Assembly: GCF_000687935.1 (NCBI RefSeq)
Contig: NZ_JHZZ01000001.1
Location: forward strand, 1,178,001-1,242,000
DNA: 64,000 nt
Direction: 5' to 3'
DNA from: Polaribacter sp. Hel_I_88
GTDB taxonomy: Bacteria > Bacteroidota > Bacteroidia > Flavobacteriales > Flavobacteriaceae
This document shows positions 1 through 64,000 of the stretch, piece after piece. Every line of letters begins with the position of its first letter. Position 1 is the stretch's first letter. The translations under genes were made by a program, and so were the position numbers. The notes beneath the pieces are model-generated. The model did no database searches. It worked only from the letters and a program-made list of their open reading frames with translations, and was not told the origin of the DNA.

Positions 1-414
1 AAATATGGTTTACCAAGATTACTTACCAAAAGTGGTGGCTTAAATTCAGGTTTTATGATTCCACAATATACAACTGCAGCTTTGGTTACAGAGAATAAAT
101 CTTTGTGTTTTCCTCCTTCTGCAGATAGCATTCCAACTTCTTTAGGACAAGAAGATCATGTTTCTATGGGAAGTATTTCTGGGAGACAATTCAATGAAAT
201 TTTAGGAAATTTAGAAAAAATACTAGCCATTGAGTTGCTATATGCTGCCCAAGCTTTAGAATTTAGAAGACCAAATACATTTTCTAAAATTATTGAAAAA
301 AATCATAAAATAATAAGAGTAAAAGTTGATAAATTGGAAGAAGATAGATTGTTAAAAGTTGATATTAACAACATGATTCAATTGGTAAAAACTAAAAAAT
401 TTATTGTAAAGTAA
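1..414 (+). CDS. hutH: Histidine ammonia-lyase, C-terminal part (cut by window edge)
   Basis: The frame is open from base 1, so only the last ~137 codons are present. HutH deaminates L-histidine to urocanate in the cytoplasm, the first step of histidine use. The fragment has the family's C-terminal region (NSGFMIPQYTTAALVTENK, then SADSIPTSLGQEDHVSMG) that helps form the active site of the MIO-dependent lyases; the MIO Ala-Ser-Gly triad would lie before the window. It is followed 8 bp later by hutU, and the set hutH-U-I-G on one strand fixes the assignment over phenylalanine or tyrosine ammonia-lyases. Confidence 0.93.
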   Translation, partial: KYGLPRLLTKSGGLNSGFMIPQYTTAALVTENKSLCFPPSADSIPTSLGQEDHVSMGSISGRQFNEILGNLEKILAIELLYAAQALEFRRPNTFSKIIEKNHKIIRVKVDKLEEDRLLKVDINNMIQLVKTKKFIVK

Positions 415-422
415 AATTAGAC

Positions 423-2420
423 ATGACATTTAAAGAACAAATCTTACAAGGAATTCCAGATAAATTACCAGCAAAAAAAAGCTATCCAAAAGATGCAAAC
501 AGTGCTCCAAAAAGGAAAGATATTTTATCAGTAGATGAAAAAAAACTAGCATTAAAAAATGCGTTGCGATATTTCCCTAAAACATGGCATAAAGAACTAG
601 CTATAGAATTTACGAACGAATTAAAAGAATTTGGCAGAATTTACATGTATAGATTTAAACCAGCTTATAAAATTTATGCAAGAAATATTCAAGATTATCC
701 TGCAAAAACAACACAAGCAGCAGGAATTATGTTAATGATTCAAAATAATTTAAATCCAGATGTTGCTCAACATCCAGAAGAATTGATCACTTATGGAGGA
801 AATGGAGCCGTTTTTCAGAATTGGGCACAATATCTTTTAGTGATGCAATATTTAGCAATAATGACAGAAAAGCAAACTTTGCATTTGTATTCTGGTCATC
901 CAATGGGCTTATTTCCATCCTCTAAAAATGCGCCAAGAGTTGTGGTTACTAATGGAATGACAATTCCAAATTACTCAAAACCAAATGATTGGGAAAAAAT
1001 GAATGCTTTAGGCGTTTCTCAATATGGACAAATGACAGCTGGTTCATTTATGTATATTGGGCCTCAAGGAATTGTGCATGGAACCACAATTACAGTGATG
1101 AACGCATTTCGAAAAATCTTGAAAAAAGATGAAAATCCGAATGGGAAAATATTTTTAACAGCAGGTTTAGGAGGCATGAGTGGTGCACAACCAAAAGCAG
1201 GAAATATTGCTGGTTGTATAACTATTTGCGCAGAAGTAAATCCAAAAGCTGCCACAAAAAGACACGAACAAGGTTGGGTAGATGTTTTAATTGATGATAT
1301 CAATGTTTTAGTTGAAAGAACTGTAGAAGCTCAAAAAAATAACGAAGTTGTTTCCATAGCTTTTATAGGAAATGTAATTGATGTTTGGGAAAAATTTGAT
1401 GAAGAAAATATATTTATCCACATTGGTTCAGACCAAACTTCACTTCACATTCCTTGGACTGGTGGTTATTATCCTGCAGATATATCTTATGAAGAATCTA
1501 ATATTTTAATCAAAGAAAACCCTGAATTATTTAAAGAAAAAGTTCAAGAATCTTTAAGAAGACATGCAAAATCCATCAATAATCACACTAAAAAAGGAAC
1601 GTATTTTTTTGATTATGGAAATGCATTTTTATTAGAATCTTCAAGAGCTGGAGCAGATGTGATGGCTGAAAATAATATCGACTTTAAATACCCTTCTTAT
1701 GTGCAAGATATTTTAGGCCCTATGTGTTTCGATTATGGTTTTGGTCCTTTTAGATGGGTTTGCGCTTCTGGAAAACAAAAAGATTTAGACAAAACTGATG
1801 AAATTGCAGCCAAAGTTTTGAAAAAGTTGATGAAAAAATCGCCCAATGAAATTAAATTGCAAATGCAAGATAATATCACTTGGATCAAAAACGCAAAATC
1901 AAACAAAATGGTGGTGGGTTCTAAAGCAAGAATTTTATATGCAGATTCAGAAGGACGTATTAAAATTGCGAAAGCATTTAATAAAGCCATTAAAAAAGGT
2001 AAAATTGACCCAGTAATTTTGGGCAGAGATCATCATGATGTAAGTGGCACAGATTCTCCTTTTAGAGAAACTTCTAACATTTATGATGGTAGTAAGTTTA
2101 CTGCAGACATGGCAATTCATAACGTAATTGGCGATAGTTTTAGAGGCGCAACTTGGGTTTCCATTCACAATGGTGGTGGTGTTGGTTGGGGAGAAGTTAT
2201 TAATGGAGGTTTTGGAATGTTTTTAGATGGCTCTAAAAAAGCTACTAAAAATATAGAAAACATGCTTTTTTATGATGTGAATAACGGAATTGCAAGAAGA
2301 AGTTGGGCAAGAAATGATGAAGCTATTTTTGCTATTAAAAGAGAAATGAAAAGAACTCCCAACTTAAAAGTAACTTTACCTAACTTAGTAGAAGAAAACC
2401 TTTTAAAAGACTTGTTTTAA
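423..2420 (+). CDS. hutU: Urocanate hydratase
   Basis: Urocanase adds water to urocanate, giving imidazolonepropionate, using tightly bound NAD+ as electrophile. At 665 aa it is of the longer form common in Bacteroidota rather than the ~555 aa proteobacterial form. Visible marks are the glycine-rich NAD-binding stretch GLGGMSGAQPKAG (around residues 247-262), the active-site Cys segment FRWVCASG (around 446), and a late HNGGGVGWGEVINGG motif. It starts with ATG 8 bp after hutH and its stop overlaps the hutI start by one base (TAATG), so it is almost surely cotranscribed and translationally coupled with hutI. Confidence 0.97.
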   Translation: MTFKEQILQGIPDKLPAKKSYPKDANSAPKRKDILSVDEKKLALKNALRYFPKTWHKELAIEFTNELKEFGRIYMYRFKPAYKIYARNIQDYPAKTTQAAGIMLMIQNNLNPDVAQHPEELITYGGNGAVFQNWAQYLLVMQYLAIMTEKQTLHLYSGHPMGLFPSSKNAPRVVVTNGMTIPNYSKPNDWEKMNALGVSQYGQMTAGSFMYIGPQGIVHGTTITVMNAFRKILKKDENPNGKIFLTAGLGGMSGAQPKAGNIAGCITICAEVNPKAATKRHEQGWVDVLIDDINVLVERTVEAQKNNEVVSIAFIGNVIDVWEKFDEENIFIHIGSDQTSLHIPWTGGYYPADISYEESNILIKENPELFKEKVQESLRRHAKSINNHTKKGTYFFDYGNAFLLESSRAGADVMAENNIDFKYPSYVQDILGPMCFDYGFGPFRWVCASGKQKDLDKTDEIAAKVLKKLMKKSPNEIKLQMQDNITWIKNAKSNKMVVGSKARILYADSEGRIKIAKAFNKAIKKGKIDPVILGRDHHDVSGTDSPFRETSNIYDGSKFTADMAIHNVIGDSFRGATWVSIHNGGGVGWGEVINGGFGMFLDGSKKATKNIENMLFYDVNNGIARRSWARNDEAIFAIKREMKRTPNLKVTLPNLVEENLLKDLF

Positions 2421-3661
2421 TGAGAACCCTTTTTAAAAATATCAAAGAATTAATTCAGGTTAGAGAAGAAAAAATAACATTTCTTTCTGGTGCGGCAATG
2501 AGCATTTTACCAACCATAAAAAATGCTTTTTTAATTGTTGAAAATGAAACCATTTCAGACTTTGGAAAAATGGAAAATTGTCCAAAAGAAAATTTTGATA
2601 AAACAATTGATGTTACAGGTAAAATGGTTTTACCTTCTTGGTGCGATTCTCACACACATCTGGTTTTTGCAGGAAATAGGGAAAGCGAATTTGTAGATAG
2701 AATTAAAGGTATTTCTTACCAAGAAATTGCAAATAATGGTGGTGGAATTTTAAATTCAGCTAAAAAATTACAAGCAACTTCAGAAGATGAATTATATAAC
2801 CAAAGTAAAGTTCGTTTAGAAGAAATTATACATTTAGGAACTGGTGCTGTAGAAATTAAATCAGGTTATGGTTTAACAAAAGATGCAGAACTAAAAATGC
2901 TGCGAGTTATTAAAAAACTCAAAGAAAATTATCCCATAGAAATAAAAGCAACTTTTTTAGGTGCACATGCAGTTCCTTCCGAATTTAAATATAACAAAAG
3001 TGGTTATCTACAAATGTTGATTGATGATATTCTGCCAACAATCAAAAAGGAAAACTTAGCAGATTTTATAGATATTTTTTGTGAAACTGGGTATTTTTCT
3101 GTGGATGATACCAACAAAATTTTAAAAGCAGGAAAAGAAGTTGGTTTGGTTGGTAAAATTCACGTAAATCAATTTAATTCTATTGGAGGCATTCAAGTTG
3201 GTGTAGAAAATAAGGTGCTTTCTGTAGATCATTTAGAAGAAATGCGAGAAGAAGATTTTGAAGCCTTAAAAAACACCAAAATAATGCCAGTTGCTTTGCC
3301 AAGTTGTTCATATTTTTTAGGAATACCATACACGCCTGCAAGAAAAATAATTGATGAAGGTTTGCCATTAGCTTTGGCAACTGATTACAATCCAGGTTCT
3401 ACACCTTCTGGAAATATGAATTTTGTAGTTTCAAGTGCTTGCATTAAAATGAAAATGACTCCAGAAGAAGCTATAAATGCAGCAACTATTAATGGTGCTT
3501 ATGCTATGAATTTACAAGATAAAGTGGGTTCTATTACTAAAGGAAAATTGGCAAATTTAATAGTAACCAAAGAAATTAATTCTTATCATTTTATTCCTTA
3601 TTCTTTTGGAAATCATTGTATAGAAAAAGTGTTTCTGAAAGGAAAAGAAATCAAAAAATAA
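2420..3661 (+). CDS. hutI: Imidazolonepropionase
   Basis: HutI opens the imidazolone ring to give N-formimidoyl-L-glutamate (third step of histidine degradation). It is a metal-dependent amidohydrolase of 413 aa; the metal-binding CDSHTHLVFAGNRESEF segment with His78-x-His80 is near the N-terminus, followed by KSGYGL and a late ATDYNPGSTPSGNM motif with the metal-site Asp. The ATG shares its A with the hutU stop codon. The downstream hutG starts 4 bp after its stop, so all hut genes appear to form one operon. Confidence 0.97.
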   Translation: MRTLFKNIKELIQVREEKITFLSGAAMSILPTIKNAFLIVENETISDFGKMENCPKENFDKTIDVTGKMVLPSWCDSHTHLVFAGNRESEFVDRIKGISYQEIANNGGGILNSAKKLQATSEDELYNQSKVRLEEIIHLGTGAVEIKSGYGLTKDAELKMLRVIKKLKENYPIEIKATFLGAHAVPSEFKYNKSGYLQMLIDDILPTIKKENLADFIDIFCETGYFSVDDTNKILKAGKEVGLVGKIHVNQFNSIGGIQVGVENKVLSVDHLEEMREEDFEALKNTKIMPVALPSCSYFLGIPYTPARKIIDEGLPLALATDYNPGSTPSGNMNFVVSSACIKMKMTPEEAINAATINGAYAMNLQDKVGSITKGKLANLIVTKEINSYHFIPYSFGNHCIEKVFLKGKEIKK

Positions 3662-3665
3662 AACT

Positions 3666-4619
3666 ATGGATTTTTTTAAAGGTTTAAATGTTGATTATAA
3701 AGCTGGAAATAAAGATGATTATTCTGGAAGAAATTCTAAAAATGAAGATCAATATTGGCACGAAAACATTAAAGTTAATTCTATAGAAAATTTAGAAATT
3801 GATATTGGCATCATTGGCTACGTTTGTGATGAAGGCGTACAAAGAAATCAAGGTAGAATTGGCGCTAGAAAAGGCCCTAGAAGTTTACGAAATCAATTAG
3901 GAAAACTTCCCATTCATTTTGAAAACAAAAATATTGTTGATTTTGGTGATATTGTTTGTGTTGATGAAAATTTAGAAAACTGTCAAACTGCACTTTCAAA
4001 AATGATCTCTAAATTAATTACAAATAAAGTTTTACCAATTGCCATTGGTGGAGGGCATGATATTGCTTACGCAAACTTTAACGGAATTAAAGATGCCTTA
4101 AAAAATTCAACAAAAAACAACATCGGAATTATAAATTTTGATGCTCATTTTGATTTGAGAAAGGTTGAAAATCAGCCAAATTCAGGAACACCTTTCAATC
4201 AAATTTTATCAGAAAATAAAAATGCAAGTTATTTTGCAATTGGAATTCAACAACAATCAAACACGAAAGAATTATTTGAAATTGCAGCAAAAAATAATGT
4301 TTCTTTTGTTTCTAATTTTGAATGTGAAACTTTTAATATCGACTTAAAAAATAAGTTAAATTCATTTATTGAAAAAGTAGATTATGTATACATCACTATA
4401 GATTTAGATGGATTTTCTTCTGCTTTTGCTTCAGGAGTAAGTGCTCCTTCTTCACTGGGTTATTCTCCAAATTTCGTATACCAAGTACTCACTTTTCTAT
4501 TCCAAAGTAAAAAAATAATTTCTTGTGATATAGCAGAATTAAACCCAGATTTTGATATTGACAACTCCACAGCAAAATTAGCTGCAAAATTGTTAGATTT
4601 TATGGTTTTGATTTCTTAA
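3666..4619 (+). CDS. hutG: Formimidoylglutamase
   Basis: Arginase/ureohydrolase-fold enzyme that hydrolyses N-formimidoyl-L-glutamate to glutamate and formamide, the last step of the hut pathway. All six expected dinuclear metal ligands are visible: His131 in GGGHD, Asp159/His161/Asp163 in NFDAHFD, and Asp246/Asp248 in TIDLDGFSSAFASG. At 317 aa it has the usual length. Alone, the sequence could be read as agmatinase, but its place as last gene of the hut operon argues for HutG. Confidence 0.95.
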   Translation: MDFFKGLNVDYKAGNKDDYSGRNSKNEDQYWHENIKVNSIENLEIDIGIIGYVCDEGVQRNQGRIGARKGPRSLRNQLGKLPIHFENKNIVDFGDIVCVDENLENCQTALSKMISKLITNKVLPIAIGGGHDIAYANFNGIKDALKNSTKNNIGIINFDAHFDLRKVENQPNSGTPFNQILSENKNASYFAIGIQQQSNTKELFEIAAKNNVSFVSNFECETFNIDLKNKLNSFIEKVDYVYITIDLDGFSSAFASGVSAPSSLGYSPNFVYQVLTFLFQSKKIISCDIAELNPDFDIDNSTAKLAAKLLDFMVLIS

Positions 4620-4775
4620 TTATTACAATCTGTTATCAATAATACTTTGCACAACTTCTGTGCTTTACAATGAGAAATCCTTCAATTTGTTCTTAATTTT
4701 TTTCCATGCAATCCTGATTTGCTGTATTTGTGTATTAATTTTCCAACCACTTTAGAAATGGAAGGAATTAATAAA

Positions 4776-4803
4776 AAAACTCTAACTTTTCAGCTAGAGT
4801 TTT
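4776..4803 (-). terminator. Intrinsic terminator after eda
   Basis: Stem AAAACTCTAxCT/AGxTAGAGTTTT with a 4-nt loop. On the minus strand it is followed by seven T residues, as expected for the end of the kdgK-eda transcript; on the plus strand the T-run is shorter, so it may also serve hutG weakly. The rest of the ~210-bp gap shows no further gene. Confidence 0.7.
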
Positions 4804-4830
4804 CCTCGTTTTAAAGTAATTCAACTTAAA

Positions 4831-5499
4831 CTAGCTCCTTAAATTTTTAATAATATTTAAAGCTTCTCTAGTTGTACTTTCTATTTTAGCATAGTCAAAA
4901 CTACCATCTGCAGTTTTAGACATTAATTTTGAGCCCATTCCAACACAAGTTACACCTGCATTAAACCAGCCTTCTAAATTCTCTTTGGTTGGTGATACAC
5001 CTCCTGTTGGCATAATCGAAGTCCAAGGTTGTGGACCTTTAATCCCTTTTACAAATTGAGGACCATAAATATCACCAGGAAATAACTTTACGATTTCGCA
5101 ACCTAATTCTTCTGCTCTAGCAATTTCTGTTAATGTTCCACAACCTGGAGACCATAATACTTTTTTACGGTTACAAGCTATGGCAATATCTTCTCTTAAA
5201 ACTGGAGTTACAATAAAATTTGCCCCTAAAGCCATGTATAAAGAAGCAGCTGCTCCATCTGTTACAGAACCTACACCCATTACCATTCCTGGTAATTCAG
5301 CAATTGCATATTTTGTTAATTCGCCAAAAACTTCGTGAGCGAAATCTCCTCTAGCAGTAAACTCCATTAAACGAGCTCCACCATCATAACATGCTTTTAA
5401 TACTTTTTTACTTACTTCTATATCTTTATGAAAAAACAAAGGAACCATTCCTGTATCTTTCATTACTTGTGCTACTTCTAATCTTGTAAATTGAGCCAT
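4831..5499 (-). CDS. eda: KDPG/KHG aldolase
   Basis: Class I aldolase that splits 2-keto-3-deoxy-6-phosphogluconate into pyruvate and glyceraldehyde-3-phosphate. The Schiff-base lysine is Lys138 in EIVKLFPGD; the catalytic Glu46 and phosphate-site Arg50 are in LMEFTARGD, and the phosphate loop MPTGGVSP is at about 163-170. Length (222 aa) is typical. It lies downstream of kdgK on the same strand and would take the product of that kinase, so the pair feeds keto-deoxy sugar acids (from alginate, pectin or other uronates) into central metabolism. Confidence 0.95.
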   Translation of the reverse strand: MAQFTRLEVAQVMKDTGMVPLFFHKDIEVSKKVLKACYDGGARLMEFTARGDFAHEVFGELTKYAIAELPGMVMGVGSVTDGAAASLYMALGANFIVTPVLREDIAIACNRKKVLWSPGCGTLTEIARAEELGCEIVKLFPGDIYGPQFVKGIKGPQPWTSIMPTGGVSPTKENLEGWFNAGVTCVGMGSKLMSKTADGSFDYAKIESTTREALNIIKNLRS

Positions 5500-5504
5500 A
5501 ATAT

Positions 5505-5539
5505 TGTGTAATTGTTTATTGTGTAAATGTGTAATTGTT
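5505..5539. repeat. AT-rich repeated motif TGTGTAATTGTT in the kdgK-eda spacer
   Basis: TGTGTAATTGTT occurs at 5505-5516 and again at 5528-5539, with a variant between them. The same 12-mer is at 43190-43201 and inverted at 30800-30811. It lies in the 109-bp gap between kdgK and eda, which otherwise shows no gene. Confidence 0.5.
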
Positions 5540-5608
5540 GTTAATCTTAATAATTATGCAAATTCTAAAACACTTACACAATTAATCGTTTCAACAATTA
5601 AACCCTTT

Positions 5609-6655
5609 TTAACGAGCTACTCTACCAGAAGCATCTCCTCCCATTAATTTTTCAACTTCTGCAACAGTTGCTAAATTTGCATCACCTTTAATTGTGTGTT
5701 TTAAACAAGATGCAGCTACTGCAAAATCTAATGCATTTTGATCATCTTCTGGGTATTTTAACAATCCGTAAATTAAACCTCCCATAAATGAATCTCCACC
5801 ACCAACTCTATCTACGATATCTGTAATTTGATATTGACGCGTTTGTAATAATTGTTTTCCATCATATAAAACACCAGCCCAAGTATTATGAGATGCAGAT
5901 ATAGAACCTCTTAAAGTAGTAATTACTTTTTTAGCTCTTGGAAATTTCTCCATCATTTGTTCACAAACAGATAAAAATGCTTCTGCTTTTACATTATGCC
6001 CTTCTGTTTGTACAGAAATTCCTGCTGGTTTAATACCAAAGTGCATTTCTGCATCTTCTTCGTTTCCTAAAACAATGTCACAGTAAGAAGTTAATTCCGT
6101 CATTATTTTTTCTCTGTGAGCATCATCACAAAAATTCCAAAGTTTTGCTCTATAGTTTAAATCTGTAGAAATTGTAATTCCTTTTGCACTAGCAGCTTTT
6201 ACAGCTTCTAAACACACATCTGCAGCTCCTTGAGAAATTGCAGGCGTAATTCCTGTCCAATGAAACCATTCTACTCCTTCAAAAACGGCATCCCAATCAA
6301 TCATTCCAGATTCTATTTCTGCAATTGCAGAATGTGCTCTATCATAAACAACTTTAGATCCTCTTGAAACTGCACCAGTTTCTAAAAAGTAAATCCCTAA
6401 TCTGTCTCCACCATACACAATTTTATCTACTTTTACGCCTCTTTTACGCATTTCCATCATTGCACAAGCACCAATATCATTTTTTGGCAAACGTGTTACA
6501 AAATCTACATCTACTCCATAATTTGCTAAAGAAACTGCTACATTAGATTCTCCTCCTCCATAAACAACATCAAAACTACTTGCTTGAGAAAATCTTAAAA
6601 ATCCTTGTGGAGCTAATCTTAACATAATTTCTCCAAACGTTACTACTTTACCCAT
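5609..6655 (-). CDS. kdgK: 2-keto-3-deoxygluconate kinase (PfkB family)
   Basis: Ribokinase-family sugar kinase of 348 aa that phosphorylates 2-keto-3-deoxygluconate at C6. It has the N-terminal GGGESNVAVSLANYG substrate motif (about 33-47) and the C-terminal PfkB signature DRVGGGDSFMGGL with catalytic base Asp288. Other PfkB sugar kinases look similar; the neighbouring eda, which uses the product, is the main reason for KDG. The divergent LacI gene and the operator at 6685-6704, about 30 bp before its start codon, suggest direct LacI control. Confidence 0.9.
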   Translation of the reverse strand: MGKVVTFGEIMLRLAPQGFLRFSQASSFDVVYGGGESNVAVSLANYGVDVDFVTRLPKNDIGACAMMEMRKRGVKVDKIVYGGDRLGIYFLETGAVSRGSKVVYDRAHSAIAEIESGMIDWDAVFEGVEWFHWTGITPAISQGAADVCLEAVKAASAKGITISTDLNYRAKLWNFCDDAHREKIMTELTSYCDIVLGNEEDAEMHFGIKPAGISVQTEGHNVKAEAFLSVCEQMMEKFPRAKKVITTLRGSISASHNTWAGVLYDGKQLLQTRQYQITDIVDRVGGGDSFMGGLIYGLLKYPEDDQNALDFAVAASCLKHTIKGDANLATVAEVEKLMGGDASGRVAR

Positions 6656-6684
6656 TTTGTATATAATTTATAAGTTAAATTTAA

Positions 6685-6704
6685 TTGGTTAAACGTTTAA
6701 CCAA
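6685..6704. promoter_or_regulatory. LacI-family operator, perfect 20-bp palindrome
   Basis: TTGGTTAAACGTTTAACCAA is a perfect dyad with the central CG typical of LacI/PurR-type operators. It lies between kdgK and lacI, close to the kdgK start, where binding would block the kdgK-eda promoter. Confidence 0.75.
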
Positions 6705-6771
6705 ATTCTCAAAATAAAATCAAAACCCATATTTTGCTATTTGTTTTGATTATTCTAATTCAAACACTATA

Positions 6772-6793
6772 TTTGTTTAAACGATTAAGCAAA
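6772..6793. promoter_or_regulatory. Second LacI-family operator, imperfect palindrome
   Basis: TTTGTTTAAACG followed by ATTAAGCAAA is a 22-bp dyad with two mismatched pairs and the same core (TTAAACGnTTAA) as the 6685 site. It ends 11 bp before the TTG start of the regulator, so autoregulation is likely. The two dyad centres are about 88 bp apart, which would permit looping. Confidence 0.65.
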
Positions 6794-6804
6794 TATATAA
6801 AAAT

Positions 6805-7833
6805 TTGGCAATTAAAAAGAAAACTACGATAAAAGATATTGCAAATGTTTTAAATATCTCTGCAGCTGCTGTTTCGAAAGCACTACATAATGATCCTAGA
6901 ATCAGCGAAAAAACTAAAAAAGCAGTTAGGCAGGTTGCTGAAAATTTAAACTATCAGCCCAATCATTTAGCAAGTGCTTTAAGAAGTGGGAAAAGTAAAT
7001 TAGTGGGTGTAATTGTCCCTAGAACAAATAGCAACTTCTTTTCTTCTGCAATTCATAATATTGAAGAAGGTTTAGATAAAGAAGGTTATAATGTGATTAT
7101 TACACAATCTAACGAATCATTTAAAAAAGAATGCAAAAATATTGATACACTTTTGTATTTACAGGTTGATGGAATTATAGTTTCTATGGCAAATGAAACT
7201 GTAAATTTAGAATATCTTGAAAAGGTAAAAGCTGCAGGAATTCCGTTAATAACTTTTGATAGAGGAGAAAACGATTTAAATGTAGATTATATTGGGATTG
7301 ATGATTACAACAGCAGCCATTTAATTGTGAATCATTTAGTGGAGCAAGGTTGCAAACGAATTGCACATATTGGAGGTTACAAAAGAACAAGAATTTATAA
7401 CAACAGAATTCGTGGTTATGTGGATGCTCTTAAAAAGCATAATTTACCTTTAGATGAAGAACTTTTAATAGAAACCAACTTAACTATTGAAGATGGTAGA
7501 GAAAAAATGCTCGAATTATTAAAGTTGAAAAACAGACCTGATGCTATCTATGCTGCTGGAGATTTTGCTGCTTTAGGTGCTTTGCAAATTTTAAATGAAC
7601 AGAATATTAAGGTTCCTGAAGAAATTGCTTTAGTTGGTTTTGGTGACGAACCTTTTACAGCTATGGTTACACCAACAATAACGAGTGTAAATCAACATGC
7701 TTATAAAATAGGTAAAATTGCTGCAGAAACTTTTTTAGAATACTCAAAAAAAACAAACACCAAACAATCATTAAATAAAATAATTTTAGAAGCTGAATTG
7801 GTAATTAGAGACTCTTCTTTGAAAAGGAAATAA
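6805..7833 (+). CDS. LacI-family transcriptional regulator
   Basis: 342-aa repressor-type protein: a DNA-binding helix-turn-helix at the N-terminus (TIKDIANVLNISAAAVSKAL, about 8-27), the hinge helix LASALRSGKS, and a periplasmic-binding-protein-like ligand domain from about 60 on. The frame has no ATG before the HTH; the best start is TTG at 6805, since an in-frame stop lies at 6778. Its position, divergent from kdgK-eda with two shared operators, makes a uronate catabolite such as KDG the likely effector (inferred). Confidence 0.92.
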   Translation: MAIKKKTTIKDIANVLNISAAAVSKALHNDPRISEKTKKAVRQVAENLNYQPNHLASALRSGKSKLVGVIVPRTNSNFFSSAIHNIEEGLDKEGYNVIITQSNESFKKECKNIDTLLYLQVDGIIVSMANETVNLEYLEKVKAAGIPLITFDRGENDLNVDYIGIDDYNSSHLIVNHLVEQGCKRIAHIGGYKRTRIYNNRIRGYVDALKKHNLPLDEELLIETNLTIEDGREKMLELLKLKNRPDAIYAAGDFAALGALQILNEQNIKVPEEIALVGFGDEPFTAMVTPTITSVNQHAYKIGKIAAETFLEYSKKTNTKQSLNKIILEAELVIRDSSLKRK

Positions 7834-7942
7834 ATTAAAATTCAACCTCTTCTGAAATGATATGTATTACTAGTATTTAGGCACTTTCAGAATTAAATAA
7901 ACACTTGTTTATCAGTTAAATAAGTTGTATTTTAGATAAACC

Positions 7943-7982
7943 AAACCCCGTAAATAGGCAAAAAGCCTAAAAAACGGGGTTT
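7943..7982 (+). terminator. Hairpin just upstream of the IS transposase start
   Basis: Outer stem AAACCCCGT/ACGGGGTTT with an inner TAGGC/GCCTA stem, followed by T-rich sequence, ending 15 bp before the transposase ATG. It looks like an intrinsic terminator that would stop read-in transcription from lacI. The same structure is at 34598-34637 in copy 2. Confidence 0.7.
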
Positions 7983-7997
7983 TTCTTTTTTACAAAT

Positions 7998-9353
7998 ATG
8001 AAAATACGAAGAATTTCTGACTTCCAGTACTCTTTTTCTTTTTTATCCTCTACAGAGGAATTAGAAAAATTCAAAGCACGTTTTTTAATGTCTGATTTAG
8101 GTAAAATTTACAGTGCAATTCCTTGGAAAAATTTAGTCAAATCATTTAAAATTACAGAAGCTATCAAAGGACCAGACTGTATTTTTAGCCCTCAAGGAAA
8201 ATTAGGTTTAATGTTTTTAAAACATTATGCTTGTTGTTCTGATAAGCGTTTGATTGAGCAGTTGAATTCCAATTATAATTATCAGTTTTTTTGTGGTATT
8301 TATTTAGGATTTGATACCCTTGAAAACTATAAAATAGTGAGTCAAATACGTTGCGAATTAGCTGCTGATTTAAACATTAGTTCAACAGAAAAAATACTAT
8401 TTAATTATTGGAGTAAATATATTGATGAACAAGAAAAAGCAACAACAGATGCCACTTGTTATGAGAGTGAAGTTCGCTATCCAACAGATCAAAAACTATT
8501 GAAAGAATCTGTTGACTGGTGCTATAAACAAATGAAGATAATTTGTAAATCTTTAGGTGTAAAACTTCCTAGAACCAAATACTTGAAATGGTCAAAAAGA
8601 TATGTTGGTTATAGTAAAATGCGAAGAAAAACAACAAAGAAAAGAACCTCCATAACAAGAGCTTTTTTAAAACTATTACGCAAATTATTAGCGGAGATTA
8701 AAACTCTTGAAAAACAACATTATTTTACAATGCCAAATCGTTTTTATAAAACACTAAATACAGTAAAAAAAATATTCTCACAACAGTATTTACTGTTTGA
8801 GAAAGGAGAAAAACCAAAGAATAGAATCGTAAGCATAAGCAAAGATTACTTACGTCCAATAGTGAGAGGAAAAGAGATAAAAAAAGTAGAATTTGGGGCA
8901 AAAGTAAACAAACTTCAAATTGATGGAATTAACTTTATACAGAAAATAAGTTTTGATAACTTTAATGAAGGGACACAATTTAAAAATACAGTTTATAAGG
9001 CACAAGGATTAACCAATAGGAAAATTAAAATACTTGGTGCAGATGCTATTTATGCAACGAATAAGAACAGAGTTTTTGCAACTTCAAACCATATACAAAC
9101 AGACTTCAAACCTAAAGGAAGACCTTCAAAGCATCATAAAGAGCAAAAAAAGCTCAAAAAAATGATTACCAAAGAAAGAGCTTCTAGATTAGAGGGGGGT
9201 TTTGGTAAAGAAAAGGAACATTATCATCTAAAAAAGATAAAAGCGAAAACCAAACCAACAGAAATACTTTGGATATTCTTTGGTATTCATACTGCAAATT
9301 GCCTTGAAATTGGCAGAAGAATGCAAAATCAAATTTTACAAAAAGTAGCCTAA
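7998..9353 (+). CDS. DDE transposase of IS copy 1
   Basis: 451-aa transposase. An N-terminal DUF772-like region (GPDCIFSPQGKLGLMFLKHYACCSDKRL, about 54-81) leads into an RNase-H-like DDE domain: first Asp in TTDATCYESEVRYPTD, second Asp in KILGADAIYATNKNR, and the Glu in RLEGGFGKEKEHYHL. These fit the IS5/IS1182 group. The gene is intact. It differs from the copy at 33227-34582 by one visible residue: Gly187 here, Cys187 there (base 8556). Confidence 0.92.
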   Translation: MKIRRISDFQYSFSFLSSTEELEKFKARFLMSDLGKIYSAIPWKNLVKSFKITEAIKGPDCIFSPQGKLGLMFLKHYACCSDKRLIEQLNSNYNYQFFCGIYLGFDTLENYKIVSQIRCELAADLNISSTEKILFNYWSKYIDEQEKATTDATCYESEVRYPTDQKLLKESVDWCYKQMKIICKSLGVKLPRTKYLKWSKRYVGYSKMRRKTTKKRTSITRAFLKLLRKLLAEIKTLEKQHYFTMPNRFYKTLNTVKKIFSQQYLLFEKGEKPKNRIVSISKDYLRPIVRGKEIKKVEFGAKVNKLQIDGINFIQKISFDNFNEGTQFKNTVYKAQGLTNRKIKILGADAIYATNKNRVFATSNHIQTDFKPKGRPSKHHKEQKKLKKMITKERASRLEGGFGKEKEHYHLKKIKAKTKPTEILWIFFGIHTANCLEIGRRMQNQILQKVA

Positions 9354-9429
9354 ATTTTTAAAATAAAAATTAAAAACACAGGATAACTATGCAATAAGGT
9401 TACTGCGAAACATAAAAAAGGTATATAAA

Positions 9430-9473
9430 TTAAAAAAGTGATAGAAAATTATAATTTTCTATCACTTTTTTAA
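9430..9473. terminator. Perfect 44-bp palindrome near the IS right end
   Basis: A 22-bp arm (core AAAAAAGTGATAGAAAATTA) is followed directly by its exact complement. It ends in a T-run on both strands and so should terminate in both directions. It lies between the transposase stop and the right inverted repeat; the same sequence is at 33107-33150 in copy 2. Confidence 0.75.
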
Positions 9474-9511
9474 AATAATTTTCAAAAAATTAAACTACTT
9501 CTGAAAGTGCC

Positions 9512-9641
9512 TATTTAAAGTTAAGTCGAGTTCAATAAAAAATCCTTTTAAAATACTCCCTATAAGATTAGTACACCATCCAAATGCAAACATTTGACCA
9601 TAATAATAAACAATTTTTCGATTTCTTTTACACTTCTCTTT
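9512..9641 (-). pseudogene. Possible small gene interrupted by IS copy 1
   Basis: On the minus strand an open frame runs from 9641 to the IS edge and includes the segment MFAFGWCTNLIGSILKGFF, which looks like a real membrane-type peptide. If the IS and one target duplication are removed, the frame continues from 7873 for about ten more codons to a TGA at 7844-7842. A short MKRE reading just upstream is in another frame, so it may also carry a frameshift. The gene is unrecognised and the call could be chance. Confidence 0.25.
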
Positions 9642-9706
9642 TCATAATTTTAATAATAAAATAATGGAATTTACTATCATAAAGTAAATGACTTTAGAGC
9701 AAAAAA

Positions 9707-9727
9707 AGGGTTGTTAAACACAACCCT
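9707..9727 (-). terminator. Intrinsic terminator after acs
   Basis: Stem AGGGTTGT/ACAACCCT with a 5-nt loop and a run of seven T on the minus strand, 55 bp after the acs stop codon. Confidence 0.8.
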
Positions 9728-9781
9728 AATTCTATAACTTAAAAATATAGTTCAAAAAAACTATGTATAAATTATACTCAA

Positions 9782-11689
9782 CTATAATTTATTATCAATA
9801 ATATTCTGAACTACTTCTGGATTTAACAATGTAGAAATATCACCTAAATTATCCATTTCATTAGAGGCTATTTTACGTAAAATACGTCTCATAATTTTTC
9901 CTGAACGTGTTTTTGGCAATCCCTCAGAAAATTGAATTTTATCTAATTTTGCAATAGGGCCAATTCTATCCGTAATTAACTGGTTGATTTCTTTTCTTAA
10001 ATTATTATGATCTCTACTTTCTCCAATATCTTTTAAAGTTACATAGCCATACAAAGCACTTCCTTTAATGTCATGAGGAAAACCAACAATCGCAGATTCT
10101 GCAACTGCAGGATGTTCATTAATAGCATCTTCAATGGGTGCAGTGCCTAAATTATGACCAGAAACAATAATTACATCATCTACTCTACCCGTAATTCTGT
10201 AATAACCAACTTCATCTCTTAAAGCTCCATCACCCGTAAAATACATTTGTTCATAAGCAGAAAAATAGGTGTCTTTATAACGTTCGTGATTTCCCCAAAT
10301 GGTTCTTGCCATACTTGGCCAAGGAAATTTAATACACAATCTTCCTTCTACTTGATTTCCTTTTAATTCCTGTCCATTTTCATCCATTAAAGCTGGTTGA
10401 ATGCCTATAAAAGGCAAGGTTGCATAGGTTGGTTTGGTTGGAGTTACATAAGGAATTGGTGTTATCATAATGCCACCAGTTTCTGTTTGCCACCAAGTAT
10501 CGATAATTGGGCTTTTCTTCTTACCAATCGTATCATTATACCAATGCCAAGCTTCTTCGTTGATTGGTTCTCCAACAGAACCTAAAACTTTTAAAGTTGA
10601 TAAATCGTATTTGTCAACCAATTCTGTTCCATGTTTTGCCAAAGCTCTAATGGCTGTGGGTGCTGTATAAAATTGAGTTACTTTATGCTTTTGTACGATT
10701 TCCCAAAAACGGCCAAAATCAGGATAACTTGGCACACCTTCAAACAAAACTGTAGTTGCTCCATTGGCTAAAGGTCCGTAAACAATATACGAATGTCCAG
10801 TAATCCAACCAATATCTGCTGTGCACCAGTACACATCATTTTCTTTATATTGAAAAGCATTTTTAAAAGTATAAGCACTATACACCATATAACCTGCAGT
10901 TGTATGCACCATTCCTTTTGGCTTGCCTGTAGAACCAGAAGTATATAAAATAAACAGTGGATCTTCTGCATTCATAGTTGCTGCTAAACATTCTTTAGAT
11001 GCTTTATCTAACAAAGGTTGTAACCATTGGTCTCTTCCTTGTTTCATGTTGATGTTAGAATTGATTCTTTTTACCACCAAAACTGTTTTAACTCCTGGGC
11101 AATTTTCTAAAGCTTCATCTACAATTCCTTTTAAATCGATTGATTTTGCACCTCTAAAAGAACCATCAGAAGTAATAACCAATTTACAATCAGAATCATT
11201 AATTCTAGAGGCTAATGCCGATGATGAAAAGCCTGCAAAAACCACAGAATGAATAGCACCAATTCTTGCACAAGCTAACGTTGCAACTGCCAACTCAGGA
11301 ATCATGGGTACATAAATACAAACTCTATCACCTTTTTTTACACCTTGTTCTTTTAAAACATTGGCAAATTTATTTACTCTTTCCGATAATTGTTGGTAGG
11401 TAATATGTTGAGCTGGTTCATCTGGGTTATTAGGTTCGAATAAAATAGCTGTTTTATTGGCTCTTGTTCCTAAATGTCTATCAATACAGTTTTCTGTAAT
11501 GTTTAGTTGTGCTCCAGAAAACCATGTAACCTCTGGTTTGGTAAAATCCCATTCTAAAACTGTATCCCATTTTTTTCTCCATAAAAAATGTTCTTCAGCA
11601 ATTTCTTCCCAAAAATTTTCTGGTTCTCGAATCGATTTTCTATATACTTGATAATATTCTTCTAAATGTTTTATGTGATAATTGCTCAT
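9782..11689 (-). CDS. acs: Acetyl-CoA synthetase
   Basis: AMP-forming acetate-CoA ligase, 635 aa, activating acetate through acetyl-AMP. The ATP-binding motif YTSGSTGKPKGMVHTTAGYM, the WWQTETGG motif of the acetate pocket and the C-terminal PKTRSGKIMRR motif with the regulatory/catalytic lysine (Lys598) are all present. It follows the sugar MFS transporter gene by 18 bp on the same strand, so the two may be cotranscribed although no direct metabolic link is evident. A clear terminator follows. Confidence 0.96.
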   Translation of the reverse strand: MSNYHIKHLEEYYQVYRKSIREPENFWEEIAEEHFLWRKKWDTVLEWDFTKPEVTWFSGAQLNITENCIDRHLGTRANKTAILFEPNNPDEPAQHITYQQLSERVNKFANVLKEQGVKKGDRVCIYVPMIPELAVATLACARIGAIHSVVFAGFSSSALASRINDSDCKLVITSDGSFRGAKSIDLKGIVDEALENCPGVKTVLVVKRINSNINMKQGRDQWLQPLLDKASKECLAATMNAEDPLFILYTSGSTGKPKGMVHTTAGYMVYSAYTFKNAFQYKENDVYWCTADIGWITGHSYIVYGPLANGATTVLFEGVPSYPDFGRFWEIVQKHKVTQFYTAPTAIRALAKHGTELVDKYDLSTLKVLGSVGEPINEEAWHWYNDTIGKKKSPIIDTWWQTETGGIMITPIPYVTPTKPTYATLPFIGIQPALMDENGQELKGNQVEGRLCIKFPWPSMARTIWGNHERYKDTYFSAYEQMYFTGDGALRDEVGYYRITGRVDDVIIVSGHNLGTAPIEDAINEHPAVAESAIVGFPHDIKGSALYGYVTLKDIGESRDHNNLRKEINQLITDRIGPIAKLDKIQFSEGLPKTRSGKIMRRILRKIASNEMDNLGDISTLLNPEVVQNIIDNKL

Positions 11690-11707
11690 GTATATTTTTT
11701 TTAATTT

Positions 11708-13012
11708 TTACTTACTCCAACTTTTAATTTTATGTCCCCAAATTGCAAACAAAAGAATAATTGCATAACAAGGAATCAAAATCCAATAACTTTCTGTAGA
11801 AGCAATTGCTGTAGCATCAATTTCTTGAAAACCGTTTTCAATTAATCCTTCTTTAATTCCATCAACAATTCTACCATACAAAGGCGGAATTATTGCGCCT
11901 CCAGAAATTGCCATAATTAAAAGTGCTGAACCTGTTTTTGTAAACTTCCCTAAACCATCCAACGTTAAAGGCCAAATTGCTGGCCAAACCAACGCATTTG
12001 CAATTCCTAAACCTGCCACAAATAAAACCGATATAAAACCAGTAGTATTTAAAATGCAAAAACTAAACACAATTCCTAAAACTGCACTTGCAATTAAAGC
12101 AGTTTTCTGTTTTACATATTTTGGGATTAAAAAGACACCCAAAGCATAGGTTGCAACCATTGCTAAAAGCGTGTATGTTGTAAAATATTTTGCTTCTTCT
12201 CCTGTAAAACCTAATGAAATTCCGTAGGCAATAATAGTATCTCCAGCAATAACCTCTGCTCCAACATACACAAAAAGTGCTAAAACTCCCAACCATAAAT
12301 TCGGGAATTGAAAAATACTTGTTTTGGCTGTTTGTCCTTCAATAATTGTTTCACTTTCATCTGCTTCTACATTTGGTAAAGGTGCTTTTCTGATTAGAAT
12401 TCCTAACACAAATAACACAATTGCCATAATTATGTAAGGCATAAAAACGCTATCAGCCATGGTATCTAAAAGGATATTTTTTTCTTCTGAAGTTGCTCCA
12501 GCTAACTTTTCTTTAGTTTCATCAATTCCTGATAATAAAATAGCTCCAAAAATTAAAGAACCTAAAGCACCTGCTGTTTTATTGGCAATTCCCATAATTG
12601 CAATTCTTTTTGCACCACTTTCTATAGGTCCTAAAATTGTTATATATGGATTTGATGCTGTTTGCAAAATCGTCATTCCTAAGCCTTGAATAAAAATTCC
12701 TGTTAAGAAAACCCAATAGGTTCTTGCTTCTGCAGCAGGAATAAAAACCAATGCTCCAATTCCCATAATAATCAATCCTAAAGACATGCCTTTTTTATAG
12801 CCAATTTTATTTAGGATGTAAGAAGCTGGCAAAGCCATCACCACAAAAGAAATATAAGAGGCAGATGCCACCAAATAAGATTGCGCATCTGTTAATTCGT
12901 TAATGGTTTTCATAAAAGGAATTAACGCTCCATTAATCCACGTTACAAAACCAAAAATGAAAAATAAACTTGCAATAATTACAATTGCTGTGGTGTTATT
13001 TTTTTGTTGCAT
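11708..13012 (-). CDS. Sugar MFS transporter (FucP/GluP-like)
   Basis: 434-aa inner-membrane protein with about 12 hydrophobic segments. The N-terminal FGFVTWINGALIPFMK segment and the TASNPYITILGP segment (about 118-129) are typical of the fucose/glucose-galactose:H+ symporter family in Bacteroidota. Substrate cannot be read from sequence; the neighbouring hexosamine-kinase-like gene suggests a hexose or amino sugar. It lies just upstream of acs on the same strand. Confidence 0.85.
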   Translation of the reverse strand: MQQKNNTTAIVIIASLFFIFGFVTWINGALIPFMKTINELTDAQSYLVASASYISFVVMALPASYILNKIGYKKGMSLGLIIMGIGALVFIPAAEARTYWVFLTGIFIQGLGMTILQTASNPYITILGPIESGAKRIAIMGIANKTAGALGSLIFGAILLSGIDETKEKLAGATSEEKNILLDTMADSVFMPYIIMAIVLFVLGILIRKAPLPNVEADESETIIEGQTAKTSIFQFPNLWLGVLALFVYVGAEVIAGDTIIAYGISLGFTGEEAKYFTTYTLLAMVATYALGVFLIPKYVKQKTALIASAVLGIVFSFCILNTTGFISVLFVAGLGIANALVWPAIWPLTLDGLGKFTKTGSALLIMAISGGAIIPPLYGRIVDGIKEGLIENGFQEIDATAIASTESYWILIPCYAIILLFAIWGHKIKSWSK

Positions 13013-13085
13013 GTTCTTTTTTTTATATTGATAAAACTACGTGAATTTAACTGATTTTCCACTATTTTCAAATATCAGAATTTAT

Positions 13086-13193
13086 CCTGCAAGGTTTCTT
13101 TTTAGACCTTAGGTATTATTTCTTAGTTTTAAAGAAAAAAAGACCTACAAGGTTCTTGTGCTGAATTTATTTCAGTATCAAACCTTGCAGGTC
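13086..13193. repeat. Dispersed CCTGCAAGGTTT palindromic repeat, locus 1
   Basis: Three related pieces: CCTGCAAGGTTT (13086-13097), GACCTACAAGGTTC (13142-13155) and the inverted AAACCTTGCAGGTC (13180-13193). The second and third can fold into a long hairpin. The same unit recurs at 56827-56970. It fills most of the 179-bp gap upstream of the MFS gene, and its right arm overlaps the stop codon of the next gene. Confidence 0.7.
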
Positions 13194-14262
13194 ATGTTAA
13201 ATTATATTTTTTTTCTGTAAAACTTTCCATCAATTTAAATTGATTTTTAGCTCTGTCTAAATTATGTTCTAAATAATCAGTTTTATAATATGTATCTTTA
13301 TTTAAATAATCTGTTAAAAAACGAAGTGCCATAATAAAAATCATTGTTTTTGCTGCTAAAGGCAAATATTTTAACTCGATTTCTGAAAGCGAATCTACTG
13401 TATTTTCTAAAAAACCTTTTTTATACGCTTTGTAAAACGCTAAATTGAATTCAACTTTTGATAAGTCTTTTTCATCTTCTGCTGCTGTGTTGCAAATTGT
13501 TCTTATGGCATCACCAAAATCGTAATGAATAATTCCTGGCATAACAGTATCAGTATCAATAATACAAATTCCTTGGTTATTTTCATCAAACAAAGAATTT
13601 GAAATTTTTGTATCATTATGCGTAACTCTTGTTGGTATTTTACCAGTTTCTTTTAACGTTTGCAAAATGTGCATTTCGTCTTTTAAATCAGCTACTATTT
13701 TTATGTATTTTGATGCTTTTTCCAATCTTTCTTTGGAGGCACTTTTTAAAGAGGCATTGTATTGTTGAAAACGAAAAGTCATGTCATGAAAATTCGGGAT
13801 TACATCAATTAATTTATCGCTTTCAAAATCGGATGTTTTGTTTAAAAAATCGCCTAAAAGTTTTCCAGCTTCAAAAGCTATTTCTTTATTTTTTACAATT
13901 TCATGAGTAATGCTATCATCAATAAAAATCATTAAGTTCCAATAATTTTCCCCGTCTTTCAAGTAGTATAAATTGCTGTTTTTTATTTTTACAAAACGCA
14001 ACACTTTATTCGTAATTTTTTCTTCGGATGTATTTGAATATTTACTTTTTAGATGATTACTTACCAGAACTTTGTTATTCACTAATCCTGGCACATCTTT
14101 AAAAATTGTATGATTTATTCTTTGTAAAATATAGTGAGTTTCACCACCAGTTTTAACTAAAAAAGTATCATTTATATGTCCTGATTTTAATTCAGAATGG
14201 CTTTTATAAGCATGTTGATGCTCAAATTCATCAAAAATAAACTGTAACTTTTTTGCTTTCAT
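13192..14262 (-). CDS. N-acetylhexosamine 1-kinase-like phosphotransferase
   Basis: 356-aa kinase of the aminoglycoside-phosphotransferase fold. The ATP site region SGHINDTF...YILQRINHTIFKDVPGL (about 28-60), the catalytic loop THNDTKISNSLFD with Asp217, and the metal loop IIDTDTVMPG resemble NahK, which phosphorylates GlcNAc/GalNAc at C1. The following gene in transcription order is not clear, but the gene upstream (stop 1 bp before this ATG) is a nucleotidyltransferase that could use the sugar-1-phosphate. The TGA stop lies inside a dispersed palindromic repeat. Confidence 0.8.
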   Translation of the reverse strand: MKAKKLQFIFDEFEHQHAYKSHSELKSGHINDTFLVKTGGETHYILQRINHTIFKDVPGLVNNKVLVSNHLKSKYSNTSEEKITNKVLRFVKIKNSNLYYLKDGENYWNLMIFIDDSITHEIVKNKEIAFEAGKLLGDFLNKTSDFESDKLIDVIPNFHDMTFRFQQYNASLKSASKERLEKASKYIKIVADLKDEMHILQTLKETGKIPTRVTHNDTKISNSLFDENNQGICIIDTDTVMPGIIHYDFGDAIRTICNTAAEDEKDLSKVEFNLAFYKAYKKGFLENTVDSLSEIELKYLPLAAKTMIFIMALRFLTDYLNKDTYYKTDYLEHNLDRAKNQFKLMESFTEKKYNLT

Positions 14263-14263
14263 T

Positions 14264-15178
14264 TTAAGACCATAGTTTTGTAGGATACACTTCTTGCTCA
14301 GTCAAGTTCTGAATTTCTTTTTCTACTTTTTCTTTGTCCTTACTATAGGTTACTCCAAACCATTTTGAATCTGATTGCAAAACTTTTACGGTTGCCTTAT
14401 TGGTTTTTAGCATTTTATTTACAATTGTTGGCAAATAAAATTCTGCTTTTAAATCCTCTTTATTTTCTTCTAAAAATTCCAAAAAATACGTTTCTGCAAA
14501 TTCGAAACAATTGGGTGTAAATCCCCAAAAATTCATAGAAACAATGGTGTTTTCATCTATGGGAATCATGTTATTTTGTTCGTTTTCACTTTTTAAAATT
14601 CCATTAATTTTTTCGATTCTAACACGTTCTGTAACGTCTTTTAAAAAACTATTTTCATCAATAGTACATTCGCCTCTAGATACATAACCATTTTCTGAAA
14701 GTGTGTTTTTTAAAGAATAACCAACCATGCTGAAATTGCAACTATTTTTGTCGGTATTTTTTAATTGATTTGCAATCGTTACAAAAGCTTCTCGTCCATA
14801 AAAATCATCTGCATTAATAATGGCAAAATTTTCTTTAATATTCTTTTTTGTCATCAATAAAGCATGACCTGTTCCCCAAGGTTTAATCCTGTTTAAATTG
14901 ATATATTCTTTTGGAACATTATCTAATTCTTGATATACATATTCAACCTCTATTTTTCCATCTAATTTTTTGTTGAAATTTGCTTTAAACTCCGCCTTAA
15001 AACTTTCTCGAATCACAAAAATAACTTTTCCAAAACCTGCTTGAATTGCATCATATAAAGAAAAATCTATAATAGTATCTCCTTTTGGTGTAAAAGCATC
15101 CATTTGCTTTAAACCACCATATCTACTGCCCATTCCTGCTGCCAAAATTACCAATGTGGGTTTGTTGTTAGTTATCAT
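14264..15178 (-). CDS. Sugar-1-phosphate nucleotidyltransferase
   Basis: 304-aa NTP-transferase-fold protein. The N-terminal LAAGMGSRYGGLKQMD motif binds the nucleotide, TPKGDTIIDFSLYDA follows, and INADDFYG supplies a metal-binding Asp. It is coupled to the NahK-like kinase downstream (1-bp gap), so together they would make an activated NDP-amino sugar from a salvaged free sugar. Which NTP and sugar are used cannot be told. Confidence 0.82.
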   Translation of the reverse strand: MITNNKPTLVILAAGMGSRYGGLKQMDAFTPKGDTIIDFSLYDAIQAGFGKVIFVIRESFKAEFKANFNKKLDGKIEVEYVYQELDNVPKEYINLNRIKPWGTGHALLMTKKNIKENFAIINADDFYGREAFVTIANQLKNTDKNSCNFSMVGYSLKNTLSENGYVSRGECTIDENSFLKDVTERVRIEKINGILKSENEQNNMIPIDENTIVSMNFWGFTPNCFEFAETYFLEFLEENKEDLKAEFYLPTIVNKMLKTNKATVKVLQSDSKWFGVTYSKDKEKVEKEIQNLTEQEVYPTKLWS

Positions 15179-15250
15179 TAATCTTTCGCTATTTAAAATT
15201 TTATTAGTTTTTAAATATATAAAAAAATTGAGACTATTTTAAATGCAAAA

Positions 15251-15278
15251 AAGAGATTGCATCACTGCAATCCCTTTT
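15251..15278 (-). terminator. Intrinsic terminator after manA
   Basis: Stem GATTGCA/TGCAATC with a short loop and a T-run on the minus strand, about 80 bp past the manA stop codon. Confidence 0.75.
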
Positions 15279-15357
15279 ATAAATTTCTCTTATTCAAAAT
15301 AATGGTATTGTTTTCTTTAAATATAAAACATCACTAAAAACATTTAATAAACAGCTC

Positions 15358-16329
15358 TTAATAATATACTTCTAGTATTTTACCACTATCAGATTTTAAG
15401 GTTACATCATTAACAGTTGCTGGTAATAAAATTGTTTCTCCCGTATTTATTTTATAGCGCTCTTTATCTGAAAAAATTTCCACAGAACCTTCTACACATA
15501 TATAAATTACAAAAGAATCTAAATTACGATAGTCTTTTTTTACATCGTCATTAATTTCTAAAATATTCGTTTTAAAATAAGGTGAATGTACTAATTTGTT
15601 AGAAGTATTTTTCTCTAATTGATACTGAGTCTTATAATTTTCATGGATTTCAAAATCAATCACATCCATTGCTAAATCGTTGTGTAAATCTCTTTTTTGT
15701 CCTGTTTTTGCATCTACTCTATCATAGTCATAAATTCTATACGTAACATCTGATGTTTGCTGAATTTCTGCTAATAAAACACCTGCTCCAATAGCATGAA
15801 CTCTACCTGTAGGAATATAAAAAGTATCACCTTTCGTAACATTTTCATGATGCATTGTATCTAAAATAGTGTTATTTTCTAGATTATTTTTATAACTTTC
15901 TGTCGTTAATTTTTCATCAAAACCAACTATTAATTCTGCATTTTTATCAGCTTGCATAACATACCACATTTCATTTTTTCCAAATGAATTATGGCGTTGT
16001 TTTGCAATTTCGTTACTTGGATGTACTTGAATTGACAAAGGTGTTTTGGCATCAATAAACTTAATTAACAACGGAAATGCTTCTCCAAACTTCTCGTAAA
16101 CAGCATTACCAACAAAATCTCCTTTAAATTGTTGCGTTAACTCTTTTAAAGTTTTACCTTTTAACGAACCTTCTTCAACGATTGTTTCATCTCCAGAAAC
16201 ATCAGATATTTCCCAAGATTCACCGATATTTTCTTCTGTATACTTTTTATTTAGTTTCGTTTTCAATTTATCACCACCCCAAATTCTATATTTAAAAACT
16301 GGTGTAAATTTTAAAGGATATAATTTCAT
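15358..16329 (-). CDS. manA: Mannose-6-phosphate isomerase, class I
   Basis: 323-aa zinc-dependent cupin isomerase that interconverts mannose-6-phosphate and fructose-6-phosphate. The zinc-binding QVHPSNE (Gln101, His103), NEMWYVM with its Glu, and IPTGRVHAIGAG with a further His are present. It is the short (firmicute/Bacteroidota) form. It is separated from the nucleotidyltransferase gene by ~180 bp with a terminator, so it is probably a unit of its own; it gives mannose entry or GDP-mannose supply for surface glycans. Confidence 0.92.
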   Translation of the reverse strand: MKLYPLKFTPVFKYRIWGGDKLKTKLNKKYTEENIGESWEISDVSGDETIVEEGSLKGKTLKELTQQFKGDFVGNAVYEKFGEAFPLLIKFIDAKTPLSIQVHPSNEIAKQRHNSFGKNEMWYVMQADKNAELIVGFDEKLTTESYKNNLENNTILDTMHHENVTKGDTFYIPTGRVHAIGAGVLLAEIQQTSDVTYRIYDYDRVDAKTGQKRDLHNDLAMDVIDFEIHENYKTQYQLEKNTSNKLVHSPYFKTNILEINDDVKKDYRNLDSFVIYICVEGSVEIFSDKERYKINTGETILLPATVNDVTLKSDSGKILEVYY

Positions 16330-16407
16330 TTTAAAAATTTTTATACAACAAATATAAAGATTCTTGCTCCCTTTTTAAAGTCTTATTAGGAAAGAACTTA
16401 AATGTGT

Positions 16408-17598
16408 CTAAATAAAATTTAACTTGCTAAATGATTTATTTAAGATTGATGCATCATCAACTTGAAGCCATTTATCTAAAATTGTAGCATATATAGTTCT
16501 AAAATCTACAGTGTGCATTAAATCTCCATTAGAGTCTAAATTTCCCAAATTAGGAGCATCATTATAAAAGCCTTTTTTCTTTAAATTTTCACCAATTAAA
16601 AACACATTGTTAGCTGCTCCATGATCTGTTCCTCCAGCAGCATTTTGTTGCACTCTTCTTCCAAATTCAGAAAAAGTTAAAATTAAAGTGTCTTTAAAAG
16701 TATCGTTTTTCTTTAAATCGTTTACAAAAACGGCTATAGATTCGCTATACGTTTTTAATAACCTACTTTGTCTGTTTACTTGATTTGCATGCGTATCAAA
16801 ACCACCCATAGAAACATAATACACCTTGCTATCTAAATCTGAATTTATAAATTCGGCTGTTGTTTTTAACTGTTTTCCAAAAGGATTATTAGGATATTCT
16901 AAATTACTTTTATACGTTTTAGATGTTTCGTAAATATATTTTGCTGATGACTTTGCTTCAATCATCGTTTTGTATAAATATCCTAAATTATGTTCACTTA
17001 AATGTGCATCTGTTTGCTGTTCCAGCACTTTTTTAAAATACGCTGTGTTTGTATTTGCAAATAAAATATTTGGATTCTTAGTAGCAATTCCGTTTACATT
17101 TTCTCCTTTCATAATTAAGGAAAGACTGTCATCTAACTCAATTCCTGTGTAGGGATTTTTACCATATTTTTCGATAAATCTACCAACCCAACCTGAGGTT
17201 ACATATTCATCAGCACTACTTGCTGTTTGCCAAATATCTGTAGATCGAAAGTGAGATCTGTTAGGGTTTGGATACCCAACATTATTTATAACTGATAAAT
17301 ATCCTTGATCATACAAATTTTTTAATGGAGCTAAGTTTTCGTGAAAGCCAAGCTCATCAGTAGCTTTTATAATGTTATTTTTTGGGATGGCTAACTTTGG
17401 TCTATTTTTAAAATAAAAATCGTTTGTGTAGGGAATAATGGTATTTAAACCATCATTACCTCCAGATAATTGAATAATTACTAGCTTTTTATGTTTGAAT
17501 GTGCTTTTTGAAACATTCTCAAAAGCTTTTACAAAATTCGGAACAAAAAACAAACTGCTTGCTAACGTGCTTTGTTTTAAAAAATCTCTTCTTTCCAT
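16408..17598 (-). CDS. DUF1501 family protein
   Basis: 396-aa protein of the DUF1501 (sulfatase/alkaline-phosphatase-like) family. It begins MERRDFLKQSTLASSLFF, a twin-arginine-type signal followed by a hydrophobic stretch, so export by Tat is likely. FSEFGRRVQQNAAGGTDHGAAN, with conserved His/Asp residues for metal, is typical. It lies 9 bp downstream of a DUF1800 gene; the two families are very often paired in Bacteroidota and Planctomycetes, but no biochemical role is settled. Confidence 0.88.
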   Translation of the reverse strand: MERRDFLKQSTLASSLFFVPNFVKAFENVSKSTFKHKKLVIIQLSGGNDGLNTIIPYTNDFYFKNRPKLAIPKNNIIKATDELGFHENLAPLKNLYDQGYLSVINNVGYPNPNRSHFRSTDIWQTASSADEYVTSGWVGRFIEKYGKNPYTGIELDDSLSLIMKGENVNGIATKNPNILFANTNTAYFKKVLEQQTDAHLSEHNLGYLYKTMIEAKSSAKYIYETSKTYKSNLEYPNNPFGKQLKTTAEFINSDLDSKVYYVSMGGFDTHANQVNRQSRLLKTYSESIAVFVNDLKKNDTFKDTLILTFSEFGRRVQQNAAGGTDHGAANNVFLIGENLKKKGFYNDAPNLGNLDSNGDLMHTVDFRTIYATILDKWLQVDDASILNKSFSKLNFI

Positions 17599-17607
17599 AT
17601 TTTTAAA

Positions 17608-18999
17608 TTAACAAAGTTGGTATTCTGGAATCGACATTAACTGCACACAAAAATTTCTATTCGATTTTATTTCTAAATTTTCTAAAAAAGTTGCTGTGTC
17701 TTTATCTAGTTTCGATAAGATTAATAAATCTATTAGTTCTTTTGATGATAAATTTTGATTTTGCTTATCAAAAAACTCCCAATTTTTTGTGATTTTCAAA
17801 TATTTATTACGTTGTTTTTCGCCTTTATAATATTTTTCAAAAGAATCTTCAAACTCGCCTTTTTCCTCTAAATTAATAATGGCGTTGCTTAACAATAAAG
17901 AAGGTAGTTTCATTCTAAACATTAACGTATTAGAGTCTATCCAACTTTTTCCACCTTTCCAACCAGCTACATTATCTGGGTATAATAAGGTTTGTCCCAT
18001 CATTTTTTGCAAATAATTTAACTGTTGTTTTTTATCAAAAGTAACAGGAACAACTTTTTGAATGCCTACCAATAATTCAATAGGCGATTTTATTTTTACC
18101 CCAATATTTTCATCATTATAAAACCATTTTGAGGTAAAAATGTGTTCCATTAAATTACTGATATTATAATCTTTATAAAATATGTTGGTAATTTCTTCCA
18201 ACCTTTTTTTATCTACTTTAGGGTTTATAAAATACCTATAAATTTTATCACAAATAAAACGTGCACATTGTTTTTGTTCTAAAATGATATCAATAATATC
18301 ATCTCCATCAAAATTACCTGTTTTACCAAAAAAAGTTTTTTCATCAAAATCATGTTGACTTTTCTGTAAATAAAAATCTCCATTTTTTTTATGTGTCCAA
18401 CCTGTAAAAGCTCTTGCAGATTCTTGTATGTCTTGCTCAGTATAATTGCCAACACCCAGCGTAAAAAGTTCCATTAATTCTCTGGCAAAATTTTCATTTG
18501 GTTTCCTTTTTTTGTTTTGCTTATTATTTAAATACTTAAGCATAGAAGGTTGTTTGGCAATTTGCTTTACAAAAACTCTAAAATCTCCTAAAGCATATTT
18601 TCTTAATGTATTATTATAGTCTTGTATAAAGAAAACATCATTATCCCTACACACAAAAACATTCGCCCAAAAAAGCGTCATTTTTTCTCTTAATAAGGAT
18701 TTTGGTTCACTTAATCTATAAATCCAAGCATAATTTAAATCTCTTACTTTTCTATTTCTTTTGTTTGTTAATTTTTGAAGTTCTTCTTCCGTAAATTTAT
18801 CCTTTAACTCTTTGTAAGATTTGTATTTTATGGAATCAAATTCAGATAAATCTAACTCAAGATTTTTAAACTCTTTAGAATCCGTAATTAATTTTGAAAC
18901 TATCTTTTTTTTAGAAGTAGATTTTAAACTTTCAAATTGTTTAACATCTATACCAAAACTAGCTCTCCAATATAAATGTTGAATGTGTTTTTGCTTCAT
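17608..18999 (-). CDS. DUF1800 family protein
   Basis: 463-aa protein of the DUF1800 family, recognised by the RELMELFTLGVGNYTEQDIQESARAFTGW segment (about 172-200) and the KSPIELLVGIQ and GWKGGKSWID motifs. No signal peptide is evident at the N-terminus. It is the first gene of a two-gene unit with the DUF1501 protein. Function is unknown. Confidence 0.88.
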   Translation of the reverse strand: MKQKHIQHLYWRASFGIDVKQFESLKSTSKKKIVSKLITDSKEFKNLELDLSEFDSIKYKSYKELKDKFTEEELQKLTNKRNRKVRDLNYAWIYRLSEPKSLLREKMTLFWANVFVCRDNDVFFIQDYNNTLRKYALGDFRVFVKQIAKQPSMLKYLNNKQNKKRKPNENFARELMELFTLGVGNYTEQDIQESARAFTGWTHKKNGDFYLQKSQHDFDEKTFFGKTGNFDGDDIIDIILEQKQCARFICDKIYRYFINPKVDKKRLEEITNIFYKDYNISNLMEHIFTSKWFYNDENIGVKIKSPIELLVGIQKVVPVTFDKKQQLNYLQKMMGQTLLYPDNVAGWKGGKSWIDSNTLMFRMKLPSLLLSNAIINLEEKGEFEDSFEKYYKGEKQRNKYLKITKNWEFFDKQNQNLSSKELIDLLILSKLDKDTATFLENLEIKSNRNFCVQLMSIPEYQLC

Positions 19000-19151
19000 A
19001 AGTAAGAATATATATGTAAGACTTTAAAAAATGTATAAAGTTTAAATAAATTTTAAAAATCCGTTAGTAAATTACGAAAAGAATTTGAATAATTTGATCT
19101 TAAAATTATGTTGCTTTTTATTAGAATATATAAATTTATTCCACAAAAAAA

Positions 19152-19172
19152 GAGGCTGAAAAATTCAGCCTC
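19152..19172 (-). terminator. Intrinsic terminator in the 318-bp gap after the phosphorelay operon
   Basis: GAGGCTGAA/TTCAGCCTC stem with a 3-nt loop and a T7 run on the minus strand. It lies 146 bp after the stop of the LytTR regulator, leaving a rather long 3' untranslated region. The rest of the 19000-19317 gap is AT-rich; apart from the presumed promoter of the DUF1800 gene I see nothing else in it. Confidence 0.75.
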
Positions 19173-19317
19173 CAATAGTCACAACTTATAAATCCCCCAA
19201 CTTATAATTGTTACTCAAAGAAACAACTATTCTATGTTATTGTGGGTGAAAATTCGTTTATTGGTTTTTTACGTTCGACTAACATTAAAAAAGTGTCGCT
19301 GAACTGACAAAATTATA

Positions 19318-20016
19318 CTATAAGAAGTTTAACTTGTTCATTAATTCGCTTTTGTTAGCTCTACTAACTGGCACAACATCTTTCTTTATTAACACTGTAT
19401 TATCTTCAATATCTATAATTTCTTTTATATTGATAATAAAAGATCTATGTACTTTAAAAAAAGAGTCTGAAGGTAATTTATCTTCAATTTTTTTTAGTGT
19501 AGAATGTACAATATAGTTTTTTTCCTCTGTTTTTATATTGATATAATCGCCTTTTGCCTCAATTAAATAAATACTTGGTATGTTTACTTTTACCAATCTT
19601 CTATCTACATTAACATAAATAAAATCTGATGTATTTTTTTCTTTTATGATATTTTTTTCTTGAGTAGATAAAGAATCTAATTTTTCTAATGATTTTGTAA
19701 AACGTTCTTTTGTAATTGGTTTTACCAAATAATCTACCACACTTTTATACTCAAAAGCTTCAAGAGCTAAGTTTTTATCACTTGTCGTTAAAATTATTTT
19801 TGGCGAGTTTTTTAGTGTTTGCATAAAATCGAAACCAGAAAAAGTAGGCATATGAATATCTAAATATATCAAGTCTACATTTGTTGTATTTAGGTATTTA
19901 ATAGCATCTATTGCAGATGAAAATTCTTCAAGTACATTAATCTGCTCAGATTTTAGGCAAAGTTGTTTTGTAATTAGCCTTGCAGTTGCGTCATCATCAA
20001 TTATTATACAATCCAT
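19318..20016 (-). CDS. LytR/AlgR-type response regulator (REC + LytTR)
   Basis: 232-aa regulator. The receiver domain (about 1-120) has the acidic triad IIDDD and the phosphoacceptor Asp53 in YLDIHMPTFSG, with a Lys in VDYLVKPI. The C-terminal LytTR DNA-binding domain (about 135-232) has the typical YLIEAKGDYINI and FFKVHRSFIINIKEI motifs. It ends a three-gene run with an Hpt protein and another receiver, so it is the likely DNA-binding output of a phosphorelay. Confidence 0.93.
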   Translation of the reverse strand: MDCIIIDDDATARLITKQLCLKSEQINVLEEFSSAIDAIKYLNTTNVDLIYLDIHMPTFSGFDFMQTLKNSPKIILTTSDKNLALEAFEYKSVVDYLVKPITKERFTKSLEKLDSLSTQEKNIIKEKNTSDFIYVNVDRRLVKVNIPSIYLIEAKGDYINIKTEEKNYIVHSTLKKIEDKLPSDSFFKVHRSFIINIKEIIDIEDNTVLIKKDVVPVSRANKSELMNKLNFL

Positions 20017-20036
20017 ATTCTGATAAAAAGTAATTT

Positions 20037-20351
20037 TTATTCGTATAAATATACATGAATTTTATCTAAAATTTCTAAAAAATTATGATGCAATTTTAAA
20101 TTTCCTTGTTTTAACTCTATTTCAAATTGTGATGCAGTTTCCAAACCTTTTTTTAAACCTAACAAACTTATTTTATGTTTAATTTTATGGACGTTATTGG
20201 ACGCTTCAAGATAGTTTTTTCCCTCAAAATTAGTCTTAAATAGGTTTACCTCTTCAGGAAATTCTAATTTGATAATCTCTACTATACTATTTTCAAATTC
20301 AATATCGTTTCCCGAAATTTCTTTTATAACAGACAGGTTGGGTAGTTCCAT
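20037..20351 (-). CDS. Hpt-domain phosphotransfer protein
   Basis: 104-aa single-domain protein. The helix NNVHKIKHKISLLGLKKG matches the phosphoacceptor helix of histidine phosphotransfer domains (HxxK...LG), with His55 as the likely site. Free Hpt proteins shuttle phosphate between receivers. It starts 62 bp after a receiver gene and ends 20 bp before the LytTR regulator gene. The short divergent motif makes the exact His slightly uncertain (His55 or His59). Confidence 0.82.
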   Translation of the reverse strand: MELPNLSVIKEISGNDIEFENSIVEIIKLEFPEEVNLFKTNFEGKNYLEASNNVHKIKHKISLLGLKKGLETASQFEIELKQGNLKLHHNFLEILDKIHVYLYE

Positions 20352-20413
20352 TAAATAATTTTAAAAACTGAACAGCAAAGTTACATAAAAATTAAAATGC
20401 ACAGCATAAAGCT

Positions 20414-20836
20414 TTACGATGCATTTGTTCTTACAGATAAACTTGCCTTATTCCAATATTCTAGTAAAAAAATAACACTTTTACTATACTCAGAAAATTG
20501 TAAAGGTTTTGTAAAATAACCAGAGATTGCGAATTCATAACATTTATCTAAATCAACTTTATTTTGCGATGTAGACATAATTACAATTGGTATGTTTTTA
20601 AATTTAGAGTTCTTTTTTAAAGTAGCTAAAAACTCAAAGCCATTCATTCTGGGCATGTTTAAATCTGAAATAATTAAATCAAAAGGAGTTGTACAGTTAT
20701 CTAATAATGCCAAAGCTGTTTCACCATCTTTTGCTTCAAAAATGTTACTTTTAAAACTAACTTCTTGACAAACTTTTTTAAATTTTAATCTTTCAATTTT
20801 ATCATCATCTACTAAAAGGATAGATAGGGATCTCAT
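20414..20836 (-). CDS. Single-domain response regulator (CheY-like)
   Basis: 140-aa receiver with no output domain: LLVDDDK acidic patch, phosphoacceptor Asp58 in IISDLNMPRMNG, Thr/Ser in IVIMSTSQ and Lys in GYFTKPL. It is the first gene of the receiver-Hpt-LytTR operon and would carry phosphate between a distant kinase and Hpt. No histidine kinase gene is in the window. Confidence 0.92.
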   Translation of the reverse strand: MRSLSILLVDDDKIERLKFKKVCQEVSFKSNIFEAKDGETALALLDNCTTPFDLIISDLNMPRMNGFEFLATLKKNSKFKNIPIVIMSTSQNKVDLDKCYEFAISGYFTKPLQFSEYSKSVIFLLEYWNKASLSVRTNAS

Positions 20837-20885
20837 TTAAGGATTTTTAATTATTGACAAAAATGAAATAAATACAACAACTATC

Positions 20886-20908
20886 AACTACTTATTTGAT
20901 AAGTAGTT
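20886..20908. promoter_or_regulatory. Perfect dyad upstream of the phosphorelay operon
   Basis: AACTACTTAT TTG ATAAGTAGTT: 10-bp perfect arms with a 3-bp centre, between lrp and the receiver gene. No T-run follows on either strand, so it fits an operator better than a terminator. It lies about 50 bp upstream of the receiver start. Confidence 0.4.
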
Positions 20909-20955
20909 AGCAAACATCCTTAAGTGGTTCTATATAATAGGTAAGTTGTTTTTTG

Positions 20956-21405
20956 CTAAATACTTATCTGCCTATCAATTTGTTGATCTAAAGAAATAAA
21001 TGTTTCTGTTCTTGATACACCTTTTATATTCTGAATATTCTTATTTAAAAGATGCATTAAATCTTCATTATTCTTGCATAATATTTTAACAAAAATAGCG
21101 TAATTACCAGTTGTATAGTGACTTTCTACCACTTCTGGAATTTCTTTTAATCTTTTTATTGCTGATGAGTAAAAACTTGAAGAATCTAAAAAAACACCCA
21201 CAAAAGCTGTTGTATTATAGCCTAAAGATTTTGGATTAATCGTCATTCTATACCCATCAATCAATGCCGATTTTTCTAATTTCCTTAAACGTTGATGAAT
21301 GGCTGCTCCAGAAATACCAACTTCTCTGGCAATACTTAATACAGGCGTTCTTGCGTCTTTTACCAACATTTTTATAATAATTTTATCAATACCATCAATT
21401 TTCAT
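20956..21405 (-). CDS. Lrp/AsnC-family transcriptional regulator
   Basis: 149-aa regulator with an N-terminal winged HTH (DKIIIKMLVKDARTPVLSIAREVGISGAAIHQRLRKLE, residues about 5-42) and a C-terminal RAM ligand/oligomerisation domain. The family senses amino acids. It is transcribed on the same strand as accC but lies beyond a strong terminator, so it is a separate unit. Target genes are unknown. Confidence 0.92.
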   Translation of the reverse strand: MKIDGIDKIIIKMLVKDARTPVLSIAREVGISGAAIHQRLRKLEKSALIDGYRMTINPKSLGYNTTAFVGVFLDSSSFYSSAIKRLKEIPEVVESHYTTGNYAIFVKILCKNNEDLMHLLNKNIQNIKGVSRTETFISLDQQIDRQISI

Positions 21406-21432
21406 AGTTCAAAAGTTTAACTATAAAGATAA

Positions 21433-21466
21433 AAAAAAGAGAATACAAAAATGTATTCTCTTTTTT
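21433..21466 (-). terminator. Intrinsic terminator after accC
   Basis: 15-bp arms AAAAAAGAGAATACA/TGTATTCTCTTTTTT around a 4-nt loop, ending in T8 on the minus strand, 30 bp past the accC stop. Confidence 0.85.
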
Positions 21467-21495
21467 AAATAGTAATTTATAATGATTTTTAAGCT

Positions 21496-22836
21496 TTATA
21501 CTTCCATTTTAAAATCTTCCATAAACTTTGTAGTATAGTTTCCAGAAACATAATCTGGATGATCCATTAACTGTCTATGAAAAGGAATTGTGGTTTTTAC
21601 GCCTTCAATAACAAACTCATCTAATGCTCTTTTCATTTTATTAATTGCTTCTTCTCTTGTTTGAGCAGTAACAATTAATTTAGCAATCATAGAATCGTAA
21701 TTTGGTGGAATCATATAACCTGCATATACATGTGTATCCATTCTAACTCCATGACCTCCAGGCGTGTGTAATACTGTTATTCTTCCAGGAGCTGGTCTAA
21801 AATTATTATGAGGATCTTCTGCATTTATTCTACATTCAATTGAATGTAATTTTGGATAGTAATTTTTACCAGAAATTGGCACACCAGCAGCAACTAAAAT
21901 TTGCTCACGAATTAAATCGTAATTTACAACTTCTTCAGTAATTGGGTGTTCTACTTGAATACGAGTATTCATCTCCATAAAGTAGAAGTTTCTGTGTTTA
22001 TCAACCAAAAATTCTACTGTTCCTGCACCTTCATATTTAATAAATTCTGCAGCTTTTACAGCTGCATCTCCCATTTTTTCTCTCAATTCATCTGTCATGA
22101 AAGGAGAAGGTGTTTCTTCTGTTAACTTTTGATGACGTCTTTGTACAGAACAATCTCTTTCAGATAAATGGCAAGCTTTTCCATAAGAATCCCCTACAAT
22201 TTGAATTTCGATATGTCTTGGCTCTTCAATAAGCTTTTCCATATACATATCGTTATTTCCAAAAGCGGCTTTAGATTCCTGTCTAGCAGAATCCCAAGCA
22301 TCTTTTAAATTTTCCGCTTTCCAAACAGCACGCATTCCTTTACCTCCACCACCTGCAGAAGCTTTTAACATTACAGGATATCCTGTTTCTACAGCTAATT
22401 TTTTGCATTCTTCAAAGTCTTTAATAACTCCTTCAGAACCTGGTACACAAGGCACTCCTGCTCTAATCATCGTAGACTTAGCATTTGCTTTATCTCCCAT
22501 TTGATCAATCATTGCACCAGTTGCACCAATAAATTTAATGTTATGTTCTTCACATAAATTAGAAAATTTAGCGTTTTCTGATAAAAATCCATAACCAGGA
22601 TGAATGGCATCTGCATTTGTAATTTCTGCAGCAGATATAATATTAGACATTTTTAGGTAAGACTCTGCACTAGAAGGTGGCCCAATACAAACAGCTTCAT
22701 CTGCAAAACGAACGTGTAAACTTTCTGCATCTGCAGTAGAATATACTGCTACCGTTTTTATACCCATTTCCTTACAGGTTCTTATTACACGTAATGCAAT
22801 TTCACCTCTGTTGGCAATTAATATTTTTTTAAACAT
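21496..22836 (-). CDS. accC: Acetyl-CoA carboxylase biotin carboxylase subunit
   Basis: 446-aa ATP-grasp enzyme that carboxylates the biotin on AccB, the first half of malonyl-CoA synthesis. N-terminal [20 protein letters not shown], the glycine-rich [14 protein letters not shown] loop (about 160-173), [14 protein letters not shown] and [13 protein letters not shown] are hallmark motifs. It ends the fabH-accB-accC run and is followed by a strong terminator. Confidence 0.97.
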
Positions 22837-22854
22837 AGTATATGAGTTTTGAAT

Positions 22855-22875
22855 TATGAGTTATGAGTTATGAGT
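22855..22875. repeat. Short tandem repeat, TATGAGT x3
   Basis: Three perfect 7-bp units (22855-22875), with a degenerate copy of ATGAGTT just before at 22842. It lies in the 82-bp gap between accB and accC. Confidence 0.7.
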
Positions 22876-22918
22876 TAGAAAATCTACTATCTAAACTCCA
22901 AAAACTAAACTATATTTA

Positions 22919-23395
22919 TTATGATGGATCAACCAAAAATAAAGGTTGGTCAAATTCTACTGGAGAAGAATCATCTACTAAAACCTTAACAATTTTACCT
23001 GATACTTCAGATTCAATTTCATTAAATAATTTCATTGCTTCAATAACACAAACTGTATCACCTACATTAATATCTGATCCTACCTCAACAAAACTAGGTT
23101 TATCTGGAGATGGTTTTCTGTAAAAAGTTCCAATAATCGGAGATTTTACAGTAATGTATTTAGAATCATCACTTTCTACTTTTACAGGAGCAGCAGCTTG
23201 TGGTGCAGCAGCTTGTGGTGCTGGAGCAGCAGCCTGAGGTGCAGTAGCCATTGGTGCAGCTTGCACTATTGTAGTTTCTGTTTTCTCAGAACCTGTTTTA
23301 ATTGTAATCTTTATATCTTCCATTTCTAGTTTTACCTCGCTTGCGCCAGATTTTGCTACAAATTTTATAAGATTTTGAATTTCTTTAATATCCAT
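22919..23395 (-). CDS. accB: Biotin carboxyl carrier protein of acetyl-CoA carboxylase
   Basis: 158-aa carrier. The N-terminal region (MDIKEIQNLIKFVAKSGASE) is followed by an Ala/Pro/Gln-rich flexible linker (about 45-72) and a biotinyl domain with Lys122 in VIEAMKLFNE as biotin site. It acts with AccC, whose gene is downstream; the carboxyltransferase subunits are not in the window. Confidence 0.96.
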   Translation of the reverse strand: MDIKEIQNLIKFVAKSGASEVKLEMEDIKITIKTGSEKTETTIVQAAPMATAPQAAAPAPQAAAPQAAAPVKVESDDSKYITVKSPIIGTFYRKPSPDKPSFVEVGSDINVGDTVCVIEAMKLFNEIESEVSGKIVKVLVDDSSPVEFDQPLFLVDPS

Positions 23396-23423
23396 ATTTC
23401 CTACTATTTAGTTAATTAGTTTT

Positions 23424-24419
23424 TTAAGAATTATAAGCCCATTTTAGGTAAATAGCTCCCCATGTGAAACCACCACCAAAAGCGGCAAAAATTAAATTAT
23501 CTCCTTTTTTTAATTGTACTTCATAATCTGCCAATAAAAGTGGTAATGTTGCAGATGTTGTATTTCCATATCTATGGATGTTCATCATTACTTTTTCAGA
23601 ACCAACGCCTACTCTTTTTGCTGTTGCTTCTATGATTCTTTTATTAGCTTGATGTGGTACTAACCACTGAATATCTTCTTCTGTAAGGTTATTTCTAGTC
23701 AACATTTTTTCTGATACATCTGCCATATTAGAAACTGCGTATTTAAACACTGTTTTTCCTTCTTGGTAAACAAAATGCTTTTTATCTTTTACGGTTTCTA
23801 AGGATGGAGGCAAAATAGAACCACCTGCTTCAATTCGTAAAAAATCTCTACCAATTCCATCACTTCTCATATACTCATCTTGTAAACCTAATCCTTCGTG
23901 ATTAGGTTCAAATAAAGCAGCTCCTGCTCCATCACCAAAAATAATACAAGTTGCTCTGTCTTTATAATCTATAATTGATGACATTTTATCTGCACCAATT
24001 AACAATATTTTTTTATATCGACCAGATTCTATATAACTAGCAGCTGTAGACATTCCATATAAAAAGCTAGAACATGCAGCTTGCAAATCGTAAGAAAAAG
24101 CATTTACAGCACCAATTTTTGAAGCCACATATGCAGCTGTAGAAGCTACTGGCAAATCTGGTGTTGCAGTTGCAACAATTACCAAATCTATTTCTGCTGC
24201 ATTTCCTTTTGATTTTTGCAATAAATCTTCTGCTGCTTTTATTGCCATATAAGAAGTACCTAACCCTTCTCCTTTAAGAATTCTTCTTTCTTTAATACCT
24301 GTTCTAGAAGTAATCCATTCATCATTAGTTTCTACATAGGTTTCTAACTCTTTATTTGTTAGAATGTAATCAGGAACATATTTTCCTACTGCTGAAATTG
24401 CTGCAGTGATTTTTGTCAT
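23424..24419 (-). CDS. fabH: Beta-ketoacyl-ACP synthase III
   Basis: 331-aa thiolase-fold enzyme condensing acetyl-CoA with malonyl-ACP to start fatty-acid synthesis. The catalytic triad is visible: Cys116 in DLQAACSSFLYG, His256 in VPHQANKRI and Asn286 in YGNTTSATLP. It lies upstream of accB-accC (28-bp gap), so initiation enzyme and malonyl-CoA supply are made together. A terminator separates it from rpmF, so it probably has its own promoter. Confidence 0.96.
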   Translation of the reverse strand: MTKITAAISAVGKYVPDYILTNKELETYVETNDEWITSRTGIKERRILKGEGLGTSYMAIKAAEDLLQKSKGNAAEIDLVIVATATPDLPVASTAAYVASKIGAVNAFSYDLQAACSSFLYGMSTAASYIESGRYKKILLIGADKMSSIIDYKDRATCIIFGDGAGAALFEPNHEGLGLQDEYMRSDGIGRDFLRIEAGGSILPPSLETVKDKKHFVYQEGKTVFKYAVSNMADVSEKMLTRNNLTEEDIQWLVPHQANKRIIEATAKRVGVGSEKVMMNIHRYGNTTSATLPLLLADYEVQLKKGDNLIFAAFGGGFTWGAIYLKWAYNS

Positions 24420-24452
24420 AATTAAAGTTTAGTTTCTAAAGTTTAGAAGATT

Positions 24453-24460
24453 CAAAAGTA
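24453..24460 (-). promoter_or_regulatory. Candidate -7 box for fabH-accB-accC
   Basis: TACTTTTG on the minus strand fits the Bacteroidota consensus TAnnTTTG, 34 bp before the fabH start. A second identical box is at 24496-24503. No clear -33 element is seen for either. Confidence 0.35.
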
Positions 24461-24528
24461 GTGAAAAATAATTCACCTTTTAAGGTAAATTTCACCAAAA
24501 GTATTCGTTTTTGACTATAAAACGTAAA

Positions 24529-24552
24529 AAAACCCTCAAAATTGAGGGTTTT
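24529..24552 (-). terminator. Intrinsic terminator between rpmF and fabH
   Basis: Stem AAAACCCTCAA/TTGAGGGTTTT with a 2-nt loop and T7 on the minus strand, about 25 bp past the rpmF stop. It should end or attenuate the DUF177-rpmF transcript before fabH. Confidence 0.82.
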
Positions 24553-24576
24553 CGTAGAATTTTGAAAAGCGTTTTT

Positions 24577-24777
24577 TTAAGCTTCTGCAGATGCAGATGC
24601 TGATTCTAAAACAACTTGTCCTCTATAATATAGTTTTCCTTCATGCCAATGAGCTCTGTGATATAAGTGAGCCTCACCCGTTGTTGGATCTTTAGCAATC
24701 TGTTGATAAGATGCCTTATAATGTGTTCTCCTTTTATCTCTTCTTGTTTTGGATATTTTTCTTTTAGGATGTGCCAT
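24577..24777 (-). CDS. rpmF: 50S ribosomal protein L32
   Basis: 66-aa basic protein with the L32 start [21 protein letters not shown]. The zinc-binding cysteines found in many L32 proteins are absent, so it is the Cys-free form. It follows DUF177 by one base, the usual order in bacteria. Confidence 0.96.
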
Positions 24778-24778
24778 T

Positions 24779-25315
24779 TTATGTCTTTTTTTCTGTTATT
24801 AAATTCTTTAATTTATCCCATCTTGGGTCTGTAATTTCTACAGTTTTTACTTTTTTTATCTCTAGCTCTTTTAACTTTTTTAATGCTTCAGATTCCATGG
24901 TGCCATCTAAAACTTTTGGATGCACTCTTTTATTAGGAACTGCTAAAACAATCATTTCGTAAATAAATTGAGCCACATTAAACTCATAAGCTTCATGAGG
25001 CAATATTAAAATCTCCTCATTATCATCATTAAATTCTGGCCCAAACTTTACAACTAATGGTAATTCTGAATCTATTTCTTGATCATATAACTCATTTGTT
25101 ACATCACAAGGAACTTCAACAGAACCCTCTGCAATAAAAACCAGCTCAAACAATGTGCTTTTTTTTACAAAATTTAAAGAAACTTCTATAGATGAACTTA
25201 CATATTCATCAAAATTAAAAGCTTCAAAGAACTTATTATCAATTGAGTACTTAAACTCGTGTTTACCTTCTTTTAATCCTACAAACTGTATGCTGAATTC
25301 TTTCAAGCCTTTCAT
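24779..25315 (-). CDS. DUF177 (YceD-type) protein
   Basis: 178-aa protein of the DUF177/YceD family, implicated in other bacteria and plastids in 23S rRNA accumulation. The region with conserved residues ([19 protein letters not shown], then [24 protein letters not shown]) is typical. I set the start at ATG 25315 (MKGLKEF) rather than the TTG two codons earlier. It is coupled to rpmF and has a good promoter 24 bp upstream. Confidence 0.88.
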
Positions 25316-25338
25316 AATCAAACATCAATTGAGCGTGC

Positions 25339-25367
25339 AAAGATACAAAAAAATGTATTTCTGCAAT
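25339..25367 (-). promoter_or_regulatory. Bacteroidota-type promoter of DUF177-rpmF
   Basis: On the minus strand TTG (25367-25365), an 18-bp spacer, then TATCTTTG (25346-25339), a perfect TAnnTTTG box. The predicted transcription start leaves a leader of about 17 nt before the DUF177 ATG. This is the best sigma-A-type promoter I see in the window. Confidence 0.6.
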
Positions 25368-25392
25368 ATTTTATATTAAAAAAGAATAATTT

Positions 25393-26433
25393 TTAACTAT
25401 ACCTTACTAACAAAGGGTTTCCTGTTAATTCTTTATATTCTTTTCGCTTTTTAAAAATTTCTATAGCACTAAATAACGCTTCTATAAACGAAGATGGGTT
25501 CGCTAAATTTTTACCTGCAATATCATATCCTGTTCCATGATCTGGAGAGGTTCTTATATGACTTAAACCCGCTGTAAAGTTAACTCCTTTTCCAAAAGAT
25601 AAGGCTTTAAATGGCGCTAAACCTTGATCATGATAGGTTGCTAAAACTCCATCAAATTGTTTATAGGTTTCTGAACCGAAAAAACCATCTGCTGCATAAG
25701 GGCCAAAAACTAATTTACCTGTTGCTGCAATTTCTGCGATTGTTGGCACTATAATATCATCATCTTCTTTACCAATAACACCTTTATCTCCACAATGTGG
25801 ATTTAAAGATAAAACTGCAATTTTGGGTTTATTTATTCCAAAATCTTGTTTTAACGAATTGTACATGGTTTCTACTTTGCTTTTAATCAATTCTGGAGTT
25901 ATAGATTCTGCAACTTTAGCAATTGGAATATGACCTGTTATTAAACCAATGCGTAATTCGCTGGTCATTAAAATCATTAAACTCTTCCCTTCTAAATTTG
26001 CTTCTAAATATTCTGTATGTCCAGGAAAATTAAAAGTTTCAGACTGTATATTTTCTTTGTTGATTGGTGCTGTTATTAAAACATCAATCGTATTATTTTT
26101 TAGATGTTCTACTCCAGAAGCTAAAGATTTTGCTGCATATTCTCCAGATATTTTAGTTGCTGTGCCTAATTCAATAGCAACTTCTTCTTTCCAAATATTT
26201 AAAATATTTATTTTAGAGTGTGTTACTTGATTAATGGATGTAATTCCATGCACAGGAGTTTCTATCCCTAAAACTTTTTTATGATAAGAAATTGTTTTTG
26301 TTGCGCCAAATAAAACTGGCGTGCAAAATTCTAACATTCGTTTGTCTTCAAATGTTTTCAAAATTACTTCAATACCAATTCCATTTAAATCGCCAATTGA
26401 AATTCCAACGATTATTTTATCAGTTTTATCCAT
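25393..26433 (-). CDS. pdxA: 4-hydroxythreonine-4-phosphate dehydrogenase
   Basis: 346-aa metal- and NAD-dependent enzyme of the DXP-dependent pyridoxal-phosphate pathway. Visible motifs are IVGISIGDLNGIGIEVILK at the N-terminus, a metal His in FPGHTEYLE, LNPHCGDKG, and TYHDQGLAPFKALSFGKGVNFTAGL. The frame is open 30 codons further up, but ATG 26433 fits homologues and leaves room for the promoter; the longer version would overlap ribE. Confidence 0.95.
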   Translation of the reverse strand: MDKTDKIIVGISIGDLNGIGIEVILKTFEDKRMLEFCTPVLFGATKTISYHKKVLGIETPVHGITSINQVTHSKINILNIWKEEVAIELGTATKISGEYAAKSLASGVEHLKNNTIDVLITAPINKENIQSETFNFPGHTEYLEANLEGKSLMILMTSELRIGLITGHIPIAKVAESITPELIKSKVETMYNSLKQDFGINKPKIAVLSLNPHCGDKGVIGKEDDDIIVPTIAEIAATGKLVFGPYAADGFFGSETYKQFDGVLATYHDQGLAPFKALSFGKGVNFTAGLSHIRTSPDHGTGYDIAGKNLANPSSFIEALFSAIEIFKKRKEYKELTGNPLLVRYS

Positions 26434-26453
26434 AGTAAACCTTGTAATATGCT

Positions 26454-26461
26454 TATTTTTG
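26454..26461 (+). promoter_or_regulatory. Candidate -7 box for ribE
   Basis: TATTTTTG (TAnnTTTG), 30 bp before the ribE ATG, in the 58-bp divergent gap with pdxA. Confidence 0.45.
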
Positions 26462-26468
26462 TAAAGTA

Positions 26469-26476
26469 CAAAAGTA
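26469..26476 (-). promoter_or_regulatory. Candidate -7 box for pdxA
   Basis: TACTTTTG on the minus strand, 35 bp before the chosen pdxA ATG. It lies within 8 bp of the ribE box, so the two promoters are face to face. Confidence 0.45.
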
Positions 26477-26491
26477 ACCAATTTTAACGAT

Positions 26492-27076
26492 ATGTTTACA
26501 GGAATTATAGAAACACTTGGCACAGTAACAAATGTTGTAAAAGAACAAGAAAATGTTCATTTAACAATTAAAAGTAGCATTACTAATGAACTTAAAATAG
26601 ACCAAAGTGTAGCTCATAATGGTGTTTGTTTAACAGTTGTAAACATTAATAATGACGAATATACAGTTACTGCCATAAAAGAGACGTTAGATAAAACCAA
26701 TATTGGTAAATTAAAAACTGCTGATATTGTAAATCTTGAACGTGCCATGAAATTGGGTGATCGATTGGATGGACATATTGTGCAAGGTCATGTTGATGAA
26801 ACTGGTATTTGCAAAAGCCTAAAAGACGAAAATGGAAGTACTGTATGTACTTTTAGCTACAATTCCGATAAAAATAACATTACTATAGAAAAAGGTTCAA
26901 TTACTATAAATGGAATTAGTTTAACTGTTGTGAACTCCAAAAAAGACGAATTTTCGGTTGCTATTATACCTTATACTTGGGAAAACACCACTTTTAAAAA
27001 TTTACAGGTAAATGATGTTGTGAATTTAGAGTTTGATGTGATTGGAAAATATGTGGCTAGATTAACGAATTTTTAA
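26492..27076 (+). CDS. ribE: Riboflavin synthase, alpha chain
   Basis: 194-aa enzyme converting two molecules of 6,7-dimethyl-8-ribityllumazine to riboflavin. Two lumazine-binding repeats are visible: the first begins MFTGIIETLGTV with the SVAHNGVCLTV motif, the second follows about residue 95 with GHIVQGHVDETG and SITINGISLTVV. No FMN riboswitch fits in the 58-bp upstream gap. The stop is 13 bp from the convergent holB stop. Confidence 0.96.
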   Translation: MFTGIIETLGTVTNVVKEQENVHLTIKSSITNELKIDQSVAHNGVCLTVVNINNDEYTVTAIKETLDKTNIGKLKTADIVNLERAMKLGDRLDGHIVQGHVDETGICKSLKDENGSTVCTFSYNSDKNNITIEKGSITINGISLTVVNSKKDEFSVAIIPYTWENTTFKNLQVNDVVNLEFDVIGKYVARLTNF

Positions 27077-27089
27077 TTCAGTTTAAAAA

Positions 27090-28232
27090 CTAAACCTTCT
27101 CTTCTTTCTTATGCAAAAACCTCGTCAATTTCATTGATAAATCTAACAAGATAATTTTTGCATTTCCATTTCTTTCTATATGATACATGGCTTCACCAAT
27201 TTCTTTTTCGATATCTAAAATATTTCCTGAATGTACAAAAGGCGCAAATTTAGACAAATCAAAACCAGATTTCGATTCCATAAACACCAACTGATCAGAC
27301 TTATAATTTAATAAAAGTGCCTGTCTAAAAAATTGTAAGCAATATTCTAAAAATTGTTTTTGGGTTTCTCTTCCAGTTTTTGCAATCGTTTCTGACCATG
27401 AAATTAATTGTTGAATTACAGCTGCATTTCCTTTGGCTTTAAAAGCAGTTCTTATCCAAGCAACAAACCATTCTTCAAAAACTAGGTCTGACGAATCGTT
27501 TTGTAAAAGATGCAAAGCTTTGTTGTAATTTCCTTCAGATTGATGTGCAATTTTGTTCGCATCGTTTTCTGAAACTTGATGATTAACCTGCAAAGCACTT
27601 GCAATATCTTCTTCGGATAATTTAGGAAAATGTAAGGCTTGACATCTAGATCTTATCGTTCCAATAATCTGCTCTTCATTTTCTGTAATCAGTAAAAAAA
27701 CCGTTTTTTCTGGTGGCTCTTCAATCAGTTTTAATAGTTTATTGGCTGCAGCAATGTTCATTTTTTCTGCCATCCAAATAATCATCACTTTAAAACCACC
27801 TTCGTAACTTTTTAGTTTTAGCTTTTTTACAACAGCTTCAGCTTCATCAACACCAATTAAACCTTGCTTATTTTCTACACCAATGTGTTGCAACCAATTA
27901 AACAAACTTCCATAAGATTGTGAGTTTAAAAACTCGCGCCAATCTTCTAAAAACAAATCACTTACTGCATGTTTTTTTACAGAATCGTTTGTAGTTACAG
28001 GAAACGCAAAATGCAAATCTGGATGTTGTAATTTGTTACATTTTATGTTACAAGCATCTGCATCATCAGAAAAATTACACAACAAATATTGTGCATACGC
28101 AATTGCCATTGGCAGAGTTCCACAACCCTCTTTACCCACAAATAATTGTGCATGAGGAATTCTGCCATTTTCAGCAGATGTTTGTAGATGTTTCTTAATA
28201 TGTTCTTGACCTATTATTTGGTTGAAAAGCAT
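27090..28232 (-). CDS. holB: DNA polymerase III subunit delta'
   Basis: 380-aa clamp-loader subunit. It has the N-terminal MLFNQIIGQEHIKKHL and a zinc-finger-like Cys cluster (LLCNFSDDADACNIKCNKLQ, about 50-70), followed by ANKLLKLIEEPPEKTVFLLIT and the IRSRCQ sensor motif. A Walker A with intact GKT is lacking (GKEGCGTLP), as expected for the non-hydrolysing delta' subunit. The start is ATG 28232; a TTG two codons up is less likely. Confidence 0.93.
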   Translation of the reverse strand: MLFNQIIGQEHIKKHLQTSAENGRIPHAQLFVGKEGCGTLPMAIAYAQYLLCNFSDDADACNIKCNKLQHPDLHFAFPVTTNDSVKKHAVSDLFLEDWREFLNSQSYGSLFNWLQHIGVENKQGLIGVDEAEAVVKKLKLKSYEGGFKVMIIWMAEKMNIAAANKLLKLIEEPPEKTVFLLITENEEQIIGTIRSRCQALHFPKLSEEDIASALQVNHQVSENDANKIAHQSEGNYNKALHLLQNDSSDLVFEEWFVAWIRTAFKAKGNAAVIQQLISWSETIAKTGRETQKQFLEYCLQFFRQALLLNYKSDQLVFMESKSGFDLSKFAPFVHSGNILDIEKEIGEAMYHIERNGNAKIILLDLSMKLTRFLHKKEEKV

Positions 28233-28308
28233 GCACAAATATAAAGTTTTAGAAAGTTCTTCTTCTAAATTTTTGTTACTTTTATATAAATTTTATCAAA
28301 ACAAAATC

Positions 28309-29100
28309 ATGAAAAAAATACTACAAATAGGAAATGGAATTGCTTTTGTTTCGGTCGTTTTTATAAATTACCTTTCAAATACTAGACTTTTAAACAACAC
28401 AACTATTGGCGAAATTTCAAAAGATTTAAACTCACTTTTTACACCTGCTGGCTACGCTTTTGCAATTTGGGGACTGATTTATTTACTATTATTGGGTTTT
28501 GCTATTTACCAAGGTAGAAGCTTGTTTGTAAGGGTAAGAAATGATGATTTTGTACTAGAAACTGGTCCTTGGTTTATAATCTCGTGTGTTTTTAATTGTG
28601 CTTGGATTTTCAGTTGGATTTACGAATACACAGGGCTTTCGTGCATTTTTATCTTTCTATTATTATTTTCTTTATTAAAAATTGTTTGGAAAAACAGGAT
28701 GGAACTTTGGGACGCTCCTTTTTCTGTAATTCTATTTCTATGGTGGCCCTTTGTAATGTATAGTGGCTGGGTTACTGTTGCAAGTATTGCAAACGTATCT
28801 TCTTATTTAGTGAAAATTGACTGGAATGGTTTTGGAATTTCTCCTGAAATTTGGACGTTAATTATGATTGTAATTGCAACTGCCATCAACATCATCATCA
28901 CTTGGAAAAGAAATATGAGAGAATTTGCAATGGTGGGTGCTTGGGCTTTAATTGCTATTGGAATTGCTAATAATAATGATAATGTACTGATTGCATATAC
29001 TGCTTTTACAACTGCTTCAATTTTAATTATCAACAGTACTGTGCACGCTTTTAAAAATCGAGATACAAATCCTGTTAAAAGAATGATGCAAAAGAAATAA
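28309..29100 (+). CDS. TspO/MBR-related tryptophan-rich membrane protein
   Basis: 263-aa integral membrane protein with about seven hydrophobic segments and many tryptophans. FTPAGYAFAIWGLIYLLLLGFAIYQ (about 45-69) is the characteristic TspO/MBR signature. It is longer than the ~160-aa canonical TspO, a variant common in Bacteroidota. I start at ATG 28309 (MKKILQIGNG); upstream in-frame codons are untypical and would overlap the holB promoter. Ligand unknown (porphyrins in classical TspO). Confidence 0.8.
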   Translation: MKKILQIGNGIAFVSVVFINYLSNTRLLNNTTIGEISKDLNSLFTPAGYAFAIWGLIYLLLLGFAIYQGRSLFVRVRNDDFVLETGPWFIISCVFNCAWIFSWIYEYTGLSCIFIFLLLFSLLKIVWKNRMELWDAPFSVILFLWWPFVMYSGWVTVASIANVSSYLVKIDWNGFGISPEIWTLIMIVIATAINIIITWKRNMREFAMVGAWALIAIGIANNNDNVLIAYTAFTTASILIINSTVHAFKNRDTNPVKRMMQKK

Positions 29101-29208
29101 TATTTTTGCTTGGTAATTTCTGCGAACACCTTGTTTCATAGAAATTTATTTACGCAAACGTTAACTTAACTTTTCAATTTTCAATTTCTTTAACGATAAA
29201 TAAAAAAG

Positions 29209-29216
29209 TATTTTTG
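29209..29216 (+). promoter_or_regulatory. Candidate -7 box for pgk
   Basis: TATTTTTG (TAnnTTTG), 17 bp before the pgk ATG; no convincing -33 element. Confidence 0.4.
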
Positions 29217-29233
29217 TTGAAAATACAACCGAT

Positions 29234-30421
29234 ATGAAAACACTAAACGATTTTAATTTTAAAAATAAAAAAGCCATTATTCGTGTGGACTTTAATGTGC
29301 CTTTAAACGATAAATTTGAAGTTACAGATGCAACCAGAATTGAAGCTGCAAAACCAACTATTATCAAAGTTTTAGAAGATGGTGGAAGTTGTGTTTTAAT
29401 GAGCCATTTAGGAAGACCAAAAGGAAAGCAAGAAGAATTTTCTTTAAAACATATTGTACCTAAAATTATTGATATTATTGGTTGCAACGTAAAATTTGTA
29501 GATGATTGTGTTGGCGAAAAAGCAGAAAAAGCGGTTGCTGATTTAGAAGATGGAGAAATTTTATTGTTAGAAAACTTACGTTTTTATGACGAAGAAACAA
29601 AAGGTGATGTTGCCTTTGCTGAACAACTATCTAAATTAGGTGATATTTACGTAAATGATGCTTTTGGAACTGCTCACAGAGCACATGCATCAACAACAAT
29701 TATTGCCCAGTTTTTTGAGGATAAAAAATGTTTTGGTAATTTATTAGCACAAGAAATTGAAAGTATTGATAAGGTTTTAAACAATTCTGAAAAACCAGTT
29801 TTAGCGATTTTAGGTGGTGCAAAAGTATCGTCTAAAATTACTGTGATTGAAAATATTTTAGACAAAGTAGATCATTTAATTATTGGTGGTGGAATGAGTT
29901 TTACCTTCGTAAAAGCACAAGGTGGAAAAATTGGAAACTCAATTTGTGAAGATGATAAAATGGGCTTGGCTTTAGAAATTTTACAACAAGCTAAAGACAA
30001 AGGTGTTCAAATTCATATTCCTGTTGATGTAATTGCTGCTGATAATTTTAGCAACGATGCAAATACTAAAGTTTGCGATATTAATGCAATTCCTGATGGT
30101 TGGGAAGGTGTTGATGCTGGTCCAAAATCGCAAGAAATTTTTGACGGAATTGTAAACCAAGCCAAAACTATTCTATGGAATGGCCCTTTAGGTGTTTTTG
30201 AAATGGAATCGTTTGCAAAAGGAACCATTGCTTTAGGTCATTCTATTGATAATGCAACAAAAAACGGAGCATTTTCTTTAGTTGGTGGTGGAGATTCTGT
30301 TGCTGCTGTAAAACAATTTGGTTTTGCTGATAAAGTAAGCTACGTTTCTACTGGTGGTGGAGCCATGTTAGAAATGTTAGAAGGAAAAACGTTACCAGGA
30401 ATTGAAGCGATTTTGAAGTAA
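29234..30421 (+). CDS. pgk: Phosphoglycerate kinase
   Basis: 395-aa glycolytic kinase (1,3-bisphosphoglycerate + ADP to 3-phosphoglycerate + ATP). RVDFNVPLNDK, MSHLGRPKG, LENLRFYDEE and LAILGGAKVSSKI are textbook motifs, followed by the C-terminal nucleotide-domain loop FSLVGGGDSVAAV. A single-gene unit with its own terminator. Confidence 0.98.
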   Translation: MKTLNDFNFKNKKAIIRVDFNVPLNDKFEVTDATRIEAAKPTIIKVLEDGGSCVLMSHLGRPKGKQEEFSLKHIVPKIIDIIGCNVKFVDDCVGEKAEKAVADLEDGEILLLENLRFYDEETKGDVAFAEQLSKLGDIYVNDAFGTAHRAHASTTIIAQFFEDKKCFGNLLAQEIESIDKVLNNSEKPVLAILGGAKVSSKITVIENILDKVDHLIIGGGMSFTFVKAQGGKIGNSICEDDKMGLALEILQQAKDKGVQIHIPVDVIAADNFSNDANTKVCDINAIPDGWEGVDAGPKSQEIFDGIVNQAKTILWNGPLGVFEMESFAKGTIALGHSIDNATKNGAFSLVGGGDSVAAVKQFGFADKVSYVSTGGGAMLEMLEGKTLPGIEAILK

Positions 30422-30436
30422 AAGCCCATCTTAATA

Positions 30437-30449
30437 TTCCCAAAGGGAA
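30437..30449. repeat. Short palindrome TTCCCAAAGGGAA
   Basis: 13-bp perfect dyad, 15 bp after pgk. Same core (CCAAAGG) as the palindromes at 30606-30620 and 31872-31886. Confidence 0.55.
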
Positions 30450-30495
30450 GAAACACTCTTGTGAAATTAGCAAGTTTGTTTTATATAATAATTAG

Positions 30496-30527
30496 CGTGT
30501 AATTTTTAATAATTGCACGTTTTTTTG
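30496..30527 (+). terminator. Intrinsic terminator after pgk
   Basis: CGTGTAATT/AATTGCACG stem (one G-T wobble) followed by T7 on the plus strand, about 75 bp after the pgk stop. Confidence 0.75.
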
Positions 30528-30559
30528 TTTTGAGTGATTTTTATACTGCCATTAAATTT

Positions 30560-30675
30560 GCCACGAATTCACAAATAAAAAGTTTTCATTTTTTGATATA
30601 TTTTTAATTCCAAAGGAATTCTTAAATTCATGAAAATTATTTTTCATCAGAATAAACAATTCGTGAATTCGTGGC
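30560..30675. repeat. MITE-like element with GCCACGAATTCAC termini
   Basis: Perfect 13-bp inverted repeats GCCACGAATTCAC (30560-30572) and GTGAATTCGTGGC (30663-30675) bound a 116-bp AT-rich, non-coding segment that contains a nested palindrome AATTCCAAAGGAATT (30606-30620). It occupies the 399-bp gap between pgk and the aldo/keto reductase gene, in which I see no gene. Confidence 0.6.
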
Positions 30676-30799
30676 TAAAAAAAACATTACAAATCCAAAA
30701 AGTAAATTATCTGTTAAAAACAATCATTTATTCTTTTGCTAAAAATTAAGTTTTTAATTTAGCTAAAAGTTTATCATCGATTACACGATTAAACAATCC

Positions 30800-30811
30800 A
30801 ACAATTACACA
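30800..30811. repeat. Inverted copy of the TGTGTAATTGTT repeat
   Basis: AACAATTACACA, exact complement of the motif at 5505, 5528 and 43190. Just before it is the related GATTACACGATTAAACAATC. It lies directly upstream of the aldo/keto reductase start. Confidence 0.5.
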
Positions 30812-30820
30812 TCAAAAAAA

Positions 30821-31861
30821 ATGAAATACACAACATTACCAAATACGGACGTAAAAGTTTCTAAAATTTGTTTAGGAACCATGACTTGGGGAAATCAAAA
30901 TACAGAAGCTGAAGGACATGAACAAATGGATTATGCACTTGAGAATGGTGTAAACTTTTTTGATGCTGCAGAGTTATACCCTGTACCTGCAAACCCTGAA
31001 ACTTATGGAGGAACAGAACGTATTATTGGAACTTGGTTTAAAAAAACTGGCAACAGAGAAAAGGTTGTTTTAGCAAGTAAAATTGCTGGTGGTGGAGATT
31101 ATACTGCTCATATTAGAAATGGTGGTTTAAGCAAAGAAAATATTTTTGATGCTATTGATAAAAGTTTACAACGTTTGCAAACAGATTATATAGATTTATA
31201 CCAATTGCATTGGCCAAATAGAGGTGTAAATTGTTTTGGTGTGCGTGAATTTCCTTTAAAAACTGCCAATGACGAAGTTGAAAATTATTTAGAGATTTTA
31301 GAAGGTTTGCAAGAGTTAATTAAACAAGGAAAAATAAATCACGTTGGTTTATCGAACGAAACTCCTTGGGGAACTATGAAATATTTGCAAGCTTCAGAAC
31401 AATATAATTTACCTAGACCTGTAACCGTTCAAAATTCATATTCTATGATTCATAGAGGTTATGAAGTGGGAATGAGCGAAGTTTCTATGAGAGAAAATAT
31501 TGGCTTATTGGCTTACTCTCCTTTAGCTCAAGGTGTGTTGTCTGGCAAATATTTAGATGGCAATTTACCTGAAGGTGCAAGAGGAACATTATTCCCAAGA
31601 TTTATTGCACGTTATAAAAACGAAAGTTCTGAAAGAGCTGTTATTAAATACCAAGAAATTGCTAAAAAACACAACTTAACGTTATCGGAATTATCATTAG
31701 CCTTTGTAAATCAATTGCCATTTGTAACAAGTAATATTATTGGCGCAACAAAATTGAGTCAGTTAAAAGAGAATATCAATTCTATTAAGGTTGATTTATC
31801 TGATGAAATTTTACAAGAAATTGAAGAGGTGCATAAGGAAATTCCGAATCCTGCTCCATAA
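30821..31861 (+). CDS. tas: Aldo/keto reductase, Tas-like
   Basis: 346-aa NADP(H)-dependent TIM-barrel oxidoreductase. It starts MKYTTLPNTDVKVSKICLGTMTWGNQ and has NFFDAAELYPVPANPETYGGTERIIG with catalytic Asp and Tyr, a Lys in VLASKI, and DLYQLHWPNRG. The insertion around PVPANPETYGGTE matches E. coli Tas closely. Physiological substrate is unknown. It precedes the DUF695 gene by 49 bp. Confidence 0.88.
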   Translation: MKYTTLPNTDVKVSKICLGTMTWGNQNTEAEGHEQMDYALENGVNFFDAAELYPVPANPETYGGTERIIGTWFKKTGNREKVVLASKIAGGGDYTAHIRNGGLSKENIFDAIDKSLQRLQTDYIDLYQLHWPNRGVNCFGVREFPLKTANDEVENYLEILEGLQELIKQGKINHVGLSNETPWGTMKYLQASEQYNLPRPVTVQNSYSMIHRGYEVGMSEVSMRENIGLLAYSPLAQGVLSGKYLDGNLPEGARGTLFPRFIARYKNESSERAVIKYQEIAKKHNLTLSELSLAFVNQLPFVTSNIIGATKLSQLKENINSIKVDLSDEILQEIEEVHKEIPNPAP

Positions 31862-31871
31862 GCCCCTTTAA

Positions 31872-31886
31872 TTCCCCAAAGGGGAA
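31872..31886. repeat. Short palindrome TTCCCCAAAGGGGAA
   Basis: 15-bp perfect dyad between tas and the next gene; core shared with 30437-30449 and 30606-30620. It lacks a T-run, so it is a repeat rather than a terminator. Confidence 0.55.
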
Positions 31887-31910
31887 AATTGATGCTGTTA
31901 AAATATTGCT

Positions 31911-33011
31911 ATGAGTTTTTTAAAAAATTTATTTAACAAAGAAAAAGATGCACCTATTAAGTCTTATCAAGATTTTTGGGATTGGTTTTTAGTGCATGAA
32001 AAGGAGTTTTATAAAATTGTCAATAAAGGAGATGAAGGTAAAATTACTACTCAATTCTTTGATAAAATTGCACCAAAATTAAACGAATTAAAGGAAGGTA
32101 TTTGGTATTTAACAGGAATGTTAAATGATAATACAGCTGATTTAATTTTAACTGCTGATGGAGAAATTCAGAATTTTTATGTAATTGAAGAATTAATTTC
32201 TCATGCTCCAAAACTAAATAATTGGAAATTTAGAGCACTAAAACCAGAACACGAAATAGAAAATGTGGGCATTAATATGGCTGGTTTTTCTTTTACTAGT
32301 GAAAACATCTTTTTTTATGCTAATGATTTAAAAGAGTATCCTGATGAAATCGATATTACTTTAATTCACGAAGATTATAATGAAGAAAATAAAGCTGATA
32401 TTATAAATGGTTGTTATTTGTTTTTAGATCATTATTTAGGAGAATTAAAATCAATAACAATTATTGATAATATAGAGTTTAAGAATAAAAGTGAAGCCGA
32501 AAAAGAATTAATACCGATAGAAAAATTAAAGAGTTATATTATTTGGCGAGAAAAAGAATTTGTAGAAAAATACGAAGGAATCAGAAAAAACACTGAAAAT
32601 GATAGTTATTCAGGCTTGGAAGCAACTTTAAAAAGTGGTAATAAAATGGTTGCAGTTTTAAATACAGATCTTTTAAATTGGGATTCAAAAGCCTCTCATC
32701 CATGGATTTTGATATTTGAAATACAATTTAATGGAGAAAATAATAATGGATTTCCAGATGAGGAAACTTACAACTTTTTAGAATCTATAGAAAAAGAAAT
32801 CAATTTAGAATTAAAAGATTTTGAAGGTTATTTAAACATTGGCAGAGAAACTGCAGAAAATGTTAGGGAGATTTATTTTGCTTGTAAAGATTTTAGAAAA
32901 CCATGTAAAATTGCAGATGCAATTATATCTAAACATTCTAAAAATCTAGAAGTTAACTACAACATTTATAAAGATAAATATTGGAGCTCTTTCGAAAGAT
33001 TTTTGCATTAA
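31911..33011 (+). CDS. DUF695-domain protein
   Basis: 366-aa soluble, acidic protein with no signal peptide. The last ~150 residues resemble DUF695 (NTDLLNWDSKASHPWILIFEIQF, then GYLNIGRETAENVREIYFACKD, ending in DKYWSSFERFL). The N-terminal part (KSYQDFWDWF..., NWKFRALKP) resembles other Bacteroidota relatives. Function unknown. The copy-2 IS inserted 57 bp after its stop. Confidence 0.65.
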   Translation: MSFLKNLFNKEKDAPIKSYQDFWDWFLVHEKEFYKIVNKGDEGKITTQFFDKIAPKLNELKEGIWYLTGMLNDNTADLILTADGEIQNFYVIEELISHAPKLNNWKFRALKPEHEIENVGINMAGFSFTSENIFFYANDLKEYPDEIDITLIHEDYNEENKADIINGCYLFLDHYLGELKSITIIDNIEFKNKSEAEKELIPIEKLKSYIIWREKEFVEKYEGIRKNTENDSYSGLEATLKSGNKMVAVLNTDLLNWDSKASHPWILIFEIQFNGENNNGFPDEETYNFLESIEKEINLELKDFEGYLNIGRETAENVREIYFACKDFRKPCKIADAIISKHSKNLEVNYNIYKDKYWSSFERFLH

Positions 33012-33106
33012 AATTTGTTGCATTTTCTTAAATAGGAAACACAAAAAATAGCTCTATTTTTTTAGTTAGGCACTTTCAGAAGTAGTTTAATTTTTTGAAA
33101 ATTATT

Positions 33107-33150
33107 TTAAAAAAGTGATAGAAAATTATAATTTTCTATCACTTTTTTAA
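33107..33150. terminator. Perfect 44-bp palindrome, IS copy 2
   Basis: Identical to 9430-9473; bidirectional terminator-like hairpin after the transposase stop. Confidence 0.72.
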
Positions 33151-33226
33151 TTTATATACCTTTTTTATGTTTCGCAGTAACCTTATTGCATAGTTATCCT
33201 GTGTTTTTAATTTTTATTTTAAAAAT

Positions 33227-34582
33227 TTAGGCTACTTTTTGTAAAATTTGATTTTGCATTCTTCTGCCAATTTCAAGGCAATTTGCAGTATGAATACCAA
33301 AGAATATCCAAAGTATTTCTGTTGGTTTGGTTTTCGCTTTTATCTTTTTTAGATGATAATGTTCCTTTTCTTTACCAAAACCCCCCTCTAATCTAGAAGC
33401 TCTTTCTTTGGTAATCATTTTTTTGAGCTTTTTTTGCTCTTTATGATGCTTTGAAGGTCTTCCTTTAGGTTTGAAGTCTGTTTGTATATGGTTTGAAGTT
33501 GCAAAAACTCTGTTCTTATTCGTTGCATAAATAGCATCTGCACCAAGTATTTTAATTTTCCTATTGGTTAATCCTTGTGCCTTATAAACTGTATTTTTAA
33601 ATTGTGTCCCTTCATTAAAGTTATCAAAACTTATTTTCTGTATAAAGTTAATTCCATCAATTTGAAGTTTGTTTACTTTTGCCCCAAATTCTACTTTTTT
33701 TATCTCTTTTCCTCTCACTATTGGACGTAAGTAATCTTTGCTTATGCTTACGATTCTATTCTTTGGTTTTTCTCCTTTCTCAAACAGTAAATACTGTTGT
33801 GAGAATATTTTTTTTACTGTATTTAGTGTTTTATAAAAACGATTTGGCATTGTAAAATAATGTTGTTTTTCAAGAGTTTTAATCTCCGCTAATAATTTGC
33901 GTAATAGTTTTAAAAAAGCTCTTGTTATGGAGGTTCTTTTCTTTGTTGTTTTTCTTCGCATTTTACTATAACCAACATATCTTTTTGACCATTTCAAGTA
34001 TTTGGTTCTAGGAAGTTTTACACATAAAGATTTACAAATTATCTTCATTTGTTTATAGCACCAGTCAACAGATTCTTTCAATAGTTTTTGATCTGTTGGA
34101 TAGCGAACTTCACTCTCATAACAAGTGGCATCTGTTGTTGCTTTTTCTTGTTCATCAATATATTTACTCCAATAATTAAATAGTATTTTTTCTGTTGAAC
34201 TAATGTTTAAATCAGCAGCTAATTCGCAACGTATTTGACTCACTATTTTATAGTTTTCAAGGGTATCAAATCCTAAATAAATACCACAAAAAAACTGATA
34301 ATTATAATTGGAATTCAACTGCTCAATCAAACGCTTATCAGAACAACAAGCATAATGTTTTAAAAACATTAAACCTAATTTTCCTTGAGGGCTAAAAATA
34401 CAGTCTGGTCCTTTGATAGCTTCTGTAATTTTAAATGATTTGACTAAATTTTTCCAAGGAATTGCACTGTAAATTTTACCTAAATCAGACATTAAAAAAC
34501 GTGCTTTGAATTTTTCTAATTCCTCTGTAGAGGATAAAAAAGAAAAAGAGTACTGGAAGTCAGAAATTCTTCGTATTTTCAT
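33227..34582 (-). CDS. DDE transposase of IS copy 2
   Basis: 451-aa transposase identical to that at 7998-9353 except for Cys187 in place of Gly187 (SNP at 34024, GGT to TGT read on the coding strand). DDE residues and the C-terminal ERASRLEGGFGKEK segment are intact. Gly187 lies between the first and second catalytic Asp, in a basic linker; the effect on activity cannot be read from sequence. Confidence 0.92.
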   Translation of the reverse strand: MKIRRISDFQYSFSFLSSTEELEKFKARFLMSDLGKIYSAIPWKNLVKSFKITEAIKGPDCIFSPQGKLGLMFLKHYACCSDKRLIEQLNSNYNYQFFCGIYLGFDTLENYKIVSQIRCELAADLNISSTEKILFNYWSKYIDEQEKATTDATCYESEVRYPTDQKLLKESVDWCYKQMKIICKSLCVKLPRTKYLKWSKRYVGYSKMRRKTTKKRTSITRAFLKLLRKLLAEIKTLEKQHYFTMPNRFYKTLNTVKKIFSQQYLLFEKGEKPKNRIVSISKDYLRPIVRGKEIKKVEFGAKVNKLQIDGINFIQKISFDNFNEGTQFKNTVYKAQGLTNRKIKILGADAIYATNKNRVFATSNHIQTDFKPKGRPSKHHKEQKKLKKMITKERASRLEGGFGKEKEHYHLKKIKAKTKPTEILWIFFGIHTANCLEIGRRMQNQILQKVA

Positions 34583-34597
34583 ATTTGTAAAAAAGAA

Positions 34598-34637
34598 AAA
34601 CCCCGTTTTTTAGGCTTTTTGCCTATTTACGGGGTTT
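34598..34637 (-). terminator. Hairpin upstream of transposase, IS copy 2
   Basis: Identical to 7943-7982: AAACCCCGT/ACGGGGTTT stem with inner TAGGC/GCCTA, just before the transposase start. It would block read-in from the acetyltransferase gene. Confidence 0.7.
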
Positions 34638-34740
34638 GGTTTATCTAAAATACAACTTATTTAACTGATAAACAAGTGTTTATTTAATTCTGAAAGTGCC
34701 TAGTTAAATCTCTTAAATATTTTGAAAGATTATTTAATAA

Positions 34741-35319
34741 CTACTGACTCTTAAACTTAAAAACAGTCCCATCTTTTAAACCATATACCTCTTTACTTTC
34801 TTTACAAGTACCAAAGCCATCTTCGTCAAAATTTAAAGTATGCCCATATTCGCTAACCCAACCAATTTGTTGTGCAGGATTTCCTACAATTAAAGCATAA
34901 GGTAAAACTGGTTTTGTAACAACAGAACCTGCACCAATAAAAGCGAATTCGCCAATATTATTACCACAAATAATGGTTGCGTTTGCACCAATGGAAGCTC
35001 CTTTTTTTACAATCGTTTTTAAATATTTATTTTTTCTTACAATGGCACTTCTTGGATTTCTAACATTTGTAAAAACCATAGAAGGTCCTAAGAAAACATC
35101 ATCCTCACAAGTAACACCTGCATAAATAGATACATTATTTTGTACTTTTACGTTGTTCCCTAAAACTACACTTGGCGAAACAACTACATTTTGACCTAAA
35201 TTGCAATTTTCACCAATTTTACTTTTTGACATAATATGGCTAAAATGCCAAATTTTTGTTCCTTTTCCTATTTGGCAATTATCATCTATAACTGCTGTTT
35301 CGTGTGCAAAATAATCCAT
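34741..35319 (-). CDS. Left-handed beta-helix acyltransferase (WlbB/WbpD-like)
   Basis: 192-aa hexapeptide-repeat protein. Repeated I-G-x-x-x-x-I/V units run from about residue 15 to 150 (QIGKGTKIWHF, KIGENCNLGQNVVV, SIGANATIICGNNIGEFAFIGAGSVVT), with LIVGNPAQQIGWVSEYG near the end. This pattern matches N-acetyltransferases for UDP-3-amino-sugars in surface polysaccharide synthesis. Here no other glycan gene is adjacent, so the substrate is inferred from family only. It lies 7 bp after deoC. Confidence 0.82.
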   Translation of the reverse strand: MDYFAHETAVIDDNCQIGKGTKIWHFSHIMSKSKIGENCNLGQNVVVSPSVVLGNNVKVQNNVSIYAGVTCEDDVFLGPSMVFTNVRNPRSAIVRKNKYLKTIVKKGASIGANATIICGNNIGEFAFIGAGSVVTKPVLPYALIVGNPAQQIGWVSEYGHTLNFDEDGFGTCKESKEVYGLKDGTVFKFKSQ

Positions 35320-35326
35320 ATAAATA

Positions 35327-36073
35327 TTAATAATCGTTCTTGTTATTTTCTTGTTTCAAACAAATTTCTTTAGCTGATGATGTGCCAATTCTATCAACTC
35401 CTAAAGAAATCATTTTTAAAGCTGTACCATAATCTCTAACACCTCCAGCAGCTTTTATTTGAAGTGGCTTTGCATTTTCTGAAATTAATTTTATCGTTTC
35501 AAAAGTTGCTCCATTTGGTTTATTATCAGAAGTTTTAAAAAATCCTGTAGACGATTTTACAAATACTTTTTGAGCAGCTTGATCATCAAAATTATTTAAA
35601 ACAACCTCTTTTATCAACTGTGAAATTACAATAATTTCTTCATTTGATAACGCAGCTACTTCGATTATAAATTTTACAACCTTATTATTTGCTAAACAGA
35701 GTTTTGTACATTCTAAAACTTCCTCTTTTATCAAACTTATATTACCAGCTTTAAATGCATTATAATTAACTACAAAATCGAGTTCGTCTACATTTAGTTC
35801 AATTGCTTTTTTAGCTTCTTCTATTTTGTTTTTTATTGATGAAGCTCCTTCATGAAAATCGATGACAGTGCCTATTAAAACTGGTGAATTGACTTTAGAG
35901 AGCATGCCTTTAACCATCTTTACATAGTTTGCACGAATCATAATTAATTTATAATCAAACACAATTGACTCTTTTACCAAATCAATTACTTTCTGCTCAT
36001 TTTCTGCTTCAGAAATATTGGCTTGACTTGCTGTTTTTAAATACGTTGCGTCTAAAAATTGATTCACTTTCAT
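35327..36073 (-). CDS. deoC: Deoxyribose-phosphate aldolase
   Basis: 248-aa class I aldolase splitting 2-deoxyribose-5-phosphate to acetaldehyde and glyceraldehyde-3-phosphate. Schiff-base Lys173 in VFVKSSTGF, KAAGGVRDY with the second active-site Lys, and DELDFVVNYNAFKAG are visible. It is first of a two-gene unit with the acetyltransferase. Confidence 0.94.
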   Translation of the reverse strand: MKVNQFLDATYLKTASQANISEAENEQKVIDLVKESIVFDYKLIMIRANYVKMVKGMLSKVNSPVLIGTVIDFHEGASSIKNKIEEAKKAIELNVDELDFVVNYNAFKAGNISLIKEEVLECTKLCLANNKVVKFIIEVAALSNEEIIVISQLIKEVVLNNFDDQAAQKVFVKSSTGFFKTSDNKPNGATFETIKLISENAKPLQIKAAGGVRDYGTALKMISLGVDRIGTSSAKEICLKQENNKNDY

Positions 36074-36099
36074 AAACTCAAAAATACAAAATAAATAAA

Positions 36100-36124
36100 A
36101 AACCCAACTTTTTATGTTGGGTTT
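36100..36124 (-). terminator. Intrinsic terminator after the TonB gene
   Basis: AAACCCAAC/GTTGGGTTT stem with a T6 run on the minus strand, in the 93-bp gap between tonB (upstream) and deoC. Confidence 0.8.
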
Positions 36125-36166
36125 CTGTTTAAATTTCGGGGGAAATTCATATATCTTTAAAAAAAC

Positions 36167-36916
36167 TTAATCTACTCTAAACGTAATTGGCAACGTATAT
36201 CTAACTTTTACTGATTTATTACGCTGTTTTCCTGGTGTAAATTTTGGTAATTTTTCTATAAGTTCTTGGGTTTCTTTTTCAAGTTTAGCATGTGGAGCTC
36301 TAATTTGAATATCTACAACATTCCCTTGATCATCAATAATAAACTGAGTGCTAATTCTGTATTTACCAGCTCTTAAACCAACTTCGTTTGCAATACCAAT
36401 ATCAAAATTACGTTGTACAAACTTTGCCATTTTTTCATCAAAACATTTTTTATTTTCTGCTTTACTTAAACCTTCACAGCCTTTAAAAACAGGTGCATTT
36501 TCTATCATAACAAAAGGTACTGTATCTGGAGTTGTATTTTCTTCTGGGTCATCAGCTGTTATAAGTGTTGTTATATCTAAATCTACTTCTACAGGTTTTT
36601 CTTCAGGGGTTAAAAGTACAGTTTCTTCTAAGTTTTTTTCATCAACCTTAATCTCTTCATCTAATAATAAAACTGTTTTTGGTGGTGTTTCAACTTTTGG
36701 TTGCTGAATAACTTCTTTTTTAAAAACAACTTCTGTAGTTGGATCTACATAAATATTTGATGTAAATACTTCAGTTTCTCTAGATAATGATTTTTCTTCG
36801 GTTTCATGTTCTAAAGTTATGTAAACGATAAACAGCACTAATACAAGCCCTAATTGTGTAAAGATGTTTGAGAATTTCTCTAATTGCTTTTTAGGGTTTT
36901 TTTTGATGTTTTTCAT
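36167..36916 (-). CDS. TonB-family energy transducer, paralogue 1
   Basis: 249-aa inner-membrane-anchored protein. The cytoplasmic NPKKQLEKFSNIF leads into one transmembrane helix (about 17-35), then a Val/Pro/Glu-rich periplasmic linker and a C-terminal TonB fold with ISTQFIIDDQGNVVDIQIRAPH and LPKFTPGKQRNKSVKVRYTLPITF. FKGCEGLSKAENKKCF supplies a Cys pair common in flavobacterial TonBs. It would pass proton-motive force to TonB-dependent outer-membrane receptors. A closely similar paralogue is at 39995. Confidence 0.88.
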   Translation of the reverse strand: MKNIKKNPKKQLEKFSNIFTQLGLVLVLFIVYITLEHETEEKSLSRETEVFTSNIYVDPTTEVVFKKEVIQQPKVETPPKTVLLLDEEIKVDEKNLEETVLLTPEEKPVEVDLDITTLITADDPEENTTPDTVPFVMIENAPVFKGCEGLSKAENKKCFDEKMAKFVQRNFDIGIANEVGLRAGKYRISTQFIIDDQGNVVDIQIRAPHAKLEKETQELIEKLPKFTPGKQRNKSVKVRYTLPITFRVD

Positions 36917-37022
36917 GATAAAGAGTTTTTTATGTTAAGACTATGTTAAAACAAAGAGCGTGCCAAAAAATAAATTGCAGTTTTCTATTTTTGAGAATCC
37001 TAATTTGCTTTATTTTTACCGG

Positions 37023-37493
37023 ATGCAAAAATTTAAGAGAATCGTATTTTGTTTATTATTGATTACCTTTCTTGCCTTTGGGTGCTATATTTTATTACAA
37101 ATATTTAACTATTTTAAATTCGATAACAAAATTGAAGACGACCCAACACTCTTAATTCCCATTTTTTTAACCCTATTCTCTGTGGTTAGTTTGCTTTTTA
37201 ATATCAACAAACTTCAAAAACAGCTGATTTTAAAATCTTCTTTTTATAAGATTTTAAGAATTGGGGATATAATTTTCTCCATATCAATCTTTATACTTTC
37301 GCTTGTTGGGTTGTATTTTTTGATTGAAAGTGCAGATAGAACAACTTTAGAACTAAAGCGTCAAATCATTACTTTTAGTGTACTTATAGTGATATTCTTT
37401 TGCAGTATTTTACTCTTTTTTGACAATATTATATTTCATAAAAAACAAGAAAATATTCAAAATAAAGATTTTATAGATGAAATTGGACAGTGA
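37023..37493 (+). CDS. Small four-helix membrane protein, paralogue A
   Basis: 156 aa with four hydrophobic stretches (about 5-27, 44-62, 78-103, 114-132) and a charged C-tail that ends DFIDEIGQ. I chose ATG 37023 (MQKFKRIVF) over an upstream GTG at 36960 because a TATTTTTG box (36986-36993) lies between. Paralogous to the next gene (shared SLLFNIxK, FYKILRxGD, FIDEIG). I do not recognise the family with confidence. Confidence 0.7.
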   Translation: MQKFKRIVFCLLLITFLAFGCYILLQIFNYFKFDNKIEDDPTLLIPIFLTLFSVVSLLFNINKLQKQLILKSSFYKILRIGDIIFSISIFILSLVGLYFLIESADRTTLELKRQIITFSVLIVIFFCSILLFFDNIIFHKKQENIQNKDFIDEIGQ

Positions 37494-37538
37494 TTTTTTT
37501 AATAAAAACACTAAATAATTATTGACTATACTTGTGTT

Positions 37539-37997
37539 ATGAAAGTAGTTAAGAGAGTCTTTTTCTGTATCATCTTATTTTTCCTTTTGCTAATTACCTT
37601 TCAAATATTATATAGAGAATATTATAATTATGGTTTAAACATACCAACATATAATTCAGAATTATTCTTACTATTTAATGCAATTATTTGCTTTTTCTCG
37701 GTTTTTAGCTTGCTTTTTAATATTCAGAAATTTGGAGTGTATCTAAAAATTAACTCATTTTTTTATAAGATTCTAAGAGTTGGAGATTTCTTCCTAGCTT
37801 TATCAATTGCAATTTTTATGCTTGCAATGATTAATATAGGTGTAAGTTTACGTAAAATTTTAAGCGAAGTTATTATTACTGGAGTAACACTTTCTCTGTG
37901 TTACTTACTTTTTTCTGATAATTTAAAATATCATAAGGAGCAACTTGAAAAAGAAGCACTTATTAAAGGTCAATTTATTGATGAAATAGGAGTTTAG
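37539..37997 (+). CDS. Small four-helix membrane protein, paralogue B
   Basis: 152 aa with four predicted membrane segments and a charged tail ending QFIDEIGV. It shares VFSLLFNIQKF, NSFFYKILRVGDFFLALSI and the C-terminal FIDEIG with the protein encoded 45 bp upstream, so the pair is a tandem duplication. No enzymatic motif is visible. Confidence 0.72.
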   Translation: MKVVKRVFFCIILFFLLLITFQILYREYYNYGLNIPTYNSELFLLFNAIICFFSVFSLLFNIQKFGVYLKINSFFYKILRVGDFFLALSIAIFMLAMINIGVSLRKILSEVIITGVTLSLCYLLFSDNLKYHKEQLEKEALIKGQFIDEIGV

Positions 37998-38019
37998 GTT
38001 TTGCCGATAAAAAATTGAT

Positions 38020-38595
38020 TTAAAGCGTTTTTAAATGTTTTTCTGCAACTTTTTCTAATTCGTTATACCAATTTTGCCCAAATTTACGAACCAAAGCTTG
38101 TTTTACAAACTTATAAACAGGCACTTGTAATTCTTTTCCAAGAGTACAAGCGTCATCACAAATTTCCCATTTATGATAATTTACTGCAGAAAATTCGCTG
38201 TAATCTTTTACTCTAACTGGGTATAAATGGCAAGAAACTGGTTTTTTCCAATTAATTGCACCAGAATTATAGGCTTCTTCAATACCACAAAGTGCTGTTT
38301 TTTTCTCGTCGAAAATTACGTAAGCACAATCTGCATTATTAATTAAAGGAGTTTCTAGTTCACCCCATTCACTCGTAATCCAAGTTCCTTCTTTTTCAAT
38401 TACAGCAATCCCTTCTTTTCTCAAAAAAGGTTTTACTTTCGGATAAATTTCTTCTAAAATTTTGGCTTCTTCTTTATCTAATGGAGCACCAGCTTCACCA
38501 TCTACACAACAAGCACCTTTGCAAGCAGATAAATTGCACACAAAATCTTTTTCTATAATGTCTTCAGAGACTATTGTTTTTCCTAATTGAAACAT
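38020..38595 (-). CDS. DUF3109 cysteine-rich protein
   Basis: 191-aa cytoplasmic protein of the DUF3109 family, related to YkgJ-type Cys-cluster proteins. Nine cysteines fall in motifs CNLSACKGACC, NNADCAY, TALCGI, PVSCHLYPVRV and WEICDDAC, suggesting a metal or iron-sulfur site. Conserved in most Bacteroidota; function unknown. Confidence 0.85.
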   Translation of the reverse strand: MFQLGKTIVSEDIIEKDFVCNLSACKGACCVDGEAGAPLDKEEAKILEEIYPKVKPFLRKEGIAVIEKEGTWITSEWGELETPLINNADCAYVIFDEKKTALCGIEEAYNSGAINWKKPVSCHLYPVRVKDYSEFSAVNYHKWEICDDACTLGKELQVPVYKFVKQALVRKFGQNWYNELEKVAEKHLKTL

Positions 38596-38652
38596 TTCGC
38601 AAAAATAACATTATTTTTTTCTGTTTTTTCCGGTTTCGTTAAATTAGTTGCC

Positions 38653-38660
38653 TAATTTTG
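38653..38660 (+). promoter_or_regulatory. Candidate -7 box for marC
   Basis: TAATTTTG, matching TAnnTTTG, 19 bp before the marC ATG. Confidence 0.4.
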
Positions 38661-38679
38661 TACAAAATTTAAAAACAAA

Positions 38680-39264
38680 ATGGAATTCAATTTTAAAGAA
38701 ATAATTACGGCTTTTATGGTTTTATTTGCAGTAATCGATATTATAGGAAATATTCCAATCATTATAGATTTACGTAAAAAAGTAGGCCATATTCAATCTG
38801 AAAAAGCATCTTTAATAGCAGGTTTTATTATGGTACTTTTCTTATTTGTTGGGCAAAGTTTACTTGGCTTAATTGGGATAGATGTAAATTCCTTTGCAGT
38901 TGCAGGTGCATTTGTATTGTTTTTTATTGCTTTAGAAATGGTTTTAGGTATTACTTTATATAAAGACGATAATAGCAATGCACCAATAACAGCAGCTGTT
39001 TTTCCACTGGCTTTTCCTTTAATTGCTGGTCCAGGAAGTTTAACAACTTTACTATCTTTAAGAGCTGAATTTGATTTACAAAACATTATTGTTGCTGTAG
39101 TTTTAAATGTTATATTTTTATACATTGTATTAAAAACTTCCTCGAAAATAGAGCGATTGTTAGGAGCAGGAGGAATTCAGATAATTCGTAAAGTTTTTGG
39201 TGTAATTCTATTAGCAATATCTGTAAAACTATTTGCTCAAAATATAAAAATGTTATTTGTTTAA
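38680..39264 (+). CDS. MarC-family membrane protein
   Basis: 194-aa inner-membrane protein with about six hydrophobic helices. VLFAVIDIIGNIPIIIDL near the start, GSLTTLLSL (about 126-134) and FPLAFPLIAGPG are hallmarks of MarC/UPF0056. Once linked to multiple antibiotic resistance, the family has no settled role. One base separates its stop from the next gene. Confidence 0.9.
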   Translation: MEFNFKEIITAFMVLFAVIDIIGNIPIIIDLRKKVGHIQSEKASLIAGFIMVLFLFVGQSLLGLIGIDVNSFAVAGAFVLFFIALEMVLGITLYKDDNSNAPITAAVFPLAFPLIAGPGSLTTLLSLRAEFDLQNIIVAVVLNVIFLYIVLKTSSKIERLLGAGGIQIIRKVFGVILLAISVKLFAQNIKMLFV

Positions 39265-39265
39265 A

Positions 39266-39871
39266 ATGATTTTTGATTGTTTAATTATTGGTGGTGGGGT
39301 TTCTGGAATGCAATGTGCATTAGTTTTAGGTTCTGCTAAAAAGAAACCTTTTGCAATGGATAAAAACATTGGGATTATTACTCATCAAAGAGCTTCTCAC
39401 TTAGAAAATGCTTTGTTTAATAACGTTTTAGGTTTAGCTCCAAAAACATTAGGTAAAGATATTTTAAAGCAAGGAAAAGAGCAATTATCAACTTTATATC
39501 CTGAAATTCATCAAATAGAAAAAGAAAAAGTAATTGCTATTGATGAAATTGAAGGTTTTTTTAAAGTGATAACAAACAAGAATATATATCAATCTAAAAC
39601 TATAGTGCTTGCTTTAAATTACTCAAAACCATTTACCATAAAAGGTTTGGAAACGTATATAATTCCTCATAAAAAATCAAATCCAGAAAAAGATAGAATT
39701 CAGCTTAAAAATGATGATCATCTAATTAAAAAAGGATTGTATTGTTGTGGAACCATTGCCGGTTTTAGAAGTCAGTTTGCAATTGCTGCTGGTAGTGGAG
39801 CTTCTGTTGCAACAGACATTTTAACGGTTTGGAATAACAATATGCACACCAAAGTGCATGATCGCATATGA
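39266..39871 (+). CDS. FAD-dependent pyridine nucleotide-disulfide oxidoreductase-like protein
   Basis: 201-aa single-domain flavoprotein-like sequence. It starts IFDCLIIGGGVSGMQCALVLG (FAD dinucleotide motif GGGxSG) and ends with GLYCCGTIAGFRSQFAIAAGSGASVATDI (second FAD motif, about 165-190). It lacks the central NAD domain of thioredoxin reductase, and no CxxC redox pair is placed as in TrxR. Short forms of this type are frequent in flavobacteria. It probably is cotranscribed with marC. Confidence 0.75.
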   Translation: MIFDCLIIGGGVSGMQCALVLGSAKKKPFAMDKNIGIITHQRASHLENALFNNVLGLAPKTLGKDILKQGKEQLSTLYPEIHQIEKEKVIAIDEIEGFFKVITNKNIYQSKTIVLALNYSKPFTIKGLETYIIPHKKSNPEKDRIQLKNDDHLIKKGLYCCGTIAGFRSQFAIAAGSGASVATDILTVWNNNMHTKVHDRI

Positions 39872-39994
39872 TTAAAATCATTTTTTAAAACATTTAATCT
39901 ATTTAATTTTATTGTGAAATTAAAGTTTGGAGCTTCTTTTAAGTTACAATTTTAATTTACAGTATTATTTATTTAGACATTTATACGTTTTAAA

Positions 39995-40738
39995 ATGGAA
40001 ATCAAAAAAAACCCAAAAGTCAGTTTAGAGAATTTTAGTAAAGTTTTTTTCTTAATAGGTTTAGTTTTTACTTTATTTACTGTAGACCTTTTGATAGAAT
40101 ATAAAACATACGAAAAAGTTTATAATGTTTTAGACGAGTTTGTTATGACAGAAGAAATAACGGAAGATATTCCTATTATTAAATTACAAAAAATAGAACC
40201 AACTCAAACAAGTGCACCTCCTCCTCCATCAATAGAAAAAATAGAGATTGTTCAAGATGATATTGTTATTCCTGAAACAATTTTAGAATCTACTGAAACC
40301 AATGAAAATGAAATGGTAACCAATGCAGAAGTTACTACTGATGATATTATTGAAGTAAAAGAAGGTGAAATAATAGTTGAAGACATCCCTTTTGTTTTAA
40401 TTGAAAACCCACCTGTTTACCCAGGATGTAAAGGAAATAAAGAACAGTTAAAGAAATGTTTTAATGCAGAAGTTATGGCATTTTTTGGTGAACGATTTAA
40501 TGTAGATTTAGCTACTGAATTAGGTTTAAGTGCAGGAAAAAAAAGGCTTTTTGTAGTTTTTACTATTAATAATAAAGGAAATGTTAGCGATATTAAAGCT
40601 AGAGGACCTCATCCTACTCTTGAAAAAGAAGTTGCAAGAGTTCTTAGTTTATTACCCAAATTAACACCTGGTAAACAAAGAGGAATTCCTGTTGGCGTAA
40701 GTTACAGTATCCCAGTTACTTTTGAGGTAATTAAATAA
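39995..40738 (+). CDS. TonB-family energy transducer, paralogue 2
   Basis: 247-aa counterpart of the protein at 36167. NPKVSLENFSKVFFLIGLVFTLFTVDLLIE includes the membrane helix (about 16-34); a proline-rich TSAPPPPSIEK segment and acidic linker follow, then FVLIENPPVYPGCKGNKEQLKKCF and the TonB_C fold up to YSIPVTFEVIK. Two Cys are kept. It stands alone with its own terminator, with no receptor or ExbBD genes beside it. Confidence 0.87.
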   Translation: MEIKKNPKVSLENFSKVFFLIGLVFTLFTVDLLIEYKTYEKVYNVLDEFVMTEEITEDIPIIKLQKIEPTQTSAPPPPSIEKIEIVQDDIVIPETILESTETNENEMVTNAEVTTDDIIEVKEGEIIVEDIPFVLIENPPVYPGCKGNKEQLKKCFNAEVMAFFGERFNVDLATELGLSAGKKRLFVVFTINNKGNVSDIKARGPHPTLEKEVARVLSLLPKLTPGKQRGIPVGVSYSIPVTFEVIK

Positions 40739-40744
40739 AAAAAT

Positions 40745-40768
40745 CCAGCTTTTTAAGCTGGTTTTTTT
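40745..40768 (+). terminator. Intrinsic terminator after TonB paralogue 2
   Basis: CCAGCTT/AAGCTGG stem with a 3-nt loop and T8 on the plus strand. Confidence 0.85.
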
Positions 40769-40895
40769 TATATCAACACATGTCTCGTTTTGAAATAGTG
40801 TTACACCAAACATTATAATATGGATTCAACTTACAATATGCTAACTCCTAATAAAATGCACAAGCAAAACAAAATCAAAAGAAATCGTAAAAAAA

Positions 40896-40920
40896 AGGCA
40901 GTGATAAAAAATCACTACCT
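40896..40920 (-). terminator. Intrinsic terminator after hemD
   Basis: AGGCAGTGAT/ATCACTACCT stem (one mismatch) with a T7 run on the minus strand, about 60 bp past the hemD stop. Confidence 0.75.
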
Positions 40921-40980
40921 TTAATTTATTAATATTGTAACGCTATTTTAAGACGTCAGATAATTTATACTCAGTTTAAA

Positions 40981-41727
40981 CTACTTTTTATTAGCTTCTT
41001 TTATATATTTATCTAAAGCCATAGTCATAGACGGTGTTTCTTTAGAGGGTGCTATAATATCACACTTTAAACCAGCTTCTGTTACAGCATTAACAGTAGA
41101 ATTACCAAAAGCAGCAATTCTTGTTTCATTTTGTTTAAAATTAGGAAAATTTTGGAATAATGACTCAATCCCAGAAGGACTAAAGAAAACCAAAACATCA
41201 TAAAACACATTTTCTAAATCAGACAAATCACTAATTACTGTTCTGTACAAATCTACTCTTTTCCAAGAAACGCCTAATTTATCTAATTCTTCTGGAATCA
41301 AAGGCTTTAACTTATCAGAAGAAGGCAATAAAAACTTTTCAGTCTTATGCTTTTTAATTAATTTTGTTAATTCAGTAAAAGTTCTGTTACCAACGTAAAT
41401 TTTACGCTTTCTGTACACTACGTATTTTTGTAAATAATAAGCAACAGCTTCCGATTGGCAAAAATATTTCATAGAATCTGGCACTTTAAAACGCATTTCT
41501 TCAGCAATTCTGAAAAAATGATCTACTGCATTTCTACTTGTAAGAATAATAGCTGTAAAGTTTTTTAGATCTATCTTTTCTGCTCTAACTTCTTTTACAG
41601 AAATACCTTCTACGTGTATAAAAGACCTAAAATCAATTTTTACTTTTTGCTTATCAGACAGATCAAAATAAGGAGATGTTTCTGTCTTTGGTGCTGGTTG
41701 AGAAACCAATATCGTTTTCACTTTCAT
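40981..41727 (-). CDS. hemD: Uroporphyrinogen-III synthase
   Basis: 248-aa two-lobed enzyme cyclising hydroxymethylbilane to uroporphyrinogen III in heme synthesis. The family is divergent, but TAIILTSRNAVDHFFR (about 53-68), FFSPSGIESLF (about 184-194) and RIAAFGNSTVNAVTEAGL are characteristic. Neighbouring DUF4271, 18 bp upstream, is the usual partner in Bacteroidota. Confidence 0.88.
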   Translation of the reverse strand: MKVKTILVSQPAPKTETSPYFDLSDKQKVKIDFRSFIHVEGISVKEVRAEKIDLKNFTAIILTSRNAVDHFFRIAEEMRFKVPDSMKYFCQSEAVAYYLQKYVVYRKRKIYVGNRTFTELTKLIKKHKTEKFLLPSSDKLKPLIPEELDKLGVSWKRVDLYRTVISDLSDLENVFYDVLVFFSPSGIESLFQNFPNFKQNETRIAAFGNSTVNAVTEAGLKCDIIAPSKETPSMTMALDKYIKEANKK

Positions 41728-41745
41728 AGACTGTTAATTTTGTAT

Positions 41746-42387
41746 TTAAAACATCAATTTAGAGAGCACAAATAGCGGTGCTATTTCGAAGGCGCAAATG
41801 TACAAAATAAAATAAAACAACTTATTAAAAATCAGCTTTTTATTTCTTATCATAAAAAAGATATATCTTGTTATAAATAGAAAGCCGGTAAAATAGAATA
41901 TATAGACTTCATTAATAGCTGCATATTCGTTTAATATTAAAGCGATATATGTTAAAAATGACAAACTATAAAAGTAATTATATTTTGAAAGTATAAAAAA
42001 ATGAATTCCCTTTTTGATCAAAAATAATAACGACAACAAATACTCCAATATTCTTTTTGATAAGAAATAAATGAATAAAGCTATAAATACTTGTAAAAAT
42101 GTAGCAAAACTATTTTCAAAATTAACAGCTTTAAAAACAATAGCTTTATGAATTAATAGCGATAAAGTTACTATAGAAAATAAGAAAATGACAATTTGAA
42201 AAGGATCAAAAAAATTGTTTGGCTCAGCATCTTCATCTTCTAAAAAGCTCAAATTAAAAAATGTAAAAAAACTTTCCTTTAATCTTTTTGAATCTAATAA
42301 TTTTAGCAAAACAATACTCAAAAACAAGAACAAAAAAATTCCTGTTACCCAATTATTTGCCAAAGATATTTTTTCTACTGCTTGCAA
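41746..42387 (-). CDS. DUF4271 membrane protein
   Basis: 213-aa integral membrane protein with about six hydrophobic segments. The family is defined by its Bacteroidota-only distribution and its frequent place just before hemD, as here. Function is unknown; the operon suggests a link to heme synthesis or simple co-inheritance. Confidence 0.8.
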   Translation of the reverse strand: MQAVEKISLANNWVTGIFLFLFLSIVLLKLLDSKRLKESFFTFFNLSFLEDEDAEPNNFFDPFQIVIFLFSIVTLSLLIHKAIVFKAVNFENSFATFLQVFIALFIYFLSKRILEYLLSLLFLIKKGIHFFILSKYNYFYSLSFLTYIALILNEYAAINEVYIFYFTGFLFITRYIFFMIRNKKLIFNKLFYFILYICAFEIAPLFVLSKLMF

Positions 42388-42414
42388 TTAATTTTCAATT
42401 ATAAATGATACCCG

Positions 42415-42422
42415 CAAAATTA
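42415..42422 (-). promoter_or_regulatory. Candidate -7 box for DUF4271-hemD
   Basis: TAATTTTG on the minus strand, 27 bp before the DUF4271 start, in the divergent gap. Confidence 0.4.
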
Positions 42423-42436
42423 GTCATTAAATAATG

Positions 42437-42444
42437 TATATTTG
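42437..42444 (+). promoter_or_regulatory. Candidate -7 box for the polyprenol-mannose synthase gene
   Basis: TATATTTG (TAnnTTTG), 25 bp before the ATG at 42470. Confidence 0.4.
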
Positions 42445-42469
42445 TTTTCTTACTACTGAAAATTAATTT

Positions 42470-43189
42470 ATGTCAGACGCTTTAGTTATTATTCCCACTT
42501 ATAACGAAAAAGAAAATATTGAAGCTATCATAAGAGCTACTTTCAATCAAAAAAAAGTATTCCATATTTTAGTAATTGATGATAATTCTCCTGATGGCAC
42601 TGCTGCAATTGTAGAAAAACTAATGTCAGAATTTCCATCAAAACTTTTTATAGAGAAAAGAAAAGGTAAAAACGGTTTAGGAACAGCTTACATTCATGGT
42701 TTTAAATGGGCTTTGGCAAAAAGTTATGAGTACATCATTGAAATGGACGCCGATTTTTCTCATAATCCAAAAGATTTAATTCGTTTATATAATGCTTGTC
42801 ATAAAAACGGTGGAGATGTCTCTGTAGGTTCTAGATACGTAAATAATCAAGTAAATGTTGTGAATTGGGATATGAAACGTTTGTTGCTATCTTATTTTGC
42901 CTCTAAATATGTGCGTTTTATAACTAGAATACCTGTGTTTGATACCACTGCTGGTTTTGTTTGCTGGAAACGTAATGTTTTAGAAACTATAAATTTAGAT
43001 AAAATAAAATTTATTGGCTACGCATTTCAAATTGAAATGAAATTCAAAGCTTGGAAACATAAATTTACCATTAAAGAAGTTTCTGTAATTTTTACAGATA
43101 GAGATTTAGGGGCTTCTAAAATGAGTGGAAATATTGTTTCTGAAGCTCTTTTTGGTGTTATTAGAATGCGATTAAAAGGATTAAAATAA
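42470..43189 (+). CDS. Polyprenol monophosphomannose synthase (GT2)
   Basis: 239-aa family-2 glycosyltransferase. ALVIIPTYNEKENIEAII, LVIDDNSPDGTAAIV, KNGLGTAYIHGFKWAL and EMDADFSHNP (DxD metal site) match Dpm1-type enzymes that move mannose from GDP-mannose to a polyprenyl phosphate. No C-terminal membrane helices, so it is the soluble catalytic form. It may feed O-glycosylation or cell-surface glycans; manA in this window supplies mannose-6-phosphate. Confidence 0.87.
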   Translation: MSDALVIIPTYNEKENIEAIIRATFNQKKVFHILVIDDNSPDGTAAIVEKLMSEFPSKLFIEKRKGKNGLGTAYIHGFKWALAKSYEYIIEMDADFSHNPKDLIRLYNACHKNGGDVSVGSRYVNNQVNVVNWDMKRLLLSYFASKYVRFITRIPVFDTTAGFVCWKRNVLETINLDKIKFIGYAFQIEMKFKAWKHKFTIKEVSVIFTDRDLGASKMSGNIVSEALFGVIRMRLKGLK

Positions 43190-43201
43190 TGTGTAATTGT
43201 T
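43190..43201. repeat. TGTGTAATTGTT repeat copy
   Basis: Exact copy of the 12-mer found twice at 5505-5539 and inverted at 30800-30811. It begins directly after the glycosyltransferase stop, upstream of pyrC. Confidence 0.5.
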
Positions 43202-43250
43202 TGTTTGAAAAAACATATAAATGTTATTTCAACTAAATAAAACTTATAAA

Positions 43251-44591
43251 ATGACAAAATCATACTTAATAAAAAATGCAACAATTATAAATGAAAACAA
43301 CACTTTTACTGGTGATGTGCTCATTGAAAACGAAATCATCAAACAAATTTCTACTTCAATTAATGTTGATGAAAATGTAGAAATTATTAATGCCAATGGC
43401 AACTATTTAATCCCTGGTTTTATAGACGATCAAGTGCATTTTAGAGAGCCTGGTTTAACGCACAAAGCAAATATTGCCACAGAAAGTAGAGCTGCAGTTG
43501 CTGGTGGAATTACCACTTTTATTGAAATGCCAAACACAGTTCCTCAAGCAACTACGCAAGAATTGTTAGAAGACAAATTTAAAATTGCAGCTAAAGATTC
43601 GTATGCAAATTACTCTTTTATGTTTGGTGGCACTAATGATAATTTAGAGGAATTGTTAAAGACCGATCCAAAAAAAGTAGCAGGTATAAAGCTTTTCCTA
43701 GGTTCGTCTACAGGAAATATGTTAGTAGATGACGAAGCTGTTTTAGAGAAGATTTTTTCATCAACAAAAATGATTATTTCTGTGCATTGTGAAGATGAAG
43801 CAACCATCAGAAAAAATACAGCAGCATTCGTAGAAAAATACGGAGAAAATATACCACTAAAATATCATCCAATAATTAGAAGCGAAGAAGCTTGTTATTT
43901 ATCATCATCAAAAGCGATTGAATTAGCAAAAAAAACTGGAGCACGTTTGCACATCTTCCACTTATCAACCGAAAAAGAAACACATCTTTTTAGAAACGAT
44001 ATTCCTTTAGAAGAAAAACAAATTACAGCCGAAGTTTGTATACATCATTTATGGTTTAATGACAAAGATTACGATGAAAAAGGAACGCATATCAAATGGA
44101 ATCCTGCTGTAAAAACTGAAAAAGACAGACAAGGTTTATGGAAAGCTTTGTTAGATGACAGAATTGATGTTCTTGCTACAGACCATGCACCACACACATT
44201 AGCTGAAAAAAGCAATAATTATATGAACGCGCCAAGTGGAGGACCTTTGGTACAACATGCAGTTATAGCACTTTTAGAAAAGGTAAAAGAAGGCATAATT
44301 CCGATTGAAAAATTGGTGGAGAAAATGAGCCATAATCCTGCAAAATTATTTCAAATTGAAAAACGTGGTTTTATAAAAGAAGGTTTTTATGCAGATTTAG
44401 TTTTAATTGATGCCAACAAGCCTCAAACTGTTTCTAAAGACAATATTTTATACAAATGTGGGTGGTCTCCTTTTGAAGGAACTACTTTTTCATCAACAAT
44501 TACACATACGTTTGTAAATGGAAATTTACTGTATAACAATGGTGTTTTTAATGATGAAATTAAAGGAAAACGCATCACTTTTAATCGCTAA
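43251..44591 (+). CDS. pyrC: Dihydroorotase
   Basis: 446-aa amidohydrolase of pyrimidine synthesis. The carboxylated-lysine segment GIKLFLGSSTGNML, VHCEDE and ATDHAPHT motifs are in place. The first metal motif reads DDQVHFREPG, so the first His of the usual HxH is Gln61 while His63 is kept; I recall the same form in other Bacteroidota dihydroorotases. The start ATG 43251 (MTKSYLIKN) is preferred to a codon 10 residues upstream. Confidence 0.92.
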   Translation: MTKSYLIKNATIINENNTFTGDVLIENEIIKQISTSINVDENVEIINANGNYLIPGFIDDQVHFREPGLTHKANIATESRAAVAGGITTFIEMPNTVPQATTQELLEDKFKIAAKDSYANYSFMFGGTNDNLEELLKTDPKKVAGIKLFLGSSTGNMLVDDEAVLEKIFSSTKMIISVHCEDEATIRKNTAAFVEKYGENIPLKYHPIIRSEEACYLSSSKAIELAKKTGARLHIFHLSTEKETHLFRNDIPLEEKQITAEVCIHHLWFNDKDYDEKGTHIKWNPAVKTEKDRQGLWKALLDDRIDVLATDHAPHTLAEKSNNYMNAPSGGPLVQHAVIALLEKVKEGIIPIEKLVEKMSHNPAKLFQIEKRGFIKEGFYADLVLIDANKPQTVSKDNILYKCGWSPFEGTTFSSTITHTFVNGNLLYNNGVFNDEIKGKRITFNR

Positions 44592-44592
44592 T

Positions 44593-45036
44593 ATGAAAAA
44601 CATATTTTATATATTTTTACTTATTTTACTAGGTTCTTGTACAAGTAATACCATTTTTGAAAAACCAGAAAATTTAATTCCTAAAGACACTATGAGTCTT
44701 TTGGTGCAGGAAATGTCGATTGCTACTTCTGCAAAATATATAAACAATAAAAATTTCGAAAAAAGAATAAACTACATGCCTTTGGTTTACGAGCGTTTTG
44801 GAATTGATTCAGTTCGGTTTCAAACAAGTAATATGTACTATATGTCTAAAATAGATGTGTATCAAGAAATTTTAACGAATGCAAAAGAAAGTTTAGAAAA
44901 GCAAAAATCTTTTTATGATGCCATTAAAAAAAGAACAGATTCTTTAAGAGCAGATTCTATTAAAAAAATTAAAGATTTTGAAAAAATTAAATTCTCTAAA
45001 GACTCTTTAAAAGAGAAATTACCTGTTAAAAACTAG
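44593..45036 (+). CDS. DUF4296 lipoprotein
   Basis: 147-aa protein with a lipoprotein signal (MKNIFYIFLLILLGSC, lipobox LGSC) and a DUF4296-type body (MSLLVQEMSIATSAKYIN..., RFGIDSVRFQTSNMYYMS) ending in a Lys/Asp/Ser-rich coiled tail. The ATG lies 1 bp after pyrC. Its stop overlaps the convergent epimerase gene by 4 bp. Function unknown. Confidence 0.82.
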   Translation: MKNIFYIFLLILLGSCTSNTIFEKPENLIPKDTMSLLVQEMSIATSAKYINNKNFEKRINYMPLVYERFGIDSVRFQTSNMYYMSKIDVYQEILTNAKESLEKQKSFYDAIKKRTDSLRADSIKKIKDFEKIKFSKDSLKEKLPVKN

Positions 45037-46034
45037 TCTTTAGAGTAATTTTCACAAATCCTTTCTATCGATTTTTCAACAGATTCAAACTTGTAATCTA
45101 TTGTGCTTTGTATTTTTTCTGATGAATAGTTTGAAATTGAATGCGCAGATTTTGCTGAGTATTTAGTAATTAAAGGTGCAACTCCTGTTATTTTTGATAC
45201 CAACCAACTAAACCTCCAAAAAATTGCAGTTTGCCAAGGTTTTATTTTTATGGATGGTGGCTTTTTACCGAAACCAGCTGCAATAGCAAAGAAAATTTCT
45301 TTGAACGATTTGTTTTCTGAAATTAAAATAAAACGCTCGTTTTTTATGGTTGAATTCATTAATTGAATCATTGGTTTTACAACATCTTGCACAGCAACAA
45401 AACCTGTAATACCTTCAGTATAATATTTAAATCCGTTATAAACTTGGCTGAATAATTTACCTGAACCAGCATTCCAAAATCCGCTTCCTAAAATTACACC
45501 AGGATTTACAATAACAACCTCCACTCCTTCTTGACTTGCTCGCCAAACTTCCATTTCTGCTCCAAATTTGGTAATAGAATACCCACTATTATCTAACTCT
45601 TTATTCCATTCACATTCTTCATCAATTAAAGCATCATTTAAAGATTCGCCAACAGCAGCAATAGAGCTTACAAAGCAGAGTTTCTCAATTTTGGCATCCA
45701 CACAAAGATTTACAACAATGGCTGTTCCATGAATATTTACTTTACGCATTTCTCTGTAATCTTTTCGATTAAAAGAAATAAAAGCTGCACAATGGTATAC
45801 GTGTTTTACGTCCTCAAAAGCAGGAATCATTGCAGGAACTTGCGTAATATCTGCTTGAAACCACTCTATTTTATCAAAATATGTAGCATCATTAGTGTAA
45901 TAAGAAAACACTTTTTTCACCTTTTCTAAAGATGATTCTGTTCTATAAATAGCTCTTATGGCATCATTTTTTAAACTTAAATGATACAATAAATGCGAAC
46001 CAACCAAACCTGTGCCTCCAGTAACTAAAATCAT
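45033..46034 (-). CDS. NAD-dependent epimerase/dehydratase family protein
   Basis: 333-aa extended short-chain dehydrogenase. The Rossmann motif TGGTGLVGSHLLYHL opens it, VYHCAAFISF follows, and the catalytic YSITKFGAE (YxxxK) is near residue 151. It resembles the dihydroflavonol-4-reductase-like group. Substrate is unknown. Confidence 0.87.
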   Translation of the reverse strand: MILVTGGTGLVGSHLLYHLSLKNDAIRAIYRTESSLEKVKKVFSYYTNDATYFDKIEWFQADITQVPAMIPAFEDVKHVYHCAAFISFNRKDYREMRKVNIHGTAIVVNLCVDAKIEKLCFVSSIAAVGESLNDALIDEECEWNKELDNSGYSITKFGAEMEVWRASQEGVEVVIVNPGVILGSGFWNAGSGKLFSQVYNGFKYYTEGITGFVAVQDVVKPMIQLMNSTIKNERFILISENKSFKEIFFAIAAGFGKKPPSIKIKPWQTAIFWRFSWLVSKITGVAPLITKYSAKSAHSISNYSSEKIQSTIDYKFESVEKSIERICENYSKD

Positions 46035-46067
46035 AGCGCTAATTTATAGTTTTTTGCTTGATAAGTT

Positions 46068-46075
46068 TATCTTTG
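46068..46075 (+). promoter_or_regulatory. Candidate -7 box for tyrS
   Basis: TATCTTTG, matching TAnnTTTG, about 85 bp before the tyrS ATG; would give a leader of ~80 nt. No T-box-like structure was recognised. Confidence 0.35.
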
Positions 46076-46159
46076 TCGCCATAAAAATATGTTACAATTT
46101 TTATGATGTTATAGATTGAACATCAAAAAAATGTAACCGTTTAAAAAAATATATTTATA

Positions 46160-47452
46160 ATGACAAATTTTGTTGAAGAATTACGTTGGCGAGGATTATT
46201 AAGTGATATAATGCCAGATACCGAAGAATATTTATTGGAAAATAAAACAGCTGGTTATATTGGTTTTGACCCAACTGCAGATTCTTTACATATTGGAAGT
46301 TTGGTACAGATTTTTATCTTAAAACACTTTCAAATTGCTGGTCATAATCCAATTGCTTTAATTGGTGGAGCCACAGGAATGGTTGGTGATCCTTCAGGAA
46401 AATCTGCTGAACGTAATTTGTTAGATGAAGCTACTTTGGCTAAAAATGTTGCTGGAGTTAGAGAAAATTTAGAGCGTTTTTTAAATTTTGATGCTGCTGC
46501 AGAAAACAAAGCAGAATTGGTAAACAATTACGATTGGATGAAAGATATTTCACTAATCGATTTTGTGAGAGATACAGGAAAACATATTACTGTAAATTAC
46601 ATGATGGCTAAAGATTCTGTGAAGAAACGTTTGAGTTCAGAATCTTCTGTAGGTATGAGTTTTACCGAATTTACCTACCAGTTATTTCAAGGATATGATT
46701 TTTACCATTTATACACACATAAAAATTGCAAATTGCAAATGGGTGGTTCAGATCAATGGGGAAATATTACAACTGGAACCGAATTAATTCGAAGAAAAGC
46801 GCAAGGAAAAGCCTATGCAATTACTGTTCCTTTAGTTACAAAAGCAGATGGAACGAAATTCGGAAAAACAGAAGGTGGTAATATTTGGTTGAATGCAGAT
46901 AGAACATCACCTTATAAATTTTACCAATATTGGTTAAATTCGTCTGATGAAGATGCAGAAAACTTTATAAAGAAATTTACTTTTTTAGACAAAGAAACGA
47001 TTGAAAACTTGATTGCTGAACATCAAGAAAATCCTCATTTGCGTTCTTTACAGAAAAAATTAGGAGAAGAAGTTACCATTTTAACCCATGGAAAAGAAGC
47101 GTATGAAAATGCGTTAAAAGCTTCTAATATTTTGTTTGGAAAATCTACAGCTTCCGATTTAAAATCTTTAGATGAACAAACATTTTTAGATGTTTTTGAT
47201 GGTGTGCCAATGGCTTCCATTCCAAAAGAAGAATTTACGGAAGGTTTAGATATGATTGCTGCCTTGGCTGCTAAAACCGATTTTTTAAAATCGAATGGAG
47301 AAGCAAGAAGAGCATTAAAAGAAAATGCTATTTCTGTAAATAAAGAAAAAGTAAAAGAAGACTTTATAATTACTGCTGATGATTTAATTGCCAATAAATA
47401 TGTGCTTTTACAAAGAGGAAAAAAGACAAATTATTTGTTGATTGTTGAATAA
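46160..47452 (+). CDS. tyrS: Tyrosyl-tRNA synthetase
   Basis: 430-aa class I synthetase. HIGH-type motif HIGS (44-47) in PTADSLHIGSLVQI, the tyrosine pocket GGSDQWGNI, KMSKS-type motif KFGKT (233-237), and a C-terminal S4-like RNA-binding domain (EARRALKENAISVNKEKV...). Single gene with a strong terminator. Confidence 0.97.
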   Translation: MTNFVEELRWRGLLSDIMPDTEEYLLENKTAGYIGFDPTADSLHIGSLVQIFILKHFQIAGHNPIALIGGATGMVGDPSGKSAERNLLDEATLAKNVAGVRENLERFLNFDAAAENKAELVNNYDWMKDISLIDFVRDTGKHITVNYMMAKDSVKKRLSSESSVGMSFTEFTYQLFQGYDFYHLYTHKNCKLQMGGSDQWGNITTGTELIRRKAQGKAYAITVPLVTKADGTKFGKTEGGNIWLNADRTSPYKFYQYWLNSSDEDAENFIKKFTFLDKETIENLIAEHQENPHLRSLQKKLGEEVTILTHGKEAYENALKASNILFGKSTASDLKSLDEQTFLDVFDGVPMASIPKEEFTEGLDMIAALAAKTDFLKSNGEARRALKENAISVNKEKVKEDFIITADDLIANKYVLLQRGKKTNYLLIVE

Positions 47453-47475
47453 CAAATCAAAAATACAGTTTAAGA

Positions 47476-47509
47476 AAAAGCGTTGAATTTAAAAATTCAA
47501 CGCTTTTTT
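47476..47509 (+). terminator. Intrinsic terminator after tyrS
   Basis: 15-bp arms AAAAGCGTTGAATTT/AAATTCAACGCTTTT with a 2-nt loop; T-run on both strands, so it could serve the convergent DUF4349 gene too. Confidence 0.87.
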
Positions 47510-47537
47510 GTTATTTGACATCAAATCATTTTAAAAA

Positions 47538-48359
47538 TTATTTTTTTCTCTTCTTATAGATAAAAAACACTCCAATAATCAACAATATAATTGGCCAAAT
47601 ATTTATAGTTACAATTATAATGTTTGTAATTATTTCACTTCCATTTATGAAGCCTTCTTTTATTTTTGTGAAAAAACTTTTTTTGTAAATTTTTGGTTCA
47701 GGTTTGTAATTTACTACCTCATATAATTCCACATCAATTGTACTGAAAGAGATTCTGTTTTTCAAGTATTTTAATTTGCCTTTTGTTACTTCAATCTCTT
47801 CTTGAATAACTCTTAATTTTTCTTCTGTCTTTAAAACATCATCTACAGTTTTAACCTTTTTTCTTAATATTTCTTCATATCGTTCTTTTACTTCGCTTTT
47901 TGTTTTTAGTCTAGATTCTGCATCAAAATACTGTTCTGTAACGTCTTTTGTAGTGATTTTTTCAAAATCTATAAATGTTATATAATTACGAATCGAATCT
48001 AAAAAAATATCAAAATTTTCTTTGGGAATTTTTATAGTAAAATTATTTTGAATCTTATATAAGTTATTTTGGAATTGTAAATCTGAAATATATCCATTGT
48101 AACTTTTAGCCAATTCTTTTATTTTTTTTGTGGCAATTTTAACGTCTTCAACTTTGTATTTACTTTCTGCAGCTTTTATAATTTTTAAATTTAACTTGTT
48201 GATTACTTCCTCTTCACTTTTTTGTAAGGATATTTTCTCGACAGAAGTATCAAACCTATTCTCCTCTGATAATGGATGTTGCTTACAGCCAACAAAAAAT
48301 GAAAAGAGAAAAAGAAGATAGAATTTTTTAACTATTTTTACTACAACATAATGTTTCAT
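47538..48359 (-). CDS. DUF4349 lipoprotein with C-terminal membrane helix
   Basis: 273 aa. A signal (FYLLFLFSFFVGC, lipobox VGC at about residue 25) is followed by a DUF4349 domain (KIIKAAESKYKVEDVKIATKKI, SYNGYISD, KIPKENFDIFLDSI), a coiled coil (about 165-210, SRLKTKSEVKERYEEILRKK), and a C-terminal membrane helix with a basic end KKRKK. Function unknown; the family is envelope-located. A -7 box TATGTTTG is at 48385-48392 on the same strand. Confidence 0.82.
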   Translation of the reverse strand: MKHYVVVKIVKKFYLLFLFSFFVGCKQHPLSEENRFDTSVEKISLQKSEEEVINKLNLKIIKAAESKYKVEDVKIATKKIKELAKSYNGYISDLQFQNNLYKIQNNFTIKIPKENFDIFLDSIRNYITFIDFEKITTKDVTEQYFDAESRLKTKSEVKERYEEILRKKVKTVDDVLKTEEKLRVIQEEIEVTKGKLKYLKNRISFSTIDVELYEVVNYKPEPKIYKKSFFTKIKEGFINGSEIITNIIIVTINIWPIILLIIGVFFIYKKRKK

Positions 48360-48472
48360 AATTTTATTTTTAATGTTTATGCAACAAACATATCTTTATA
48401 AAATTATGTTGCTTTGTATAGCTCTTGTAAACCCATTGTAAATTATTTACAAGCCAAAAAACAGCGTGAAAA

Positions 48473-49339
48473 TTGAACAATCAAGAGAAAAAACTTTTTA
48501 CTCTTTTTAAAAAACAAATTATTACTACATACCTAAAAAGTAATAGTGGTTTTAAAGATGTTACAAAATGGTCTGGAGAAGATATTGTTTCTTTTCAAGA
48601 AGATTTATTTGCTAAAGTAAATACTAAGGTTAGCGAAAAGTGGTTTTATAGCTATTTTAAAAATGATCCTGAAAAACTGCCAAGAATTGACATGCTTAAC
48701 ATTTTAAGCCAATATATTGGATTTAAAAACTGGGAAGATTTTAAAAATAAAAAAACGAAACAAAAGAACAAAAAGCAATTGTGGATAATAATTCCACTTA
48801 TTGTATTATGCTTTATCATTTTTGAAAAAAATAGCGAAAAAACATTTCATTTTTGTTTTTATGATGAAGATAAAAGAGAGCCAATTGTAATTCCTGTTGA
48901 TATAAAGGTTTTAAAAAAGAATGAAAGTCCGTTGTTTTTTAAATCTGATAAAAATGGTTGCTTTGAGTATAGTTCTAAAAATGAGTATTTAGAACTTGTG
49001 GTTTCATCAGCATATTACAAAACGGATACAATCAAAAGAAAAAACACCTCGAAAAGTATTATTAATTTAACAACAGATGATTATACATTAATGTTAGATT
49101 ATTATACCAATAATAATTTAAAAGATTGGAATAAAAGAAAACAAGAACTCAATAAATTAATTGATGAAAAAGCAGTTATTTATCAATTATATTCAAAAAA
49201 CATAGGTGTTGAAATTTATACAAAAAACGAATTTATCAACCTATTAACAATACCTACTGATAACTTAAAGAGAATAAGAATTATAAGTAAAGATTTCAAA
49301 AATGATAAAATTGTGAAACTTAAATTTATTATAAAATGA
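48473..49339 (+). CDS. Single-pass membrane protein of unknown function
   Basis: 288 aa, TTG start. The N-terminal cytoplasmic part has conserved-looking SEKWFYSYFKNDPEKLPRIDMLNILSQYIGFKNWEDF (about 60-96), followed by one membrane helix (about 104-118) and a C-terminal periplasmic part with GCFEYSS. The next gene, a lipoprotein, overlaps it by 4 bp (ATGA). I do not recognise it; the TTG is chosen because no ATG lies before the conserved part. Confidence 0.7.
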   Translation: MNNQEKKLFTLFKKQIITTYLKSNSGFKDVTKWSGEDIVSFQEDLFAKVNTKVSEKWFYSYFKNDPEKLPRIDMLNILSQYIGFKNWEDFKNKKTKQKNKKQLWIIIPLIVLCFIIFEKNSEKTFHFCFYDEDKREPIVIPVDIKVLKKNESPLFFKSDKNGCFEYSSKNEYLELVVSSAYYKTDTIKRKNTSKSIINLTTDDYTLMLDYYTNNNLKDWNKRKQELNKLIDEKAVIYQLYSKNIGVEIYTKNEFINLLTIPTDNLKRIRIISKDFKNDKIVKLKFIIK

Positions 49340-49782
49340 AAATAATATTTTTTTTAATATCTTTTATGTTGATAATTTCGTGCTCAAATAAGAAATCTTT
49401 TAATAACAAAGAGTCTTTAGTTGATGAAATTACTGTTAAAGAATATTCATCGAATTCGGTTGTAAAAGAAAAATTTTTGGAGTTTTATGATTTAAATATA
49501 TTGTTAGAAAATAATCCTCAATTTACAGAAAACATAAAAGAAAGGTTAAATCATTTTAAGTTGGATTCTAGTAAAGTTCTTTATTTACAAAAAACTTCAA
49601 AAATTAAGGATATAAAAATAATAAAGCATAACTCAGAAACTACTTTTAAAATTCTATTTAATTTAGAAACAGGAAACTTGAAACAAAGAGATTCTGTTTT
49701 AGCTAAATTTTTCGAAGAAGAGATTATTATTGAAGATACTATAACCAAATCAACCAAAGTTAAATTTTCTAGGTTTAACTAA
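49336..49782 (+). CDS. Small lipoprotein
   Basis: 148 aa. Lipoprotein signal MKIIFFLISFMLIISC with lipobox IISC. The body is Lys/Glu/Asn-rich with no recognised domain. Translationally coupled to the gene before, so the two probably act together at the inner or outer membrane. Confidence 0.7.
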   Translation: MKIIFFLISFMLIISCSNKKSFNNKESLVDEITVKEYSSNSVVKEKFLEFYDLNILLENNPQFTENIKERLNHFKLDSSKVLYLQKTSKIKDIKIIKHNSETTFKILFNLETGNLKQRDSVLAKFFEEEIIIEDTITKSTKVKFSRFN

Positions 49783-49850
49783 AACGAGAAATATGTATAA
49801 AAAAAGCTTTAAATCTTTAATACATTCTTTACACATTTTATACTTTTTAT

Positions 49851-50102
49851 CTATTTATACCTAAAATACAAGAATAGCATATAGCTATTCAATAAAAATG
49901 AAATAGCGTTCGTAATTATTATTGGATAATCTTTCTTTAAAAAACCATAAACTGTCCAAAGAAAAACACCCATTAATAGGATAGAAAAAAATATAGGTGA
50001 TAAATGAGCAACCTTTTTAGTTCTATAAGCTTTTATTAATTGAGGAACAATGGCAATTGTGGTAAAAAGACCTGCCAAAAAACCTATTATTTCGATATTC
50101 AT
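49851..50102 (-). CDS. SemiSWEET-like transporter (MtN3/PQ-loop)
   Basis: 83 aa with three helices; FTTIAIVPQLIKAYRTKKVAHLS holds the PQ motif typical of semiSWEET sugar transporters, which work as dimers. NAISFLLNSYMLFLYF completes the third helix. It lies 30 bp downstream of mscL. Confidence 0.85.
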   Translation of the reverse strand: MNIEIIGFLAGLFTTIAIVPQLIKAYRTKKVAHLSPIFFSILLMGVFLWTVYGFLKKDYPIIITNAISFLLNSYMLFLYFRYK

Positions 50103-50132
50103 AATTTTAAAAATAAAAAACTCTTTTTAGTT

Positions 50133-50591
50133 TTATTTTTTCTCTGCTAAAACTTTCATTAAAAACGCATTTTGCTTTTCTAACAGCTCATTTGTTTTGT
50201 TCATTAACTCAATATTTTTTGGAGTTGCCACAGTTTTATCTTTTGGATCTTCAGCCTTTTTCTTCATAGAATTCATAACTCTTACAACCATAAAAACTGT
50301 AAAAGAAATCACTAAAAAATCTACACCAGCTTCAATTAATTTTCCATAGCCAATGGCAACTTCCTCAAATTTTATTTTTCCATCAGCACTAATAGCCTCT
50401 CTTATTACAAATTTTCTGTTTTCCCAGTTTGCACCAGCTGTTAGATATGTTAAAGGTGGCATTAAAACTTCTTTAACTAAAACGTTTACAACTTTGTTAA
50501 AAGCTGTACCAATTATAACACCAATAGCAATGTCAATCATATTGCCTTTTACAGCAAAGTCTTTAAAATCTTCAAGTAATTTAAATTTCAT
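50133..50591 (-). CDS. mscL: Large-conductance mechanosensitive channel
   Basis: 152-aa channel that opens on membrane tension. LLEDFKDFAVKGNMIDIAIGVIIGTAFNKVV is the N-terminal and first-helix signature; GKLIEAGVDFLVISFTVFMVVRVMN is the second helix, and a cytoplasmic C-terminal helix follows. Slightly longer than the 136-aa E. coli protein because of the periplasmic loop (GKIKFEEVAIGY). Confidence 0.95.
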   Translation of the reverse strand: MKFKLLEDFKDFAVKGNMIDIAIGVIIGTAFNKVVNVLVKEVLMPPLTYLTAGANWENRKFVIREAISADGKIKFEEVAIGYGKLIEAGVDFLVISFTVFMVVRVMNSMKKKAEDPKDKTVATPKNIELMNKTNELLEKQNAFLMKVLAEKK

Positions 50592-50651
50592 AGTCCCTTT
50601 ATTCTAGTTTATTTTCTCTTGTGTCTTTATTCTTGATTCTCTAAAACCTTT

Positions 50652-51626
50652 CTACAAAACCATCAAGTTACAGCCTCTAATATCAGAATTATCAAAACGC
50701 CCTATAATTTCAAACGTGCCATTATTGTGTACTTTTCCTAAATCTTGCGTGGCAATAAAACTGCAAGAATTGTAATTTGCTAAATCAATAATATTAATTC
50801 CGCCAGTTTTTTCTTGTTCTAAAATAGTTAAAGCATCTTCTGTATCTCTGGTTAAAATCTGCATCCAATTTGGTGTTCCAAAAACACCATTTCCTTTAGA
50901 ATAAGCTTGACTTAATAATTCTGTCATGCCATATTCTGAATGTATTTCATCAACATTAAAACCAGTTTTTAAAAGTTCATGCAACTCGTTTCTTATCAAC
51001 TCTTTTCGTCTTCCTTTCATACCACCAGTTTCCATAATGATAGTGTTTTTTAAGTTGAATTGATATTTCTCAATCAAATCTAACAAGGCAAAAGAAACAC
51101 CAATCAACAAAACTTTTTGTCCGTTTTTATCTAAATTGATTAATTTTTTTGCGAGTTCATCTAAGTTATTCAGGTAAAAACCACTTTCAGTATTTTTAGA
51201 TTTTGCTATTAAATCATCAACCATAAAAACCAAAGAAGAACCTTTACGTTCTAAATAATTTGGCAACAAAGCCAACACAACATAGTCTTCTATATTTCCA
51301 TAAAAATGAGCAAATCCTTTTAAATAGCTATTTTTATAAAAACTAATATCGGTTACAAAATGTTTACTAGTAATACTCCCAGTAGTTCCAGAACTAGTAA
51401 AAATTTCTGCTATTTTTTCTTTAGATGAAAGCACTTCTCGACTTTTAAAAAACTGAATTGGTAAAAATGGAATTTCTTCAATTTTTGTAATATCTGAAGG
51501 ATGTATGTACAACAAGTCGCAAAAAGAACGATATACACGATTGTTCTTAAACTGGTGTCTAAAAACTTCTAAAGCCATTGTTGCAAACTCCTCTTGAGTT
51601 GTAATGTTAAATATTTTGTTTTGCAT
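50652..51626 (-). CDS. LuxE/PaaK-like acyl-protein synthetase or AMP-binding enzyme
   Basis: 324-aa protein with an AMP-forming ligase core: IFTSSGTTGSITSKHF (78-88, phosphate-binding loop) and SEYGMTELLSQAY (adenylate motif). It lacks the full C-terminal lid of acyl-CoA ligases and matches LuxE, the acyl-protein synthetase of luciferase systems, or short PaaK-like proteins. No luxCD genes are near, so bioluminescence is not implied. It may activate an acyl group for a nearby unlinked pathway. Confidence 0.75.
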   Translation of the reverse strand: MQNKIFNITTQEEFATMALEVFRHQFKNNRVYRSFCDLLYIHPSDITKIEEIPFLPIQFFKSREVLSSKEKIAEIFTSSGTTGSITSKHFVTDISFYKNSYLKGFAHFYGNIEDYVVLALLPNYLERKGSSLVFMVDDLIAKSKNTESGFYLNNLDELAKKLINLDKNGQKVLLIGVSFALLDLIEKYQFNLKNTIIMETGGMKGRRKELIRNELHELLKTGFNVDEIHSEYGMTELLSQAYSKGNGVFGTPNWMQILTRDTEDALTILEQEKTGGINIIDLANYNSCSFIATQDLGKVHNNGTFEIIGRFDNSDIRGCNLMVL

Positions 51627-51738
51627 AAAGTTTCACAAAAATAAGATTATTAGACGCAACCTTTTTATAATTTTTGTATCTAATAAATATAGAAACAAAA
51701 AAATCATTAATTTGAATTAATTACTAAAAAAAATCAAT

Positions 51739-52158
51739 TTGAAACTAAAAAGCATTTTTATTATAGCATTTTTTACCTTTTTTAATTGTTCCGAAAAAAC
51801 AGAACCAACCTTACAAAGTTGTAACGAATGTGTGCTTGTAAACAACACTTTATTTAACGAGACAAAAACTACGAACTATACAATTACCAATGTAGTTTTA
51901 ATCGATAATTTTTTAACCATAACTATTAGCTCAAGTGGATGCAATGCAGCATCATGGAAAGCAACTTTGATAGATGCTAATCAAATTTTAGAATCAAATC
52001 CTATTCAAAGAAATCTTAAAGTTTTACTTGAAAATAACGAAGCTTGTTTAGCTGTTTTCGAAAAAGATTTTACGTTTAATATTCAAAAATTAAAAGAAAA
52101 TCAAGATGCAATCATTTTAAATTTAGAGGGCTGGGACAATCAAATAAACTATAACTAA
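51739..52158 (+). CDS. Small lipoprotein
   Basis: 139 aa, TTG start. Signal KLKSIFIIAFFTFFNC with Cys as lipid anchor; the mature part has conserved-looking Cys residues (SCNECVL, SGCNAASWK). No domain recognised. It is followed, after 84 bp, by another lipoprotein gene. Confidence 0.65.
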   Translation: MKLKSIFIIAFFTFFNCSEKTEPTLQSCNECVLVNNTLFNETKTTNYTITNVVLIDNFLTITISSSGCNAASWKATLIDANQILESNPIQRNLKVLLENNEACLAVFEKDFTFNIQKLKENQDAIILNLEGWDNQINYN

Positions 52159-52242
52159 AAATAAAAACGAGTAATTTCTGTTTGATATTGCAGATTTACT
52201 AATAACAAAAAATATCACTTTAAATATATTAAAACTAAAATT

Positions 52243-52647
52243 ATGAAAAAAATCATATTATTATTCGCGGGTTTATTTCTTTTTTATGCTTGTTTAAATA
52301 ACGAAGATCAAATAAACTTTGGCTACGAAATTCTACCAATTGATGAATTTACTACTCCTATAGCTTTTACTTTTGGTGAAAAAGACACTGTGAAAGTAAA
52401 ATATACCTTAAAAAATAGTTGTTATAATTTTGATAATATTTATTACGAATACCAAGATACAGCAAGAATTGTAGCTGTAAGGGCTATTGTAAATTTAGAC
52501 GAGAACTGTACAGATGTAAGTACGCAAAGAGAGTTTGATATTGTTGTAACTGCAACACAAAGAGAAGATTATGTGTTTAAGTTTTTTAAAGGTTTAGATG
52601 CAAATGGCAATAATATTTTTGAAGAAGCTGTGGTTCCTGTAAATTAA
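52243..52647 (+). CDS. Small lipoprotein
   Basis: 134 aa. Signal KKIILLFAGLFLFYAC with lipobox YAC; the mature domain looks like a beta-sandwich, with NSCYNFDNIYYEYQD and NLDENCTDVSTQREF. Its stop codon overlaps the proposed ATT start of the sigma-factor gene, so it seems to be part of that operon and may be linked to its signal. Confidence 0.75.
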   Translation: MKKIILLFAGLFLFYACLNNEDQINFGYEILPIDEFTTPIAFTFGEKDTVKVKYTLKNSCYNFDNIYYEYQDTARIVAVRAIVNLDENCTDVSTQREFDIVVTATQREDYVFKFFKGLDANGNNIFEEAVVPVN

Positions 52648-53197
52648 AATCATCGAACTTAAAAAACTTATACAGCAATGTTGTGAGCAAGATTTAGGGG
52701 CTCAATCTAAAGTTTATCAGCTATTTGCTGGTAAACTTTTTGCTGTTTCTTTAAAGTATTCCAAAAATTATCAAGATGCAGAAGATAATTTACAAGATAG
52801 TTTTTTAACAATTTTCGATAAAATTAAACAATACAATCACAAAGGTTCTTTTGAAGGTTGGTTAAAACGAATTACCATAAATACTGCCCTAAAAACGTAT
52901 AGAAGAAAAACGACATTGCAAATTGTAAAAGAAGTTGCAGAAAATATCGAAAACGAGGAATTTGATTTAGAAAAAACCGTTTTTAATGTTGATGTTTTAC
53001 TAGAATGTTTGCAACAATTACCTAATCAATATCGATTGGTTTTTAATCTTTTTGTACTTGATGATTATTCGCATAAAGAAATTGCAAACCTACTAAATAT
53101 CTCTATAGGCACTTCAAAATCGAATCTTTCTAGGGCCAGAAAAATTTTGAAAGAAAAATTAGAAATCCATCAAAAAGAAAAAAATAATGGAGGATAA
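52643..53197 (+). CDS. ECF-type RNA polymerase sigma factor 1 (start at ATT)
   Basis: About 184 aa. Sigma region 2 (YQLFAGKLFAVSLKYSKNYQDAEDNLQDSFLTIF, then FEGWLKRITINTAL) and region 4 (LPNQYRLVFNLFVLDDYSHKEIANLL, then GTSKSNLSRARKIL) are intact. An in-frame stop is at 52640-52642 and the first ATG/GTG/TTG in frame (TTG 52916) is after region 2. The start must therefore be a rare codon; ATT 52643 gives MKIIELKKLIQQCC and overlaps the previous stop, consistent with coupling. The following gene overlaps by 11 bp. Confidence 0.85.
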   Translation: MKIIELKKLIQQCCEQDLGAQSKVYQLFAGKLFAVSLKYSKNYQDAEDNLQDSFLTIFDKIKQYNHKGSFEGWLKRITINTALKTYRRKTTLQIVKEVAENIENEEFDLEKTVFNVDVLLECLQQLPNQYRLVFNLFVLDDYSHKEIANLLNISIGTSKSNLSRARKILKEKLEIHQKEKNNGG

Positions 53198-54473
53198 TAA
53201 AATTGATGATTTATTTAAAAATCAGCTAAAAAATCTTGAGGTTTCTCCAAATAACAGCATTTGGAATTCCATAGAAACTAAATTAAATAAGAAGAAACGT
53301 CGTGTTTTGCCTTTTTGGTTATTTTCTGGTGCAGCTGCAGCAATTTTGGTGTTAGCTTTGTTTTTATATCCATTTTTTACGAATAAAAACCAAAATATAA
53401 TTCCTCCTAATAATGAAATAATTACAACAAATCCATCAAAAAAACCTAAAACAAATACTACTACTGATTCTTTAATTTTTCAAAATAATAACATCGAACA
53501 AAATTTGGAAAAAAATCAAAATGCAGTTGTTAAATCAGCAATTAAAAAAGAAAAACCGATTATTTATGAAAATAATAAAGAGTTTGTTGCGCTTAAAAAT
53601 CCAGCAAAAAAAACATTTTTAATCCCTTTTAATATTGATGCAGATTTGGTATCAAATAAACAAATATCAGCACTAAATATTGATAAAATTACAGAGAAAA
53701 AAGTTTCCAAAAAAATGGATATCAATACTTTTTTAACAACAAATAAAACGAAAAAAAGTGATAAAGAAGTTGTCAAAAATTGGTCTGTTGCTCCTGTTTT
53801 TGGGGTTTTACAATCTAATTCATTTTCTGATACTTCTCCTATTGCAAAAGAATTAGCCAATACTACAACAGGCGAAAACTCCTTTTCTTATGGTTTACAA
53901 GTTGGTTTTAAACTCAATAAAAGATGGACGATTCAATCAGGAATTCACCTCCAAGAAATAAAATATGCTAACAATCAAATTACAGTATATCCATCAGAAA
54001 TTGAAACCATACAATCAGTTTCTTTTAAAGATAATAATCCTGTTTCCTTTAACAACACTGTAACAGAAAATTTAACCCTTAGATCTGATTTATTTAGTAC
54101 ATTAGCAAAAAGTAATGGAAATTTATCTCAAAATTTCGGTTACGTAGAAATCCCCCTTGAAATGAAATACAACTTCTCTAACAACAATAAAATTGAAGCA
54201 CAATTAGTTACTGGTTTTAGTTCGCTTTTTTTAGATAAAAACAAAGTGGTTTTAAACACGTTTAACACTACAAGAACAGGAGAATTAACAAACCTAAGTA
54301 CCATTAATTTTAGCGGAAATTTAGGCTTCGATTTTAATTATTTTCTAAATAATAATTGGTCTTTAAATATAAACCCAATGTTTAAAGTACACCTAAACAC
54401 TTTTAAAACAGAAGCTAACGACTTTACACCATTTAACTTGGGTATTTATTCAGGAATAAAATATCAATTTTAA
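53187..54473 (+). CDS. Membrane-anchored protein with C-terminal beta-barrel-like domain, partner of sigma factor 1
   Basis: 428 aa. The cytoplasmic N-terminus has the flavobacterial sigma-partner signature SPNNSIWNSIETKLNKKKRR, followed by one transmembrane helix (about 44-64), a low-complexity Asn/Lys/Thr segment (66-205), and a C-terminal region (about 210-428) with alternating hydrophobic strands ending in GIYSGIKYQF, like an outer-membrane beta-barrel. It overlaps the sigma gene by 11 bp, so it is likely its anti-sigma or sensing partner. The topology is paradoxical. Confidence 0.75.
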   Translation: MEDNKIDDLFKNQLKNLEVSPNNSIWNSIETKLNKKKRRVLPFWLFSGAAAAILVLALFLYPFFTNKNQNIIPPNNEIITTNPSKKPKTNTTTDSLIFQNNNIEQNLEKNQNAVVKSAIKKEKPIIYENNKEFVALKNPAKKTFLIPFNIDADLVSNKQISALNIDKITEKKVSKKMDINTFLTTNKTKKSDKEVVKNWSVAPVFGVLQSNSFSDTSPIAKELANTTTGENSFSYGLQVGFKLNKRWTIQSGIHLQEIKYANNQITVYPSEIETIQSVSFKDNNPVSFNNTVTENLTLRSDLFSTLAKSNGNLSQNFGYVEIPLEMKYNFSNNNKIEAQLVTGFSSLFLDKNKVVLNTFNTTRTGELTNLSTINFSGNLGFDFNYFLNNNWSLNINPMFKVHLNTFKTEANDFTPFNLGIYSGIKYQF

Positions 54474-54617
54474 AAAACCAAAACATCAAAAACATCGTAT
54501 ATACTTTAACAGTTTGGCGATTTACTATAACGATTTAACGAAAACAAAAATACAATCCTAGTTAATAAATTATATTTGAATCACCTTTTAAGTTTAATAC
54601 AACTAAAATCTTTTAAA

Positions 54618-55001
54618 ATGATTGCTATGAAATTGATGGACATAAAAGAAAACGGAATGAAACTTATAGAGACAACATATAGAACTTTTAGCGGTACTAA
54701 AACAGTTATAGAAATCGCCAAAAGAAAACCTACACAATTTATTATAAATCAAAACGATCAACCTAAATTTTATGTGGATTTATACGATTTATCTATAGAA
54801 TCTAATGCAATGATGAATAGTTTAGTACTGTGTGCTAAAAAATCTATTAGAGATGTGTTAGAAGCTATCAATCAAAAAAACAATATAAATTTATCGATTA
54901 CTAAAGTTTCTAAACTTGGAATTAAAAAGAAATTAAAATCGGTACCTAAAAATATTAATTTAGAGCCTTTGCCAGAAAAATGGCTAGCTTATTCACTCTA
55001 A
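54618..55001 (+). CDS. Hypothetical protein
   Basis: 127 aa from ATG 54618; a TTG 14 codons upstream is also possible. The sequence is soluble and basic: KENGMKLIETTYRTFSGTKTVIEIAKRKPTQFIINQNDQPKF, and a C-terminal part ending EPLPEKWLAYSL. No signal peptide or membrane helix. Not recognised. Followed by a clear terminator. Confidence 0.65.
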   Translation: MIAMKLMDIKENGMKLIETTYRTFSGTKTVIEIAKRKPTQFIINQNDQPKFYVDLYDLSIESNAMMNSLVLCAKKSIRDVLEAINQKNNINLSITKVSKLGIKKKLKSVPKNINLEPLPEKWLAYSL

Positions 55002-55045
55002 ATCATTACAATTAATTACCTTATAACAATCATAAAAATGCTGAT

Positions 55046-55080
55046 ATGCCCTTTGTATTAAATTCAAAGGGCATTTTTTC
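55046..55080 (+). terminator. Intrinsic terminator
   Basis: ATGCCCTTTG/CAAAGGGCAT stem with a 9-nt loop and T6 on the plus strand, 45 bp after the hypothetical protein. Confidence 0.85.
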
Positions 55081-55149
55081 GGCTTTTTATATAAGGTTTA
55101 TATCAACAATCATATCAGCTTAATTAAAAACATTTTTCAATACAAATTG

Positions 55150-55179
55150 TTTGATTTTAAACAAATATAGATACTTCTG
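55150..55179 (+). promoter_or_regulatory. Candidate promoter of the ALDH gene
   Basis: TTTG (55150-55153), 18-bp spacer, then TACTTCTG (55172-55179), one mismatch from TAnnTTTG. It would leave a ~65-nt leader before the ALDH start. Confidence 0.35.
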
Positions 55180-55251
55180 TTTAATTTAATTATGTCTTAA
55201 ATTATTCGTAAATTCGAACTTTAATTTAAGTAATAAAAAACGGTTTACAAA

Positions 55252-56793
55252 ATGGATAATTTCGGAATAGCAAAAGCGCTAAAGGATTTAGGAATTCAAG
55301 ATATAAATAACGGAACTTCTACAGGACAAGATAATTTTTCTAACGGAGAAATTATTGAAAGTTTTTCGCCTGTTGATGGAAAATTAATTGGAAAAGTTAA
55401 AACTACCAGCAAAGAGGATTACGAAAAAGTGATGGAAAATGCTACAAAAGCATTTTTAGTTTGGAGAGATAAACCTGCTCCACAAAGAGGTGAAATCGTT
55501 CGTCAATTTGGTAACAAATTAAGAGATTTAAAAGAGCCTTTAGGAAAATTGGTTTCTTATGAAATGGGGAAATCTTTGCAAGAAGGTTATGGAGAAGTAC
55601 AAGAAATGATTGATATCTGTGATTTTGCAGTAGGTTTATCTCGTCAATTAAATGGACAAACAATTCCTTCTGAAAGACCAGGTCATGTTATGAGAGAACA
55701 GTGGCATCCAATTGGTGTTGTGGGTATAATTTCTGCCTTTAATTTTCCTGTAGCTGTTTGGGCTTGGAACACTGCTTTAGCTTGGATTTGTGGTGATGTC
55801 TGTGTGTGGAAAGGTTCTGAAAAAGCACCTTTATGTACAGTGGCTTGCCAAAATATAATAGCAGCAATTTTAAAAGATAATAATTTGCCAGAGGGAATTT
55901 CATCCATCATAAATGGAGATTATAAAGTTGGAGAAATGATGACTTCTGATACAAGAATTCCTTTAGTTTCTGCAACAGGTTCTACAAGAATGGGTAGAAT
56001 TGTTGGAGCTAAAGTGGCTGAACGCTTTGGAAAATCGTTATTAGAATTGGGTGGAAATAATGCGATTATTATTACACCAACTGCCGATTTAAAAGTGGTG
56101 GTTCCTGGCGCTGTTTTTGGTGCTGTTGGTACTTGTGGACAAAGATGTACATCAACCAGAAGATTAATTATTCATGAATCTGTGTACGATAAAGTAAGAG
56201 ATGCAATTGTAGGCGCCTACAAACAAATTAAGATTGGAAATCCTTTGGATGAAAATAATCATGTTGGGCCTTTAATTGACAAAGATTCTGTAAATACCTA
56301 TTTAGCTGCTATTGAAAAAGCAACAACTGAAGGTGGAAATGTATTGGTTGAAGGTGGTGTTTTAGAAGGAAAAGGATACGAATCTGGTTGTTATGTTAAA
56401 CCAGCAATTATTGAGGCTGAAAACCATTTTGAAATTGTACAACATGAAACTTTTGCGCCAATTTTATATTTGATGAAATATACTGGAGAAGTAGAAAATG
56501 CAATTGCAAAACAAAATGGAGTAGCTCAAGGTTTATCTTCTGCAATTATGACAAATGAACTAAAAGAAGCAGAAAAATTCTTGTCTTATGCTGGTTCAGA
56601 TTGTGGAATTGCCAACGTAAATATCGGAACTTCTGGTGCAGAAATTGGTGGTGCTTTTGGTGGTGAAAAAGAAACTGGTGGTGGACGTGAATCTGGCTCT
56701 GATGCTTGGAAAGTATACATGAGAAGACAAACAAATACCATTAATTATTCTGATGAATTGCCTTTAGCCCAAGGAATTAAGTTTGACCTCTAA
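55252..56793 (+). CDS. ALDH7-type aldehyde dehydrogenase (piperideine-6-carboxylate/aminoadipate semialdehyde)
   Basis: 513 aa. Catalytic Cys299 in GTCGQRCTST, Glu265 in LLELGGNNAI, and HPIGVVGIISAFNFPVAVWAWN match antiquitin (ALDH7A1/AmaB). The family oxidises alpha-aminoadipate semialdehyde in lysine degradation. No other lysine-degradation gene is in the window, so the exact substrate is inferred from family. A single-gene unit. Confidence 0.9.
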   Translation: MDNFGIAKALKDLGIQDINNGTSTGQDNFSNGEIIESFSPVDGKLIGKVKTTSKEDYEKVMENATKAFLVWRDKPAPQRGEIVRQFGNKLRDLKEPLGKLVSYEMGKSLQEGYGEVQEMIDICDFAVGLSRQLNGQTIPSERPGHVMREQWHPIGVVGIISAFNFPVAVWAWNTALAWICGDVCVWKGSEKAPLCTVACQNIIAAILKDNNLPEGISSIINGDYKVGEMMTSDTRIPLVSATGSTRMGRIVGAKVAERFGKSLLELGGNNAIIITPTADLKVVVPGAVFGAVGTCGQRCTSTRRLIIHESVYDKVRDAIVGAYKQIKIGNPLDENNHVGPLIDKDSVNTYLAAIEKATTEGGNVLVEGGVLEGKGYESGCYVKPAIIEAENHFEIVQHETFAPILYLMKYTGEVENAIAKQNGVAQGLSSAIMTNELKEAEKFLSYAGSDCGIANVNIGTSGAEIGGAFGGEKETGGGRESGSDAWKVYMRRQTNTINYSDELPLAQGIKFDL

Positions 56794-56826
56794 GAGGTTT
56801 TAATTATTTCTCACAAAGTTTGTTAT

Positions 56827-56970
56827 CCTGCAAGGTTTATAAAACCTTGTAGGTGTATTATTAATTTTAAAAGACTTCAAATTTTCTTATTTTTATTCAT
56901 CATAATAACTAATAAATAAATCTAGTTTGTGAATTTTTAAATACCTACAAGGTTCGTAAAACCTTGCAGG
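56827..56970. repeat. Dispersed CCTGCAAGGTTT palindromic repeats, locus 2
   Basis: Hairpin 1: CCTGCAAGGTTT (56827-56838) and AAACCTTGTAGG (56842-56853). Hairpin 2: CCTACAAGGTT (56944-56954) and AACCTTGCAGG (56960-56970). Same unit as 13086-13193. It fills most of the 215-bp gap after ALDH. Confidence 0.7.
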
Positions 56971-56980
56971 AAGACATAGA

Positions 56981-57007
56981 AACCCAACTTAAAAAGTTGG
57001 GTTTTTT
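56981..57007. terminator. Intrinsic terminator between ALDH and the minus-strand operon
   Basis: AACCCAACTT/AAGTTGGGTT stem with a T6 run on the plus strand and a shorter one on the minus strand; probably bidirectional, directly after the stop of the 57009 gene. Confidence 0.7.
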
Positions 57008-57008
57008 G

Positions 57009-58169
57009 CTACTTAATATTTAAAATTCCATTTTTTAAAATCACTTCTATATTTCCTAAAAATGGACTATTTTCTTTTCTCTTTTTCTGAAGGATTTTTG
57101 TAAGTTCTTTTTCTTTTGAAGCTCCAAAAGAGGTTTTAGTTCCATCCATATTTAAATTTGTATTGTACCCAGAAACATCCATAGAAAAATTAGTGTCTTT
57201 AACTTTGTATAAATTTAACTCTGAATAATCTCCTGTAAAATTGAATTTTTTGAAATTTTTATGGAAGTTATAAAGGTAGATTTTACTGCTGAAATCATTT
57301 ATTGCAACATTCTCCCCTATTTCTCCAATTTGGATTCTCGAAGATTCTAATTTTACTTTTGAATTAGAAATTGAGCTAATATTTATTTTAGACATATCTC
57401 TTAAATCAATTTTTGTATTGCTTATTCCGTACGTTTCTAAAATACCATTTGAGGAAATTATTTTATTATTTTTTCCATTAATTTCTCTAAATTTAAAAGC
57501 ACCCTTAAAGCTTTCCATTCTAAATTCTGTTGTGATATCAAAATCACAGTTAATGTCAGATTCAATAGCATTTATTCTTAACTGAACATTTTCTGGAACT
57601 GTAATTACAAACTTTTTCTCTATTTTTTTATCGGTTTTTAAAGGTTTCTTTAATGGGTAACTATCAATATTTCTTTTAATATAATTATACAAATCACTTC
57701 CTAAACTGAAATCAATCTCTTCTATTAAAGAATCCTTTGTGATATGTAATTTTTCTCTATCTCTAAAAGTTTTAAAGTAATTCTTAAGATAATCTTTATA
57801 AACATTATTAATTGGATTTTCGAAATTTTTATAATCAAAATTAGGTCTATATAGTATATCAATATTTAAATACCTTGAGTTTTTAGCTTCTAAAAAAATT
57901 TGATTATTCTTTTTAGCAGTTTTTATTACAGATTCATGCAAAAGATTATTTATTTTTCTTTTAGAATAATTGTAAAAAGTAATTTCATAGTTAAAATGAA
58001 TTTTATCATCTTCAGAAGCTATAATATGAACATCTGCATTATCTAAATCTAAGGTTAAAATGGTGTTTTCATCCGCAGAAAAGCTTTTATTTAAGATTAC
58101 TTCTTTAGTTTGCGAAAAAGCAACGTTTATACTAATTAAAAATAAAATACTAAATATATATGGTTTCAT
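57009..58169 (-). CDS. Exported protein, DUF4097-like, of the sigma factor 2 operon
   Basis: 386 aa. Signal peptide MKPYIFSILFLISINVAFSQ, then a long domain of short beta-strand repeats with Ser/Asn/Lys (TVPENVQLRINAIESDINCDFDI, SSNGILETYGISNTKIDLRD, ISSISNSKVKLESSRI), resembling the beta-helix-like DUF4097/adhesin type. It overlaps the upstream membrane gene by 20 bp; a periplasmic or surface role tied to the anti-sigma is likely but not shown. Confidence 0.7.
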   Translation of the reverse strand: MKPYIFSILFLISINVAFSQTKEVILNKSFSADENTILTLDLDNADVHIIASEDDKIHFNYEITFYNYSKRKINNLLHESVIKTAKKNNQIFLEAKNSRYLNIDILYRPNFDYKNFENPINNVYKDYLKNYFKTFRDREKLHITKDSLIEEIDFSLGSDLYNYIKRNIDSYPLKKPLKTDKKIEKKFVITVPENVQLRINAIESDINCDFDITTEFRMESFKGAFKFREINGKNNKIISSNGILETYGISNTKIDLRDMSKINISSISNSKVKLESSRIQIGEIGENVAINDFSSKIYLYNFHKNFKKFNFTGDYSELNLYKVKDTNFSMDVSGYNTNLNMDGTKTSFGASKEKELTKILQKKRKENSPFLGNIEVILKNGILNIK

Positions 58170-58668
58170 TACTGGTGTTTTTTTGGTTTAACTCATTAAT
58201 ATGTTCTTTAATATCTTTGATTAATTGCAAACGTCTTTGCAAATTATCTATTAAAGATTGTAATACATGTATATTGTTTGGGTATTCTTTTAATTGCTTG
58301 GTTATTTTTTTGTAATCAACATCGTATTCTCTTAATTTTTCTTCATATTTTTTAATCAAAACAGTATCATTTGCAATTTCTTTGAAGCTATTCCATTCTT
58401 TGTCTATATTTACTAAATAGTCTTTCTCTATGGCTTGAATTTGCAGTTCAACTGCTGATTTTGATGTTCTTGTAAGTTGGTTTTGGTACATATACACACA
58501 AGTAATTATCAACAAAAAAGACGCAACAATTTTTAAAAATGTATAATTCTTTTTCTTTTTAGGTTGATGTTTCCCTAACTTTTTGATAAAATCTTCACGA
58601 TGGTTTTTGGGAATTTCCTTCTCGACAACATCATCATTCAAAAATAAATCTCTAATATCACGTTCCAT
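58150..58668 (-). CDS. Putative anti-sigma factor with one membrane helix
   Basis: 172 aa. The N-terminal cytoplasmic part (HREDFIKKLG, about 22-31) is followed by a membrane helix (about 44-62) and a periplasmic coiled coil (about 85-165). It overlaps the sigma gene by 11 bp and has the layout expected of a membrane-held anti-sigma, though the sequence is not a recognised anti-sigma family. Confidence 0.7.
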   Translation of the reverse strand: MERDIRDLFLNDDVVEKEIPKNHREDFIKKLGKHQPKKKKNYTFLKIVASFLLIITCVYMYQNQLTRTSKSAVELQIQAIEKDYLVNIDKEWNSFKEIANDTVLIKKYEEKLREYDVDYKKITKQLKEYPNNIHVLQSLIDNLQRRLQLIKDIKEHINELNQKNTSNETIYI

Positions 58669-59200
58669 ATTTTGCTACTTTTAAAAGGTTTCTCAAAGCT
58701 AATTTTGCTCTTCTTAAATGTGTTCTTGATGTTTTAACAGGTATCTGCAATATTTCTGATATTTCTTGATGATCATAGCCTTCCATCAAAAATAATTTTA
58801 CAACCAATTGATATTTTAAATCCAGTTTTTCAATTGCCTCGATAATTTGTTGTTTACTAATTTTTGAACTGAAATTCCAATCATCATCATTAGAAATTTC
58901 TAAAGGATACGTTTCTAAAGAAATGGTTTCTAATTTTTTCTTTTTTAAGAAATCAATACATGTATTAATAATAATCACTTTTAACCAACTACTAAAATTA
59001 GTGTCATCAGCATAATTCTCTAAATTTAAGAATGCTTTTAAAAAACCATCTTGCATGGCATCTTTAGCTTCTTCATCATTTTTTAAATACCTACAAGAAA
59101 TAGCAAACATGGCATTGCAATGCAAATCGTACAATTTTAATTGCGCCTTTTGGTTGCCATTTTTACTTTCAATCACTAAAAAATTAATTTCTTTAGACAT
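58658..59200 (-). CDS. ECF-type RNA polymerase sigma factor 2
   Basis: 180 aa. Region 2 (YDLHCNAMFAISCRYLKNDEEAKDAMQDGFLKAF, then FSSWLKVIIINTCIDFL) and region 4 (LDLKYQLVVKLFLMEGYDHQEISEILQIPVKTSRTHLRRAKLAL) are intact. It starts a three-gene operon with the putative anti-sigma and the exported protein. A matching ECF-type promoter lies just upstream. Confidence 0.92.
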   Translation of the reverse strand: MSKEINFLVIESKNGNQKAQLKLYDLHCNAMFAISCRYLKNDEEAKDAMQDGFLKAFLNLENYADDTNFSSWLKVIIINTCIDFLKKKKLETISLETYPLEISNDDDWNFSSKISKQQIIEAIEKLDLKYQLVVKLFLMEGYDHQEISEILQIPVKTSRTHLRRAKLALRNLLKVAKYGT

Positions 59201-59226
59201 TCTTGTGGGTTGCTTCTATTCTTAAA

Positions 59227-59252
59227 AACGAAATATTTCTAGAAAGGTTTCA
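59227..59252 (-). promoter_or_regulatory. Candidate ECF-sigma promoter upstream of sigma factor 2
   Basis: On the minus strand TGAAAC (59252-59247), N16, then CGTT (59230-59227), which is the classic ECF -35/-10 pattern. It leaves a short leader of about 20 nt to the sigma start, consistent with autoregulation. Confidence 0.5.
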
Positions 59253-59342
59253 AATTTTATTTAAAACACTTATATTCAACCTTTTTTGTTGATATAATTT
59301 CAGTAAATTTAAAATATAAATATATCGTTACAATTTTATTTT

Positions 59343-60629
59343 ATGAAACCACTTCATCTTATACTTACTATTTTTCTATTTTCTATACTCTATTCTTGTA
59401 AAGTAAAAAATTCAACATTTACAAAATATCAATTTGCAAAGCCTGAAGATGTTGGAATGATTTCTGACAGTTTAGCAAAAATTGATGAAATGGTTATGAA
59501 CTTTGTAAATGAAAAAAAATATCCAGGAGCTGTTACTTTAATAGCAAAAAATGGTAAAATAATATATGAATCTGAAGTAGGTTGGTCTGACTCTTTAAAG
59601 ACAGAACCCTACAGAAAAGACCATTTATTTAGAATGGCTTCTATGACAAAACCAATAGTATCTGTAGCTGCAATGCAACTTATAGAAAAAGGAAAAATGT
59701 CTTTAGATGATTTGGTAAGTAAATACATTCCGTCTTTTAATGAAACTGAAGTTTTAACTAGTTTTAATGCTGCTGATACTACTTTTACATCAAAACCATC
59801 AAAAACCACTCCTACAATTCGTCAATTATTAACACATACAGCTGGTGTACCTTATGGTTTTATGAATCCTCCTGTTTACGGAGCTATCCTTGCTAAAAAC
59901 AATATTCCTGATTTGAGTACGTATCTTCCTTTAACAATAGAAGAAACCATGAGTAAAATGGGCAATTTACCTTTAGCACACGAACCAGGTAAAAAATGGC
60001 AATATGGTTTAAACACAGATGTTTTAGGGCGTGTAATTGAGGTAGTTTCAGGAGAAAAGCTAGACGTTTATATTCAGAAAAATATATTAAATCCTTTAGA
60101 TATAGATATGTTAGATTTTTATTTTGATAGTTCTCAAAAATCAAATCTAACCAAAGTGTTTGTGCCTAATAGAAAAAAAACAATTACACAAGTTTCAAAT
60201 ATGGGTAAAATGTATATTTCTGATTACCCAACTGATGGTGCAAAAACATATTTGTCTGGAGGAAGTGGTATGACTGGAACTGCCAGAGATTATTTTATAT
60301 TTTGCCAAGCAATGCTTAATAATGGGCAACTTTATAATAAAAGAATTTTAGAGGAAAAAACTGCGCTTGCAATGCATAAAAATCAAATTGATACAATTCC
60401 ATATCCTTGGGGTGCTGCTAAATTCGGTTTTGGGTTTGATGTTTCTAAAGAACATCCATTTAGACCAGATGGAACTTATAGTTGGAGTGGCGCATTTAGC
60501 ACCGTTTTTTGGATAGATCCAAGCAATCAATTGATCGTTATTCAATTAAGACAAGTTTTACAATCACCAAACAATCAAAATATAAATAGACAGTTAGAAA
60601 AAATAGTTTATAACTCTTTCGCAAAATAA
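59343..60629 (+). CDS. Serine hydrolase lipoprotein, beta-lactamase family
   Basis: 428 aa, divergent from the sigma operon. Lipoprotein signal with lipid Cys19 in FSILYSCK; SxxK motif SMTK (100-103), LLTHTAGVPYGF and a Tyr-containing YGLNTDVLG, as in class-C-like esterases/peptidases. It may act on peptidoglycan, esters or lactams; substrate unknown. About 142 bp separates it from sigma factor 2. Confidence 0.88.
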   Translation: MKPLHLILTIFLFSILYSCKVKNSTFTKYQFAKPEDVGMISDSLAKIDEMVMNFVNEKKYPGAVTLIAKNGKIIYESEVGWSDSLKTEPYRKDHLFRMASMTKPIVSVAAMQLIEKGKMSLDDLVSKYIPSFNETEVLTSFNAADTTFTSKPSKTTPTIRQLLTHTAGVPYGFMNPPVYGAILAKNNIPDLSTYLPLTIEETMSKMGNLPLAHEPGKKWQYGLNTDVLGRVIEVVSGEKLDVYIQKNILNPLDIDMLDFYFDSSQKSNLTKVFVPNRKKTITQVSNMGKMYISDYPTDGAKTYLSGGSGMTGTARDYFIFCQAMLNNGQLYNKRILEEKTALAMHKNQIDTIPYPWGAAKFGFGFDVSKEHPFRPDGTYSWSGAFSTVFWIDPSNQLIVIQLRQVLQSPNNQNINRQLEKIVYNSFAK

Positions 60630-60857
60630 TTTATGAATGTCTTTTTTTTGAAAATCATGTTTCATATCGATTTAAATACCAAGCAATGGTGTAAAATATA
60701 CAACTGCGAGAAAAAGTAAATTAAAAAGGATGAAATGAATTTCGAATTAAAGATTGAAATATTACTATAAGAAATGCAATAAATAAAGGTGCTAACTTAA
60801 AAGAAAGAAAAGTAGATATAACTTCTTAATTAAAATAGGCTTAAATTGTAGGTTGAA

Positions 60858-62000
60858 TTAACTATACTTAATCTTCCTAAACACCCTTAAAGTTTCTTTA
60901 TATTTTATATAAGTAGTTTTATCTTCCAAACTTTTAAAATATATTTTTGCTTTTTTCAGTTGATTAGGAGCATCCAAATATCCATTTAAAAAACAAACCA
61001 AATAATTAGTTGGCAATCTGCAAACGTTTTCTTGTTCTTTTATAGATAATGAACTTTTACTTTCTATTTTAGCAATGATTTTATTGCTATTATCAAAAAT
61101 AGTTTTAAGAATTTTCTCATCGTAAATTGGAGCTTCAAACAAAAACTCTTTTACAATATTGTACTTGCCATTATTTTTAAAATTGATAATAGTTTTCTCT
61201 AAAGGATAATGAGTTTCGTTAGTATCAATTCCCAATAAAATATATTCTGTAATGATAAAAGAATTTTTATTGTAACGTATTTGAACATCATCTAAAGAAG
61301 AAAAAAACAACTGAACTTGTTCATTAATCAACTCAATATCTACTCTAGAAAAAAATATTAATCCGTTTATAATTTTCTTTTCACCTGCCCAACACAAAAC
61401 AAATTGTTCGTTAAAAACTTTATATTTAGGGTTGTTTTCTGTTTTATGATTGTTCACAAAGTCAAACACACCATTTAAAGTAAGCTCAATATTATTCTTA
61501 GCATTAATTTCTAAAGCAGCAACAATTTCTTTGTTAGTGTTTCTTAACTCAAAATTATCTTTTAAAAAAGGTATAGAGTTGCTACCTCTTCTATAAAAAA
61601 TAGTTCCTCGTTTATATTTCCAAATATTTTTTAAAAGTGATGTTGTTTTATGATTTGGGTAAATTGTCACCAAACCAATTACTTTGTGCCTTTGCAATCT
61701 CGGAAAACGCACATTCTCGTATTCTATTTTTGGTGGATTATGCAAATAAGCGTTTATCAAATTTTGAATATTGCTGTCATCAAAAAAATCAACACCAACT
61801 ATTTTATTTTCTTTATCCTCAATACCAATTACAATATAAGAATTGTTCTCAGGGTTTGCGTTTGAAAGGGCGCAAATATGTTTTAAAAATTTTGCTTTTC
61901 CTTCTTTGATAGATAAATTTATTTGTTGCTTTTTATCATAAAAACTATTCTCGTCATTATGAGAAAGTAGGTTCTTAATAAGTAAGCGTTTATTTATCAT
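60858..62000 (-). CDS. AlbA_2 (Schlafen-like) putative DNA-binding protein
   Basis: 380 aa. The N-terminal region (about 20-140) has the AlbA_2 pattern: INLSIKEGKAKFLKHICALSNANPENNSYIVIGIEDKENKIVGV, then NPPKIEYENVRFP. The C-terminal half is unassigned. It starts overlapping the HD gene by 4 bp. The 228-bp gap before it, 60630-60857, shows no clear gene. Confidence 0.75.
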   Translation of the reverse strand: MINKRLLIKNLLSHNDENSFYDKKQQINLSIKEGKAKFLKHICALSNANPENNSYIVIGIEDKENKIVGVDFFDDSNIQNLINAYLHNPPKIEYENVRFPRLQRHKVIGLVTIYPNHKTTSLLKNIWKYKRGTIFYRRGSNSIPFLKDNFELRNTNKEIVAALEINAKNNIELTLNGVFDFVNNHKTENNPKYKVFNEQFVLCWAGEKKIINGLIFFSRVDIELINEQVQLFFSSLDDVQIRYNKNSFIITEYILLGIDTNETHYPLEKTIINFKNNGKYNIVKEFLFEAPIYDEKILKTIFDNSNKIIAKIESKSSLSIKEQENVCRLPTNYLVCFLNGYLDAPNQLKKAKIYFKSLEDKTTYIKYKETLRVFRKIKYS

Positions 62001-62638
62001 TTTTGGGTTAACAATTTTATTTCTCTTGCTAAATTTTGTCTTGCTTTTTCTTCAAATAATTCTTGATATTTATCTGAAAAATAAAGCTGTTCTCGTTTAA
62101 CAAAACTTTCTAATACTTTTTTTCTTGCAGGATTATAAACAAAATCTGGATAAATTTTATATTCCTTTCTTATATTTTGAATATAATACTCATATTTATT
62201 CCAATTAGCACCTAGAATAGACAAATCAAAATCTAATAAAAAAGCATTATCATTATCTTTATCTAAAATAATTTTATGATTTTTTGTTGAAATTATAAGT
62301 TGAGAAATTTTATTAATATTTAATTCTTTTTTTGAGAAATTTTCTAAAGCTAGTTTTGCAAAGTCGGCACTTTTTTCTTCATTTTTTTTTGAGGTCGCTT
62401 TGTAAATAATATCGTGAAACCAAATCGCAAATTTCATTTCATCATACTTATATATACTATTTTTATTTTCTGATGCCATTTCTAACATCGAATTAATATG
62501 AATCAAATTATGATAATATCGTTTTTTTTCTGAATAGTTTGTGGAGATTTTATCCCAGTAAAAATTTATGAGATTTTTATCTTCACTATAACTTTCTGCA
62601 AGTTCAGACCAAGATTTTTGTAGATTTTTAATATCCAA
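61997..62638 (-). CDS. HD-domain phosphohydrolase-like protein
   Basis: 213 aa. YHNLIHINSMLEMA provides a first His, FAIWFHDIIYKATS the HD pair, and the set matches the COG4339 type of predicted metal-dependent HD hydrolases. It lies 2 bp after an SDR gene and overlaps the AlbA_2 gene by 4 bp, so the three form an operon. Confidence 0.85.
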   Translation of the reverse strand: MDIKNLQKSWSELAESYSEDKNLINFYWDKISTNYSEKKRYYHNLIHINSMLEMASENKNSIYKYDEMKFAIWFHDIIYKATSKKNEEKSADFAKLALENFSKKELNINKISQLIISTKNHKIILDKDNDNAFLLDFDLSILGANWNKYEYYIQNIRKEYKIYPDFVYNPARKKVLESFVKREQLYFSDKYQELFEEKARQNLAREIKLLTQK

Positions 62639-62640
62639 GT

Positions 62641-63396
62641 TTAACTGTTTTTATTCAAAATAGTTGCGCTTGCTTGCGCTGTTGGGTACACCACTAAATC
62701 TTCGATATTTACATGATAAGGTCTTGTAACTACAAAGTTGATAATATCTGCAATATCTTCTGCTTGTAACGCTTTGTAACCTTGATAAACGGTTTTTGCT
62801 TTTTCTGTATCACCTTTAAAACGAACATCAGAAAACTCAGTTTCTACCAATCCTGGATGAATTGCTGAAACGCGAATGTTATGTTCGTTTAAATCTAACC
62901 TCATAGACTTATTTAGAGCGTTTACAGCAAACTTTGAAGCACAATACACATTTCCGTTCTTATATACTTCTTTACCTGCAATAGAACCAATATTTACAAT
63001 AAAACCTGAATTGTTTTTAATCATAGTAGGAATAATTGCTTTGGATACATATAACAAACCTTTTACATTAATATCTAACATGGCATCCCAATCATCAACA
63101 TCTCCATCTTGTATGGTTGATAACCCATGAGCATTCCCTGCATTGTTGATTAAAATATCAATCTGTTTAAAGTTTTCTGGAAGTGATTTTATCGCATCTG
63201 CAACTTCTTTTCTTTTAGAAACATCAAATTGTAAAGTAATTACTTCTGTAAGTTTACTAAGTTCTTGCTTTAATTGCTCCAGTCTTTCTTTTCGTCTACC
63301 ACAAAGAATTAATCTGATATTATTTTTTGCAAAAAGTTCTGCTGTTGCCTTTCCTATTCCTGAAGTTGCGCCTGTTATAAATGCTGTTTTTATCAT
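62641..63396 (-). CDS. Short-chain dehydrogenase/reductase (YdfG-like)
   Basis: 251 aa. TGATSGIGKATAELFAKN cofactor motif, NNAGNAHG, Ser in NIGSIAGKEVY and YCASKFAVN catalytic Tyr/Lys, as in NADP-dependent serine/3-hydroxy acid dehydrogenases. It is the first gene of the SDR-HD-AlbA_2 run. Substrate unknown. Confidence 0.9.
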   Translation of the reverse strand: MIKTAFITGATSGIGKATAELFAKNNIRLILCGRRKERLEQLKQELSKLTEVITLQFDVSKRKEVADAIKSLPENFKQIDILINNAGNAHGLSTIQDGDVDDWDAMLDINVKGLLYVSKAIIPTMIKNNSGFIVNIGSIAGKEVYKNGNVYCASKFAVNALNKSMRLDLNEHNIRVSAIHPGLVETEFSDVRFKGDTEKAKTVYQGYKALQAEDIADIINFVVTRPYHVNIEDLVVYPTAQASATILNKNS

Positions 63397-63523
63397 AAAA
63401 ATTTTCTGTTACTATTTATATTGATTTTCTGTACTAATTTACCTTGAAAATATTACAAAAACAATTAAAACTTACATTGAGTTTTTAGGATATTGAAACC
63501 AATCAATTTTACAAAACGAAAAA

Positions 63524-63547
63524 GTCTTCGACAAGCTCAGACAGACA
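63524..63547. repeat. CTTCGACAAGCTCAG-type dispersed repeat
   Basis: GTCTTCGACAAGCTCAGACA is GC-richer than its surroundings. I recall similar motifs repeated in many Bacteroidota genomes; only one copy is seen here. It lies in the 326-bp gap 63397-63722, in which I see no gene but two hairpins further on. Confidence 0.4.
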
Positions 63548-63646
63548 TTCGTTAATTGAACTGCGATTAGATTATTATTTATACAAGAATTGAAAATAAA
63601 ATAGTTTTAATGTTTTCTATTTTTAAAAAAGTATAAAACAAGAAAA

Positions 63647-63668
63647 AACCACCCTCCTCAGGGTGGTT
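63647..63668 (-). terminator. Intrinsic terminator after the edge gene
   Basis: AACCACCCT/AGGGTGGTT stem with a 4-nt loop and T6 on the minus strand, 55 bp past the stop at 63723. Confidence 0.82.
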
Positions 63669-63678
63669 CCTCTTTCAA

Positions 63679-63700
63679 TTGGTTATTGAGAAATAACCAA
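63679..63700. repeat. Second hairpin in the gap
   Basis: TTGGTTATT/AATAACCAA, perfect 9-bp arms with a 4-nt loop, no T-run. Adjacent to the terminator at 63647-63668. Confidence 0.5.
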
Positions 63701-63722
63701 CCAAAAATCAACTAACCAAACT

Positions 63723-64000
63723 TTATTTTAAATTTCTTCTAACCTTTGTTTTTCTTTCTATTTTAGTACGTTTTCTGTTGTTATTCCTTACAACTTCTTT
63801 CGCGCTTTTAACATTTTTTTCACCTTTTAAGAACTGTATAAATCCTCTTCCAAAAAAATAATATGTTGTTTCTGAATTGTAATGAAAAAGACTAACCTTT
63901 CCATCATTAATAACGCTCAATTCAAACTCTTCAATATCTCCATTATCATAATTTAATGCTAAAATTTTTAAGTCTTCAAAACCAGTAACATCAAACACTT
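63723..64000 (-). CDS. Hypothetical protein, N-terminus cut by window edge
   Basis: The last ~92 codons of a frame that stays open to the window end, so the start is not seen (a GTG at 63998 could be a start or an internal Val). The visible part (KILALNYDNGDIEEFELSVINDGKVSLFHYNSETTYYF) looks like a small beta-rich domain with a Lys/Arg-rich tail. No family recognised. Confidence 0.6.
   Translation of the reverse strand, partial: VFDVTGFEDLKILALNYDNGDIEEFELSVINDGKVSLFHYNSETTYYFFGRGFIQFLKGEKNVKSAKEVVRNNNRKRTKIERKTKVRRNLK

Follow-up and report, generated by a model that had tools for sequence, protein, structure and literature searches.

Initiation factor IF3 rejects start codons of the AUU, AUC and AUA type. 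Its own gene, infC, starts with AUU or AUA under autocontrol, and we count it among the known systems closest in kind to the sigma factor gene described here. The likeness lies in a conserved AUH-type start (H = A, C or U), which lowers initiation in infC and would do so in the sigma gene; moreover, the infC of the same genus itself probably uses AUA (see below). The differences are that the codon of the sigma gene is mostly AUC, that it stands in a phylum without Shine-Dalgarno initiation, and that its product is a sigma factor and not an IF3 repressing its own AUH start, so that direct autocontrol by IF3 does not apply.

Other genes resemble it in part. The Staphylococcus aureus genes ccpN (AUA) and cvfC1 (AUU) encode (putative) regulators with conserved non-NTG starts, and S. 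aureus reporters with AUU or AUA starts reached about 10% of the AUG level, a value that varied with the medium for ccpN (PMC13009471). Unlike the sigma gene, which has no such pairing and whose codon varies between related genera, they need extended Shine-Dalgarno pairing. The AUU start of E. coli pcnB limits its expression, according to a paper citing Binns and Masters (2002); pcnB encodes an unrelated protein, whereas in the sigma gene AUH has taken the place of UUG/GUG throughout a clade. Also in E. coli, loss of 16S C1402 methylation is cited as leading to more initiation at AUU (in PMC13317604). The GTG-started sugar regulators lacI, cra and mlc display a conserved avoidance of ATG (PMC11445065), as do the orthologues of the sigma gene outside the Polaribacter clade, but the Polaribacter gene uses AUH. 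Judged from its sequence, the sigma gene would join the conserved non-NTG starts of infC, pcnB and ccpN as the first sigma factor found among them in the open-licence literature. A search of open-licence papers found none that deals with this gene or with AUC initiation in Bacteroidota; an earlier mention elsewhere is possible.

The gene, for a sigma factor of the stress type, lies in a window of 64,000 nucleotides (the whole stretch of DNA that was analysed) from the complete, single-contig genome of a marine bacterium, whose closest relatives with named loci are Polaribacter. The features that delimit its frame are as follows.

52243 to 52647, plus strand: upstream lipoprotein gene, which begins MKKIILLFAGLFLFYAC... 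and ends in PVN and a stop codon, the stop being 4 nt ahead of the ATC at 52652; most clade loci have the same end.

52640 to 52642, plus strand: TAA, the in-frame stop ahead of the sigma frame, read from the sequence.

52652 to 53197, plus strand: coding sequence of an ECF sigma factor of 181 amino acids, with Pfam Sigma70_r2 and Sigma70_r4_2; an orthologue is found in 255 of 299 family genomes.

52916 to 52918, plus strand: TTG, the first in-frame NTG of the sigma frame, inside the protein and past region 2.

After the TAA the frame reads ATT AAA ATC ATC GAA CTT AAA AAA CTT ATA. An earlier sequence-only reading of the window had stated that this ECF sigma frame contains no ATG, GTG or TTG between the stop and position 52916, and it was correct. 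Read from 52643, the protein matches sigma region 2 (PF04542) at residues 25-90, region 4 (PF08281) at residues 119-168, and TIGR02937, all above cut-off; it thus has sigma-70 regions 2 and 4 only, which is the mark of an ECF sigma factor. The TTG at 52916 corresponds to residue 92 and was rejected as a start, since region 2 would be lost. A run of 91 codons free of NTG is not very rare when codon composition alone is considered (P about 0.05). Its significance derives from the conservation of the pattern across the clade loci, not from composition.

Orthologues from the genus, the family and named contigs were brought together and aligned at their N-termini, identical coding sequences being counted only once. 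Left out were four loci that resisted alignment at the start codon (including L078, which has a TTG one codon earlier than the aligned position), early-stop copies and the paralogue from the same genome, L003. The final sets, divided by the aligned start codon itself, comprise 44 Polaribacter-type loci and 164 others. A protein tree from which the first codons had been omitted unites the same 44 loci in one clade with a support of 0.98; in the nucleotide tree they are joined by one ATG-started locus.

None of the 44 distinct clade loci contains an NTG up to and including the aligned start codon, apart from L212, from a fragmentary genome, in which an ATG occurs seven codons upstream. In L208 the whole sigma frame is devoid of NTG codons. 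Of the 19 ECF-like sequences found in the genome under study, the other 18 all have an NTG in or ahead of the region where the N-terminus is expected. A sequencing error or a pseudogene is a negligible alternative: nothing was found in its favour for the window, although one clade copy (L032/L219) has a stop at codon 11, and it is refuted by the comparison, in which 44 loci are alike, the 181-aa frame is intact and regions 2 and 4 are conserved. Base error is likewise excluded by the single-contig genome together with the sequence that it shares with a near relative, L009, whose sigma protein is 89% identical. The proposal that the gene lacks a canonical start and must use a codon of the AUU, AUC or AUA type is borne out.

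Two codons come into consideration as the start.

52652 to 52654, plus strand: ATC, the most likely sigma start codon; the aligned codon is NTG in 164 of 164 non-clade loci and ATC, ATT or ATA in 44 of 44 clade loci.

52643 to 52645, plus strand: ATT, chosen in the sequence-only reading and judged here not to be the start; it overlaps the AAT-TAA ending of the lipoprotein gene.

The codon aligned to 52652-52654 is TTG in 118, GTG in 33 and ATG in 13 of the non-clade loci, in which conservation climbs sharply at this position. Its counterparts in the clade are ATC (33 loci), ATT (9) and ATA (2), so that AUH occupies the orthologues' start position with no NTG nearby, L212 with its upstream ATG apart. 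In L030, L033 and L037 a TAG stands only one codon (CAC or CAT) before the aligned ATT or ATC, so that nothing further upstream could serve as a start. Within the clade ATC accounts for 75% at the aligned codon but for 9% of Ile codons in the rest of the gene, which is unlike an ordinary internal Ile. A constraint on Ile is not wholly separable from one on the start, since all three codons specify Ile, but the codon bias and the nearby stops argue otherwise. The ATC at 52652 also has A at both -3 and -6, a favourable initiation context as measured in Flavobacterium johnsoniae (PMC6847099). On these sequence comparisons the gene most likely starts at AUC 52652-52654, three codons past the ATT.

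Initiation at ATT 52643, coupled to termination of lipoprotein translation, is by comparison very unlikely. This codon overlaps the lipoprotein stop and is kept in 29 of the 44 clade loci, but it consists of two bases from the Asn codon of the lipoprotein ('AT') and one from the stop codon ('T'; the sequence is GTA AAT TAA) and hence belongs to the AAT-TAR ending of that gene. It is replaced in the other 15 by ACT, CTA, GGT, TAG, TTT and others. Furthermore, its context is poor (T at -3, C at -6), codons 2-3 are free to vary within the clade, and non-clade orthologues start three codons downstream. The choice of this ATT was thus not upheld. The same reading had held that a conserved downstream start in the orthologues would speak against a non-canonical start; such a codon exists, the fourth of the frame at 52652, and the non-canonical start survives there as ATC, ATT or ATA.

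It had also been suggested that sigma synthesis is tied to translation of the lipoprotein. The lipoprotein stop and the sigma start are separated by 4 nt in most clade loci and by 1 nt in four, a spacing that would suit termination-reinitiation at the AUC as the chief purpose of the weak start. We consider this possible but rather unlikely. In the non-clade genera the corresponding gap is usually 10-30 nt, and in the clade AUH is retained where no gene ends nearby: seven loci (L030, L033, L036, L119, L212, L214 and L215) have no ORF of at least 80 codons ending within 200 nt upstream, and other clade loci have an unrelated upstream gene 10-110 nt away. Since the weak start persists with a different or absent upstream gene, coupling cannot be its main reason. 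Coupling as such may still operate in most of the clade, given the 4-nt gap, and it is compatible with the explanation by a weak AUC start. That the two frames share a few bases in most clade loci might instead point to a fused protein with no separate start, made by frameshift or read-through from the lipoprotein frame. This is extremely improbable in view of the seven loci without a nearby upstream ORF, those with an unrelated upstream gene, and the ordinary NTG found at the same codon in non-clade loci. In six loci (L031, L034, L035, L037, L210 and L211) the lipoprotein is replaced by a frame of mostly 230-260 codons that ends with a conserved STCD...NG..Y motif.

The gene that follows the sigma gene bears on the reason for a weak start.

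53187 to 54473, plus strand: downstream gene, a putative membrane-bound anti-sigma factor (OMP_b-brl_2), whose ATG start overlaps the sigma stop.

Its make-up, with a short N-terminal part, one hydrophobic segment and a beta-barrel-like C-terminus, suggests a membrane-bound anti-sigma factor; Pfam and TIGR-type profile searches gave no match to an anti-sigma family. By a permissive test, the sigma stop has an ATG for this gene no more than 40 nt away in 155 of 156 scorable non-clade loci and in every clade locus. Of the non-clade sigma genes themselves, 13 of 164 start with ATG.

Taken as a whole, the following explanation appears probable to us from the sequences. Initiator tRNA would translate the sigma gene from AUC 52652-52654. 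Because AUC pairs with it at two of three positions, initiation would be slow and open to rejection by IF3, and sigma synthesis would stay below that of the ATG-started partner, the presumed anti-sigma factor. The weak start would be old and maintained, as UUG or GUG with a potential start hairpin across the Flavobacteriaceae, replaced once in the Polaribacter clade by AUH with an open start region. It seems that sigma production is held low on purpose, by a genus-wide AUH as against the UUG or GUG of related genera. The low sigma level, the stoichiometry argument and the sensitivity to IF3 are inferred by analogy. An infC-like limit on expression, as the sequence-only reading had put forward, is by the same analogy the natural reading of such a start.

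The potential start hairpin belongs to the non-clade loci: counted from the start, nucleotides 2-7 (UGAGUU) are complementary to nucleotides 14-19 (AACUCA), and synonymous codon choice supports the pairing. The complete set of six pairs occurs in 106 of 162 non-clade loci; 2000 synonymous randomisations gave it in 3.6 on average and in at most 11, or, with codons 9-10 fixed, in 17 on average and in at most 30. The relatedness of the loci inflates these counts. The predicted accessibility of the start codon is 0.28 outside the clade (0.44 when randomised) and 0.71 inside it (0.59 when randomised), the clade being without the hairpin and without an NTG start. Hairpin plus NTG on one side and AUH on the other could represent a swap of one brake for another. 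Single-sequence folds near the AUC hardly outdo shuffled sequences, if at all (z -0.2 to -1.55), giving no sign of a conserved RNA structure there, and RNAalifold found no consensus structure in ungapped slices of either the clade or the non-clade group.

One side of this pairing touches a further constrained element.

52667 to 52672, plus strand: codons 9-10, the strongest synonymous-codon constraint in the gene; CTT ATA here, CTC ATA in most orthologues.

CTC makes up only 3-6% of the gene's Leu codons overall, but at codon 9 it is used for 33 of 41 Leu codons in the clade and for 141 of about 151 in the others; every clade locus has ATA as codon 10. Outside the clade, though not inside it, the CTC can be accounted for by pairing with the start codon. 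Because the clade keeps this codon without its hairpin partner, the hairpin is not the full explanation of CTC.

The infC gene of the genus reads GTC (once GCC) ATA GCA ATH in 31 of 31 loci (e.g. L269 and L252), with no usable NTG start in nearly all of them. An AUA start for IF3 is thus very likely on sequence grounds, and its conservation indicates that these cells do initiate at AUH codons. Discrimination of the IF3 type may act on both infC and the sigma gene. This leads to a broader conjecture, which we hold to be doubtful: sigma translation would be kept low by interchangeable means, a hairpin-buried UUG or GUG in most genera and an open AUC or AUU in Polaribacter, where the shared AUH would place the sigma factor under the IF3 or 16S-methylation control of infC. 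If so, the state of the initiation machinery would feed into an envelope-type regulon.

The replacement of UUG/GUG by AUH occurred once, with a single origin in the Polaribacter clade. About seven third-base changes have since taken place at the start codon among C, T and A, none of them to G, which is at most faintly suggestive of selection against AUG. Two further sigma copies in Polaribacter genomes (L216, L217), which start with TTG, do not belong to the clade. Conserved AUC or AUU starts are very rare, and gene finders restricted to ATG, GTG and TTG would truncate or miss this sigma factor across the whole genus. The phylum initiates without Shine-Dalgarno pairing, and the contrast of UUG/GUG with AUH at one aligned codon supplies two natural states with which start-codon choice and IF3 discrimination could be tested directly there.

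Some minor observations concern copies and neighbours. The clade orthologue of genome G028 (L032/L219), with its TAA seven codons past the AUC, may be a broken copy; this genome also carries the TTG-started L216. A second ECF sigma gene with a normal ATG lies 6 kb away in the genome under study (about 58657-59200, minus strand), and the gene after it has one hydrophobic segment. Beside the operon is a LuxE-like acyl-protein synthetase gene (PF04443; 50652-51626, minus strand).
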